From Hymenochaete sp. R1 (Eukaryota; Basidiomycota; Agaricomycetes; Hymenochaetales; Hymenochaetaceae), in assembly GCA_019400425.1 (NCBI GenBank), contig JAFREE010000013.1, positions 186,001-250,000 of the forward strand: DNA of 64,000 bases, in the 5' to 3' direction. Shown in pieces: positions 1-64,000 of the stretch. The notes under the pieces were generated by a model. That model had not been told where the DNA came from. It saw only the letters and a program-made list of their open reading frames with translations, and searched no databases. The first letter of the stretch is position 1. Every line of letters begins with the position of its first letter. Position numbers and translations under genes: made by a program.

Positions 1-60
1 CTGTTCGTTCAACTGTAATGGTTTCTTTGTAATGGAGTGTCTGACCGTTACCGTTTTTAG

Positions 61-997
61 ATCACGCAACAAGCTACAAACATCATACACGTAGCCTGGC
101 TTCTTCATTTCAAACTCGTCTTTTCTTCGTACCTTCCGCATGTTGTAGCAGTGAAGAGTCTCGTCGAGCTAGCACTGCACTCTAAACGCTTGAAGACTCC
201 ACACCTAACTTTCATTTCGTCCATCGCTGCCGTGGGCAATTGGCCATCACAAGGTCCAGTCCCGGAAGAACCCGCCGAGTCCCTCAAGTCGACCTTACCA
301 TATGGATACGCGCAAGCAAAGTACACGGCCGAAAAAGTCATCGAACGTGCCGTTGAGAAGCGCCCGGGTCTGAACGCTACTATCATCCGTGTTGGCCAGA
401 TCTCTGGGGCGATTGCCACGGGAGCTTGGTCCCGGAAGGAATTCATCCCTTCCATCATTCAATCGTCAGTTAAACTAGGAGTTCTCCCAGATGATCTCGC
501 GGTGCGTCTTTAAAGCGTCATAAACTTGAAGGGTTCCTTTTTTTGATCGATTTTTCAATTTGATGTGATATGTGTAGCCCATTCGCTGGCTCCCGGTCGA
601 AGTATCTTCCAAATTAGTCTTATCGTTCGTAAATCATGGGGAATCGAAGGCGACCTCAGGTGCGCCTCCCATGACCTATTACCATCTCGAAAACGCAAAG
701 CCGGTCAATTGGTCCCGCGTTTCGAACGCTATCAGCCGAGTCTATCCAAGTATTACGTTCGCAAAGGTGCCTATCCGTGATTGGGTTTTGGAGGCTAGGA
801 AGGATAACACCACTTCGACGGCCGAGCTTCTCGAGTTCTTCGAGGTGTACCTTGCTGAGTCCCAGATGCCTGTGCTGAGCACGGACCATGCACGGGAAGC
901 CGCGGGTGACTTGGTTCAGTACGACCTAAGCGACGACCTCCTGGAGCTCTACATAAAGTATGCTTGCGCAAATATAGACGACGAGAAAGAGACTTGA
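61..997 (+). CDS. NRPS-like adenylate-forming reductase, C-terminal reductase domain (5' truncated)
   Basis: This is the 3' end of an A-T-R type NRPS-like protein. The visible part is the thioester reductase domain, an extended short-chain dehydrogenase fold that releases a carrier-bound acyl group using NAD(P)H. An intron acceptor ends at 60, exon 61-501 follows, an intron covers 502-577 (gtgcgt...tgtag), and the last exon is 578-997. The first exon reads in frame as IIHVAWLLHFKLVFSS, matching the usual I-x-H-x-A-W-x-x-x-F-N/K segment. It continues with the S-S-I-A-A-V segment and the Y-A-Q-A-K catalytic Tyr/Lys pair of the extended SDR fold. The second exon (PIRWLPVE, YYHLENAKPVNW) matches the C-terminal substrate-side region. 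Adenylation and carrier domains would lie upstream, outside the window. A terminal reductase without condensation domain is usual for such proteins, but the substrate cannot be told from this part. Confidence 0.85.
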
Positions 998-1661
998 AGC
1001 TGTGAGTAATAAGGTGTTGTCACATCCGCTGAAGTCAGCACACTGACTCCCTTATCGTAAATCAATTTCACTTAACTTGACTATGCTGGGTATTTCGGTG
1101 TTTCGGTATCTTCTTACGGTGACTTGTAACATTAGTGTCCGCATATTATTGCCGTTGAGTTGATCAACTGTCAGTTCCTGTCGACCTGCGAGTCTTGACG
1201 TGAGGTCTGTTTTTCTCCTTTAGGATTGAAAGTGCTTGGATGTTGTACTTTTAGCTATATGAATATGCGCTTAAAACTGGATTCTGGTGCATGTACCCAT
1301 TCCATTATGAGCTATGTACCGTGATTCCTGTAAACAAAGCATAGCCGTTTTGACATACAGAGATAAGCGATTGTCGCAGAGGCATAGAACGCCCAAAAAT
1401 GAGGGAATTTAAAAGTGAATAAAAACGAAAAGGAAAGTATATGCGAAAAAAAAATGCAAAATGCGAAGGAAGAATAAAACGAGAGCAATCTCTATATACC
1501 GAAAGGAAAATGATAAATGGACGAAGCGTGCTGAAATCCGCTGAATGCAAGAATAAGTTATGATGAAAATAATGCAAGAGAATGCGGTATAAAAAATGAC
1601 AAAAAAATGTAAGGAAATCCCTTGAATCAGGAAAGGGGACCGATAGAGGAGAAAGAAGAGT
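998..1661. other. Intergenic region between convergent genes
   Basis: The stretch separates the 3' ends of the reductase (+) and the TBC gene (-). It is A/T-rich with purine runs around 1390-1620 and probably holds both 3' UTRs. Short open frames here have no coding character. Confidence 0.6.
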
Positions 1662-4600
1662 CTAGGACGCCTGAAGAGAGGCTTTAGGGCGGGGTAATGA
1701 GATGCTCGAGAGAAGTCGGGGAGCGGTCCGGGGCGTTAGCTGAGAATCCTTTCGGATTTGCGATTCCATCTTGGCGCGTTGCTTCATCATGTCTTCGTCT
1801 TTTACTTTTAATGACAGAGCTGAGCTTATGAGCTCCTCTGGATCATCGGGTAAAAGCGACATGACTTCTGGTTTGGACAAAATCGTCAAAAGAGACGACC
1901 TGTCCCTTGATGCCTCGATGGCGCGACGACTACAAGAGAGAAGGGCCAAGGCAACACGAAACAAAAATGCTGGGCCTTAAAAATGGGCAAGTCAGATGTC
2001 TGCATTCAGTTCGCACATGCAATTATAAACTGACCTTCGCAGAAGTAGACATCCCAGATTCTATTGGTATATTGTTGAGGGAGTGTAGCGGAGAAAATCG
2101 ATAATAGCCTTGAAGTAAGGTGAGTTAGTTCATGTTGCGAGAGTTGAAGCGTAGAGAAAAATCATCACATACCACATGCGACACAGTTCGAGAGGCTTTA
2201 TGGACATTTCTACAAACTTTTTGTGGATAGTTGGGAAGAGGGATTCGATCGCCTTGGACAGAACCGATGCATCTGCGTCTATTTGCACGGACTTTGGAGA
2301 ATAATATGCTCGCAGTTGAATATCCATCATAGCAACGAAGGTCCAGAACCCGTCTTCCTCGGGCGATTGCAGGCATAAGTGGCCAGCAACTAAAGCAAGA
2401 CCTAACGAGACATCAGCAAACTACTAAAACAGGCTGATAATTCGATACTCACTGCTCTGATACTCCAAATCCGGTACTAAGATTGTGTAAGTTTTCAACA
2501 GACCTACCAGCGGTCCTTTAGGATCTTGCAGGTGTGGCTGATCAGGGAAACAGCGACATGCATCACGTTCTATTGCCTCTTTTGCTGGGACATTCTCCCG
2601 TTTCCCAACCTCACCATATACTTTAGGAATCCGCCTCGATTTGCTGTCCGTCAAATGAGCCCAAACCAGATACCGCACGGATGACGGTACTCCTTCAAGC
2701 ACCAGACGCCGGATCTTCTTACTCTTTCGTGCTTGTGCCGCTGGTACTGCTGACATGGCAGACATCCACTTGGCCTCCCGCGCTCGGTGGATAGATGCAT
2801 CTTCCGAAGGTTTGACTGGGGAGGGAGGCGCCGCGGGGGAATCATTGATAGTGCTGGGAAGGGGCGACCTTGCCGACCGTATCGAAGTTGCAATAGGACT
2901 CTCGACTCGACCCTCTTGCAGCAGAGAAGCGCGATCGTCCCTTTCGATGATAGAACTATCACTAGCTGGTTCAGACGACAATCGGCGCATTGTAGGGCGA
3001 ATCATTTCAAATTCCGCGTCCTGAACTCGGACCGGCTGATTTTCAAATTCGTAAGGGGTGGCCGGTGCGGTACTGGATGATGGAGATTGTGTGTCCGAAC
3101 CCCCTTCTTTGATAGTGCTGTTTCGAATGCGGAGATGTGCGAGCGAGATCTTGGACTTTATGGGGTTCGAAGTTGATATAGGTGAAGTCAATATAGAACG
3201 CAGGTCGCTGTTAGATGATGCATGGGACTGCTGTGAGGTGCTTCGTTGATGCTTCCTACTAGTGGGCGACGAGAGGCGCCTCAAACGCTGGATCGGAGAC
3301 GGTGCTGAACTTCCCCCTGCAGGCGAAGACGTTCCTGTTGGCAGTTCAGACGGCCCTGAATTTCTCCGAACAGGTTGAAACAGCATTGACGGCGGTTTTG
3401 TAAATCCATTCTCCGAACTGCCCGTTTCCAGTGTATCTAGTGACGCGACCTGCCTGATACCGAGTGCCGCCATGCTCGGCTTCCGAAACTCGTTTCCATC
3501 CTTGCTCCCTCTCGGCGTTTCATCGTCATTCTCTTGAGTGGGGGGAAGTTCGGTCTGGCTCAGAGAAAAGGTCGAACGACTGAGGGGGCTGGACACGCCC
3601 TTGGAAATAGACATTGAACGTGTTGAGCTCGATATCGAGCTACTTGGCGACCTAGAAAGAGGAGAAGGAGCCATGATGCGCCCAGAAACAGACGGCTGTC
3701 TGAATTTCTGGTTGGTCTTCGTTTCTTTTAACGATTGTATGCTAGTAGCTCTTGACGGTCTACGATGGTCACCAGCGGTCGAGTCCCGGACAGGTTGCTG
3801 CGGTGGCTCCACACGCTCAAACCCAGAGAAAGATCGAGATCGAGGCCGTACAGTCCTGACCTGAGGCGAAAAGTTCGGTCGAGAGATGACATTTGATGCT
3901 GTATCCTGAGAAGCACTCGATACAGCTGAGTCCTGAGATGCTCGTACTGATGGTCTTAACTCTTGCGGGATGGACTTTGGCGACTGGGAGGCGACTGTTA
4001 CGTTCTGACTCAAAGGGGAAGCACTCGCCATAGGTGCCCTTCTTGGCATCTTCGTTCCCGCTAAGGGAGAGTTATTCTTGCCAGGCGCAATGTTTTCGGG
4101 AGGGAAAGGCTGAAGAGACCATAACATTGGTACTGGACCATCTGCATTCTGGAGGTCCACAATTGTCCTACCGTAGATAGTGGATTGATGTGGGACACCA
4201 ACAGGTCCAATGCGATTCAAAGCCGCTTGCTGTAAAGTGGATTGAAGGGCATTAGGGAACGAACCCGCATCCTTAATTATACTCCGCGCGGCTTCCTGCA
4301 GGTCATGCGCTGGGGGCATACCGTACGTGCTTTGTCGTTGACCAGACACAACAGCAGGGTTTGGTCGGGGCGCGTTCGGATGGGGAAGAAACAAGGCTTG
4401 CTGGGGTTGTAGTAAGTTGGCAGAAGGCGGCTTCGTCAATTGGTTCTCCAAACCGAGAGCTGGAGGTGCCCCTCCGAACTCTTTGCGGTTAGTAGACAAT
4501 GTCGGCTCGGGTTGCTGGATAGTGACACCTGCAGTTTTATCGTGAAAACGCAAGGGCTGCGTTGCAGTTGGAGTTTCTACTGTCGAAGAGGTTTCCTCGT

Positions 4601-6812
4601 AGTCAATATCAGGAAGACTAATCGCTAAATTCTTCTCTATCTTGCGGAAAGCGTTTGAAATATCAGAGGCTACCGACGTCGAGGTTACGACACTGCTTTG
4701 CGAAACCATGGACTGCATTGATTCTCGAGTGTTTAGACCCTCGTTTATCCGGTCGTCGCTATCGTCAGCTGCCACTACAGTGACATTCACTTCCTCATTG
4801 TCCTCGATAACGATAGAGCTCCCTGGCCCCTGCTCAACGACGCTCCGTTGTTCATATATATTTTGCGCAGAGTCTTTGGTTTGTGATTGCGAAGGACTCG
4901 AAGGCCTCGATGGGCGATCATTTTCTAGACGTTGGCGTAACGACGAAGCAGCCCCCGGACCGGCACCTGAAAAAGAAAGGACACTCGGTGAGGGACTGGG
5001 ATCTGGAGTCTCAGAATATCGACTGTGACTGTAATTCGACCCGTGAGATGAAGCGTGAGGTGAGTTGAAGCTAGTGTGTAACAAAGGCGACGGCTGAGGC
5101 GAAACTCCCGTATCAGATGCTGTTGGCTTGTTCGGTGAGCTTTCGGCCAATTTCACAAGATTTGGTGACAGCAGATCAGCGTCTGATGTAAACTCTCCGG
5201 ATGGCAGAGTAAGGGGAGGTGGGATTTTCCGACGTTCATTCACTGCAGCGTTGAAAGAATCCTTCGAGGGAGATCCTACGAATGTTTCGGCATGCAGGAG
5301 ACCGTCCCCTTCTTTTGGTACCGGAGGAATCTCGAACTGTGGTGACTCTGCAAAGGAGTTCCTGGACATCATACTGAATCTCGATTTCCTCTTGGAAGCC
5401 TTCGTCATCATTGAATATCGCGAATAACGGTAGTTGTCGTAAATATCGGCACCATCCCAATAGCTGCTATCATCGCTTCCGTCTTCCGTCTCTTCGTCCT
5501 CCCCGCCATTAAGCTCTTCGACTCCTGGGCCATCGGATGGCGTCCCATTTGGAACAGAGGCGCTCGCATCGCTGAACGTCAGAACTTCTGGAGGAACAGC
5601 GGAAGGCGAGGTTTCCTCCGGCGCAGTTTGCACGACGAGATCATCGTCGTCAACATCATCATCATCCTCTGCCATATCCTGAAGCATACTCAACCCGATC
5701 CCCATGCCTAAACCGCCATCGTCAGATTCAACTTTTGATAACCTTTCCGGAGCAGTCAACGTATTCGCAATGTTTGTCCCTATGACAGACGAACGATATG
5801 AATGTGTCGAATAAAAAGACGATCGAACAGAAGAAGAATCGTAAAGTCGAAAAGATTCGGCCTCAGATTCTACTCCCATATTAGGCGCTTCGTTTCGAGG
5901 CTTTTCATGATGATTCAAATCATGACAAAGTACTTTATCAGAGGCGGGGATCTTTGATACATGTTTGCATTCACCGTCCGGGGCATTGGGAGATGCAGGT
6001 TGTGAAGAAGTCTGAGATGAAGTAACCGGCAGTGGTGACGGTGGAGTGTTGATCCTAGCAAGGGGTGATCCATACTGCAAGTGCTGTGACGAGCTCCGGC
6101 TTCGGATGGGCTTTTCCTGTGCTGCTGAGCCTGGACGCGACCGACTCCCTGAACGTGAGCGAGGCAAGAACATTTCGAGTCCCGGAAGGTCATCTGCAGT
6201 ACGCGTCCTTCGTTGACGTGCTTCCATCAATAATTCTCCGTCATCTCCGACCTTTTGGGCCTCCATTGATGAATCGAATTCGAGGTCGAAAGGGTTGCTC
6301 AAAGCAGCCGAGTCACGAATGTGATCAGGAGTTGCAGTGTTAGAGGCCGTGTCCGTCAAAGATGAGAACTGAGCACGCGGCGATGGGGTTTCAGAGGGAA
6401 TTGGCGTGCTTGCCGTGGACATGGCAGACTGAGAGGATCGTTTGGTCTTGACGGGGCGTTTGAGTTTGCCGTGAAAATGAACGTGCGCGCCTTGAAAGCG
6501 TCCAACCACACCTTCGCAGTAGCCCTGGTTTGAACACATACATGAAAGGACGCGACTTTGAAGGTGAAAACACACGTACAAGGAACCAACCTGCTTGCGT
6601 AGGCAATTGCATGAGCACTGTAATTTCGTCATCCTAGATATAGGCAAAATAAGTCAAGTCTGTTAGACGTCTGACATAGCTGTGACCTAACACACCTTGA
6701 GAAACATGAGATCCTCTGGACTTTCGGCTATACAGTCCTGGACTGCAGTGCATTTGCCGATGCCACCTTTGGATGCGAAGCGCGTCCAGCGGGCAAGGTC
6801 TGCGCCGTCCAT
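1662..6812 (-). CDS. Rab-GAP TBC domain protein with N-terminal SH3-like segment
   Basis: This is a predicted 1619-aa GTPase-activating protein for Rab-type GTPases, acting in membrane traffic. Six exons are phase-consistent: 6812-6696, 6633-6580, 6524-2453, 2401-2173, 2108-2035 and 1975-1662. The start is the ATG at 6812, and the N-terminus (DDEITVLMQLPTQ, then GYCEGVVGRF) looks like an SH3-type barrel. About 1100 residues of Ser/Pro-rich, acidic, probably disordered sequence follow, then the TBC domain: KIRRLVLEGVP, IERDACRCFP (the I-x-x-D-x-x-R arginine-finger motif), LVAGHLCLQSPEEDGFW, and YTNRIWDVYFCEG. The usual Y-x-Q glutamine finger reads Y-Q-S after splicing, so catalysis may be altered. 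The gene starts about 1 kb from the divergent secreted-protein gene. Identity as a TBC protein is firm; the Rab partner is unknown. Confidence 0.9.
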
Positions 6813-7852
6813 AGCGAAAGACTCGGGTAGAAGAAAGAAAGGTGATCAAAGGGGATTCAAAACGAATGTGAGAATGAGAAAAGGTTGATGAGAGGAGAGA
6901 AAGAGGTGAACATTGAGCAGTGCGCGATGCAGCCTCTCAGAATGTGATGAGCGAGCCAAAGTTAGAACCATATCGCCGAGAGGAGAGAGAGAGAAGGGAA
7001 AAAATGTCACGTGTATTTAGAGTTATGATCGACACTAACATTTCCAAATATAGGTGCCTCGTTTTATCCCCGAATCCCGACATCGAACAAACAGCAGCCA
7101 CATCTTGAACGTTTGAACGACAACTCTCATCATCAACTTGGAGTTTCGGAAAAGTGTGCTCTGGCCTGAGCGGAATACTACGTCAGTCTAGAGTACTCGT
7201 CGCACGTACCTGAGCTCGTTCAACGAGGATTAGGAGGAGCGGATCGGCTACGCTTGAAGCTCCCGACGGAACTCTGTCACGGATCTGCGGTTATAATATG
7301 AGACATGGGCCATCCGCATCTCACAGAGTACTTTGCTCTCGAGCAACTCTGTCATACTGCCAGTACGCTCTCGTAGTGAATTTTATCTCTTCTTCAGCTG
7401 ACATTGGACTGGATAGTGTTCAAAGAAAACCTCGGACGCTGCTCGTAAAAACAACTCGGCTGGCTTGACTGTATCTTCAGGCGAGAATCGGTGCAACGAC
7501 AAGGAACCTCTCGCAAGATTGCAACACTTGACTCGGAATGAAATTGTACTCAGGCGCTCCTTCCGAGAAATCATCAAAGATTCAGACTGTTCCTTCCTTT
7601 CCAGCTTGCTCCCGACGTCCGCGACAACTGAGGACATGCGCGGATACGACACTCAGGAGCTCGGCTCTGTCTCTCAGCCTCTCCCTCTCGCCCTGACTGA
7701 CTCTGCTCTCTGTGTGCCGCCTACCACTATATAACCCAAATGTACAACGACATTCAACTTTCATCGTCGCCGACCCGTCTCCGGATCTCAGCAGCCACGT
7801 CTCCTAAAAGACATTCTTTATCACCTCCACCACCCTTTCTTCGTCCATCACA
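6813..7852. promoter_or_regulatory. Divergent intergenic promoter region (TBC gene and secreted repeat protein)
   Basis: About 1 kb separates two divergent start codons, so it must carry both promoters. No convincing coding frame was seen. A TATA element lies near the right-hand gene and is listed separately. Confidence 0.5.
7728..7734 (+). promoter_or_regulatory. TATA box of the secreted repeat-protein gene
   Basis: TATATAA lies 119 bases upstream of the ATG at 7853 and is followed by a pyrimidine-rich leader, as in highly expressed fungal secreted-protein genes. Confidence 0.55.
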
Positions 7853-9216
7853 ATGAAGTTCCTCCAGAGCCGTGCGATCGCCTTCTCCCTCTTGGCCATC
7901 TCTCTTGCGCCGAATGCCTCTGCACAGGGCTTCTTCAACAGGCGTCAGGACACTTCCTCCTTCTGTAGTGATGCCACGACAGTGTTCGAGACCTCCACCG
8001 TTCAGCAGACCAACACAGTAACGGTATTCCCTTCTGACTGCTCGACAACTGGTATGCCTTTGTAATCAATGTTTGACACTCTTTGCTGACACGCCTTGCA
8101 CTCAGCTATCACGACGTCTGACGTTCCAACTACCACACCCGACACGTCTATCATCGACTCGACCAGCACTGACGATTCCACGAGCTCGACCGAAACTTCC
8201 ACGGACTCGACGAGCTCGACTGAGACTTCTACGTCCGACTCTACCAGCTCAACTGATACGTCCACCGACGACTCTACCAGCACCGACGACTCGACCAGCA
8301 CTGACGACTCGACCAGCACCGACGACTCAACGAGCTCGACTGAAACTTCTACGTCCGACTCAACTAGCTCTACGGACACCAGCTCGACTGACACCAGCTC
8401 GACGGACACCAGCTCGACGGACACCAGCTCGACGGACACCAGCTCGACGGACACCAGCTCCACTGACACATCCACGTCCGACTCGACGAGCTCGACCGAC
8501 ACGAGCTCGACCGACACGAGCTCTACTGACACGAGCTCAACTGACACGAGCTCGACCGACACGTCCTCCACGGATACGTCTACATCTGACTCCACGAGCT
8601 CGACCGACACCAGTTCGACCGACACCAGTTCGACCGACACCAGCTCGACCGACACTAGCTCGACCGACACTAGCTCAACGGATACCAGCTCCACCGACAC
8701 TAGCTCAACGGATACGTCATCCACTGACACTTCTTCGACGGACACCTCTTCGACCGAGTCATCCACCATTACATCGGCGCCGGACACAACCTCCACCAGC
8801 TCCGTTACACCCACTGGAACTACGACTGTTACCGTCACGACGACTTCGACCATCTTTGTGACTGAGTTCGAGACCAGTAAGTGCAAGTGACTGCAGATTG
8901 TATGGCTGGATGCTGATTCTTCTTGCAGCGACCGTGACCTCGACCCAAACTGCCACGGACACCGTCTCCGAGACCTCGACTGTTGACACGACCACCACCA
9001 CTGAGACCGTTGCGGGCACTAACGTAAGCTTCCATCTCAGCTTTTACAATTCACCTTTAACTCATGGATCCCCCTACAGACGCAGACCGCCTTCGCTGAG
9101 ACTGACACAACCACAGTTGTACGTTGACCTCTTCCTTTTTTTATCATCTTGAGTCTCACCATCTTTCCTTTTTTTAGACTGCGACCGCGACTGTCACTGT
9201 TACCACGTCTACATAA
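7853..9216 (+). CDS. Secreted Ser/Thr/Asp-repeat (mucin-like) protein
   Basis: The predicted protein has 380 aa in five exons: 7853-8051, 8106-8876, 8929-9023, 9080-9118 and 9178-9216, all phase-consistent. It opens with a clear signal peptide (MKFLQSRAIAFSLLAISLA..ASA) and a short Cys-containing segment with V-F-E-T-S-T-V and V-T-V-F-P-S-D-C. About 200 residues are repeats of S-S-T-D-T and S-T-D-D, followed by a Thr/Val-rich tail (TVTVTTTSTIFVTEFET). Ser and Thr density implies heavy O-mannosylation, so a cell-wall or extracellular role is likely. The C-terminus ends in VTVTTST without a hydrophobic GPI-type segment, so it is probably secreted or wall-bound rather than lipid-anchored. Tiny last exons of 39 bases are unusual but keep frame. 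No enzyme domain is seen. Confidence 0.85.
8150..8760 (+). repeat. Codon-degenerate minisatellite coding for S-S-T-D-T repeats
   Basis: A 15-base unit (acc agc tcg acg gac and variants) is repeated in tandem about 25-30 times, with interspersed T-S-T-S-D-S-T spacer units at about 8470, 8585 and earlier. Adjacent units around 8390-8460 are nearly identical, a sign of recent slippage or unequal exchange. Confidence 0.85.
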
Positions 9217-10025
9217 AGAGTCATTAGGTTTCTCGCGTCTGGACAATGATGTTGAATTTATGACTTTTATGACAACTACACGCATCCCTTTTTATCAAGC
9301 TCGTGATGGACATTTCTCTTCTTCTTTCTTCTCTCTATGACGATAGTGCTTTGTTTCAGTTGTTCGAGTTTGTCTTTTTTTATTCCTTCCCTTATCGTTC
9401 ACTCGTTGTTTGTTTCGTTTCTGGCCGAAGTTGTGTCTCGTACGTTTATAAAGTTTGTTACTTCCATGTGATTCCTTCGAAAACATCAATGCGAGAGATG
9501 ATTTATTCGTTATACAAATTTCTTCTGATCATGTCAAACGCAACCAATCTTTGCAAACCAATGACAAACTTAGAGCCATGATTTTGATCATTTATTTCCA
9601 TCTCTCTTTCGCTATCTTTGATAATCTTTCTCGTCAACCTCTCCCACGTAGACACGTCATAATCCTTCATTCACCTGTTATTTCGATGTAAGATAATGAA
9701 GGATATATGGCAAGTGCTTCATCCGTTCAATATTACCCTTTCAGAGAGGCGCGTAGTTATTGTCCCAGACGGGATGTAACGGAATATCGGCATAAAAAAA
9801 CATCGATAACTAGCAAGACAAGGAATACATCCCGTTTCGAAAGGTTCGTTCTTCCCCACCTTTTACTTTCAAAAAGTATCATGATAGTCGCGCGAGGGCG
9901 CTGCAGCGCGGTTATAGAGCGAAGGTAAAATAAATAAATAACAAGCGTCTTGATGTCACAAATCGCATTGCAGACAGAACCGCAGAAGTGGTGTGTTATT
10001 AACACGAAATCAATTCCTGACCACC
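9217..10025. other. Intergenic region between convergent genes
   Basis: It holds the 3' flanks of the secreted repeat protein and the RING gene. The sequence is T-rich then mixed. No gene, RNA or repeat was recognised. Confidence 0.55.
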
Positions 10026-12680
10026 TTAGGACGATGCAGAAATGGTGGCTCTACACATAGGACATGCCTCGCCACGGCGTAACCAATTTCTCATACATAG
10101 CGAATGAAATCTGAAGGATGAAAGTTGGTAACAACACCTCAGAAATTGAACGTGACGACTCACGCGTGTTGACAAGACAACAAACAAGCACTTGCGTCCT
10201 CCTTGAACTGGCAAAGGCATATCCCGCATTTATCAACAACAACGCCCAACAGAGCAAGTTTCAACTTCTTTCGACCATCCTTCATCACACGGCGTCTCAG
10301 TACCTCTACTTTGCCAGTCGGGATACTGTCGATGCGCTGGTGGTAATTCTGAGCGTAATTGGCTTTAACTGCAGGGCCCATGAATTCTTCGAGCATTACA
10401 AGATCCTGAATAATATGTAAAAATGATGTGGTACTGTTCATGTCATGATGCTCACATCGTATGACGTTCCATCAATCGTGAGGTCTGGGTCCTCAAGTCG
10501 TGCTAGCAATAAGTCCAAGTCCGTAGGACCTGTGAACATCGGTTCTAGAGGCGCTGGAACAGCCTGGGATTCAGCGACAGGCCCAGCGCCATTACTGTCG
10601 TCTACGTTTACATGTCTCGATTCATTAACGTTGGCAATGGTCTCAGATCGAGGGTCGGAATCTCTGACCATCGTAGCCACGGGCAAGGGTAGATCGTGAG
10701 TAATGGTCTCGAAAAGACGAGTTGGTTGAGCAGACGTGCTGATTTCCAGCTGCGGTGTCTCTACGATGAGCGGGCTCGCGTCTTCAGTCCGCACTTCAGA
10801 TGTATCTACTGCATCTATTTGTGTTGCTGCTAGTCGCTGTTGCGGTATAGAACCACGGACTTCGCCTTCGTTTGCATTGTTGAGCGGACTGTCTATGCCA
10901 AACCTCGAGGAAGTTCCAAGTGAGGTATTATCGGTTGCGTCTATGGACCCTTTTGATAAATAGTTGTTTTGAATCGTTGCTCCAATGTCAAGAGACGAAG
11001 CAGTGTGGCCAGTCCCAGGCCTCGACAAGGTTATGCTACCATGCCCAGTCGCTGTCTCGCACGCATACGGATCTTGGTTTACTCTAAGACTATTACCTGG
11101 CTTCCTTGGAGGTAAAGGCGGCGGCGGTCTCCCAATAACGTCTCGTTCAGGCGGTGGTGGCGGTGGCACAGGTCGATGGATAAGGGATTCATATGCGGAA
11201 ACGCGGTCACGAACGGTTGATTTGGTATTAGATGCTGAAGCAGATGTCAGAGAAGATTGTGTAGAATACGGCGGCATAAATGCGGGTCGTGATGGTTGCT
11301 GTGAAGTTATTAATGGTATAGAATTGTGTGAAGAATGCGAAGGTAGATCCGAACTGTGATTGGGAGTTGCTAATCGTGATAGTTGAGTATTGAATGATGG
11401 AGTCAATGAAGCAGATGAACAAGAGCCTGATGCAAGGTTCAAAGATGCATTAGAGAATCGTTCATGTCCGTGGAACGGGTGTTGGCGTTTGCTGATCTCG
11501 GGAACAATGACCCAGTCCTGGTCGGAGTGTTCTTCGCTGTTGGAAGTGAGTGGGCTATGCAAAGCATCTCGTAGTCGTTGTAATGCTGTTAAGGGTGGTT
11601 CAAAAGGAACGGTAAAACCATCTGGTTCTGTCCGTTCCTTTCCTTTTCCCTTCGTTAAGGTAGAGTTCGGCAGAGACTTGTCGCATCCTAAAGTACCAGT
11701 TACAGAACGTGGTGGAGTTTCTTCGTTTGACGCCGGCCCCGGATATCCATCTCTCCGTCCTTTTGCCACATTCGTCAATGTAGTTTCGGAACAGTCGTTG
11801 CTTTCCAACACTTGTGACGCGCGCTTTCTATCCAGTTCCCTTTGAACACGTTCTTCGAGCGGTAGGCCGGCCATCCGGTCTTCCTCCCACTTAGAGAGGC
11901 TTGGTGTCTGACACTCATAGGCCCGTGAGGCAGGTGATATGGTATGACTCTCCAAGTTCGTCGAATGAGTGGGTGTTACGTTGGTTTGCTGTTGTCCTGG
12001 GTCTATATTCGAAGAATTCGCAGGGGGTGTCGTAAGTACCGCTTCTTCGAAGGATGGAGGTGGAAAGTCCGGAATCAGTAAGTCTGAAATATCGTCAATT
12101 TGAGACATAGCCATGCGTGCAAGTATACTATACTGCGTACCGTCGCAACGTGTGTTTACGACCGAGCCAGATATAGAGCTGTCCAAACGTACCCCGACAG
12201 ACGCACTGCTCAATGGTCTTCGAGGTATGAGTTGAGGAGAATGAGATCGGGAGCCTATTTCGAGCGAAGAGCTTGATGCTACACCATCATTTCTCCGAAT
12301 ATTGGGTCTCCCTTTCTTCGCCTTTCGAACGCGTCCTGAATTCTCGGGTGGAATGAGAGTGATTTGTCCTGTGCGATAGATGAACTTCAGGCTTAATTGC
12401 ACCATGCACACAAAGCCACATCTCCTTACCATGATGCTTGACAATATGAGTCAGGTACGGCGCTACTCTGGTAGAGCTTTCTGTACGTGAACTCGGAGTT
12501 AAGGGTGGTAGTAGGAGGGAGGGCGTAGAAGGGGATCCGGCCATTTGAAAGGGTTGTGCATTTAGTGAAGTCAACTTGAACAACTCGCGCCACACCTGAA
12601 ATGAGGCTTCGGGTTCAAACGTCGATCTTGTCTCAGAGTATATGATGACCTACTGTACGAATTAACACACCTACAACCAT
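10026..12680 (-). CDS. RING-H2 finger protein, putative E3 ubiquitin ligase
   Basis: The predicted 810-aa protein has exons 12680-12654, 12595-12430, 12368-10456, 10405-10164 and 10110-10026. Phases agree throughout. The C-terminal RING-H2 domain is split by the last intron: CGICLCQF..., CQHAFHSLC, then CPMCRA, giving the C-x2-C...C-x-H-x2-H/C...C-x2-C pattern. It sits about 45 residues from the end. Before it lie about 650 residues of Ser/Pro-rich sequence with polyproline runs (PPPPPPERD, PPPPLPPRKPG) that could bind SH3 or WW domains. The first two exons (MVVGVLIRT, VWRELFKLTSLNAQPF) are inferred from splice signals. A start at the ATG at 12544 would be the alternative. No transmembrane segment was noticed. 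Likely role: substrate ubiquitination, target unknown. Confidence 0.8.
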
Positions 12681-12908
12681 ACAATACCACGACACTTCCC
12701 TAGTTCTTATCTTTATGTTCCACTTCGACTCACACTTTCTTTACTCTCTTGATATTCCGAGAATACTTCTTCCGGAAGAAGATCGTAATTTCCGAACTTA
12801 AGAAGGCTTTCACTCAAAATATTTTGAATCCAATCCCAGAAAAAATCCATTAAAAGTTGCTAAGCCATACTACAGACAAAGCAAGAGAGTACGCTAGGCG
12901 CAATGCGT

Positions 12909-13669
12909 TCAGCAGATGGTAAGGAGCTGTCCAACGACGGACAAGCCGAGGGAGACGAGGACACCCGCAATGGAGAGGATAAGGGGAACCAATACGACGA
13001 GGAGACCGTCGACAATGGCGAGGACAGCCTTGATCAGGCCGCAGAGGCAGTCACCGAGGGCAACATCGACAATGACACCGAGGAGGATTTGGACATCAGC
13101 GACGATGGATAAGACAAATCCAAGAGCACCACAAAGAGCCTGAAAAACAGAAAATCAGTTTTTCGATCCGACACGAAGCACCGCTTAACTCACAATGAGG
13201 ATGTCAGCAATGAGTTGAGCGCAAATCGAGACATCAACAGTGCAGCCGGTACCAGCGAGGGCCTGGATCTTGACAGTCGCATCAACGATGATCTTGACGA
13301 TGGCCTGGAGAGTGACGGTGAGCTTGTCCTTCGTCGCGGTCTCAGCAGTCAAGCCAGCTGAAAAAGAATTAGCACATAATCCATCCCCAAACATGTATGA
13401 AAAAGCATACCAAGGATGTCGACTTGAACACCGATGTCGACCTTGATGCCGGCAAGGATATCGGAGCAGGGGTCACCGCCACGGGGGAGGAGACCACCAG
13501 CCACCGGCACAGGCAGAGCCTTAGCAGTGCTGAGGACATCACGGGCTTGAACTTGGGCACCAGCACCAGCAACGGCACCAGCAGCGACGTCAAGAGGGGC
13601 AGCGAACACGGAGGGAACGAAGGAAAGGGCAGCCGCAGCAGCGAGAGAGAAGATGCCGAAAGCACGCAT
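12909..13669 (-). CDS. Small secreted hydrophobic protein of unknown function
   Basis: The predicted 217-aa protein has three exons (13669-13411, 13357-13194, 13139-12909) with two short introns and consistent phase. It starts with a signal peptide (MRAFGIFSLAAAAALSFVPSVFAAP). A mid-part has scattered cysteines (GGDPCSDIL, GTGCTVDVSICAQLI), and the Val/Leu/Ile-rich C-terminal half has two paired-cysteine positions (ALCGALGF, GDCLCGLI) and hydrophobic stretches. The last exon has no internal ATG and is easily missed. It resembles families of small Ala/Val/Leu-rich secreted proteins common in mushrooms, but I do not recognise a named domain. It does not show the eight-Cys hydrophobin pattern. 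Confidence 0.8.
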
Positions 13670-15541
13670 TGTGATTAATCAAAGAGAGTGTAGGTGGGTA
13701 AAGAGTGGAAGGGTAAGCTGAATAGCTGTGGGGAAGGTAGGATTTGCTTGAGAGACTCTGAGCAAGATGAAGAATCTGAGTTATCACGACTTCGACCTTT
13801 ATCGATTTCAGAGCTCGAGTTGTTTGTTTGTTTCGCGGGTCTTACCGCAGCTCAGTCCGTGCATAATTGGCTCGTGTATGCTACGCGCTTTAGCGTCGGT
13901 TCACTCCATCGATTTTTCCATCACTTCCAGAAGCCTTCGAAACCGGTTCGGTAATCGGAAGTATTACGTTCGCGCACAGAGGTCTTGTTTTTCAAGACGA
14001 ACTTTCTTTTTTTCATTCGTCTTTTGCACCAAATGTCGGAACTCTCAGGATTAAGCTCACTGAAGGAGCTCCTTAGACAAAGCATTATTGTTTTGCGTGC
14101 GCAACTTAAGATATATCCAATTCAATCGATTTGACTCTTGCCTCGGTGTGGGACTTACGTGCTAGGCTGGGCGAGAGGGCACGAAGTGAAGGCTCTCCTT
14201 TTCTGTCGGCTCTCGGATGCGAGCACCCTCGTTTCACCGAAAATAGTCGAGCAAGTCAAATGAATTGTTCGGTCCAGACTTCTTGCCTGGAGACTTTACC
14301 TTCCATTACTCTAGGCGAGCGTCACCATTTGTGGCTCTCCAAACTAACTAAAACTAATTTCTCACCTTCCACCAGCTCTCAGACCTCAAGCCCCTCCTAT
14401 AACTTCGCAGGACTCACTTCAGCATTTCCAACATACGAGAACATTGATGTCGTCGGCACCAGTACACATCTTAAGAGACGATGATCAGATGAATCGATCG
14501 CCGATATCCGACAACCTCGAAGCGGTGATGTTCTAGCAGCGGCCGAAAATAAGAAAAAAGCAGGCGACGCTCATCGTCGGCAAGGCCAAGTACGGACCCG
14601 GAGACGGGGGCCTGAATCGGAGTTCTGGCGCCGTGCTTGGAAAACAACATTTTCACGAAAACATCGGCTCTTTGATCTCAAACGGGAGCACCGTAAGGGA
14701 TGAAAAATTTCTGAGTATGGATGGATGTGCTGATGGTGGCAGCCTTGCAGATCGACTACAACATCTTGGTGGGTATCGTAGTAACGACTCACCAATGCCA
14801 ACAGGGTTAATTCCCTTGAGTGATGCACGAGGTTTTGTGTTCACGATCCCTGTCGATTTTTAAATTGTCTCCTCCTGTGGGTGAAGGACACTTTTGCGTG
14901 CATACGAATTGGAAGTCACTTGGCTGGGAAAGGCGTGTGTAATGGGAAGGAAATTTCGGTTCCAGAGGATGTTCACACAGACATAGAACGACCTCTCTGC
15001 GGAAGCATGCAAAGGCTGTTACGATGCACCTATGTAATCAGCCTCAACAAATGCTTCACCTCTCCACGCCCGGGACGGGATATGGCAAGCAGTCCGACGA
15101 GTGTTCCGCAGCGTCTCAGCTCCTGAGACGCGCGTCTGTATTTAAGAAAAAAAAGGCTATGACTCTCACATCACACTTATAATGGAAGTCTTGGGATTAG
15201 AAGAAAAGGATGTATTATACGACTGCTCTTGACTTGAACAAAAGACTTTTTATTTGCTGCAAGTTTGCCTCGATGCCATTTATAGACGCGTTTCGATCAC
15301 GTGAGGCATGCAAAACAAGATCACCTCGCTCAAGAATGAAACGATAAAAAAGTAAAGTTGGGTTCCGTCCCCAACGCTGCTTGTGCCGTCCCACCTCCCG
15401 ACTCGATCGCTTCTCTGCTTGAGACAGAAATCCAGTAGGCCTTTTGATCCCCAACGCGGAATGTTGATATAAGACTGACGAGCGACTTTGTGAAGTAGGA
15501 GTATCGATATTTTTTGACCCGCATACATCGACAAAGAGACC
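13670..15541. promoter_or_regulatory. Long divergent intergenic region upstream of FPP synthase
   Basis: About 1.9 kb separates the start of the small secreted protein (-) and of FPP synthase (+). Open frames in it are short and uncharacteristic. It contains a palindromic E-box near the FPP synthase gene. No RNA gene or repeat was recognised. Confidence 0.5.
15297..15304. promoter_or_regulatory. Palindromic E-box (TCACGTGA) upstream of FPP synthase
   Basis: TCACGTGA lies 238 bases before the FPP synthase ATG. CACGTG elements bind bHLH factors, including SREBP-type regulators of sterol genes in fungi. Regulation of this gene through the site is inferred from position alone. Confidence 0.4.
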
Positions 15542-16715
15542 ATGGCTGCTAAAGTAGATAAGCGCCAACGCTTCGTCGATGTTTTTGGGGGCATTCGCGA
15601 TGAGCTGCTCGAACACTTCGCGGGTGAAAACATGCCCAAAGATGCTCAGGAATGGTACCGCAACGTACGTCTACCTGTGAAGCGCTTAAGACTTGAGCCC
15701 TCTGCTGATAGTTTTTGATGTAGAATCTCGATTACAACGTCCCTGGCGGGAAACTCAACCGTGGAATCTCCGTTACCGACACAGTAGAAATCCTTCGAGG
15801 GAGGCCTCTCGAGGAAGCTGAGTACAGGAGAGCTGCGATTCTGGGATGGAGCGTCGAGCTGGTACGTCCATGCTTCCTCTAATATCCGCAAAACTTCTTA
15901 CTCAGGGACTTCAGCTCCAAGCATTCTTCCTCGTATCGGACGACATGATGGACCAAAGCATCACTCGTCGTGGACAGCCGTGCTGGTACCGCAAACCCGG
16001 TGTCGGCAACATCGCCATCAATGACTCCTTCATGCTCGAAGGCGCCATCTACTACCTTTTCAAGAAACACTTCCGCAACGAAAAATACTACGTGGATCTC
16101 TTGGACCTCATGCACGAAACCACGTACCAGACCGAAATGGGCCAGCTCGTCGACCTCATCACAGCCCCAGAGGATTCTGTCGACCTCTCCAAGTTCTCGC
16201 TCGAGAAGCACCGCTTCATCGTCCTGTACAAGACCGCATACTATTCTTTCTACCTCCCCGTTGCTCTTGCACTCCACTTCGTCTCGCCCGAGCTCCCAGA
16301 AGTCGCTACGCCCGAAGCCTTGCAGGCCTCCAAAGACATCCTCCTCCCGCTTGGCGAGTACTTCCAAGTCCAAGATGATTTCTTGGATTGCTACGGGACT
16401 CCCGAGCAGATCGGAAAGATCGGCACGGATATCGTCGATAACAAGTGTTCGTGGCTCATCAACGTTGCGCTTGCACATGCGAATACGGAGCAACGGGCGA
16501 TCCTTGATCAGTGCTATGGAAGGAAGGATCCGGAGAAGGAGACGCGGGTGAAGAAGATCTACATTGAGCTTGATTTGTTGGGCAAGTACAATGCGTTCGA
16601 GAAGGAAAGCTTTGAGAAGGTTACGGGCCTCGTTAATAAGCTGCCTGAGAATGGGGCGTTGAAGCGTGATGTCTTCCTCAGTTTCCTTAACAAAATCTAC
16701 AAGCGTACGAAGTAA
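15542..16715 (+). CDS. ERG20: Farnesyl diphosphate synthase
   Basis: It condenses dimethylallyl and geranyl diphosphate with isopentenyl diphosphate to farnesyl diphosphate, feeding ergosterol, dolichol, ubiquinone and sesquiterpenes. Exons are 15542-15664, 15724-15861 and 15906-16715, giving 356 aa, the usual length. The first Asp-rich motif is DDMMD within [18 protein letters not shown], and the second is DDFLD within [13 protein letters not shown]. Two phenylalanines lie 4 and 5 residues before the first motif (F-F-L-V-S-D-D), the pattern that limits chain length to C15. The C-terminus ends KIYKRTK. The gene is complete with no odd residues. Confidence 0.96.
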
Positions 16716-16928
16716 AATGGTGCGTAGAGGTCGGTTACGAGAAGAAAATCATACGAGCACATCCGACTCAAATGATTATGGCTGATCACAAAGTTCCTGT
16801 AGCTGTGTACTATTGTAGCATGTACATGTACGTTGATTTGGATGGATACGATAATTTAGATATTTTTCTTGGGTATCTAATTTTCCACGAGCGCATACAA
16901 ACACCTACCTATCACACAATCGTAGTCA

Positions 16929-18439
16929 TCAAAGCTTCGATTTCACTATCCTAGCATTCAACCCTCTCAGCACATCTTCTGCTTCCCTCTCCATCCTCTT
17001 CAACAGCACTTCGCACGTCGGAACATCATGTATGAGCCCAGCAGAAATGCCCGCAGTCCAGATTCCGTAATCAACGTCACCATTCTCATAAACCACCCGC
17101 CCCCTGGCTCCCGAGACTAAATGCTTGATATCCTCAAATGTAGCCCCTCCCGGGCGGCGTTCGATCGCAACGACTTCTTTTGCTACTTTGTTCGCGAAGA
17201 CGCGGGATGTGTTATTCAGGGTGCGGAAGATGTGGGTTGAGTTTAACTCCGAGGCGCGAACTATCTCGTCTTTGATGTTCTGGTGTATAGAGCTTGAGTG
17301 AAAGGTGATCGATAAGTTGATCCTGGTACGGCATAGGAGCATGGAAGCATATGGTAGCTATCTCACCTTTCGACGGTGCACATAAAGCGTGTGCCCATAT
17401 TCACACCCTATCGATTATTGCATTATCTTGAATTAACATTCATGACCGTATCCCACGTAAATAGTGTCCTCACCGAAGCACCGAGAGAAAGGGCCGCTGC
17501 CAAGCCCCTTCCGTTTGCGATTCCGCCACTCGCGATGAATGGGATATCAAGTTCTTCAGCTACTCTAGCGAGCTAGAGAAGACCTTGATTAATTTAGTTA
17601 TGGTTCCACAAATCAAATTCGACTGACCAGTACAAAATTCCCGATGTCATCTTCACCAGGATGCCCGGCACCTTATATAACGTCAGACGAAGAAAAGGAA
17701 GGAAAAGTAGGAAAAGTCATTACACTCAAAGCCATCTATGCTCAGCATGTCCACCCCAAGGCGAGCTGCGGACTTTACGGGATGTCAAAAACACATTGCG
17801 CAGGGGTGAAACAACGTGGCACGGACCTTAGCATGCCGCACCGTCGTGCATTTGTGAATGATGATACACCCGTTATCCTTGAGGTACTTGACCAGCTCCT
17901 TTGCTGGTTAGGTACGTCAATTGTCCGTAGACAATCATTACGAAGCCAAAATCCGACTCACGACTGTTCCCCGCCGTTTCAAATACCCGAACACCCTCTT
18001 CTACACTCGCGCGTGCGTAGCCCGCATAATCTGGCGGGTTGATCGATGGTAGGATAGTGATATTCACACCGAATGGCTTCTTTGTCAATGTCCGAGTCTC
18101 TTGGATTGCGGTGCGTAATGCGTCAGGGCTGGGTTGTGTAAGTGCTGTGAGGAGGCCTGGTGGTCGTGTAAGAGCGCATTCGTGACAGCGGTGCGAATTT
18201 CGACACACCTAATCCACCGGCGTTTGAGACTGCAGCCGCAAGCCGAGGTAGACCGACCCTATAGAACACAATCGTCAAGCAAGGCCATCAGGTGGAAGAC
18301 AGCTTCAAAGGGTGACAAACCATTGCATTCCGCCCTGTACGACGGGGCTTGACACGGCTCAGTTCCAGCAGACCAACACAGGCGGCACATGAACTCACAT
18401 TAAGATGCCCAATAGGTCTGTGAGAGTCGTTGTGATCAT
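16929..18439 (-). CDS. Nitronate monooxygenase (2-nitropropane dioxygenase family)
   Basis: This FMN-dependent TIM-barrel enzyme oxidises alkyl nitronates such as propionate 3-nitronate to aldehyde and nitrite, thus detoxifying nitro compounds. Ten small exons were assembled by phase: MITTTLTDLLGI..., PVVQGGMQW, GLPRLAAAVSNAGGLG, a long fourth exon with FGVNITILPSINPPDY and GVRVFETAGNS, KELVKYLKDNGCIIIHK, GVDMLSIDGFEC, AGHPGEDDIGNFVL, PFIASGGIANGRGLA, GVNMGTRFMC, and the C-terminal SIHQNIKDEIV...RIVKSKL. The Q-G-G-M near the N-terminus, the A-G-H-P-G loop and the A-S-G-G-I-A and M-G-T-R-F phosphate-binding segments mark the family. It is convergent with FPP synthase and head-to-tail with the MATE gene upstream. 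Nine introns in about 1.5 kb is dense. Exact borders of the shortest exons are less certain. Confidence 0.9.
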
Positions 18440-19063
18440 TATGCAGGTGCTATTCGAGGTCTCTTGTTGTTACTTGGGGACTGTTGCAGAGAGGTAAAGC
18501 TAACGGCCGTCGTCCGAGTGAATCATTTCAGAGAAGAAGCAAGAGCTTGGAAGATAGCATGTGAAAAGGCGCGAGGACTAGTACTGCCTTCGGCTCTTGA
18601 TTCTCTTGTTGAAGTTGTTCCGTGTCCGTTTGAACTGGAGACTGTCTATTTCGAGGTCAAGCCCCGGGCTCACTCGGTGGCTCTTGTGGGAATTGGGGGC
18701 GGGGCGCGGTTGATGCAAGTCGGCCTCGGCCATCCGAGTCTTTTCTCGTCGTCTGCGCTGTGCTAACGGTCATTGCATCGCCTTCAGTTGTCTCGGGGTA
18801 TGTATAATAGAGAAGATTGACAATGTATACACCGACAAAGAGGCAACGATGTCTGATGTCGAGGTCAAAGAGGAACGAGGCGTGAGAACTTGTCGAGTCG
18901 TCCGTTATTCATCGATTGATATTTTTCGGTGCGTCAAGCCTGGTTCAGTAGCTGCTCTCCTCTTCAAACCACAATGTTCACTAACTTTACTTTAGACTTC
19001 ATTTCAAAGATACTTTCGCGTGTTGCGGGAAGTACACATTCTATTTTGCTATCTATAGACTTA
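18440..19063. other. Intergenic region between two minus-strand genes
   Basis: It holds the promoter of nitronate monooxygenase and the 3' flank of the MATE gene. An uninterrupted plus-strand frame of 100 codons here has no domain or codon character and is not called. Confidence 0.5.
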
Positions 19064-21033
19064 TCACCGCTCAGCTTCTGTATCTACCTGACGACGCTGC
19101 CTTGCATATTCACCCGCACGGTTCCGTTCGATTCCCCGTTGAACTTCACGCTCCCAATCTGTTCCTTTCCAAACAACCAGATACAGCGAGAAGCCGACTA
19201 TAAACAGTGCTACAACTTGACCTTCTCCGGTAGTGAGATCTAAGCCGACTAGATATATCTGTTACAGCAGACTCACTGATCCAAAGCCCTTGAAGGCCTA
19301 AACGTGTCTTAAACGCCAGCGAAATCCCCATCGGTAGGGCGAGCACATAATACGCGACGATGTTGAAAAAGGCTCCTATATGCTGACGCCCTTTGAAGCT
19401 TTTCAATGTATTTGGTTGTTCCCATCTAACAGTTGACATTACCTTGCCCTCGGAGAACTCCCCCACTTGAATTGGCTAAGCCGTCTGCAATCTACGGTCT
19501 TCAATTAATTCCACAGGCCTTACAACAGCCATGCAAAACCTACCTGGAAGCAAGCCACCAGTGGGATGACCTTGGACACGAGCTTAACTACATCGTCGTC
19601 ATCGCTGAAGATGTATCCGAACACATCTTTACTAGCCAGCAAAACGATCATCACCACGCATCCAACGACAACGCTCAGCAGAGCGGCGGCATGGCCAGCG
19701 TGCTTCGCTCCCTCTGCGGACTTCGAGCCGAGAAGGTTCCCGACTCGAGCAGAAGCTGCTACGCCAATACCAAAAGGAAGTGTATTGAGGGCTATTGAGA
19801 TTTGTGCTCAAGTAAGTTACCATACTCTAACTCTTGACTCTGATGCTCACTTTGATCAGTAGTCATAATGACCGACTGGGCTGCAAGCGGCAATGGCCCT
19901 AGTCTGCCCGCTGCAAGCGCAACAATCTCAAATGCCGCCCTAAAAATTCTCGTGAGCGGCGGCTATGAAAATAACTTCAGGTGAGGCTGCCATTACCATT
20001 CCGTCCCGATCATCAGGATCCCAGGCAATGCAAGTTTGAGGAAAACCCAGACTCCTTTTAAATTTAATGCTTCACGAACACGCCAGCCTCCCCACGTTTC
20101 GTTCTTCCGATATTGAGAGGACAACCAAGTGAGCATGACGAGAATTGCGAATGCGAGCCAGTATGTCATTGAAAGGGAAAGGGGCGATCCTAGAAGGCCC
20201 AATGGTGTGTGGTGAACTAATACAAGATTTAGACCGAGATTTATGGGTGAGACTATGATCAATGCGATTGTTGATAAGTGCATTATTCCTTCCAAACCGA
20301 ATACGATGATACATGTGAGTTGTTTGTTAGCATTTGTTCAGTACATGTTCGTTGATAAAGCTCACCTTGACATTGCAAGTACTTCTTCAGGCTCTCAAAC
20401 GCAATGTATCCCGGTGCTCCAACGATCAGTACCCGTAGTACGGCTTGCACGTCACCACTGAGACGCTTCTCTTGTCCAAGGAAAAGCAAGACAGGTTCGA
20501 TAAACGCCCACAATACGCATACTGGAATAAGCAAGATCCAAAGTACAAGGAGGCACCGCTGGAAATGGACCGACACGTCCGAACGGTGAGACCCTCCGGT
20601 GAAGGCTTGCGATCCGAGTGTATCCAGCGCGGTTGTTCCTCCCAGAGCAACACACCAACCTGCTCACGAACGGACTATGTTATGGGATCAAAAATCCTCG
20701 GGTAACCGACTGAACGGTAGGACTCGCCTGTAACGTATGCCAGCATGTACGAGAACGCAGCGGCTGAAAGTTCGTCGGGTCCGAGGCGGCCTGCTATGAG
20801 GATCGCAACGGTTTGGATTGAAATTTGGAGTATGTACGAGAGGATGACTGTTAACCATACTATCTGTTAGATCCTATCTTTTTTCCGTCACGAAGAAAGG
20901 CAAGATACGTGCCAGGGATAGAGTCTCTCAACAAAGAAACCACGAGCTTGAGGTTGAACTCAATCTGTACGGCTTCTGCAGTACCTGAAGTGTCGGTCAC
21001 CTCATGCGGTAGGAGAGGTTGTGTCTCCGACAT
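19064..21033 (-). CDS. MATE family multidrug/toxin efflux transporter
   Basis: This polytopic membrane antiporter exports organic cations or metabolites. The start is the ATG at 21033 ([12 protein letters not shown]), a short acidic cytosolic leader with a dileucine signal typical of vacuolar or plasma-membrane MATE proteins. Recognisable segments are [48 protein letters not shown] (the conserved MATE loop), [43 protein letters not shown] (second-half equivalent), [14 protein letters not shown] and [17 protein letters not shown]. It ends RQVDTEAER. Two introns use GC donors: 20912-20848 after the codon for P in SIP, and 20727-20660 after Y-V-T. Both restore exactly the family consensus. Around twelve membrane helices are expected. 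Confidence 0.92.
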
Positions 21034-21749
21034 TCTTTAGCACTCTGGCAGGAGACTAGATCGCGGAAAGTAGAAGGGGGCGAAGAGGCGGATTCGGGTT
21101 GACATTTCCTCAGATGGTGCGTATTTGTGATACACCTCCCCGCCCTCCTCAATACATACACAAACTTCATCCACTCGGGCCGTTAACGCCTACAGTCCTG
21201 CATCGAGGTCTGCCGCTCTATTGATACCCCCACCATGCGTTCGCCTACAAAGCCTCATGTCAAGCCCGTTTTCTCGCGGTTTGAATGGGTCGAATCCTCG
21301 CCACCTACCTCATCTGCCTCGAAGAGCGCCCGGCATTTGTTTAGAGGTGCAAAAGCTGCAACGAGGTGGGGGTAGGACGCGGATGAATGTGGTTCTCTAA
21401 GCCTCACTGAGCCTCATGCTTGAGAAAAGTTGGAAATTTTACAGTCAGATGAGTGATTTGGATAAGTGGATTGATAGATCCACTGAGCCTTTTTGAACAT
21501 TTATGTATACTTGGCAGGTGGATTTCAATATTGAAGGCCAAGGATCAATCGACGCTCGTTCTTCGCAATCTTTGACTCGGAGGGGTTCATTCAGTGGTGC
21601 CACCCTAGATGTCATGGCTCTAGATTTCTGAAAAGATAAAAGTTCCTCTATAAATATTCGTCCCCCAGTGTCGCTACTAGGTGAGTTGTTGTCGTACTCA
21701 CTGGATCATCCGATTTTTTTTAAACATTTGTCCCCAACAGCGCCTCACA
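21034..21749. promoter_or_regulatory. Divergent promoter region (MATE and agmatinase-like genes)
   Basis: The start codons of the two genes are 716 bases apart and face away from each other. A TATA-like sequence (tataaatatt) lies near 21650, about 100 bases before the agmatinase ATG. Nothing else was recognised. Confidence 0.5.
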
Positions 21750-23553
21750 ATGATGCACTTTAGGAAGCTCTTAGTCTTCATGGCACTCGGTGCGACAGTG
21801 ATAGCTCATGGAATGCACGACAACGACGATTCACAAATCCCTATGGACTATGTCAAATATCCATATCAAGCCTCATATACGAACAACGCGAAGGACACAG
21901 GTGATTCCAATCAATCTCCAACATACTCAAGGATAACATCATCATTCCACTCCAGTCACGGCCGACTCAGTCTTCTCCGGCATCACGACCTTCGCCAAAC
22001 TCCCATGGGTCCAATGCTTCGGCTCCGGCAAGTCCACCCCCTTCGACATCGCGTTCCTCGGCGCGCCCTTCGATACCGGCACCTCCTACCGCCCCGGCGC
22101 CCGCTTCGGGCCCTCCGGGATCCGCGCAGGCTCCCGTCGTCTCACGCTCTACGGCGGTTACAACGTCCCGCTCGGCGTGAACCCCTTCGGCACCACCTCC
22201 GCCTCCGACGAATCGCCCCGCCTCACCATCGTCGACTGCGGCGACGTCCCCGTCACGCCCTACGACAACGCGTTCGCCCTCCAACAGATCGAAGACGCGC
22301 ACCGAACGCTCCTGCACCGCGAGCCAGCACACGCGCTAGGCATCTCAGCATCGACGGGCGAGAAACTCGTGAGCGTTGCGCGGGACGGGAAGGAGCATCC
22401 GCGGGTGATCACGCTCGGAGGGGACCATACGATCGTCTTACCCCTCCTTCGCTCGGTGTATACGGCGTATGGGCCGATTTCTGTGATCCATTTTGACTCG
22501 CACTTGGATACGTGGAAGCCGAGCGTGTTTGGGGGGGCGCCGAGTCGGCAGGCTGAGATCAACCATGGGACGTATTTCTATTGGGCGAGTAAGGAGGGGC
22601 TGATAGCGAACGGGACCTCCATTGCAAGTGTTCTTTTTTTTTTTTTTTTTGAAAAAAAGCTTCAACTTGAAGCCGAAATCCCCTTTTTTCGTTTTTTTTT
22701 TGCTCCGCCGTTTATACGTGAAATACTTTGATCCTAGTTCGACGGTTCTCTCTAGCACGGGGCCATCCGGACGACGCTCTCCGGTCTCGGCGACTACGAG
22801 AACGACGACGAGACGGGGTTCCAGCGCATCGAGGCGCGCGAGATCGATACGATAGGTGAGAGAGTCAAATTCGAGTCCGGGAGTCGCTATCACATTCACT
22901 ATCGACGTTGGGATTACCTGTTGACTGAGCTGAGCATTGCTTTTCGGATTAGGCACGGAAGGTATCATCAAGAAGATCCGCGACACCGTCGGCGAGACGC
23001 CTGTCTATCTCTCCATCGATGTAGGTCCCACCGAAAAAAAACCACCCCTCCCCCCTCTCAAAAAAAGGAAGCCAAAACCTCATACTCATATTTTCTCTCT
23101 CTCCCCCCCTTTTTCTCTCTTCTTCCCCCTCCAACTCCTAATACCACCACCACCCCCACCAGATAGACTCCCTCGACCCCGCCTTCGCGCCCGCCACAGG
23201 CACGCCCGAGACAGGCGGCTGGACAACGCGCGAGCTGCGCACGATCCTGCGCGGGCTGGACGGTCTGCGGGTCGTCTCGGCGGATATTGTCGAGGTGGCG
23301 CCTGCGTACGACACGAATGCGGAGTTGACGACGATGGCGGCTGCTGATGTGAGTCGCTGTGGGCCTGTTAGTGGGCGGGGGGGGGGGGGGGGCCGGAGGG
23401 GGGAGCCTGAGAGGGATTGGAAATACTGATTCGTTTTTTGACTCTTTTTTTTTCGATTAGGTACTCTTTGAGGTGCTGAGCGTTATGGCGAAGACGCCGC
23501 TGGGTAAGGTGAATAAGGTCGGTTCCGAGTCGGTGAACGTCGATGAAGCGTAA
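21750..23553 (+). CDS. Secreted agmatinase-like ureohydrolase
   Basis: This binuclear manganese hydrolase of the arginase/agmatinase fold cleaves guanidino compounds to urea and an amine. It has six exons (21750-21900, 21956-22623, 22756-22855, 22953-23020, 23163-23348, 23461-23553) and encodes 421 aa. A signal peptide ([19 protein letters not shown]) leads to the enzyme, so it is secreted or vacuolar, unlike cytosolic arginase. Family motifs are [24 protein letters not shown] (metal His), HFDSHLDTW (D-x-H-x-D metal ligands) and [13 protein letters not shown] across an intron (D-x-D ligands). Intron 22624-22755 needs a GC donor (ATT|GCAAGT) to read S-I-H-G-A-I-R-T, close to the family's S-x-H-x-G-x-R. 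Two introns carry long homopolymers (17 T, 16 G). Confidence 0.92.
22624..22755 (+). other. GC-AG intron with 17-base poly-T run
   Basis: The donor is ATT|GCAAGT, the typical strong GC-donor context, and the acceptor is CTCTAG. Total upstream coding length (151+668 bases) is a multiple of three, so phase 0 requires this donor and not the GT two bases later. The T run is at 22634-22650. Confidence 0.75.
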
Positions 23554-24869
23554 AGCGTAAAGCGTAAAGAGTAAAGAGTAACTTCAACTTCAAGTCAGTC
23601 GAGGGCGTCCGAGTCTGACTCAAAGTCTCGGAATATCGTCGTATCGTCGTAAGAGGAGCCTGAGTGCTTACTAGTAACATGTATGTACAGTACGAACATT
23701 AATCTATGCGACATGACAAGGACGGGAGTCCACACTGCCCTAGAATTCGTGCATTGAAGCGTAACATCGACTCCGCGTCTTCAAGTCCGACCATCCTCTC
23801 TTCCAAAGTTGAATCCCCTACTGGTAGGCTTGCCAGTGTAGAGTCTCTCTCAACACTAACAACGCACCACGATGAAGCAGTAGTAGTAGTAGTGATACTC
23901 GTATCCTCGGTACGAAAAAAACAACACGAGTGCCTACTGAACTGTAACTGTACTTTGAGATCTTCCGGCCCGGGCGGCTCCCTCGAGTACTAGCCCCGGG
24001 CCCTTCCTTCAGAATCACCCGGGCCGTCACTACAAACTGGGTCTATTCCGTAGTATTCGCCCGGAAACTGGTACATGAAAGGAGCGGGACTGAAGTCTGT
24101 AGTCTGAGTGAGTGAGTATTAGTAGTGAGTCAGCCCCAGCCCCGAAGCCGAGGTCATATATGATACAATTCGGACTGAGGCTGACAGTACTTGCATTAAT
24201 ATTGTTGCAAGTTGCAATTTGTGCACCCTCCTTTACTGCTTGTAGTACTATGGTATAAACTTCCCCTCCCGCAAGGCTATATATTGACAATAACATTCAT
24301 CCTCGGAAACCAGACGAATGCGAAACATCGACCGTTTCAAGTTCATTCGAGATCTTCATTAAGATGCATATGCCCTCATCATCCTCATTTTAGACACGGA
24401 CAGTGGTACTCCGCTAAATACGTAATAAAGACAAATATAAGTAACAGTAACAAGCGCCTCTAAGTTTAATACAATTAATACTAAATGAGTTACGTAAAAG
24501 ACCGAATGGACTGAATGGAGTGAAATCCATAATAATACCAAAAAAGGAAAACTTCGGATCTGTGTGTCTGTTCGCCTCCGACCCCGACCCGAGCTTCCCC
24601 CCCACTCCTGTCTGAAGAGTCTGAAGAGGAAGAGATGTCAAAAGTGACATGGAGTGTGGTTGGTGTTTAGAACGAGCCTATAACCAGCCCGCCCTAGTCC
24701 TGTCCGTAGTTGACCCAGAGAGATGCTACTGCTGCTGGTCGACGCTGTCACCGTCAGACCCTCTCTCCTTCACTCCCCACCACCATCCCCGCACTCTCAA
24801 TAGCACTAGTACTAGCATAGACAGTCAGACTCAGACGCCCAGCCCCGCCCCGCCCACCTCCCAACACGA
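23554..24869. other. Intergenic region
   Basis: The 1.3 kb after the agmatinase gene starts with a short tandem array (taaagcg/taaagag units, about 23551-23580). It later has TAG triplet runs (23879-23893) and CCCGGG-rich palindromic stretches near 23970-24020. The rest is A/T-rich, probably 3' UTR and the RGS gene promoter. No gene seen. Confidence 0.5.
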
Positions 24870-27228
24870 ATGGACACCCAACCCGCCCTCGTCCACCTCT
24901 CCCTCCGCGGCTTCCTCTCCCTCCCCCGCCGCCTCTGCTCCCCACCCCAACCCCCCTCCCTCTCCATCCCCTCCGTCCGCTCCCTCTCCCTCACCCCGCT
25001 CCTCGCAATCTCCCTCGAAGACGTCCTCGCACGCAAGTTCCTCCCCCCGCTCTCCCTTAAAGACTTCGAAGAGTGGCTCCTCTTCGTCGAGCTCGCCGCT
25101 CAGAACTTGTATTTCCTCGTTTGGCTGGCGGAGTATACGGGGCGGTATGATCGCTGGATTCGGAGGCTTAGGGAGAAGGAGAAGGAGAAGGATCCGAGGG
25201 GGTTGCAATCCCACCACCAAAATCAGCAACAACAGTCGATGACGACGTACAGAGTGGCATGGTCAAACCCAACGCCCACCTCCCCAACCCTCGCCCTCTT
25301 CTACGCCCGCGCCCGCGAAACCTTCCTCGTCCCCGGCGCCCCAAACCAACTCTCCCTGCCCCCACACCTCCTCTCAGCCCTCAAACCATCCAACCCACAC
25401 CCAGACCCCGTCGTTCTCGCCCCCATCCGCCTCCACGTCGAAGACGAGCTCCGCAAAAGCTTGCAGCGCTGCGTCCGCGCAGCATACAGCAACGTCGGCT
25501 CCTTCCGCGCCGTCTGCGGCATCATCGGCGGCTCCGTCATCGCTCTCGCCGGCTCGTTACCCCCCGCTGCCGTCAACTTTGCTCGCGGTCACGATCGCTG
25601 GCAACGTCTCGCAATCCTCCCTGGCCTCTGGCTCGGCCTCACAGTCCTTATGGCCAGTTTGAACGGCGTATGCATGATGATCTATGTCTTCGGTGATTTT
25701 CGCCAGCTGCGCAAGTGAGTACTCGCTTGCTTCTCTACATTCATTCTCCGCTCTAACTTTATGTGTTGTGTCGACAAGGTTTGAGCTCGCTCGGCCTCCA
25801 GCATCCCAGTCCGGTCAGAAATCTTTTGGCTCGGAAATGGAGTCTGTCGTCGTACACCACCCGAGGCCCGTCCCAGCTCTTACCGCTCCGCCAAGAGTCA
25901 CCATTCAGATTCCACCCAACACTCCGACACCCAGCCATTCTTACGTAACGTCCTCCATGTCCGTATCCGTCACTTCAAATCATTTTCTATCACCCGTCAG
26001 CCACTCAACGACACCATCACACGACTTCAAAATATCTACGTCATCCCAAATACCTCGTCATAGCCCAGCCGCAAGTATCGGTTCTCAATCTTACCTTGAA
26101 GATACCTATGGTCGCGACTATGACAACATACACGTTGACGTTGACCGTGATGACGATGGCTCCGTCGAGACTCCTTCCGTACCAATTTACACAGCTCGGG
26201 ATTCGGATATGGGAAGCATTCTTGATGATGTCGATGATGATAGTGCGGACTCTAACGAGCATGGCATTTACATCTCGCCCATCATGCCCTCTCCAGAGGC
26301 TGCTGCAGAAGACGACCCTGCAGTAGTGAGTGCAGCGCTTGCCATGCTCGCACAATCCAGAGCGGAAGCTGCTGCCGCTGCTGCACCGGCCACACGCACA
26401 CCGGAGTCATACTTCCCCTCGCCCTCCTCAGAAGATATGCAAGGCGATTCTCCAGTCACTGCTACCACTGTCTCAGCAACTGCGAAAGCGTCACCTTCAG
26501 ACTCATTTTCACTCCCCCATCCCCAGACAGCTTCTTTCATCCCATCATTTTCGTACTCTGCACAACGGCAAAACAACGAATGGGATGTCGAAGATGTGGT
26601 CGCGCATGCCCCAGAAATGCGTCCTTTTGATTTCGAGGCTCTTCCTCCTACCCGAAGTTCGACTTCAGCATATGGACCAGCTTCAATTGCTGGTCCTTCG
26701 CATAGACAAACCTCTTTTCGTGGCAATCCATTTTTCGATCCGGAAAAATACGTGTATGACGCGGCGGAGGAAGTACCAAACGTGCATGATTCGAGAGGGC
26801 CCTTTCCACCTGAAAGTTTGAGTAGCACTTACCAGGCCAACCCATCGCAGCACACATTCCCAAACAGCGAACTTACTTCGATTTCGAGCACCACAACCGC
26901 TCCGTCACGGTCATTTCTCGACCGCATCATTCCATCTAAAGTGCGCGCAGCTCTGTCTGCCATTCTAGTCTCTCTTTATGACTGCCCTCCCCCACTCTCT
27001 TCCACGTTCACATCGACACCGTCTACTCATTCCAAGCGCTCAAATTCGTGGAAAGATCGTTACCTTGCCGAGTCTCGAGGGCCAGCGTTTGGGCCCACAA
27101 CACGGATCCTGGCTCCTGAGGTGAAACGAGCACACTGGGAAATAGTGGTAAGAAGTGCTGCGTTTGCGGGAGTAGTAAGTGGAGCGATTGTCGCAGGAAT
27201 CGTTGCTGCTCCTGTCCCTGTGCGGTGA
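24870..27228 (+). CDS. RGS-domain protein with membrane segments
   Basis: This putative regulator of heterotrimeric G-protein signalling has two exons (24870-25714, 25779-27228) and encodes 764 aa. The first half carries an RGS-like module: PLLAISLEDVLARK, LSLKDFEEWLLFVE, NLYFLVWLAEYTGRY, and after an insert LALFYARARETFLVPGA and VEDELRKSLQRCVRAAYSNV. Two hydrophobic helices follow (CGIIGGSVIALAGSL and ILPGLWLGLTVLMASLNGV, residues about 215-275). A long Ser/Pro-rich, acidic tail then ends in another hydrophobic segment (AAFAGVVSGAIVAGIVAA). The membrane anchor may place the RGS activity at the plasma membrane. RGS domain assignment is by residue pattern; the long internal insert around residues 105-145 is unusual. 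Confidence 0.8.
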
Positions 27229-29675
27229 ATCAAAATCCATGTGTGAATGGTTTTTCTATACTTTTTCTCCCCCTCCGCAATTCCTGTTGTATGTGTAAGC
27301 GGTTTAATTCTTTTCTTGACAATCCTTTCTATCTTGGACTCACCGTCATTCATCCTAGTGCCTGTATTTTGTAATGAAGTTCTTTTTTATAATCCCGAAT
27401 TAATGGCATGTCTCTTCAGACTCGAGCGAAGCACACCTTACCTATCAAAGAAACATCCGGAAGTGGATCTCATGAGTCATCGTCCGCCTGCTTACCTATG
27501 ACTAGGAACTCTGAGTACTTGGGCCCTGTTCGGCGCGGGAACTGGCATGAGGGCACCTGTGAGCATGCGCGCCAAACAGAACTTACCTTGGAATTTATAT
27601 TTAAGACGATCTATATTTGAAATCGGTCCAGTCAGCGGGGTATACGCTAAATCCAAGAACTTACCGTCTGACTAGCCCGCCTCACATCCAAGGCGTTTGA
27701 AACCCGACTGGTCTCGGCTAACACTGTAACCGTTTCAAACTGTCAGCCACTCCATGTTAGCCACTTACCTTGCCTGTCAGCACAAGTTGAATTTCAATTC
27801 TGGCTAGGTTAGTACTTTTTTTGGTCCATTTACAAGTCAGACGTACCCGTGCTAGTATCATTCACAAAACAGCCTTTCTGGGCTGACCAACGGTCTGCTT
27901 TAGAAGTATGCCTTACGCAACGCTTTAGTGCAACGAGTCGTCAGCCACTCGAACTAATCGTCCCACTTACCTCGATCCGGAACCTAGAAATGAGATAGAG
28001 AGCATCAGTAAGACTTGATGTACGTCCATCATAGACGTACATACAGCCAGTCCAATTTCCACGCTGGACCAGCCGGCACCGTGAATATATCCTGAAGGAG
28101 TTCCGCTGTTGAAGTGTCTGTCATCCCCAACTTGAAGCGCGGCGTACCTGTCGGCGGGGAAAGGCTGGCACGGCACTGACGGCAGAGAGAAAATGAACTA
28201 CGGGCTGCACGTTACCGGCCAGTTTTTATAGAGCGAGACTCACGGAGATGGCAAGACGCTTAGACTCCATAAACCATTCATGCCAGGTCGTTGATTGCTG
28301 ACATGCGACCGGGACTACGGAGGAGCATGGGGTAAAAGCCTTTGTCGTCCTGGGCATGATGGCCTGCAAGCTGCCTGCCAGCCTCGCTCTATGGTGGTAG
28401 AAAGTAGCATCAACGCAACATGTGGCACTAGGTATACGAGAGACAGCAGAGGCGCACTCACTGGCAGGTTGACAGGGTCGATGGGTGTCCAGGAAATGTG
28501 AAGGTGGTCGATGACTTGGGACACTGGAGTGGCACGCATGAGAGATGAAGTTGTAGCTGTCGTCATCGAGAGAACGAGCGAGCAGTGGCAAGTAGGCGTA
28601 GCTGGCCTGGCGGTGGCAGAGAGCCGAAAGCGTGAGACTCAAGTTACTTACTCAGGCTGGCAGTATATGACGAGCTAGTAGTAGGGAAGGAGAAGGGTAA
28701 CGAACGACGGGGTCGGAACATGGTACTGGATGGCGGTGGGGGATGATGGTGGTAAGAGAAAGAGAGCGATGCGGGGGAGAACTCACTTTATAAATGGCTG
28801 GGCTGACCGTCTGTGGCAGTGTCATAATGGTCGAGACCGGAAGTCCAACGCAACACAACAAACTCAGCCCAGTTTCTTATCATGATATCACCGTCTAGTG
28901 GTAGTTATTGAGTTTTAGTGGGTAACCGTGATTATTTTGAATGTCTACTTTGACACCGTTGGATGCTAAAGATGAAGCGTAATCAAATGCTAGAACACCC
29001 TATTGGCACGTCAATATATATTTATTTATATTTGTGTACGCGTCCGCAACTCCTTGAATTTGATGAGATGACGATTAGATTCCTCCCTTCTCCCCATCCA
29101 CATCGTCTCTCCGAACGATCCTATTATTAAATAATCTTGATGCACATGTTTCCATGCCCATGTATCCCGGCCTATTCTCGAGCTCGCTTATTCACCAAGG
29201 TATTGGTTGCGACTCAAATCGTGCCTAAGTGCAGTATTTGTCGTTACAAAATAATGAGATATATATAATAAATCTCATGAAACGGAGCGAGTAGCAGTCT
29301 ATTCGTGCAGTAGATAGTTTGACCCTGAATGAGCAAGCCCTGGAGCAGAGCAACTTGAGCGAGTCAGAACGTTCAAAGACTTCCAATCGATCACTCATTC
29401 ACCAATTCAAAAGTGATGCAAGAATTAAATGATTGCAATTAATGCTAGTTAAAATAGGGAATGTATGACGTATGGATTCGTAACCAAAAAGAACGTGGAG
29501 GTACGATAGTGCAGGACAAGCACATATCCAAATGAATGAATGCGTCAAAGTAATGTGAAACGTGAACCAAAACCTGGTGGATGAAAGTACCAAAAAACCT
29601 CCCAAAGAAAAAGAATGACCCGATAAGATGGCAAATACTTGACGAAGGGGCTTGCACATCGTGGTCGAGGCCAAT
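27229..29675 (-). other. Candidate spliced minus-strand transcript without recognisable protein; otherwise intergenic
   Basis: On the minus strand between about 28860 and 27490 there are many good donor sites (gtgagt after 28791, 28445 and 28241; gtaagt at about 27969, 27771, 27663 and 27587; gtaagc near 27495). They are interleaved with pyrimidine-preceded acceptors and one perfect branch-point/acceptor string (gtactaacctag near 27810). Joining the implied exons gave no long open frame or known domain. GTCAGCCACTC occurs twice (27742, 27940). This could be a spliced non-coding RNA, a degraded gene or a fast-evolving small-exon gene. From 28900 to 29675 I see only A/T-rich intergenic sequence. 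Confidence 0.25.
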
Positions 29676-30188
29676 CTAAGCCGACTCGGTAGTCCACTCC
29701 TGGTTAGAGCTTCCACCACAAGTCAAGAGCTGGGGCGGAGCCGCATGTCCGCCGTCAAGCGTAGTCTTTCCGTCCTTGAGGTCAAGGCAGTAAGCGCCAC
29801 CTTCCATAGCGATCCTAAAACGCAAAGAATTCAATCATAGGATGACGGAGGCTAGGATACAGGATACGAACGTCTTGCTGTCCGTGTAGGACCATTTCTC
29901 ACTCGGGTTGCCCTCGACGCAAGCATTGGTGTAAAGGCCAGTGCCATCTTGAGTTTGTCCATTGACAGGTGCAAGGCATTGAGCACCATTCCAGGCGGTG
30001 AGCTGGCCGTTCTGGAAGGCCCACTTCTGCGCATCGGAGCCGTTACATTCCGCGACGGAGACAGCTGCCCTGTCGCTGTTGGCCGCCGAGGTTAGGCAGT
30101 AACCGCCAGCCGAGGCAGGATGGATAGTGGAGGATTGGGCAACGGCGACCGCAGCGAGGGCAGAGAGAGCAACGAGCTTGGAGAACAT
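29676..30188 (-). CDS. Secreted single ricin-B-type beta-trefoil lectin
   Basis: This small carbohydrate-binding protein has 151 aa in two exons (30188-29872, 29814-29676). It has a signal peptide (MFSKLVALSALAAVAVAQ) and then one beta-trefoil with Q-x-W-type repeats: AECNGSDAQKWAF, ACVEGNPSEKWSYT and LTCGGSSNQEWTT, each preceded by a C-L strand (YCLTSA, QCLAPV, YCLDLK). There is no catalytic domain, so it is a lectin only, not a toxin A-chain. Such mushroom lectins bind galactose-type sugars and are linked to defence or development, but specificity cannot be read here. Confidence 0.9.
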
Positions 30189-31040
30189 GTTGTGGTGTAG
30201 GTGGGGTGGTAAGAGAGGCTTGTTTGGATTGGTGAGGTTGAGAACGGTGAAAGAAGAGAAAACCAGGTGAGGCTGAAGTTCAAGCTCCTCAAACTGCCTT
30301 CATTTTATACCAGTTGCCAGCCTGCTTCATTTTCCTGGTCGTGTCCAAGCACCCACAAACAAGAGGAAACGGCAGGAGTGCAGTCCAACAGAGCCCCGAG
30401 TCGAAGTGCCTTCAGAGAAAGCGACCACGTTGGCACGGCGGTCACTCCCCTTGTCATTCACCGACAACGAGACAGTCGACGAAGAGCACGACAACCGACC
30501 CTAGTCGAAGCTCCCTACCATAAGGACATCGATAATGGCACAGTCGCCTGTCCTCGGAAGCACGATCAAGTTGATGAGCCTGCATTAGCGCCGCAAACAT
30601 GAGTATTCCACCACCGGTTGTTTAAAGTCGCTAGATTCAAGCTCTACAAGTTATTGCCGAGCGCGAAGTAACTTAAGCAGTATTGCTTGCATGCCATCTA
30701 GATTTAGGAAAGCCGAACCCATTGACCCAAGTCGCCAATGAAGAACTACAGGCGTTTGAATATCACCGGCCTCGAGCGACACCACCTTCGAACGTTCCTG
30801 CAGCGCTGTGTCCCCAATTTCGGTAGTCCGTAGTAAGTTCGCTATGAAAAGTTTTTTTTTTGGCTTGCTTGCGGTTTTGGAGGAAAGAAGCCATTTACTC
30901 GGGCTGAGAAGATTTCGTGCCATGTTTGCTTGTGTTTGTGTACGCGTCTCTAACCGCTTCGAAATCGATGAGATGACGGCCTGATTCCCCGTCCTCTCAC
31001 CACCGTCTCTTGATACGACTTTTCTGTGCCTTTGGGTTGA
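30189..31040. promoter_or_regulatory. Divergent promoter region (lectin and methyltransferase genes)
   Basis: The region separates two divergent start codons. A TATA-like TTTTATA element at about 30302 lies on the lectin side. Nothing else was recognised. Confidence 0.45.
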
Positions 31041-32132
31041 ATGCAGATAGACCCAGAGTCTCACGCACATCGTATAATCAAATCGACAATCGACTCGGAA
31101 GACCCAGAGGACATCCTCAGTGCCAGTTTAGGCATACTGTACGACTACACCCCGATTACTCTCGCAGACAACGGAGGCCAATTTGTCTATACACACACTT
31201 CCCTCCCTCCTCAGCATTTGAATGGGTCTACATACGATACCACCTCGCTTTCAGACTCAACCCCATTGGTACTTTCAGCTCCAAACACGCACGCAAAAAA
31301 CTGGGCGTTGCATGCATCAAGCATCTGGGCGTCCGCTGTCTTCGTAGCTCAGCATATCGACGAGATCGATTTGCATGGCCTGTCGCGGCTCCCAAAATCA
31401 AGTAGCGCCGAATGTTTGACCCATCGACGGTTCGACGTTCTTGAGCTAGGTGCAGGGGCGGGTTTGCCGGGATTGTTCATTGCAAAGTGTCTCGAGCGAA
31501 TACAGCGTGACAAGGAGTTTGGAGGGAGGGCCGATCAGATGAAGCACTGGACGGTTACCCTGTCTGATTACCCGGACGATCTTCTTACAAAGACGCTCGT
31601 GTCCAATGCGAAAAGGAACGGATTCAACGCGTCTATGGATGCGGACGGAACGACGTTCTCATGCCCGGTTCGTGTGTGCCCCTACGCCTGGGGTGCTGAT
31701 CCTGCAGAGATCTTGGGCCTGGATAACTTCAACAATTGTCTTGAAGACCCGAGCCAATCCGATAGCGTCGTCGGCGAGGATATGCTAGGGTACGACCTAA
31801 TCCTAGCAACGGATACCCTGTGGAACGCAGCTTTACACAAAACATTTGCCAACACTCTCGCAAATCTTTTAAAACCATCTAAAGACTCCCGGATCCACCT
31901 CATTGCAGGGTTCCACACAGGACGATACTCGATACTGGGCTTCCTTCGTATCCTTGAATCAATAACTCGGACAAACTCCAGGAAGGAGCTAAGGATGACG
32001 ATCTTGAGAGCCGAAGAGTGTCATTTCCAAGGCGGCGAACGGCGACAGTGGTCTGGTATGCGAGACGGGGAGGACGAAGCGGAGAGGAGACGTTGGCTAG
32101 TGTGGATAGAAGCTGGATGGATGGAATATTGA
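31041..32132 (+). CDS. EFM7-like protein N-terminal/lysine methyltransferase
   Basis: This intronless gene encodes 363 aa. The ATG at 31041 is directly preceded by an in-frame TGA, which fixes the start unless an upstream exon exists. It is a seven-beta-strand SAM methyltransferase of the METTL21/Nnt1 group: motif I is LELGAGAGLPGL, the acidic loop after beta-2 is LSDYPDD, the post-motif GYDLILATDTLWN is the D-x-x-x-A/x-D type, and HLIAGFHTGRYSI follows. An N-terminal W-A-L-H-A-S-S-I-W segment matches the family's W..H.LW stretch. Yeast EFM7 methylates elongation factor 1A at its N-terminus. Substrate here is inferred from that similarity. Confidence 0.85.
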   Translation: MQIDPESHAHRIIKSTIDSEDPEDILSASLGILYDYTPITLADNGGQFVYTHTSLPPQHLNGSTYDTTSLSDSTPLVLSAPNTHAKNWALHASSIWASAVFVAQHIDEIDLHGLSRLPKSSSAECLTHRRFDVLELGAGAGLPGLFIAKCLERIQRDKEFGGRADQMKHWTVTLSDYPDDLLTKTLVSNAKRNGFNASMDADGTTFSCPVRVCPYAWGADPAEILGLDNFNNCLEDPSQSDSVVGEDMLGYDLILATDTLWNAALHKTFANTLANLLKPSKDSRIHLIAGFHTGRYSILGFLRILESITRTNSRKELRMTILRAEECHFQGGERRQWSGMRDGEDEAERRRWLVWIEAGWMEY

Positions 32133-32667
32133 CGGGTTAGAGGAGTCGCTGGCCTAGAGACGAACTTTGCGCACAGAAGGCAACAAACGTTTGGCTGCTA
32201 CTTCCGTTCAAATTTCAGCAGCTTCGAATGAAATATGGATGCGCCCTACTAAATTGGGTACGTTTCATATACAAATTGTCAGTATAAAACGACGGTAAAT
32301 TTGAACGTATTCTGTCTCCCCTTGTTTCGCAGAATTCTGTTTTTGGGGTCATGTAAAATCCGTTTTTTTGAGTTGTGAAGACTCATTTAATGGGGCTTCA
32401 AGCATCGCCTCCAACCACAGCTACTATTGCTGGGGTTATTTGCCATCCTACAATCCCTAGTATAGCCTCTTCAGTGGCAGGCTGCGCCGCAGTTTTGAAA
32501 TCCTGATTTAGTCTCAAGGACAGGAGCTGTTACTCTCTTTCCCCCCGCTCTCCTTCCTTTGAACCCTTTTCCTTCACGCCTCTTCTTTCTACTTCAACAT
32601 ATATACAATAGCCGGTCCTCAACGTCCGCTTTTAACGCCCAAGTATCTGCAAGAAAATCAGCTCTGT
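32133..32667. other. Intergenic region
   Basis: It probably contains the methyltransferase 3' UTR and the promoter of the SUMO-like gene. A CT-rich tract at 32520-32600 and an atatata string precede the next gene, as in fungal promoters. Nothing else recognised. Confidence 0.5.
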
Positions 32668-33334
32668 ATGGATGATTACGATGCCGCTATGGAAGATCAA
32701 ATGCAAGTGGACAACGAATCAGACGGCGACTCTGGAGACGAAGAGACCCTGGTGAATGGCGAAGGGGGTGGTCTACGCATTGATCCACTCTCACATCCTA
32801 TGTTACGTATACCAAAGGCAGACAAAATAAGCATAAAGGTCAGCTATGAAAGCTCTACTGAATGGTCTAGGAGAAGTAGCTGAGGAGTATAAAATATAGG
32901 TCGCGTCTAATGATGGGCCGTACTCGGAAGTTTACTTCTCAATGCTCAGACACACATCGTTCCTCAAGCTGCAGGTTCTTTATGCTTTGAAAGCGGGGCT
33001 AGAACTCAGAACATTATGGTTAGATCGTTTTTCAATATATATTCACAAATACGTTGTTCGTAGACGTTGCTGACTCAACCCGTCTCCGCAGCTTTACGTT
33101 TGACGGAAAGCGTATCGGTGACCTAGATACCCCAGAGTCCCTGGGCATGGAAGAGAGTGGTTCGTCTGTTCTCTACTTTCATACCTCAGTTGGCATGAAC
33201 TACTGATTGATTTCCTTCAAATTTCCGTCGTCATATAGATTCAGTGAATGTCATCTTGGCCCGTAAGTCTGGGTTGCCTACGTGATTTGATACCGTCATT
33301 AATAAGGGACTTTCTTCCAGAAATTGGAGGCTGA
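32668..33334 (+). CDS. SUMO-like ubiquitin-fold protein
   Basis: The predicted 131-aa protein has five exons (32668-32838, 32900-33018, 33092-33159, 33239-33262, 33321-33334) and consistent phase. An acidic N-terminus is followed by a ubiquitin-like fold of SUMO type: ADKISIKVASNDG, VYFSMLRHTSFLKL, FTFDGKRIGDLDTPESLGME and SVNVILAQIGG. Hallmarks are F-x-F-D-G-x-R-I, the D-T-P-x-S-L-x-M-E turn and the terminal Q-I-G-G. The stop codon follows the diglycine directly, so no SUMO protease processing would be needed for conjugation. The beta-grasp core differs from canonical SUMO (S-M-L-R-H in place of I-K-R/K-T), so this may be a paralog rather than the main Smt3. The final exons are only 24 and 14 bases. 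Confidence 0.85.
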
Positions 33335-33367
33335 GATTCAATTTGTATCGCATTGATATCAAGTATC

Positions 33368-35166
33368 CTACGTCTCATGGTCGCTCTCAAAGACGACAAT
33401 AGCTCTTGCCAGTATCTCAACTTCTTTTTCTCTTACCGCGCCTCTTCTTTTTACCATCGCCAGCCCAAGCTCCTTCGTGCATAAGACTTTCGCCTGTCCA
33501 GATTTCTTGGTCAGAGCACCTCCTCCGATCCATTTCGACACTCCCTTGGTCGCCGATGTGCTTTTCCTTTGCATCGATTTTCTGTTTGGCGACGACCCTG
33601 GCCTCACGAAGAGCAAAGAGTACGTTAAACAATAGGCTTTCGGATCTGCAAATTCATCCAAAAGGGTCCCCGGATGGTTGTTTTGAGGTTCCGGCTCATG
33701 TTCACCCATTTGAGTTGAGAACGACTCAGCGGATTTGAGTAAGGCTTGGATGGTAGATCCGACTCGAGTAAGATGCTTGCGCCTGAGTGCAGGTACCGAG
33801 CCTGGAGAACCGCAGAGGGACAAAATAGTAGCGATGTCGCTCGCAATTCGTTGGGTTATCGGGCTATAGGTTTCGCCTTTGTCTTCTGCATCGTCTAAGG
33901 TATTCGTTACAAAGGTCTCACTTACTGAAAGTAGTGAGAGTATGTTGGCTCACCTTCGCACATACTCTCTGAATCCCGGGTCCGTCCGAGTCCGTCATCC
34001 ATAGCACCGCCATCTGGTCCCCCACTCATAGCAGCGTCAACATGAAATGCTAGCGTGGCCCTTATAGCCAATTCCACAACCTCACTACTCTGACTATGCA
34101 CCCCTGCCCTCAGCATCTGCAAAAACACGCACCCGATAACCTCGGAAACAGCCCGGACGTCCTCTGTGCCAACGCTCGACTCTCTCGCGCCACCGCGGAA
34201 CGTGGTAGACGCGATGCATGCGCGTGCGATCTCCAGAGTCTGGGAGTTGAGAGAGTTGATGTATTTGAGGATATGCTCTGGTGATGGCGGTGGATTCAGC
34301 GAGTGAGCGTGCGTCGGGCTACTTGAGCTGCTACTTGGCGAGGATAAGTACAGGGGCACCGATTCGGTCGGGCGAATGATAGGACCAGGGAGATGATCAG
34401 ACGAGTTTACGGAGATATTTCCCAGTGTCTGCGTGTCAGATTTCCACTCTATTGATGGCTTGTGCTGGTGCTCATGCATTTCCCTCCTCGACTCATCCAC
34501 TATCCCCATATCCCGAGCACCGTCCCTCGCCGGCATCCCCGTCTTAAACCTCAGCCCTCTTCCCATCCCATTCCCGCCATTCAACGCGACCCTCCCAATG
34601 TCCTCTTCATTCTTCATCAATAAGCTTAAATTCCCCTCCAACTCCTCCACCCTCGTTTGCGCCTTCAAATAACGATGCGTCATCGCCAGCAAATCTTTCC
34701 GAAGTTGACTCGTCTCTCGCTCATGGGCCTCACAAATCACCTCTAAACGCACGATGGTGTCCCGGCATCTATCGAGCTCCTCACTCAGCTCAGTATTTGC
34801 GTTCGTATCACATCCATCGCGGTTGCTTCCGTTTCGTGGCGATCGTGGAAGCTCAGATGAGCCTGGAAGGTCCGGAAGTGTTGTTGATGGTGGTGGAAGG
34901 GAAGGAGGATGGAGAGGGGGTGCTCGGGCCCGGGAATACGTCCGGGTTCGACTTCGTAGGGCACTCTCCAACGGATTTTTACCCCCGCCCTCTTCGTCGA
35001 CATCGAAGTGCACGCCCGAGTCAAGGAGATACGTGTCGCGGTACGTGAGCTCGCTTGAGCCCGTGCCAGTGGGTCTGTGCGTCCTATGGATTTCCTGGCC
35101 GAGAACTCTTGATCTCCAATCCTGGTTCCGTGAAGGTGCTTGAGAAGTTGAAGGTGTGAACGGCAT
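33368..35166 (-). CDS. Coiled-coil protein of unknown function
   Basis: The predicted 579-aa protein has exons 35166-33954 and 33894-33368, phase-consistent. The N-terminus is Ser/Pro/Arg-rich. A coiled coil follows at about residues 125-185 (LSEELDRCRDTIVRLEVICE, ERETSQLRKDLLAMTHRYLK, VEELEGNLSLLMKNEED), then a disordered stretch and a helical segment (PSPEHILKYINSLNSQTLEI, ASDIATILSL). In the last 90 codons a second frame is also open and ends in a basic KKKRRGKRKRS, so an extra unrecognised intron could change the C-terminus. I recognise no domain. A cytoskeletal or scaffold role would be speculation. Confidence 0.65.
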
Positions 35167-36434
35167 ATTAGAACGCAACGATAGGAAGGTCTGAGGGTCG
35201 AAATGCAGGGCCGGAAGGGATATACTGACTCGACAGCTGGTTTGGAGGTTTAAGGTGCGCGCGACTAGCCAGCCTGGGCCTGGGGACGTCGAAGATACAA
35301 GTTTAGAGATATAGACACTTGCTTTTTGCTTTTCAACGGACTGGGACCAGGGACCAACTGCATGTCCATATGCATACGCAATTCAAACCCGACATCAAAA
35401 TCAAGCTATCGACGCCACTACGTCTTTCATTCTAGATGCCCAGCCGTTCGCAGAAGAGAGGAAAGTCCGAGAAGCGCGTACTATCACCTATTCAGTTCGG
35501 CATCTCTTCCACGATCACTTATCGCGATAAGTGTAATGCGGTGTAACTCTGTATCCCTCTCCCGTCCTTCAAACTCAGACTCACGGCTTGGGACGGTGAT
35601 CACTTGCTTCCGACCTGCTTCGGCGCATTATCTCGCAATTTGCACCCATTTTGACTTATTATGGAAATGAAGATCGTTCGCGAGCACTCGCTCCAGTCAT
35701 TTGAATAGCCCGGATGCCCAAATGACCAGCCTTCAAGTTGTAAGCTAAGATGACGTGTCTAAGTCTGAAATTAAGCTCAAGTTCGAAGTTCAGACCAGAC
35801 TAATAGACGCGCTTTATTTTTTAAGATGACTAGAACGTACCTTTCATCAAATACCGATTCGCTAGTGTGTATATCTCAGAATGTGCCCTGTACCTGTATA
35901 CGAGGTGACTTGCAGTGATTATTGATCGTTAGTGATGGACGCGATCGTGATCATGATGGTAGCGCGAGACCAAGGTTTTCGGTGTTCAATGCTGCCAGTG
36001 GTACTTGGTATTGGCAACCGAGAGTCGAGTCAAATAAGCGATAGTACACTGGAGTTCCTTTTCACTGGTCGTACGCATACAGTGATAAATCGAATCGCGA
36101 TGCGAAATACTTCTACAAGCATACACCGGAGACCTGGATTTCAATAAAAATAAAGATAAATCCACATTGCATGCTTTGCGTCACCGATGTTGTCCGTCGT
36201 CATCCAAGCTCTACATGTAAAAATATACATCATGACTTTCGTGACTGAGTGGTGAGACTTGAGGGAGAAGGGGACAGTTGAAGGGGGAGGTAGTTGCGTC
36301 TGATAGTGATAGTAACAAGAGGTTCGATGATGTTTTTAAAACAAGAATACCTTTCTGTTTTTCAAGCAGGTCTGAGTTTGTTCCGTGATCCAACACCAGT
36401 TCAATTCAAGCCTGCTCTATCCCTGCCCCTACCC
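35167..36434. other. Intergenic region
   Basis: The 1.27 kb lies between two minus-strand genes and contains the promoter of the coiled-coil gene and the 3' flank of the cullin-like gene. No gene, repeat or RNA seen. Confidence 0.5.
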
Positions 36435-37946
36435 TCACGTCCCCTCCCTCGCTGCGAACCTCACCAATTTCCTCCTCAACACATGCTCCCTCCCTACCCC
36501 TACAAGCTCCATCATCTCGTTCAACTCGACCGCCTCCTTTCTCCTCTCATCCTCCCCGCGCGGGTCCTCCTCGACAAGGTACCGCACCGCCCTCGCCAAT
36601 CTCGACTTCGGCCCACCCTTTTCACTCCCATTCGCAATCACATCTCCCTTCGCCTTCCCATTTGCCGCAGTCGAATTCACACTCCCGCTCCAATCTCCCT
36701 TTTTCCCTTTCCCTTTCCTATTCGCCGGCCCCTTCGGCACCGCCAATAAAGCCCTTACCACTTCCGTTCTCCACCGTCTCAGCGCAAGAGCATACAGAGG
36801 CACTATCCGATCCCCCGAGCTCGCTGCCTCCGCCGCAGTCTCTGCGCGTGCCAATCGATGTTGATGTTCGGGGGAGGTGGGGGGCAGGGAGGCGAGAGAG
36901 GGAGAAGAGGGGTCGTAACCCCATTTGAGAAGTTCGGAGGCGCGATGAGCGGCGAGGCGGGAGGCGAGGAGGTCGCGTGGATTGAGATGAGTTTGCGGGG
37001 AGGGGGTAGGAGGGGCAGTTGCGGTAGTGGGGGTTGAGGTGCCGTTTGGGGTTAGAGAGAGGTCTGTAGAGGTGGATGAATTGATGTTGCTGGGGAGGTC
37101 TTTGGTTGGATTGGGAGGCTTTTTCTTGTTCGATTTTTTCGATTTCGACTTTGACTTTGATTTGACGGGCACTGACGACGTCGTCGTCACAGACACAGTA
37201 TGCTGCTGCTGCGACTTGACTTGCGTTTGTTCAACAATGGCCCCGGCTCCCGCCTGAGCTTGCACGAACAACATGTCAGCCAGTCTTAGCCACCCACGAT
37301 CCTCCTCGACAGCCCTCTTAACATAATGTCGATTGACATAGTTAAGCAACCGGTGAACAGCCTGCGCGCCGACGCGGTACCGCTGGAAGCAAGGAAGGAG
37401 GTAATGGATGAGGTTGGAATCGTCGATGGGTGCCCCCGCCAGCAGCTCCTGACTAATCTCTGCATAAAATTTGTCCAGTTTCTCGTATAAATCAGTCCCG
37501 TGCGGGCGGGCCTTCTGAGGCGTTGCTGTCGTGGAAGATGCTGTGGTTGTAGGACTGAGCGTCATGCTTGCGGTACTGCTGCTGAGGGCCGACATGGGTG
37601 ATATAGGCGTAGGAGGCCCGCCAAAGCTGTCGGCAGAAGAAGGGGAGGATGCGTATGCGCCGTCCGTGCCGAGGCGGCCTGCGTTGGTGAAGAAGGAGTA
37701 GGTTGCGGTATGGATGGAGAGATAGTAGGCGACTTCAATGGATGGTGCTTTGTCGATTGCGCTTGTGGGCGAGCGGAGAATGTAGGAGAGTGCAGGATGA
37801 ATGTAGTTCCAGAGCGAACTGAAGTTTGCGGACGGGTTTGCACTGCCAGTGGACGGGTCTTTCATGGGAGAAGGGAAGGCCATGGCTTGCTCGTCGTCGT
37901 TGTCGGGAATGGCGACGACGGCCTTGCCTTTTCCCTTGTCAGACAT
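36435..37946 (-). CDS. Cullin-repeat-like protein (N-terminal cullin domain only)
   Basis: This intronless gene encodes 503 aa, start ATG at 37946. Segments match the N-terminal cullin repeats that bind adaptor/F-box modules: SLWNYIHPALSYILR, SIEVAYYLSIHTATYSFFTN (compare the Y-x-x-L/I-Y-T-x-x-Y-x-x-C/F-T of Cul1), GTDLYEKLDKFYAEISQELL, LIHYLLPCFQRYRVGAQAVH, RLLNYVNRHYVKRAVEE and IVPLYALALRRWRTEV. A Lys/Ser-rich linker (KSKSKSKSKKSNKKK) interrupts. The protein ends before any cullin-homology domain, RBX1-binding surface or neddylation site, so it cannot act as a complete ubiquitin-ligase scaffold. It might compete for adaptors. The start lies 323 bases from the divergent BTB gene. Confidence 0.8.
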   Translation of the reverse strand: MSDKGKGKAVVAIPDNDDEQAMAFPSPMKDPSTGSANPSANFSSLWNYIHPALSYILRSPTSAIDKAPSIEVAYYLSIHTATYSFFTNAGRLGTDGAYASSPSSADSFGGPPTPISPMSALSSSTASMTLSPTTTASSTTATPQKARPHGTDLYEKLDKFYAEISQELLAGAPIDDSNLIHYLLPCFQRYRVGAQAVHRLLNYVNRHYVKRAVEEDRGWLRLADMLFVQAQAGAGAIVEQTQVKSQQQHTVSVTTTSSVPVKSKSKSKSKKSNKKKPPNPTKDLPSNINSSTSTDLSLTPNGTSTPTTATAPPTPSPQTHLNPRDLLASRLAAHRASELLKWGYDPSSPSLASLPPTSPEHQHRLARAETAAEAASSGDRIVPLYALALRRWRTEVVRALLAVPKGPANRKGKGKKGDWSGSVNSTAANGKAKGDVIANGSEKGGPKSRLARAVRYLVEEDPRGEDERRKEAVELNEMMELVGVGREHVLRRKLVRFAAREGT

Positions 37947-38269
37947 GATAATTATATATCTAGTTGCTTATGGTCAACATATACAATAATAGCGACAACG
38001 ATGAGGACAAGCTCACCGAGAAGAAAGTCACCGCCAGAAAATACAGATCGAAAAAAAAGATAGCCACAGAAAAGAGCTCTGTTTGGCTGCCGTCGTTGCC
38101 GTCGTCGCTGTTGCTGCCGATCGAACGAACAAACAATGATGAGAGATATAAAATTCTAGTCTCTCCGTTACTGACGTCGACGCCGACGACCTACTCCGAC
38201 ATTGGAATTAAAATTTTGTCGCTGACGTTGACGACGGGCGGATAAGAAAGAGACAGGGGGTCGACGACA
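37947..38269. promoter_or_regulatory. Short divergent promoter (cullin-like and BTB genes)
   Basis: Only 323 bases lie between two divergent ATGs. Both products resemble parts of cullin-ligase systems, so shared regulation is possible but unproven. Confidence 0.5.
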
Positions 38270-41200
38270 ATGACGATGGCGAGGAGTAGTCATTATAACC
38301 GGCTAAGCAGTAGCAGCAGCGGCAACCGACACCGCTCCCACTCTTTCACACACGACCACGACCACAACGACGGTCACTGCGTCCTCAACGTTGGCAGCGA
38401 CGGCGGTGACGAGATGTCGGACCCTCAGGCTATCCAAACACATCTCTACAGCGCCTTCATCAACGCCAGAACACACGATGTTTCCCTCAAAGTCAGAGGC
38501 TCTTGGGATGGCCTCTACCGCCTACACAGGGTCGTCCTCATCCAGGCTGTACGCTTCAGTATTGATTTATCTGATTATTATTATTGCTGATGGTCGTCAC
38601 AGGGATTCTTTCACTCGCTGTTTGATAGTGGGTTCAGAGAAGCTCGGCAAGGAGAACAGAACGTGGTCAACGTCACCTTTGACGACCCCAACATCACACG
38701 AGCAGGTAAGACCATCTTCTTCGCTCTGGCATACGCAATCTGACCTGTTTTTGACAGCATTCGAGTATGTTTGATTCAATGTCTATGCGTCCTCAACATT
38801 TCTAACGCACTCCGCAGCTTCTGCTTGTCTCGTCTCTATGGTGGTGGGCCCACCCTTCACCTCGACCCTCGTCTCGTTCCAAGTCGGCGAGAGCCCCTCA
38901 CGCCTTCTTTCCACCACCGCGTACCAGTTGCACCGACGCCCACTGGAAGTCACCTAGCATCTCCACGGTTCCTCCTTTCATTGCTTGCAACGGCCATCTA
39001 TCTTTCCATCCCGTCTTTAGTATCTCAAGCGATCCAACTCGTTCTTCAATCGCTTGGGCCGCATACAGTCGTCCGGTATCTTAATTTTGCGACCGGAAAA
39101 GGTATTGGGGACGAGGAGTCTAAAGAGATAAAGATAATTAAGGGCCTGGAAAATATTTGCTTGGAAACATCGACGGCAGCAACGACGACGCGTTCCACTT
39201 CCGTCCGCTCAGAAGCATCCCGTACCTCCCGCGCTTCCAAAAACTCTCGTCGGACGCACAAATCTACTCTCGAAACTTTTCTACAATGCCCCTCACCCTC
39301 TCTGCCCCAGAAAGACTGCAAAGAACAAGCACCAGTGGATTCCGACTGTGATGACGATAGTGAGGACAGCTCCGAGACAGCTTCCGATGGTCCTGCAGAA
39401 GACGACGACGGGCCAGTGTTCATGTATGGAAATGCTTCAAACAAGATCGGTGAGGCGTGTGCGAGCTGGTTGTGCCGCTGGGGTGCCGATATGATTGCAC
39501 ATGAAGAAATAGCAGCAGAAAGTCTGCCATCGAGCTTTTCACATGACTCAACCACGCCTTCGAACTCGGCCTACTTGCGTTTGCCCGAGAGTGGAAGTAA
39601 CAGCAGTAGTGTTGTTGGTACTTCCGCCTCTGTCTTAGATGATTCGAAAGCAAATGTTTCAATTATCTGGCGCCGAGGTGGTATCAGCGCCAAGTGGGCA
39701 TGCGCCGTGCTCTCGAGCGACTCTTTCTTCGTCAAGACGGAGAAGGAGCGGTACGCGCTTGCGAAGCGTGTCGTTGAGCTACGAAGACGGGTGTCTATCG
39801 ACAAGACAGAAGAGGCCGAGTGGCTCGAGCTCTTCACACATGGCATTCATTATATGCATATGGTCAGTCTATTACTTGCCTTTCGAACGGCATTATTAAA
39901 AATGTGTATCAATTTTAGCCCCTGGACGACCTCATGGAATTATCGCGCGATGTGTCGCCTACTACTGGTCGACCATTCGCTCCTGCCTCTATTCTACAAG
40001 CTGCACACTGGAACCAATCCCTCCTGCACCACCACATTTCACATCGCCCCAGTAACAATTCATCTCCTCCATCGTCATCCTCACCGTCACCACCACGATC
40101 ACCCTTACCAACGCAAATAGCATCCATCGGAAATGGTGGACTCGGGCTAGCGCTGACGACAACAGAGATCCTTTCCCGGTTACCAGACCACCAAGTAGGG
40201 TCTTTAGATGCACACAAAGTCTATTACCCTGTCCCCGTCGACTCTAGCTCGCGCGTCGGTGACACATCTGGCATCGAAGGCGCATCAATGGACCAACTCT
40301 TCACCTCACCCCCTCCCACCGCATCATCATCGGCCTCGCCCAATTCTAATCCCAAGTCTCCCACCACGAAGCCTCCTTCATTCACTTCTCACCCACCCTC
40401 TACCTTTTTTGGCATACGCTCCGCCCCGCGTACAGCCGTTGGAGCCATCGAAGCTGACACCACAGGCCGCGCGACCTGGTCCGCGTTCCCGCCTATCCGG
40501 TTCGGCGTCGAGTTCTGGGGCGTCGAGCGGCTTGCGGAGAAGGAAAGGCTCACGAGCCAGACGGTGTGGTACGCAGGGAGCTTGTTCAACGTGTATGTGC
40601 AAGTGGTAAGAAAGAAAGGGCTCCAGTTAGGAATGTACGTGCATCGATTGAGTAGCGTTGAGACGATCCCTATCCCAAGCGCGCCTCCGAGTTCGATTTT
40701 GGACTTCCAGAACTTTGGTGGTGGAAACGGGAATGTGAATGCGAGAGAGAGGGCGGGAGGCGTAGCGTTCGAACGATCAGAGACGATTGATATCTCACCC
40801 AGTGCATCCACACCAACGCTCTACCGCCCCGCCTCGCGTCACACCGTCGCCAACTTCCCCACGCGCAGTACCACGCCCGCCTCTTCTTCACCGCCCAACA
40901 CAGGAACCGGAACCTCGTACTCACCTCCTTCAACTGCGCGAAGCTTCAACGGCTCCTCTACCGTCCACGCGCAGACACCGACACACTCTCCCTCCAACTC
41001 CTCCGGGAGTATTTCCTACCCCCACCCCAATGCGCAACAAACAGCACCAAAACCACCACCGCAACCGTACCGCGATCCGCGCGAAGCCGTCCGAGCCCAC
41101 TTCACGCTGCACGTTGCGAGCCCCACAGGCGGCGCTCTTACGCGCTTCGCGAGCGAGCCAGATGCGTTTTTCGTTGGAAGGAGTTGGGGATGGAAGAGTA

Positions 41201-41343
41201 GTGCGCTGCAGACGGAGGAATTGGTTGAGGTTGGTAGCGGAGCTGGTAGTGCGAGCGGAGGTGGAGGTGTAGGGTCGGCGAAGGGAGGTGTAGGTGGGAA
41301 AGAGTGTAGTTTGAGGGCGATGGTCGTGCTTGGAGTTGTCTGA
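38270..41343 (+). CDS. BTB/POZ domain protein, germ-cell-less-like
   Basis: The predicted 952-aa protein has exons 38270-38548, 38603-38705, 38758-38764, 38818-39862 and 39919-41343. The BTB fold reads HLYSAFINARTHDVSLKVR, YRLHRVVLIQA, GFFHSLFDSGFRE, then FDFCLSRLYGG and LLATAIYLSIPSLVSQAIQ. A 7-base microexon (38758-38764, CATTCGA) is needed to keep frame between R-A-A and D-F-C. The C-terminal part has PPIRFGVEFWGVERLAEKE, TVWYAGSLFNVYVQVVRKK and LQLGMYVHRLSS, a domain shared with germ-cell-less-type BTB proteins. Acidic and Ser-rich linkers separate the parts. BTB proteins of this type act as CUL3 adaptors. Partner and substrate are unknown. Confidence 0.85.
38758..38764 (+). other. 7-nt microexon of the BTB gene
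   Basis: CATTCGA is flanked by ...GACAG and GTATGT. The upstream exon ends in phase 1 (GCA G) and the downstream exon begins with C TTC TGC. Only with these 7 bases inserted does the frame continue as A-F-D-F-C-L-S-R-L-Y. Confidence 0.75.
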
Positions 41344-42205
41344 GGATACACTTGCAATGTTCTTTCTTTCGGTATTCCCTCCGTGGCGATGCATATACGA
41401 TCCCACCGACTTTCGTCCTCTCTTGTATTCTCTCAAATCTGTCGTAACACCTACATGTACATAGACGACGGTTCAGAACGGAGCCCGTTCATTAAATTTT
41501 TTCTTAGGATTTCTTGTTTACGTTTACCAGTACGCACTGTCTTCCATCCCTTCTGCTTTCTCATTATCTTGCTTTTGGTTTATTTGTAACAACCTTTATT
41601 ATTGTACCTTACTCTCACCAGTTCACTTTCGAAAACCCCAAAACACGTATATGTATCTTCATCTATCCATCGTCCATGTGAAAGTACGTGTTCTACCCAT
41701 TCCTCCGATTCTATCAATTTCCCAAAGTCATGGCTAAAGACATATTGGCCTCCGGGTCATATCAAGCCACAAACGATAGTATGTCATGTCGCGCTGGCTT
41801 TCGGAGGGCCAAAACCGACGTATAGCTCATTATTATCGTAAACATGGAAGCCATGAGGGGAAACAATGGTAATATACATATGCAACGGTGTGAAGGAGAA
41901 ACAGGAGTATATATATGAAGTGGAGCGGGAAGCAATACGATAAATACGGAAGTGCAAAGCAGACAGTGAAAGCGAAAGAGCTGAAAACAATTCATAATCT
42001 ACCTTTCGGAGTCTCATATTCGTGCTTATCATGACTGTCGTTATAAGGCAAACGTAAAGCGAATGTCTGTCTCCAAATATGCCATCTCACAAGATTATGC
42101 CGTTTCTTTCCAGGATTGCTCATGTCGGACCTCGTCGCCTATTGCCAGGTAAGCCCGAGTCATATGGCTTCAAAGCGGGCCTGGCAAGGTCGTTCTTAGG
42201 TCAAG
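41344..42205. other. Intergenic region between convergent genes
   Basis: It holds the 3' flanks of the BTB and SLC26 genes. T-rich with several TATA-like strings. No gene was recognised. Confidence 0.5.
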
Positions 42206-44820
42206 TCAACGCTGACTTTCGCTTTCCCGCTCCGCCTGGGCGATAGCTGACTCGACGTCATCAAATAAAGCATCAGGTCCGATGAGGTCGAAGATCCCGG
42301 CACGCTCAAAAGTGCGAAGAGGATCTGAGCGGAGGTGGGCGATGAAGACCGTGGTACTGCGGGACTTAACGACAAATGATAGGAAATTAGTGCACAGAAG
42401 TGAAGCCGTTGGAGAATCAGTAACTTACTTTGTATGTCTCAAAAAGTTCGTAGAGTATGGATGCGGCACTATAGAGAAGGACAATAACACCCTTTAGACG
42501 TAGCTAACATAGACATGGAAAAAAAACATACGTTGCATCACAAGATTCGACATCCGAGAGATGGAATACCATAGTCGAAGCGAGGTCTCTACGAGGATCG
42601 TCAGACGGGTGACTTGGTTGCTGCCCGTACAGTTCGAGGCGACGGAGTCGTTCCTTGAGTTGTGCCGTGTTTGCTATGATACATTGAATATCCGGAGCTC
42701 CGAAATGATGATATTTTCATACGCACCAAAGTCGAGGTTATCTCTTATACGCACAATAAGCACACCTGGAACATCCTCCTCCGCTTCTGGATGTTCATTG
42801 ACAGGTTTCCATCTTTTAGTTCCTGGAATCCTTCCCTGTTTCAACGCGAGTCAGCCATATTGTAATAAATATCATGAGATCTGTGGTTATCGGCACACCA
42901 GAATGGTTATCCGCGTTTGAGATGATTTCTTCACCACCAATAGCAGTGAGAAAATAATGCTACAGACAATCCCGATCTCTACATCCCATAAGAGCGTCGA
43001 CGCGAACGTAACAAACATGAGTGCCAAATCTGTCCAAGCGCGCATTCTACAAATTCTTGGTGAGAACCGGATAAGCGCACGAAGCAAAGAAGACTGACTT
43101 GCAAAAATATCTAATATCATGCGGAATCTCTGCTAAAATAGAGAAAACTACCAGGAACACGCTACAAAGAGTGATCAGGGCCTCCAAATTCTCTGGGTAA
43201 TAGAAATTAGCTTACACGGAGCCGAGAACACAGCGTGGTAAGTAGTACAGTGAAGGGAGCAAGAAGAATGTTGAGAGGAGGACAAGTGCAGAACAAATGA
43301 GCGAAGCCATTTGAGTGCGACCTCCACAATCACCATTCATACGAGATCTGAGATTGTAGTATCATGAGGAGAATGTTACTAAGCGTACGAGACAAACTTA
43401 CATACCGAGTGACGGAACCAAACGCTGGAAGTGTGCCTGGCACAAATGACCCCACAATATTCGAAGCTCCCAATGCAACCAATTCTCTATTGGTAGAAAT
43501 CGAATAGCCGAAGCGCGTTGCATTTTGCTTCGCAGCGACAACACTATCCAAGTAGCCAACGATGGTGATCAAACTGATTCCATATGTTAGAAACTGATAT
43601 ACTGGTTTGACATCAAGCTCTCACATTGCTGTAGACAACGTCGTCTTTCCGTATTTCAGAGTCGACTTGTGTATAGGAAAGCGCACAAAAGAATGACCGT
43701 CCCCGCTCACGGATACCGCCCCAAGGACGTCCACACCATATTTATCCCAGTCAAAGACGTCGCAGAACACTGAAGTCAAAAAATTAGATTAGCCGGGAGA
43801 AAGCAGCGAACACATACCTGTAGATAGAATGACAACAATGAGGACTTCTGGAAGGCGATGGATGATGGTCCATCGCTTGAAGAATGACTTCGCATAACGC
43901 ATCAAAACAAGAATAGCGAGTGCCCCGAAACTAATGATAGTCGTTGGTCGATGCTCGTGAGTGGCAAAGTTCTCCATTAAGAAAATGAACTTGTCAAGTG
44001 TCGTCTGCGGATTGAGGGCATGCTCTCGATGTGTAAGTCCAAACATGGGTATAAATTGTTCACTGATTGTGTCAGCCGTTTCGAGAGAATGAATACAACC
44101 TCAAATACTCACATAGAAATGATGACTGCAATCGCTGTCACAAAGCCTCGTAGAAGGGCACGGCTAAGTAGGACATCGATAAATCCAAGCCGAAAGAAGC
44201 CCAATAAAAAGGCGAAAACACCTATTTGAAGAGTTGTGATAGTAGTGACAGCGATTCCTATAGTGTCTGGATTTGTCGGATGCTCGTGAGGATCTGCATG
44301 GAGTATGCTCTGAACGGTCTGTCCAACTAGTAGTGACAATGCTGCCTCGCATGCAACGTTGAGTTGGCGGGATGTGCCTAACAAAGCGTATACTATTCCA
44401 GGAACGGACGCAGAGAACTGTCGCTCGAGATCAGAGCACGGAAGAGAAAGGAAAAAATGAATAGCTCACAAGGCCAGATAGCGGGCTTAATCGAGCAAGG
44501 GACGTGGCATAGGAAATGGATTGAGGAACCAACACACAGGCAACCGTCAATCCCGCTACAAAGTCACCGCCGAGCCTGACAAAGTAGTGAACAAAGTGTT
44601 GCAGTACCTTCCTTGAAACTTGCCATTCCAACACTCACGACGAAAGAGAATAATTTGGCAGCCAGGAAGTAAATGGAACATAGTATTTGATACGAGCTTT
44701 CAAGCTCTTTTTAGTGAGCATAATCGAACCGCCTAGGAGCTGTTAGAATATATGGAGAGAGAGAAGACTTGCACCCACTCCTCGTCCGACGATGGTTCCG
44801 CCCTCCACGTTCTGCGGCAT
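42206..44820 (-). CDS. SLC26/SulP anion transporter with STAS domain
   Basis: This is a plasma-membrane or vacuolar transporter of sulfate or related anions. The start ATG is at 44820 (MPQNVEGGTIVGRG), the stop at 42206, with about ten short introns. Recognised in order: YYVPFTSWLPNYSLS; GDFVAGLTVACVLVPQSISY (the SulP signature region, G-D-x-x-A-G-L-T-x-x-x-x-x-x-P-Q-x-x-x-Y); SASVPGIVYALLGTSRQLNV; LLGFFRLGFIDVLLSRALLR; VGYLDSVVAAKQNATRFGY and NRELVALGASNIVGS (conserved core); then helices with ARAWTDLALMF-type sequence and DVEIGIVCSIIFSLLLVV. The cytosolic STAS domain follows (VLIVRIRDNLDFANTAQLKE, VFHLSDVESCDATAASIL, VFIAHLRSDPLRTFERAG). The gene is complete. Anion specificity cannot be decided. 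Confidence 0.93.
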
Positions 44821-45387
44821 CTCGTGAGCTTTCTAACAACGCTGATACCTCCGAGAAGGATCTCGTTGGACTTGTGATGCCACTCTCCATACCCCGTCCC
44901 TCTGAGCGATTCTTTAAATGTGACTCTGTTCTGTGATGAGCGGTAGAGGAAGAGGAGCGACCTCCACTAATTACTGTTTCACCGTGACTTCTAACCGCGC
45001 CGAAGCCTGTGTGCCCTTCATAAAACCACGTGATTCTCCGCCAATCCGAATCTGGAAATTTGTCAACGAAGCGCCGATAGAACGCCCATTGTGCCAGTGT
45101 GCTTCAAATTTGGCGACAACGAAGCATTGCGTTTGGTGTTGCTCCGGCGCCGACGGGTGATTGTGTGGTGTGAGGGACACCAAGTACACAGCGCTGGGAC
45201 AAGCGATCAGAATCGGATAATAAACGGATCCGTAATGCTGCGTTGCAAGCGCCGGGCACGCACCAGGGCGGTGCATAATTCATGTTGATTCATTTTGAAA
45301 AAAAGTGACTCTCATCTCTCCCCTCACGTCCTTCTCATCTCATACTTAAGGGCGTTTTGGTAGGGTCTGTCGAACAATCTCATCACC
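44821..45387. promoter_or_regulatory. Divergent promoter region (SLC26 and BCS1-like genes)
   Basis: It separates two divergent starts. It contains a CCACGTGATT element near 45025 and a CT-rich leader before the BCS1-like ATG. No other feature recognised. Confidence 0.5.
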
Positions 45388-47955
45388 ATGTCGTCCCTTG
45401 TTCGTGCCCAAAAAGCCGTGAATCCCTTGCTCTTTTGCCTTCGTCTATTGACGTCATCGAGTACCAGCCTCGCTCATTTCTTGAGGACGCTCCTTCCCAA
45501 ATTATTGGCGAACCCTCAGGTAGCTGAGCTTTTGAGGTTCATTTTTCTAGGGACGGTCGTTGAGGCATCTAGGCTAGCGGGGCAAAGGGCAGTTGATTTT
45601 GTCAAACATTGTGCGTCTATTCCCATCTCAACCATTATCTTGGTGTGAGGCTAACGTACACATTATTTCTATAAAGTCTTCATTGTAAAGGCTTCTTTCG
45701 CGAGAAATGACTTTGCTTTCGATTGGGTCAAGCGGTATCTGGAAGACCATCGCGTTTGGGACGATTCGCGCGTATTCCGAGTTGCCGCTTGCAATCCCGC
45801 TTTACGATTCAGTGCAGATATTAATGGTCTGAATGAATCTTCAAAGCTAATTGAAGATGGACGTCCGCACCCGATCTATCAGCCAGCTCCAAAAGAACCG
45901 GCGATTTTTAGGTGGAAGAAGCACTGGATTTCAGTTGACATGAGCATGGACTCTGCAGGCCTAAGCGACCAGAGTGTCCAAGTACTCACCTTAAGGTACT
46001 TGTCCCATCGCTATCCGGTTTTGCGCGACGCTCAGAATTTTGACTTGCAAGTATGTGGAGCCGAAACCGAAAGATCCTAGATGAATTTGTGCAGGAAGCT
46101 CGGACACATTACTTCAACTCGCCGCTACCTCCAAGAGAACTATTCGTATTACCCGACTACGTATGATCTATAATACCTTATTCCAAAGCTAATACTTAAC
46201 TGATGACCCAGTCCAATACAATGCTCACGGCACGATTCAACCAAGGGGATGCTAGCTACGAATGGATGCATGCATTCCTAGTACGTCCCTACCGCAGCTA
46301 AAGAAAGACTCAGAAGACTGACAGCAGATTAGAGGGTCCAGGAGAGCTTCGGAGAGATAATGGACCTCCAAGTCACAACAAAGCAATCTGAACTCACGAA
46401 TTCTTCCAATGATCCTGCTGATAGGCCAACCGTAGGCTTCAAGCCTGCTCCTCGTGTGAAACAACGCTTGAAATGGGGCGAACATTGGTTACAATTCGAT
46501 GTCGAGCCGAGCAACGAGTCTTACGACGGGCGATCTTACGGTGGCACGGTGACAGTAACGTGAGTCAAGTCTGAAGTCACCTCCATCGTAATACTGATAT
46601 TTGTGCAGGTTGCACAACTCGAAGCGATCGGTACTCGAAGACCTCGTCCTCGCCGCCCATGAAGAATATCTCAAAAGCACTGTCTCAAAGGTTACAGTTC
46701 ACCTCGCCGACCGAGTATGATTTTTTCTGAGTTTCGTACCGTTCATGCGCTGATGGAATCATAGTATGGGTCTTGGGTGAAGTGTGTTACAAGGAATAGG
46801 AGAGCCTTGAATACTCTTATTCTTCCGGAGGGTGTGAAAGAGAGCTTGTTGAAAGATGCTCAAGAATTTTTGGACAGCGAGGAGTGGTACGTTTGGGCCG
46901 GAGTGCCCCATCGACGAGGTGTGTTCGGTTTTGTTCAGATACCAACAAGGAAAGCCTGACTGTTTCTGCAAGGATATCTCCTCTATGGTGAGCCCGGGAC
47001 CGGCAAAAGCTCGACCATCCACGCACTTGCCAGTGAACTCGGTTTGGAGATTTATTACATTCAACTCGCTTCGCAAGGGTAAGTCGGTTCATCCTGTGGG
47101 AAATTACGAGGAAGCTGACGCGCCTACGAAGAATGGATGATCATCATCTCTCTTCTCTACTTTCAGCAACTCCTTCGAGATGTATTCTATTGCTAGAGGA
47201 CATCGACTGCGCATTCCCATCTCGCGAAGGTGATGATGACGATGATGATCTTTCTTTTGATGCAAATGGCAATCCCGTGCTATCCGGCTACCAGCCTCGC
47301 TCAGAGGTGACGCTTTCCGGATTATTGAACGCGCTAGACAGTGTCACAAGCGAAGAAGGAAGGATAACTTTTGCGACGGTACAGAATTCCCCTTTCCACT
47401 GTTTCCTTATCCCTGCTAACTATCGAATAGACAAACCATATCGAGAAATTGGACCCTGCTCTTATCCGTGCTGGAAGGATGGACGTCAAGGTCGAATACA
47501 AGTTGGCGACTAGATATCAAGTATCGCAGACTTTTCTCCGGTTTTTCGAGAAAACTTTTGTTTCTCTCTCTTCCTCCAGTTCGGACAATCACAGTCTCAC
47601 TCGCGCTCTCCTTCGTGGCAGCGAAGGCGTAGAGATCGAAGATCCGCTCACAGAAGACGAAATTGTCGTGCTCTCCGAGGCATTTGCAACTGAAATACCT
47701 GAAAACACGTTCGCATTGGCTCAAGTACAAGGATATTTGTTAACAAAGAAGGCCGAGCCGAGAGCAGCTGTAAAATTCGCAGCTCAGTGGGTTAGGGAGC
47801 AGAAAGAGGAGAAGGAAAAGATCGCGCAGTTAAAGGAGAGGAAGAAAGAGAAGCGAAAGGAAAAGATAGCTGCGATGAAGGATGCAACTAAGAAGTCCGA
47901 CAAGGCAAACGAAGAGGAGGATGAAGAGGACGAAGAGGCAGAAATATCTACATGA
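45388..47955 (+). CDS. BCS1-like AAA ATPase
   Basis: This AAA protein of the BCS1 family, in yeast a mitochondrial inner-membrane translocase for the Rieske iron-sulfur protein, is encoded in about nine exons. An N-terminal hydrophobic segment is followed by the BCS1-specific region (FDWVKRYLEDHRVWDDSRVF, RWKKHWISVDM, LTLRYLSHRYPVLRD, EARTHYFNSPLPPREL, KDAQEFLDSEEWYVWAGVPHR). Then the AAA core: GYLLYGEPGTGKSS is Walker A, CILLLEDIDCAF is Walker B, LLNALDSVTSEEGR is the sensor region and NHIEKLDPALIRAGRMD the arginine-finger segment. A Lys/Glu-rich C-terminal tail (KERKKEKRKEKIAA, acidic end) is typical of basidiomycete paralogs. Several paralogs exist in such genomes, so this need not be the Rieske chaperone itself. 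Confidence 0.92.
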
Positions 47956-48222
47956 GCTCTCACGCCTCATTAATCTCATTTTTTGTCTCATGGAAGATTT
48001 GCGTTATCATGGTTGTTTGGAAGCGAAACCATAGCTTTAAGCATGTGGCGTCGGCGCGTTCTTATTTTGCTGGACATGCATATTCTCACAAGCTATAATT
48101 CAGATAGTCAGGATGTGTGGCGAACGAAACCTTCTTTTCCTTCTCGCCACGTTGACTGCCCAAGTGAGTTTCTTGCTTTCGTTCAGTAGACGAAATGTTC
48201 TCACCGATCGAATTAGCTATCC

Positions 48223-48768
48223 ATGATGCGGCCTCGACGACCGGTGCATTCTCTCTCAAGATCTATGTCTGTTCCTGCCAGTACGCCCCTTCCAGGCTCC
48301 CAGCTGCATGTATGGGAGAATGAGGAGCATCTGGAGCAGCTCACTCGATTAAACACTAGGCTAAATGGCAGAACGTTGTTTCCTGGCACCTCCCTAGAGA
48401 CTCAGACGGCAGAATCGTGCTCAGTCGACTCAAACAGGCAACCAGCTCCTCCGAGTACACCTAGCACGCAGCTTCATCGCCGTGATACTTCAAGTGCGCT
48501 TCACAAACAACTTGATAGCAACAACAATTTAGATAACCTCTTGGCGGCGTTCTGCGTGCTCACGGGCTTATACATCTTACTTCGCATCGACAGTTTTTGG
48601 AACAATCTCTCCTTACTCAGTTCGTTCTCGCATATACTAGCATGGATCTGCTCGAGCGGCTCTCTTTTTCTTTCATTATGCGGTGTTTTCGTATGCGCGG
48701 ATGCTCTGCAGCCCGCCAGGGAAATGTTCCTGGCACGGCATCGAGAGGCTACTCTAAGGATGCAATAA
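48223..48768 (+). CDS. Small predicted membrane protein of unknown function
   Basis: This is a single-exon frame of 181 codons starting MMRPRRPVHSLSRSMSVPAS. The first two thirds are polar and Ser/Pro-rich. Two hydrophobic helices follow (LLAAFCVLTGLYILLRI and LAWICSSGSLFLSLCGVFV), and a basic end (REMFLARHREATLRMQ). It lies 267 bases after the BCS1-like gene in the same direction and just before the 3' end of the tandem family. I recognise no family. Open frame, start context and hydrophobic pattern support a real gene moderately. Confidence 0.55.
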   Translation: MMRPRRPVHSLSRSMSVPASTPLPGSQLHVWENEEHLEQLTRLNTRLNGRTLFPGTSLETQTAESCSVDSNRQPAPPSTPSTQLHRRDTSSALHKQLDSNNNLDNLLAAFCVLTGLYILLRIDSFWNNLSLLSSFSHILAWICSSGSLFLSLCGVFVCADALQPAREMFLARHREATLRMQ

Positions 48769-48945
48769 ATGGGGGAGAACGGTGGCAACCACGAAATCGC
48801 ATCATCCTTATTCGCCACGATTGTATATGTTTCTCTATCTCGCTTCGCGTCTAAGCAACTTTATACTGTACACTCTAATGCGAATCACTTTCTTTGTTTC
48901 AATCGCTTTCAGAACCAAATTCGACAACACCAACCTCATGCTACC

Positions 48946-49922
48946 TCAAAGAAACTGGATGCGGACATATCCTTCTTTAAGGAGTGGCAGTTCGACTATG
49001 TTGACTTTCAAGTTCCGGATCAATCCTTCGGATGTTTTATAACCTTCACTATTTTCAACAGGACTTGATACTTGTCCGGATGTCGAAGGTGTGGGAAACC
49101 GAGATCGAGCATGGGATTGAGTAGCGGGAGCAACACTGTCGTTGGACATGCTCCGAGTTACCCTGCCACTGCTCGTATCTGCGTAGTCGGAATCATCGTC
49201 AAAGGATGGTGAGATGGTTCCTATGGATGGAGTACTTTGGATGGCATCGGTGATAGCATAGGCAGGGGACTTGACGATATCGGGAGCGTGCGGGCTGGGA
49301 GACAGCGATCGCGTTTCCGGTGTCTGTGAAAGACGATGAATATTTTCCAGAAGCTCGGATATGACCTGGACTTCACGATTAACCTTGTCATAAATGGGCT
49401 TTGGAGGGCGCTGAGCTCGTTGGTTCTGCTGTAGCATTTCTTGACGAAGTTTCAGCCTAGGGAAGCGTTGTTTTCTTCTTGTGCGCAGCACTCACTGAAT
49501 TAGAAAACTCACTGAGTTTCGGAGCAAAAAATTCTGTGGCTCAAGGCAATCCTATAGTCCGCTCTCAAGTTTCCTGTACCAGTATTGCGCACAAACACAG
49601 ATGCCGCCCCACATAGTCGGCAATACTCCGTAGTCTCCGTGGCAATAGTGTTCTCGTCTTGCTCAAGGTATTGGAGTGTCTGGCCAGTGGAGTGTGGAAA
49701 AATCGCTTCTCGTAAGGTCCTCTCGGACCCATCATCAAGAATGACATGAGTTTGTTTTGGCTGGCCTTTGGGATAGACTATTTTACTGTAGCGCAATTGG
49801 AGTTTCAGCTTTCACGACTTGGACCCGATCGTGTTTCAAAACGAAACCCTTGTAGTACGAATAAGAGCTTACAATTGGAAGACCTTGCCATCCTCGCGTT
49901 TAAGTAATGCTAACCTGAGCAT
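48946..49922 (-). CDS. Tandem family copy A: zinc-finger-like protein with RIQFL tail
   Basis: The predicted 277-aa protein has exons 49922-49873, 49785-49513 and 49456-48946, phase-consistent. Exon 1 encodes MLRLALLKREDGKVFQ, exon 2 THVILDDGSERTLREAIF and YLEQDENTIATET, then the finger CRLCG...24 residues...HRIFC (C-x2-C-x24-H-x3-C). Exon 3 starts with a helical Q-L-K-L-R-Q-E-M and contains AYAITDAIQSTPS in a Ser-rich linker. It ends VELPLLKEGYVRIQFL. An upstream exon is possible (a gtaagt donor lies before the chosen ATG), so the N-terminus is the least certain of the four. I do not recognise a named domain; the finger pattern recalls an unnamed C-x2-C...W/R..H-x3-C motif seen in many mushroom proteins. 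Confidence 0.8.
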
Positions 49923-50584
49923 CTCCCTGCTCTTCCTTCTAGTTTGCTTGTCACATGTTCGACTTACCACTGGCATAGTAGCTCTTGCGCAACGACGATG
50001 TCACCAAAGGTTTGAAAGGCAAGGCAAGGTACAAGACAACTCTAGCGCCCTCGGCGTCATGATTATGACATATGGGCGTTGTGGACACGAGGCGAGCTAG
50101 AGCCTACTAGGAGTCTAAATAGTAGAAAATATTACTGTACGTAATCGTTGATAGCAGACCCATTGTTGAAACTGCATTGTCAATGCGGTTCAATCTCCGA
50201 GCAAAGAAATCACACGAATATCTACTACCAATGGCTTCAAGTTACACTGACTCAACTCGAACTTTACTTCGATCCAAGTTCATCCAACGTGCTCATTCAG
50301 ACGCGTAGCAAGAGCACATTTAGTTCAGGTACGTGGAGCATGAACGAACATCCCATCACGATTAACTTCTGGATCTTGCAGTGATAGACTATCTTATGCT
50401 TGCTTTGTTAAAATATTATCTGTCGAGACGTTGTGTGACACTTATCTGGAGTCAGTATGGTTATCTTTATTTCAGACGACCCTTAGACATAAGACTCGCG
50501 GTCCTGCAGCCTGTCAATTCGACACTCCTTGGGATGAGCAATATACTATTTTGTTTGCAGTTCATTTTATAAAGCACCGTGCCT
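49923..50584. other. Intergenic spacer between copies A and B
   Basis: It contains the promoter of A and the 3' flank of B. No gene fragment of the family was recognised in it. Confidence 0.5.
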
Positions 50585-51566
50585 TTAGAGAAACTGAATC
50601 CGAATAAATCCTTCTCGAAGGCGTGGAAGATCGACCACGTTTGTCTTCTTCACCAATCCACTGGATGTGTAAGCCCCGTCTTCTATATCGGAGGTCGAAA
50701 TGCAACCGGAACCTGATGTTGTGCGACGGTCGTTCTGAATAAGGTATCCAGTGTCTTCCGAGCATTGCTCGCGCCTTGCATCAGCCTGAAGAATCGCCCC
50801 AATACCGTTCAATTGAGAAGACTCGAGATCACTACCGAGTGAAGATCCAAGTAATGGAATGGTGCCCTCAGACGGCGTACTTTGAATGGCATCAGTGATC
50901 GCGTAAGCTGGTGTTCCTTCGTTTTCATGGACCTGCAGAGATCGATATTGTTCCTTAAATTCATCGGGCAAATGCTGACCATTCTCCGAGAATGTACGCT
51001 TGTCAGTGGATTTTGGATTCAAGTTGCCGCCGCTCCCTGACCTAAGTGGTACTTGTCGGCACTGTGAAAGTTTCTCCCGACGAAGTCTCGACCTTAGAAA
51101 AACATTTGTCATTGCTTCAGGTTTTGAAGGATGTAACTCACTGAGTTGCATGACAAAAGAGCCTGTGTCTCAAAGCCGCCCTATAATCGGGCCCAGTCGC
51201 TGCATTGCCAAACGAAGATACCTTCCCACATAATCGGCACTTCTCCGCGCTCTCCAGCATAGTGGTATTCCTGTCGTTTTCAAGGTATCGTCGACTTTGG
51301 AACCGTTTTGTAGAAGTCGGAAATATTGCCTTCCACAAGGTGACCTTTAACCCATCCAAAAGCACATATCTTCGATCGTGTGCTTTGCCGTATACGGATC
51401 TTTTGTTGGGTTAAAACAAACAGACGGTCAACAGCAAAATACGAAAATATTCAACTAATGGTCATAGAACTCACACTTCCACAATTGCGCCATCAGCACG
51501 CTTGATCAAGGCCAAGTCGGATCGATCTTCTTGATTGGTTTTGTTAACGACGTTCCGCCTTGCCAT
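50585..51566 (-). CDS. Tandem family copy B: zinc-finger-like protein with RIQFL tail
   Basis: The predicted 285-aa protein has exons 51566-51475, 51399-51142 and 51092-50585. Exon 1 gives MARRNVVNKTNQEDRSDLA and IKRADGAIVEV; exon 2 RRYVLLDGLKVTLWKAIF, YLENDRNT and the finger CRLCGKVSSFG...YRAALRHRLFC (C-x2-C-x20-H-x3-C). Exon 3 begins S-R-L-R-R-E-K-L and shares PAYAITDAIQSTPSEGTI with copy A. It ends VVDLPRLREGFIRIQFL. All splice borders follow GT-AG and restore the frame. Function is unknown. A single Cys2-His-Cys finger plus basic segments would suit nucleic-acid or protein binding, which is inference. Confidence 0.85.
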
Positions 51567-52257
51567 GACCCTGGACAGTCGATTTGGGGCAAAAAAAATG
51601 CTACAAGGACAAAAACGTACGGACACCCGCTGGGCTTATTATATGGCACTTTGATAATACCGCTGAAATAGGTATGCCAATGATAAGAAAAACCGAGAAG
51701 TCGCGGCAACGTACGTCGCTGGACTTGCCGGGTTCCAAATGATATGAAGATCACTGGAGAAAAGAAGGATATCTTTTCGTTATCTAGATCGTCTAGACTT
51801 GTAAACTAAGATGTTTCGTTAATTTGTCCAAGAATACTTCGGAAACTTCATTTGCGAGGCTACGCAGGACACTAGAACTAGCAGAAGAAAGAAGGGAAGA
51901 ACGACGCCGTCGATGGGGCTTCATGTTATACGATAATATGACTCAGAATCACGATTCGTTCAGAAACCTGCTCTGCGAAAACAATAATTGCCTTGTGTGA
52001 TCAATTGCTGAATGGAACCCTTTATAAAAACTAGTGAGACTCACTGGCACTATTCCAGATAATTAAGCCCACAGGCATTCTGCTTTGACTACGCGATAAA
52101 CTTCGAACCCGGCACGAATATCCAAAGTAGACTATTTAGGGTATTTTCCTTCAAGATTGGATCAGACTCAGAAATCAGGCGAGCATTATGGGAAAATCAG
52201 CCCACCAGCCAGGAATCCGTTCGACGTTCAATGTTATTCATGGACGAGCAGTACGGC
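51567..52257. other. Intergenic spacer between copies B and C
   Basis: Nothing beyond promoter and 3' flank is seen. Short frames are uncharacteristic. Confidence 0.5.
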
Positions 52258-53210
52258 TCAAAGAAATTGAATGCGTACGTATCCTTCTTGAAGGCGAGGA
52301 AGTTCAAGTATCTGTACTTGATGAGGCTGTCTACCTGGCCTTTCATCCACTCCAACAACTGCGGTAGAAGAAGGCATATCCAGCGCACCCCAAGAACATG
52401 ATGATTGACTCCGTATAGATCCTTCAAAATTTCTTCGGCTCGCGGAGATTTGTGTCGGCTTTTCATATAGTACTTTCTTCTGGGTCGCAGGAAGTCCGTA
52501 TGCATCGGGGATCGGGGGTCGATGACTGCCTTCCGAATGTGAGCGTGAGTCTCCAGACTCTCCATCATCGGAAGAGCCGGCTAGGAACTCCGGAAGATTA
52601 GGGCGACTCCGGGTTTCAATGATACGAGAATGAACCTCCTGTTGAAATTCGGGACCGCCGTCCGCTCTTGACTGCCGTAATGGTAAGGTGGAGGAAACAC
52701 TGCGCGACATCACTTCCCAATGCTTCTGCTCTTGCAGCTTTTCCCTAACAAAATCGTCACAATTAGCATGGGTGGAGGATACATAGTATGGAGTGTGATA
52801 TAAAAATGCTTACTGCAAAGGCTTACAAGTAAGCCTATGGTTAAGAGCGCTTCTGAAGTCACCGAACGTTTGACTTGGACTTTTATATTTACATGAAAGT
52901 CCACACAGAAGACAGCACACGGCATCATTAAAGACGGCTGCATTTTCATCCCGCTCGAAATACGCTCGGGCCCGTTTAGTGTAACGTTTTCCCTTAAACA
53001 TAAAGCGATTAGCCGCTATCGGCGTCCCATTGTCAAGGACCATCTGATTTTGTCTGCGACGAACGAGTTTTCTAAATCGAGAGGAGCAATAGCTGATCAG
53101 CAAGTTATCACTGAGGTGCTCAATCTGACAACTCACACCGTTACGATGGTGCCATCTTCCTGCTTTAAAAGCGCATCTTCTGTTTTCTCTGTTGGTAATC
53201 GAATGCGCAT
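52258..53210 (-). CDS. Tandem family copy C: zinc-finger-like protein with RIQFL tail
   Basis: The predicted 272-aa protein has exons 53210-53137, 53071-52814 and 52744-52258. Exon 1 is MRIRLPTEKTEDALLKQEDG followed by TIVTV; exon 2 has QMVLDNGTPIAANRFMFKG, AREYF-like ARAYFERDENAAV and the finger CLLCGLSC...FRSALNHRLTC (C-x2-C-x21-H-x3-C). Exon 3 starts EKLQEQKHWEV, the same helix as in D, followed by a Ser/Arg-rich linker without the A/B motif. It ends ILELPRLQEGYVRIQFL. In exon 2 it is closest to D (D-N-G-x-P, E-R/R-R-D-E-N-A). Confidence 0.85.
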
Positions 53211-54032
53211 TTGTACGATTCAGAGACCTGCGGTGTCTTGAAATAGAAGAGCCGGAGGGAAATGAGTGAAACAGAAAAACAAGGAGGTTAGCTGTATCAT
53301 TTTCTACGCTTTTATAATCGAAACATCAGCAGTAAGACAGCGTGGAATCTTTTCTCCTCATGCACCACTTTCCATCACCATGATCCGTACTGAATACTGA
53401 TAGGAGCTACTTCTTATAGGCTTCATGTAAATGCATCGATCGCGAGCAACGAGGTAGCCTCATGTCTTCCTTGTCATGAGGTGATGATTCTGACAGACTA
53501 GTACCAGTAATTTGATCCTTATCGATGCCATGACATGCCTCGAGAGATAACCCGTGTCTTCTTCCGTACGGCAAATATAGAAGGAGTCGAAATGGGAGAT
53601 CGTAAACGGGCGGAACAACGGACAGCGAACAATGTTTGCAGCTGAAGCATGGGGCGGAACCGATTCAGCCTCATACTCGAACAACTTCTCATATGTACAT
53701 ATGCTGAAGGAGCTTCACGCTTTGCAATCACGGTTCACTTGGGCAAGTGCATTAAAAGATAAATTGTCTGTATGATTAAAGTTACCCAAATGGATATCGC
53801 TGGAAAAAGATCAAGTGGAACTTACAACATCAGCTATTTTTGTAGAAGTCCACGCTAAAGTGATTCAGTTGGATCTTTTGACCTGAAAGTAAGTTCGAGA
53901 GAATGGAAACCATCTTCGCATTCCACATAAGCTTCAGTCGCCGCAGCGCAAATGAACGTTTGAAGCAGCTCGGCTCAGCAGCTACGAAAATAGTTTATGA
54001 TAAAATATAATTTGAAGAAGAGCATTCAGGTA
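53211..54032. other. Intergenic spacer between copies C and D
   Basis: The longest spacer of the array. A minus-strand frame of 74 codons at 53460-53684 has no finger or tail and is not called. No other feature seen. Confidence 0.5.
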
Positions 54033-54994
54033 TTAAAGAAACTGAATTCGTACGAAGCCCTTTCGCAGGGAAGGGAGATCGATGAAATGTACTTGCGTAT
54101 CTGGTTTGCTCGTTCTCTTCTCCGTGCCGATTACAGTATCTGACGGAGACATGCTCGACCTAGCATGCGACGTTGGCGAATGATCCTGTATTGAGCCATA
54201 AGTGGTCCATTCCCTCGTAGAAGATACGGCTGTGTTCAAATGCGACGGCGGCGGGATCTTCTTCTTGGTCGTGGTAGGAGAAGCAGAATGCTCAAGGGCT
54301 GGCGGGTGCTTACTGTCTTCAACATACATGTCGTCATCGTCATCCGATGAGTCACTACCAACTCCATTAGAACGCGCTGACGGTGACCCGAGATTCGGAA
54401 GACATTGGGGCTCAGTGGGATGTGTACGAGAGTCTTTCACTGAAGGGAGGCTGTTACTTGCTTCGTCCTGAAGAAGCGACGAACTGGGAGATGAATTACG
54501 GAGCTCGTCTTGCCGACACTTCTCCTCTTGCAGCTTCTTCCTTTCAGTGGGCAAAGTACATATCACTGACGAGCTAAATGCGGAAAGAGAAAATTCATAC
54601 TTACTGTAACCGCTTGCACCCGACTACGTGAGCGAAACTGCTCCGGAAGTCCAAGTTTCTCTTGCCCTTAAACTTAGTTTCATGGCCACACGCAAGACAC
54701 TCCACGGTACTGTTCGTGACTATTGCATTCTCGTCTCGTCTGAAGTATTCCCGGGCTCGTTCATTGACATAAATCGTTTTGAACAGAAACTGTGCAGGGG
54801 TTACCGGCGACCCGTTGTCGTAAATCAAGGAACCTTTTGAACTGCGGATCATTTTCCTGAGCCAAAAAATTCGTTTGCAGTTGAGCAGTATGGTAAGAAT
54901 TAGAAACAAACTAGACTTACACTATTATAATATTGCCATCTTCTCCTCTTATAAAAACATTTTTCCCGTCTCTTGTTTGCGGCGTTGCAGACAT
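54033..54994 (-). CDS. Tandem family copy D: zinc-finger-like protein with RIQFL tail
   Basis: The predicted 277-aa protein has exons 54994-54921, 54856-54605 and 54540-54033. Exon 1 is MSATPQTRDGKNVFIRGEDG followed by NIIIV; exon 2 has SLIYDNGSPVTPAQFLFKT, NERAREYFRRDENAIVTN and the finger CLACGHETKF...FRSSFAHVVGC (C-x2-C-x19-H-x3-C). Exon 3 begins KKLQEEKCRQDEL and carries an acidic patch (DSSDDDDDMYVED) in the linker. It ends FIDLPSLRKGFVRIQFL. It is the upstream-most copy of the array. Function unknown. Confidence 0.85.
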
Positions 54995-55760
54995 AAGGAA
55001 GCGTAGAGGCTTTCAAGGAGTTTGAAGATAGGGAATCAAATGCAAGACTGAAAGGTTGGGAAAAGACAGAGAGCTCGCCTTTTGTATACCTCTCGCGATA
55101 AAGCATCGCTGAATGAGGACGACAATGTCACAATGACGAGGTACAGCGATCTCGTCGGATGTATTACACCGTATTTAGTAAACCTTCTATCCATTATCTG
55201 TCGTATCGCTCAGCTCTGTGACCCAGTGAACTTGAACCATACTGATTCTATGGTAGAATAAAATTGTCGCCTTTTAGTTTATGGTCTGCTCAAAGGCAAC
55301 GAGGTCGAAACGTGCCAACCGATCGGTTTATTTGTTCGGTTCGACGCCTACGTCAGTTAGAGGAGAGCGAACACAAGACAAAACGTGCTTAGTACAAAGT
55401 ATCCTGCTCCCCCACGTGCAATCTTGCCTTTCAACGCGCCCTTTGTTACACTACATCCTCCGCCACATCTACATCCAACCATGTTTTCAAAAAAAAAACT
55501 TTGCCGTTGTTATCGTATGTCGGAATATAAAGGGCTTGTTACTTTCGAGTTCGCTCGTCTCGATACTTCTGCCTTTGAGTCAATGGCGCCTCATTGATGC
55601 CGTGCGGTAGCAGAAATTACCGATGAATGAAAATCATAAGGGAAATGCCGTTTCCCATTTTGATTCCCTAAAAATAATTTATTAGACTCCATTACGTAGA
55701 ACTTGTCACAAAAGCAGGCTGACCTCACAGAAGAGAGTAAAGCATATGGGGAAACAATGT
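54995..55760. other. Intergenic region
   Basis: It contains the promoter of copy D and the 3' flank of the TFIIIA gene. A plus-strand frame of 109 codons at 55281 lacks coding character. Nothing else recognised. Confidence 0.5.
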
Positions 55761-57528
55761 CTATTGGCTTAGAGATCGAGGTTGCACGCCGCGAATTATT
55801 TTCAGTAATGTAGTCGTTTGATCCTTATCAAGCTCAATACGGTGCAATGACGACAGATGGCGCCGTAAGTCATATGCACGACTGAATACGAATGGACAAT
55901 GCGATTGAGACGAAGTACTAGTAGTAACGTCGGTAGCTTCTGTTTGACTTGCTGGTGCATCACGCACGAGTTCTTCGCTTAGAAATCGCGAAAGAATGCA
56001 GATGTCGGGACATGCGAATGTTCTTGCATTTTCTGCAAGACGCGTTTTTGCTTTGTCTGCATAAGCCTTGCCTGTCAATATATCGATAAAGTTGGCTCCG
56101 GACATGGAGCTGGTGCGGTCGGCCTGTGTGTACGGCTGACTGAAAAGAACGTCATGTTCTTCACGATCAACGGGGACGTGGGTACGAGTGATATGTCGCT
56201 GCAGAAGGTGCTTATATCCGAATGTAGCATCGCATTGGCCTTCCGTGCAGACGAAGTCTCGTCTTTTAAGATGCCCGACGTGAATGTGCGTCTTGAGCGC
56301 TTTTTTCTTCATGAAAAGAGCGAGATTAAAAATGGGACGAGACATTGAATTACTCGAGGCAACATACCGACTTGAAATCCTTCGTACAACCTTCTTCCTC
56401 GCATTTCCAATCTCGCCCAATCTCGCCGCCTCTCCGTCTCTTCCTCACGTGTACCACACCCTCATCATCTGCGTCACTTCCAGGATCCGATGCAAGTCCT
56501 TCCTCGATATTATATTCCTCGTGAATTTTGAGATGTCCGCGCAGGCCATTTTGCTGCGTGAATGTCTTCCCTTTGCATTCCGAATATGGACATGTCGGTG
56601 GATGCGCTTCCCGCGTATGAGCTTGCAACAGAGACCAAGTCCGGAAGGATCCAGGAGGATCTGATTGAAGGCAAGTTGGATGCGAGCATTTGTATCTGTG
56701 TTCTAAGAATATGAAAGTCAGCGAGAATTGGAGAAGGGTCACCCAAGCAAATACCGTTGTGCGTCTTTTCATGGACTTTCAGCTTCTGGTGCGTCGAGAA
56801 ACTTTTATCACAACCTTGGTAATCGCACAGAAATAATTTCGTTCCTTCAGGACAATGCGTACTTGCAAAATGGGCCCGCAGTTGATTGTGTTTAGAAAAT
56901 GCTTTACCGCAGTCTTCCGCTGTGCACTTAGACAGATATTTAGGAGTGCCCTCTAAATGTAAAGGATCAGAAAGCGCACCTTGAATCGTTTCTCCCCTAA
57001 ATGCCAATCTGCATGTCTCTTGAGGTGTTGGGCGGTCCAGTATCTCTTCCCGCAGTCCACTAACCCACACACGAAAGGCTTATCAGCCTCTTCCAAATGC
57101 GAACGTCTATGAGCTTGAAGATGGCTCTCCCGAAAATATGTTTTGTTACACGTATCGCAAGCATATGGCCTCTACTATCCAAGTCAGCTCTTTGAAAATT
57201 TCCGAAGTATGTGGTGCCCGATACTTACCTCGCCTGTATGAGACCTCTCATGCTCCTGCAGCCGTGAAGGCTTTTTATATGCTTTCCCGCATCCATCGAA
57301 TTCACAGCGATACCGTCTGCCAGTATTTGAAGTGGGCGCCTCGCTTAGTTGAATACAACCCTCTCCTTGTCGCTCAACTTCATTTTCTGTAGGTTCAAAT
57401 TCGGAGTTGTTGTCAGAGCCAGACTCGATAGTGCTTCCTCCAGACAAATGCAGCACATATCGTTCTCTCCTCTTCCTTTTCCCGAGAACGATTGTAGATA
57501 TCGAGCTGGACACTGTGGTTCCGACCAT
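55761..57528 (-). CDS. Transcription factor IIIA-like C2H2 zinc-finger protein
   Basis: The protein has about eight or nine C2H2 fingers and would bind the internal control region of 5S rRNA genes for RNA polymerase III. The first ATG of the frame is at 57528 (MVGTTVSSS). Fingers in order: YRCEFDGCGKAYKKPSRLQE, YACDTCNKTYFRESHLQAH, FVCGLVDCGKRYWTAQHLKR, then H-L-G-E-K-R-F-K-C-T across a 53-base intron with DCGKAFSKHNQLRAH, LFLCDYQGCDKSFSTHQKLK, YKCSHPTCLQ..., TCPYSECKGKTFTQQNGLRG, and after an acidic/basic linker WKCEEEGCTKDF and FVCTEGQCDATFGYKHLLQR. The GEKRFKCT linker and KHNQLRAH finger are characteristic of TFIIIA finger 4. A degenerate last finger (CPFVFSRAYDLRRH) closes the protein. 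The start lies 182 bases from the divergent STT3 gene. Confidence 0.88.
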
Positions 57529-57710
57529 GGCGGCGGGAGCCAAAAAAAATGATGACACGGATGTCGGCAAGAAACGCGACGCGCGAGATCCGCAGCATCA
57601 TATCCTCCTTCCTTCACTGACACGTATCACATACATACTTAACAACGACGACGACGACCATTCCCGCCTTCCCTTTCCCTGCTCGCTGTCGCCATTGTCG
57701 GTGAACAGCC
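57529..57710. promoter_or_regulatory. Very short divergent promoter (TFIIIA and STT3)
   Basis: Only 182 bases lie between the ATGs of two essential housekeeping genes on opposite strands, so promoter and 5' UTR elements must overlap. A gac-triplet run is near 57645-57660. Confidence 0.6.
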
Positions 57711-60389
57711 ATGCCAGCGGCATACTCTTTGCCGTCGGGCTTACCGTCCTCAACTGTCTCCAATACTGCTTCCCTTTTGCACATCGTAGCTCTCGTCTTC
57801 ATCTCTGGCGCTGCAATCGCTTCTCGTCTGTTCGCTGTCATTAACTACGAAAGCATCATTCATGAATTGTAAGGAGATTTGTCTCTTAGTATGTAGAGAA
57901 GCTAATACTGAATACTTTAACAGTGATCCATGGTTCAACTAGTAAGCATAAGCCAAACTCCTCATAAGTTACCTTGAAGTTAACGACGTGTCAAGCCGTG
58001 CAACGAGGGTGTTGACAGGAAAAGGGTTCTATGTAAGTCGAGCTCATCTTTCTTAGTCGTTTTGCTTCTAAATTTGCATCTCAGGAATTTTGGAATTGGT
58101 TTGACCCGACTGCATGGTACCCTCTCGGGCGTGTTGTCGGTGGGACCATCTACCCCGGTCTCATGGCCACCAGCGGTGTCATCTACAATGTCCTTCACCA
58201 TTTTAGTCTGCCCGTCGATATTCGCAATATATGTGTCTTGTTGGCCCCAGGATTCAGTGCTTTGACTGCCTGGTCAACGTACATGTTCACGAAGGAAATG
58301 AAGGACCAGAGTGCTGGGCTCCTTGCCGCCATCTTCATTGGAATTGCACCAGGATATATTTCTCGTTCAGTCGCGGGATCCTACGATAATGAAGCTATCG
58401 CCATTTTCCTTCTCATGATCACTTTCTTCCTTTGGATTAAGGCTTTGAAGACAGGAAGTGCGTTGTACGGTACTGGTGCCGCGCTATTCTACTTTTACAT
58501 GGTTGCAGCGTGGGGTGGTTATGCATTCATTACCAACATGATCCCTCTTCACTCGCTTGTCCTTCTTCTCATGGGCAGGTACTCCAGCCGTCTCTATGTC
58601 GCATACTCTTCGTGGTATGCTGTTGGAACGCTTGCCAGTATGCAGGTTCCATTCGTCGGCTTCCAACCCGTGCGGACGAGCGAACACATGGCAGCATTAG
58701 GTGTCTTCGGTCTCCTTCAACTAGTTGCGTTTTCCGACCTCGTGCGTTCGCATGTGTCATCCAAACAATTCAGATCCCTCCTTCAAGTATCGGTAGTAGC
58801 CCTCGGTCTTTTGGGAGCCGCTGCGTTCGGCGTCATGACGATGAAAGGTTGGATCGCTCCGTGGACTGGACGTTTCTATTCCCTCTGGGACACAGGCTAC
58901 GCAAAGAAATACATACCCATCATTGCTTCCGTCTCGGAGCACCAACCTACTGCCTGGCCTTCATTCTTCATGGACTTGCACTTCCTCATCGTTCTGTTCC
59001 CGGCTGGCGTGTTCATGTTATTCAAGGAACTTCGCGATGAACATGTCTTTGTCATCATCTATGCAGTCGTCGGGAGCTATTTCGCAGGGGTCATGGTACG
59101 ACTTATGCTGACTCTTACCCCTTGTGTCTGCGTTACTGCAGCCATCGCTTTATCGACCCTCCTGGAACAATACATGGACCCACACGAGCCCGTAGAAGAA
59201 GAAGCTTCCGCTGTCGATGATGGAAAGAGTGAGCGCAGCTCTAACGAGTCGGCTGGCGCGTCTGCACCAAGCAAAAAAGCGAAGAAAGCTGCTCCTCCAC
59301 CGAATGATATTTCTGCAAAATTTGCAGCATTTGTGACACCGGGCACGAACCGTGGCGTCTTCGGTCTCGATACGCGCTTGATCGTTCTTCTGAATGCGTT
59401 ATTTATGCTCTTCGCCTTTGTTACGCATTGCACCTGGGTCACCTCTAACGCGTACTCGTCGCCATCAGTCGTGTTGTCTTCAAACAATGCAGATGGTTCG
59501 AAGCACATCATCGATGATTATAGAGAAGCATATTACTGGCTTCGTCAGAACACACCGGAGTCTGCCGTAGTCATGAGCTGGTGGGACTATGGGTACCAGA
59601 TTGCGGGTTTCGCAGACAGGACCACGCTCGTCGACAATAATACTTGGAACAATAGTAAGCTCGCATCATTTAATTTTGTTAGCATCTCTTATTTCGTTTT
59701 AACAGCCCACATCGCGACCGTTGGCAAAGCCATGGCGAGCCCTGAAGAAAAGTCTTATCCGATTCTCTTGAAACATGACGTCGACTACGTTCTCGTCATT
59801 TTCGGAGGCCTCCTTGGTTACTCTGGCGATGACATCAATAAATTTCTTTGGATGGTCCGGATTGCGCAGGGTGTGTGGCCAGATGAGATCCAGGAACCGC
59901 AGTACTTTACTCCGAGGGGAGAGTATCGTGTCGATGCTCAGGCTAGCGACGCGATGAAGAACAGTCTCATGTATAAGATGTCTTACTACAGGTCTGTCCA
60001 TAAGATTATGCGCGAAATCATAGCCTCAATGGTTTATTAGGTTCAACGAACTTTTCATGGGTAACCCTCCCGTTGACCGCGTTCGTGGCCAGCAGCTCCC
60101 TGTTACCGGGCCAACGCTTGATTACCTTGGTGAGTTGTATTCGACATTACTATCCAATGCAAATCTTGAACCTTCAAGTAGACGAAGCATTTACATCCGA
60201 GAATTGGATTGTGAGTCTGACGTAAATGTACAAACTGCACTCCAATTTGACTATGAATTGTAGGTCCGTATCTACCAGGTCAAGAAAGAAGATCCTCTTG
60301 GACGAGACCACAAGAGTGCGAATGCATTCAAGGAGGGCAAGAAGAGGAAACGTAGCCGACCTCTTGTTCGCCGGAAGGCCTTGGCGTAG
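57711..60389 (+). CDS. STT3: Oligosaccharyltransferase catalytic subunit STT3
   Basis: It transfers the lipid-linked glycan to Asn in N-x-S/T sequons in the ER membrane. The start ATG is at 57711 (MPAAYSLPSGLPSSTVS). Short exons carry INYESIIHEFDPWFNYRATR (the E-F-D-P-W-F-N/D motif, with catalytic metal-binding Asp) and GKGFYEFWNWFD. A long exon follows, with AWYPLGRVVGGTIYPGLM, SRSVAGSYDNEAIAI (second D/E motif), SVSEHQPTAW and SWWDYGYQIAGFADRTTLVD (WWDYG sequon-binding motif), then DVDYVLVIFGG. Small terminal exons give FNELFMGNPPVDRVRG, the D-E-A-F-T-S-E-N-W-I segment and VRIYQVKKEDPLGRDHK, ending in a Lys/Arg-rich tail. A Ser/Lys-rich insert (residues about 400-440) is typical of basidiomycete versions. 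The gene appears complete. Confidence 0.95.
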
Positions 60390-60884
60390 GGATGCTTGTG
60401 GATGTGTAGCACTTAGAAACAGGATGCAGATGCGAAAAAAAAAAGTATTTTGAGTAATGCATCTTTTACCTTTCGTGATATATTCATTTCCATTGATCCT
60501 CATGCTACGATGTTTCACGGATTCAAGGAGTCTGGGGCGGAGACAGCGTAAAAAAGCCGCAGTCCGCTCGTCTGAGTTCATTTGACTCGAACGTCTTGCC
60601 TTCCCGCTAGAACTCAGAGATCTGGGGACTATACGATAGGATTGCAGAGTAAATTTCAAAAGCATCATGTTTCGGGAGAAGTGAATTAGTGCGAGCCGCG
60701 TTGTTCTCCACGTGTTCCCTTTGAATGCAAAGGAAAGCTAGTATTGCCGAGCTTCAGCAGAGCAGAGCGTCCAGACAAAGATTGATAAATGATAAAAGCA
60801 TCCTTTGACGCCTTCCTCATCAAACTCTCCGTCTTCTAACGAATTCCGCCGCCTTTTTTCTCTTCTTTCCTCTAGAACGCCTTC
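60390..60884. other. Intergenic region between two plus-strand genes
   Basis: It holds the STT3 3' flank and the promoter of the next gene. No other feature seen. Confidence 0.5.
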
Positions 60885-62108
60885 ATGTCGACGAAAAGAT
60901 TCAATCGATGGTCTGCATATGTCCGAAGAGCAGATAACAAACTGGTCTACGTGTAGGAAATTTCTTTCTACTCTTCTTTCCCCGCTACTGAAATTATCTG
61001 CGCATACAGAGATATCATTTCTTCGAAGCAGCAGACGACTTGCTACCGGATCATAACTCCCCAAGGCTCCATCATCACGCTCTACACCCTTGTATTCAGC
61101 CCTATCACCACCGCCTCTCTCGCCGCCGGATCTGGTCCAGCCATACGTCCGTGCAGTGCCAGACCGAGTCTATCCGAAAGGACGAAATACCTTCTCACCG
61201 CGGACGTGGTCAGGACCGGGTTTTCGTTTTATGAAGCGCAGTGCGTAGGGTGCAAGAAGCTGATAAAAGTTCGTGCAAGCTCAGGTATGCAGGGTTGGAT
61301 CGGACACAAAACGCATTGTAAAGGGATGCAGTGAGTCCAAGATATGTTTCTTTGTCGAACATGACTAGATTATTCGAACATCGAAATTAGACAGCGATAT
61401 AAGGAAGAGGCGCAGAGGAAAGGTGCGGAACGTATCGAGTATCGTGGGAATTTGAGCCTCAAGGAATTGCTCGACTGTAATAAGAGCCGAGCTTTTCGGA
61501 CGCAACGAGGTGCCACTCCGTTCCGAAGCTCAACGCCCTTCCCATCCGCATCATCGAAACCATTGGGAAGCAAAACCGTACGACAAAGATCTATGTCCGC
61601 TCCTTACCAACAAGCGATCCCACCTGGTCATTCTCAAGCTCGCCGTCTCCTTTCGACACAAAAGAATAGTTATAAACGCGGAGTTACTCCCCTCCCCTGG
61701 CGTCCCGCCATGCCCGAGCCCAACATAGAGCGCAACGCACGTCCTGGAAGAAGAGCCGAAAACTTAGAATCAATTCCAACACCGTTACGTTCGCTACTAC
61801 TGTCGCAGCCACCGCTGACTGAGAACAGGCGAGAACCGAGAGAAAAACAAAGTCAAAACGCAGTGACCACCACCTACTCAAACGTTCAAGCCGGTCCAGC
61901 CCGAGGCAGAGAAAAGGACGATAGTACCAGAAATGTGCTGGACCTTCGAAAACAATCTTTGGGATCGTACGTTGATGTGCCGATCGAAATAATAGAGTCC
62001 GCGACGGCACTGGAGCTTCGGGTTCCGGAGGGCACGCGCCGACTGAAGCTCGAGTGGGCTGAGGAGGCGAGGAGGGTGGTGAGGACGATACTTGTGACTG
62101 GGAGCTGA
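60885..62108 (+). CDS. Divergent relative of the tandem zinc-finger-like family
   Basis: The predicted 368-aa protein has exons 60885-60952, 61010-61330 and 61391-62108. Both introns are in phase 2, exactly as in copies A-D. Exon 1 ends YVRRADNKLVYV, comparable with IKRADGAIVEV of copy B. Exon 2 ends ERTKYLLTADVVRTGFSFYE followed by the finger CVGCKKLIKV...GWIGHKTHC (C-x2-C-x17-H-x3-C) and C-K-G-M-Q, where the four copies have C-K-x-L-Q or C-x-x-T-Q. Exon 3 begins QRYKEEAQRKG, like the KKLQEEK helix of D, has a long basic linker, and ends LELRVPEGTRRLKLEW plus 16 more residues in place of the L-x-L-P-x-L-x-x-G-x-x-R-I-Q-F-L tail. It lies on the opposite strand 5.9 kb away. Function unknown. 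Confidence 0.75.
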
Positions 62109-62960
62109 GCTGTTGGGTGGTGTGTTCAGGGGTTGGAAAGAGCAAAGTCTAGGGGCTAGTCGCAGAAAGTGATGAATAAACTAATAAAATGTACGTTTGT
62201 TAAAGTTTGTTTGAAATGATGTATGTTTTCAAGTTTCTATGTGAAATTTCTCTCCGGTACGAGCGATGCGGATAACTCTGGCAACAGTAGGGTTTGAAGA
62301 ATGTCGGTCATTCCGGGTCAACGAAAACCGTGGCCTCCAAGCAAGCAACTCAAATAGCGTTTGATCTACAGGAAAGCATTGAGAGCATTGAAGAAGAAAA
62401 TTAAAGCGGATGTTGCGAGAGGAAAAGGAGATGCCGAAGTCGGAGGTGGATGTATGCGTGGAAGACACGTGCTTGAGCATAAAATATGTCCCAGTCGGAC
62501 CTCAATTATTTATTGATGAGCTCTCGACCGTTGCTCTCACTGGCCCTCGTTGCTCACCTCTTCCTCAACCAACAACGACGGACGTCCCGCCAACACTTCC
62601 AACGTCGGTGAAGCATCATCGCTGAGCTGGCTCGTTAGTCAGTGACTCGGCTCTACTTGTACACGCGTAGGACGTGCGGAGCTCGAATGAATATTAATGA
62701 GCAAGTAGGGTTAGCATCATCATCAGTTGCATAATTGACGTTGCTACCGAGCTCAACTTTACATGCCATTTGCCACCCTCGCTCAAACACCTACCCAAGA
62801 TCATCAACACCTCAATATTCGCGCTCTTGAGCTCTAGACCCGCTCTCAGCTCGCCGGTCATATAAATCAAGCATACGCAGGTCGTTCCCGGTTACCCACC
62901 CCTTCCACGAGCGAGCGGTCATAATTCGGGGGACAGGGTGCATCATTCCAACTCTTTGCC
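62109..62960. other. Intergenic region
   Basis: The 850 bases contain the 3' flank of the previous gene and the promoter of the Pro-rich gene. Short frames on both strands are uncharacteristic. Nothing recognised. Confidence 0.5.
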
Positions 62961-64000
62961 ATGTTTCGTCGGAAAAAGTCCTCAGACCAGCCGCCAGTAC
63001 AGACAAAGACAGTCGCTATCTCGGGGCCAAAGAGCATCTCAGCCCCGAGACCCGTCAAAGGGCAGACCGCCGCTGCCCACGGCGCCCAGGCCTCATCCTC
63101 CTCTTTGGCAGCTACAGGAGGCGGTTCAGCGCCCTTGTACGAACGCTTTGCACGGACGACTAATGCAGGGGAAAGTTCGACTACAAATGTGAATGGGAGG
63201 AGCTCAAAGCCTTCGGGATATGGGCATACTTCGTCGTCACCGTTGCCTTCTGCTTCCGGAGTTGGTTTGCGGCCGCGCGTGGTGAGCGGGGCAGCTCAGA
63301 ACGGCCCCAAATCTTTGGAAGGGCTAGGAATACGTGTCAATGTAGTGAGTAGTAACCAGTAATGATGCTAGCGTCGATGACCAAATTGATTTCTCTGTTT
63401 AGGCTCAAAACGTTCAGCAATTGTCCCCTCCAGGTTCGCCAACTGAGCCCAAGTACGACGGGCCAAGCGGTGCAAAGCAAGCCATGAATGCTCGTCACGC
63501 AAACAAACATGCTCCCAATGGTCTTGGACATGGCTTCCCCGACTCTCTGGACGACCCTCCCCCACCAGCTCGTCTTCCTAGCGTTAAGGTTGCAAGGTCC
63601 ACGCCTGGCGCTAAGCTGACCCGCCTCCCGACCCCTCCTTCGCCTCCGCCCCCGCTCCCGCAGCCTCCATCCTCAACACCAACACCAAGAACATCAAAGG
63701 CCACGACCCAGACACATATCAAACCTGCGGCTACGGATACCACGAACTACCCTTCCCCGCTGTCGTCATCAACGAGCGCTGAGCAAGGTCTCCTTCCGCC
63801 CTCTATGTCTGCTGCCTCCCGCTCTCCTAATTTGGGCAACTCGTTAGAAACACGCGCACCTCGGCGACAAAAGTATTCTCCCCTGGCAGCGTTCGGCCCT
63901 TCCGACGACCCGCCCCAAGCACCTCTTCCCCCACCACGTATTATTTCTTCCAACTCAGGAACTCCTCCGCCTCCGCCACCCCCACCTAAGTCGGATACAA
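62961..64000 (+). CDS. Pro/Ser-rich protein, 3' truncated by the window
   Basis: The start ATG is at 62961 (MFRRKKSSDQPPVQTKT). Exon 1 runs to about 63348 and ends GLGIRVNV; an intron with a gtgagt donor ends at the acceptor ctgtttag near 63402; exon 2 continues AQNVQQLSPPGSP to the window edge. The visible 320 or so residues are low-complexity with polyproline runs (PPSPPPPLPQPP, PPPPPPPP at the edge) that could bind profilin, SH3 or WW domains. No domain is seen yet. The conserved part probably lies beyond the window. Confidence 0.7.

Follow-up and report, generated by a model that had tools for sequence, protein, structure and literature searches.

Four similar genes lie side by side on the minus strand of a 64,000-nucleotide stretch of the Hymenochaete sp. 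R1 genome (hereafter the window). Each is predicted to encode a small protein with a zinc-finger-like C-x2-C...H-x3-C pattern and a nearly constant C-terminal tail. Tandem zinc-finger families are ordinary and nothing known is overturned by this one; the tail is the unexplained part of the architecture. Do these genes, named here A to D, belong to a described family, where may their finger come from, and what could the tail do? The answer that we favour, and hold to be fairly probable, is an old tandem family that reuses a phase-2/2 finger exon together with a constant tail, its members probably being nucleic-acid-binding regulators.

Gene models and layout of the array

GT..AG introns were enumerated for each copy and the joins that agree across copies were retained. 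After translation, this gave on the minus strand gene A (49922-48946; exons 49922-49873, 49785-49513 and 49456-48946; 277 aa), gene B (51566-50585; exons 51566-51475, 51399-51142 and 51092-50585; 285 aa), gene C (53210-52258; exons 53210-53137, 53071-52814 and 52744-52258; 272 aa) and gene D (54994-54033; exons 54994-54921, 54856-54605 and 54540-54033; 277 aa). The exon borders are predictions based on splice consensus and inter-copy agreement, and more than one acceptor is possible in B, C and D. For exon 2, three candidates scored equally in C and two in D, and the one matching the other copies was picked. For exon 3 of B, the acceptor before 51092 was taken over the higher-scoring one given by the script (before 51041) because it keeps intact the post-finger helix (R/K-L-x-x-x-K/M) of the other copies. 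An in-frame upstream ATG at 49976 is an alternative start for gene A and would give a longer protein. The eight introns all have GT..AG borders, measure 49-87 nt and are in phase 2. The rebuilt models agree with the first-pass annotation of this DNA, which had described four adjacent minus-strand genes for proteins of 272-285 aa with three exons and both introns in phase 2.

The protein alignment contains 30 invariant columns, including D-G, G, F, Y-x3-D-x-N, C-x2-C-G, D-x-R, H-x3-C and L-P-x-L-x2-G-x2-R-I-Q-F-L. Two motifs noticed earlier, a C-x2-C-x19..24-H-x3-C finger that closes exon 2 and an LPxLxxG[YF][VI]RIQFL tail followed by the stop, are seen in all four translations. Three others, towards the N-terminus, had been worded more strictly than the four copies allow: D-G-x-I/V near the N-terminus holds, but the valine placed after it is phenylalanine in A; V/L-L-D-D/N-G is found in A and C but not in B (VLLDG) or D (IYDNG); and the stretch given as Y/F-x-x-D-x-N is present but reads Y-[LF]-x2-D-x-N.

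Inside the window, tblastn matched A with B at E 3e-18 and C with D at E 5e-26, the best value for each pair of non-sister copies lying between 7e-7 and 3e-5. The likeness among the four copies is beyond chance; A and B form one sister pair, C and D the other. The tails of the array are spaced by 1639, 1673 and 1775 nt, so that its duplication unit is regular, as in a simple tandem array, with every copy on the minus strand. When a profile HMM of the four proteins was run against the frames of the window, 11 of the 12 known exons passed the inclusion threshold, and only the first exon of A fell slightly short of it. Additional decayed copies beside the array were considered and rejected, the only two HMM rows elsewhere having E-values of 0.64 and 2.1.

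Judged by their Pfam matches, the neighbours are a BCS1-type ATPase gene at one end of the array and C2H2-finger and STT3 genes at the opposite end. The interval that separates the array from the BCS1-type gene contains a plus-strand open frame of 183 aa (48217-48768) with a hydrophobic stretch; this frame has no Pfam match at E 0.001. Elsewhere in the window, a long Ser/Thr/Asp repeat made of SSTDT units (8002-9018) can be read as a plus-strand frame of 266 aa, and on the opposite strand, too, there is an open frame of repetitive sequence (338 aa). No Rfam match at the gathering score was found in the window.

A constant tail behind a drifting linker

On the minus strand, the tails read LPLLKEGYVRIQFL in A (48949..48990), LPRLREGFIRIQFL in B (50588..50629), LPRLQEGYVRIQFL in C (52261..52302) and LPSLRKGFVRIQFL in D (54036..54077), each directly followed by the stop, as seen by translation and by a genome pattern search. 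A degenerate DNA search pattern encoding G[YF][VI]RIQFL plus a TRR codon has four matches in the 27.8-Mb assembly, all of them in genes A-D, and the reversed pattern used as a control has none. The family is thus confined to a single locus of this genome. Over its 18 codons, the tail is 56-78% identical in amino acids, with pN of 0.12-0.25 versus pS of 0.44-0.83 in pairwise Nei-Gojobori counts.

The linker between finger and tail had been said to retain almost no identity. That the linker is fast and the ends fixed is correct, but the sister copies keep more than this wording implies: 36% for A-B and 26% for C-D, with 13-23% for the other pairs. Its serine plus threonine content is 22-31%. A linker block, AYAITDAIQSTPSxGTI, is common to A and B (49213-49263 and 50858-50908) and absent in C and D; it may be a short motif or a binding site. 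Alignment, tblastn, spacing and pairwise identity together support the view first proposed, that these are tandem paralogues in which the ends are fixed and the linker changes fast.

For the N-terminus plus finger, Nei-Gojobori dS is 1.43 for A-B and 2.54 for C-D. For the finger core, it is at least 1.0 or saturated in all six pairs, with a minimum of 1.00 for A-B. Synonymous sites are near or past saturation in most pairs, the sister pairs included, and the array is therefore old, which does not sustain its earlier description as an expanding family. The low pN relative to pS in the tail and the drift of the linker mean that both ends are under purifying selection while the linker is much freer. 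The linker-versus-ends dN/dS comparison suggested at first pass, run here as pairwise counts, bears out the constrained ends and the freer linker, with dS saturated; because of this saturation, positive selection is neither demonstrable nor excludable.

Tandem copies whose linkers share 13-36% identity between fixed ends could also be expected of self/non-self or conflict proteins that evolve fast and present the linker as their variable face. We consider this improbable: dS is saturated, the linker may be no more than disordered sequence that drifts neutrally, and the Pfam-matched neighbours (BCS1-type ATPase and STT3) look like housekeeping genes.

From its residues, the tail reads as a strand, a P-x-L-x-x-G turn and a second strand. 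It could dock on a partner that the four proteins have in common, or pair with N-terminal strands. The second option would make the tail a folding element, i.e. a hairpin that completes an N-terminal beta module, giving a single closed domain with a long disordered insertion and no separate partner. The alternating hydrophobic residues that flank P-x-L-x-x-G, the pattern at D-G in exons 1-2, which resembles strand-turn-strand, and the constraint on both ends around a drifting linker are consistent with such a hairpin. We hold this folding role to be conceivable, though somewhat doubtful; it is compatible with the explanation that we favour and competes only with docking.

Searches for relatives

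No Pfam model scored above its cut-off for any of the four proteins, whether whole or as exon-2 pieces. The four-protein alignment was searched against 5.8 billion proteins: 5131 candidates shared words with it and none was retained at E up to 10. With the exon-2 alignment, there were 31 candidates and none scored. A control query with the other finger type of this genome (see below) retrieved only 13 proteins, with E-values of at most 0.01, which suggests that this collection covers fungal proteins sparsely. The earlier label 'lineage-specific' may thus be correct or may reflect the sparse coverage. Nine stretches of viral contigs fitted a pattern and 46 did so in prokaryote genome contigs, with zero confirmed in either set. 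The viral structure library gave nothing at E 0.001 or below. Protein searches of the assembly with whole D, whole B, the tail of C and exon 2 of C returned, among the best candidates scored, only A-D and one further row for B at E 7.2.

Several weak candidates were rejected. Two NCBIfam families appeared at chance level (E 0.071 and 0.12), each for one member, and are unconvincing. The best hit of the PDB sequence search (E 0.06) is an RNA polymerase subunit aligned only around CxxC. ANAPC16 matched protein A at E 0.0067 with the whole protein and 0.001 with exon 2, which is under the Pfam cut-off, and was absent for B-D.

In the parts of the literature that were accessible to our search, we found neither a description of this four-gene family nor a mention of PF14616, the Pfam family discussed below. 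The initial statement that no named family fits is thus upheld for the whole protein, with no Pfam model above cut-off and no convincing NCBIfam match, but not for the finger, which has likely relatives in the same genome. As a combination, the architecture of finger and tail is unmatched in the libraries searched.

That neither the four-protein nor the exon-2 alignment found relatives among the 5.8 billion proteins could be taken to mean that A-D are decayed, non-functional remnants. The four open, splice-competent models and the synonymous changes within a tail conserved in amino acids make decay very improbable.

Related fingers in the same genome

Agaricomycetes commonly carry fingers of the CxxCxxWIxL type. 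A DNA pattern for CxxCxxWIxL...WxxHxxxC matched 11 places in the genome versus two for the control. Five of the 11 lie in finger frames (places on contigs C1, C17 and C146 were left out), and the stretches fetched around the places on C282, C292 and C332 contain no finger. Protein searches placed such fingers, called here C266-type, on contigs C266 (nine), C318 (four), C35 and C295. Among the 14 reference fingers aligned, 13 show C-x2-C-x19-H, twelve of these followed by x3-C and one by x3-E; the C35 finger has x17 and no final cysteine.

The nine C-x2-C-x19-H-x3-C fingers of C266 (27771-31538) are Rua1_C-like and are packed into about 3.8 kb, with 330-667 nt from one to the next. A phase-2 intron could join five of the eight neighbouring pairs, and this stretch is likely a polydactyl gene or a gene array of repeated finger exons, as judged from these predicted joins. 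Four more fingers occupy a 2.5-kb stretch on the minus strand of C318 (28555-31095). The degenerate single finger of C35 (51572-51733) shares its contig with the array, from which it is about 183 kb away. The 13 database proteins with a C266-type finger include a hypothetical protein of Phellopilus nigrolimitatus, and three of the 13 carry a precomputed Rua1_C domain. Rua1_C (PF14616) is the nearest Pfam family of these fingers; it is matched weakly by six of the 14 reference fingers (best E 0.003), and the C266-type finger falls mostly under the cut-off of this model.

A proposed origin and role for the family

The finger of A (49524..49622, minus strand) is C-x2-C-x24-H-x3-C, that of B (51153..51239) C-x2-C-x20-H-x3-C, that of C (52825..52914) C-x2-C-x21-H-x3-C and that of D (54616..54699) C-x2-C-x19-H-x3-C, i.e. 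with the spacing of the C266 fingers. It would bind zinc, if its residue pattern is a guide. AlphaFold2 models of moderate confidence, obtained with a construct of the family folded without the tail, predict the order helix-strand-strand-strand-helix for the finger. The N-terminal half is basic (net charge +3 to +10 across the first 112 residues), which fits nucleic-acid binding. No strongly hydrophobic, membrane-like segment was found, the largest 19-residue mean hydropathy being 1.29.

In each protein, an N-terminal half that is predicted to fold is followed by a linker rich in Ser and Thr, apparently disordered, and by the constant tail. The N-terminal half would comprise a short beta element running from exon 1 into exon 2, then the helix-strand-strand-strand-helix zinc finger. 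In the origin that we propose, a finger exon with a phase-2 donor came to lie behind a short first exon and ahead of a new tail exon, and the assembled three-exon gene was then duplicated in tandem. We infer that A-D would act as small intracellular regulators, the zinc module contacting nucleic acid or protein, the linker, with its freedom to diverge, serving as a spacer or a regulatory surface, and the tail docking on a common partner or packing as a beta-hairpin on the N-terminal domain.

A more detailed version, which we put forward only tentatively, is that of a clade-restricted regulator family born by exon capture. It would combine a symmetric phase-2/2 finger exon from a polydactyl gene of the same genome, a beta-hairpin exon and a newly evolved, near-invariant tail behind a linker left to drift; the tail would be a so far undescribed module for docking or folding that occurs at this locus alone. 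If true, this would be a compact and testable case of zinc-finger exon reuse founding a new fungal gene family, and the C-terminal motif would provide a handle for finding the partner of the tail.

Comparison with known finger systems

Resemblance to other short fingers must also be weighed. The BED-type finger (PF02892) has, like A-D, a CxxC followed by a C-terminal helix bearing the histidine and the last ligand, and ZBED2 and ZBED3 chains are among the weak Foldseek and VIA rows. However, zf-BED gave no match above its curated cut-off in A-D, and among the BED candidates scored in the genome none passes the Pfam cut-off and none lies inside the array, which argues against a BED origin. With Rua1_C, none of the four proteins was listed at E up to 10, whether whole or as exon-2 pieces, and they are absent among the rows returned by the genome search with this model.

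Compared with the C266-type fingers, A-D show C-x2-C-G and D-x-R in place of CxxCxxW and WxxH. The tryptophan three residues past the second cysteine (11 of 14 reference fingers) and the one three residues before the histidine (14 of 14) are found in none of the four. The spacing, which reaches x24, the single finger per protein and the constant RIQFL tail also set A-D apart. An hhalign comparison of the two fingers gave a marginal result (Prob 14%, pair E 0.0019), which was equalled by none of 200 full shuffles and by eight of 200 shuffles with fixed ligands.

The low hhalign probability and the missing tryptophans would suit a finger invented independently or derived from another C2HC/C2H2-like finger (BED-type, U1-like or TUT-like), its likeness to C266-type fingers reflecting convergence of short fingers. 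The presence, with similarly weak scores, of ZBED2/ZBED3, TUT4 and spliceosomal chains (the latter presumably SF3A2-type fingers) in the Foldseek and VIA lists points the same way. We nevertheless find such a convergence rather unlikely. The two groups are alike in ligand types and in an upstream helix with a conserved aspartate. The x19 spacing is common to the C266-type fingers and copy D alone, B having x20, C x21 and A x24. A predicted phase-2 donor lies 11 nt past the last cysteine codon in all four genes and 5-17 nt past the last ligand in eight of 13 C266-type fingers, and the predicted order helix-strand-strand-strand-helix is common to both. Because of D's spacing, the intron of the same phase at nearly the same position and the predicted order of elements, the finger is probably not new. 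Reuse of an existing finger exon thus remains the reading that we prefer, and the finger of A-D is probably a diverged form of the C266-type finger.
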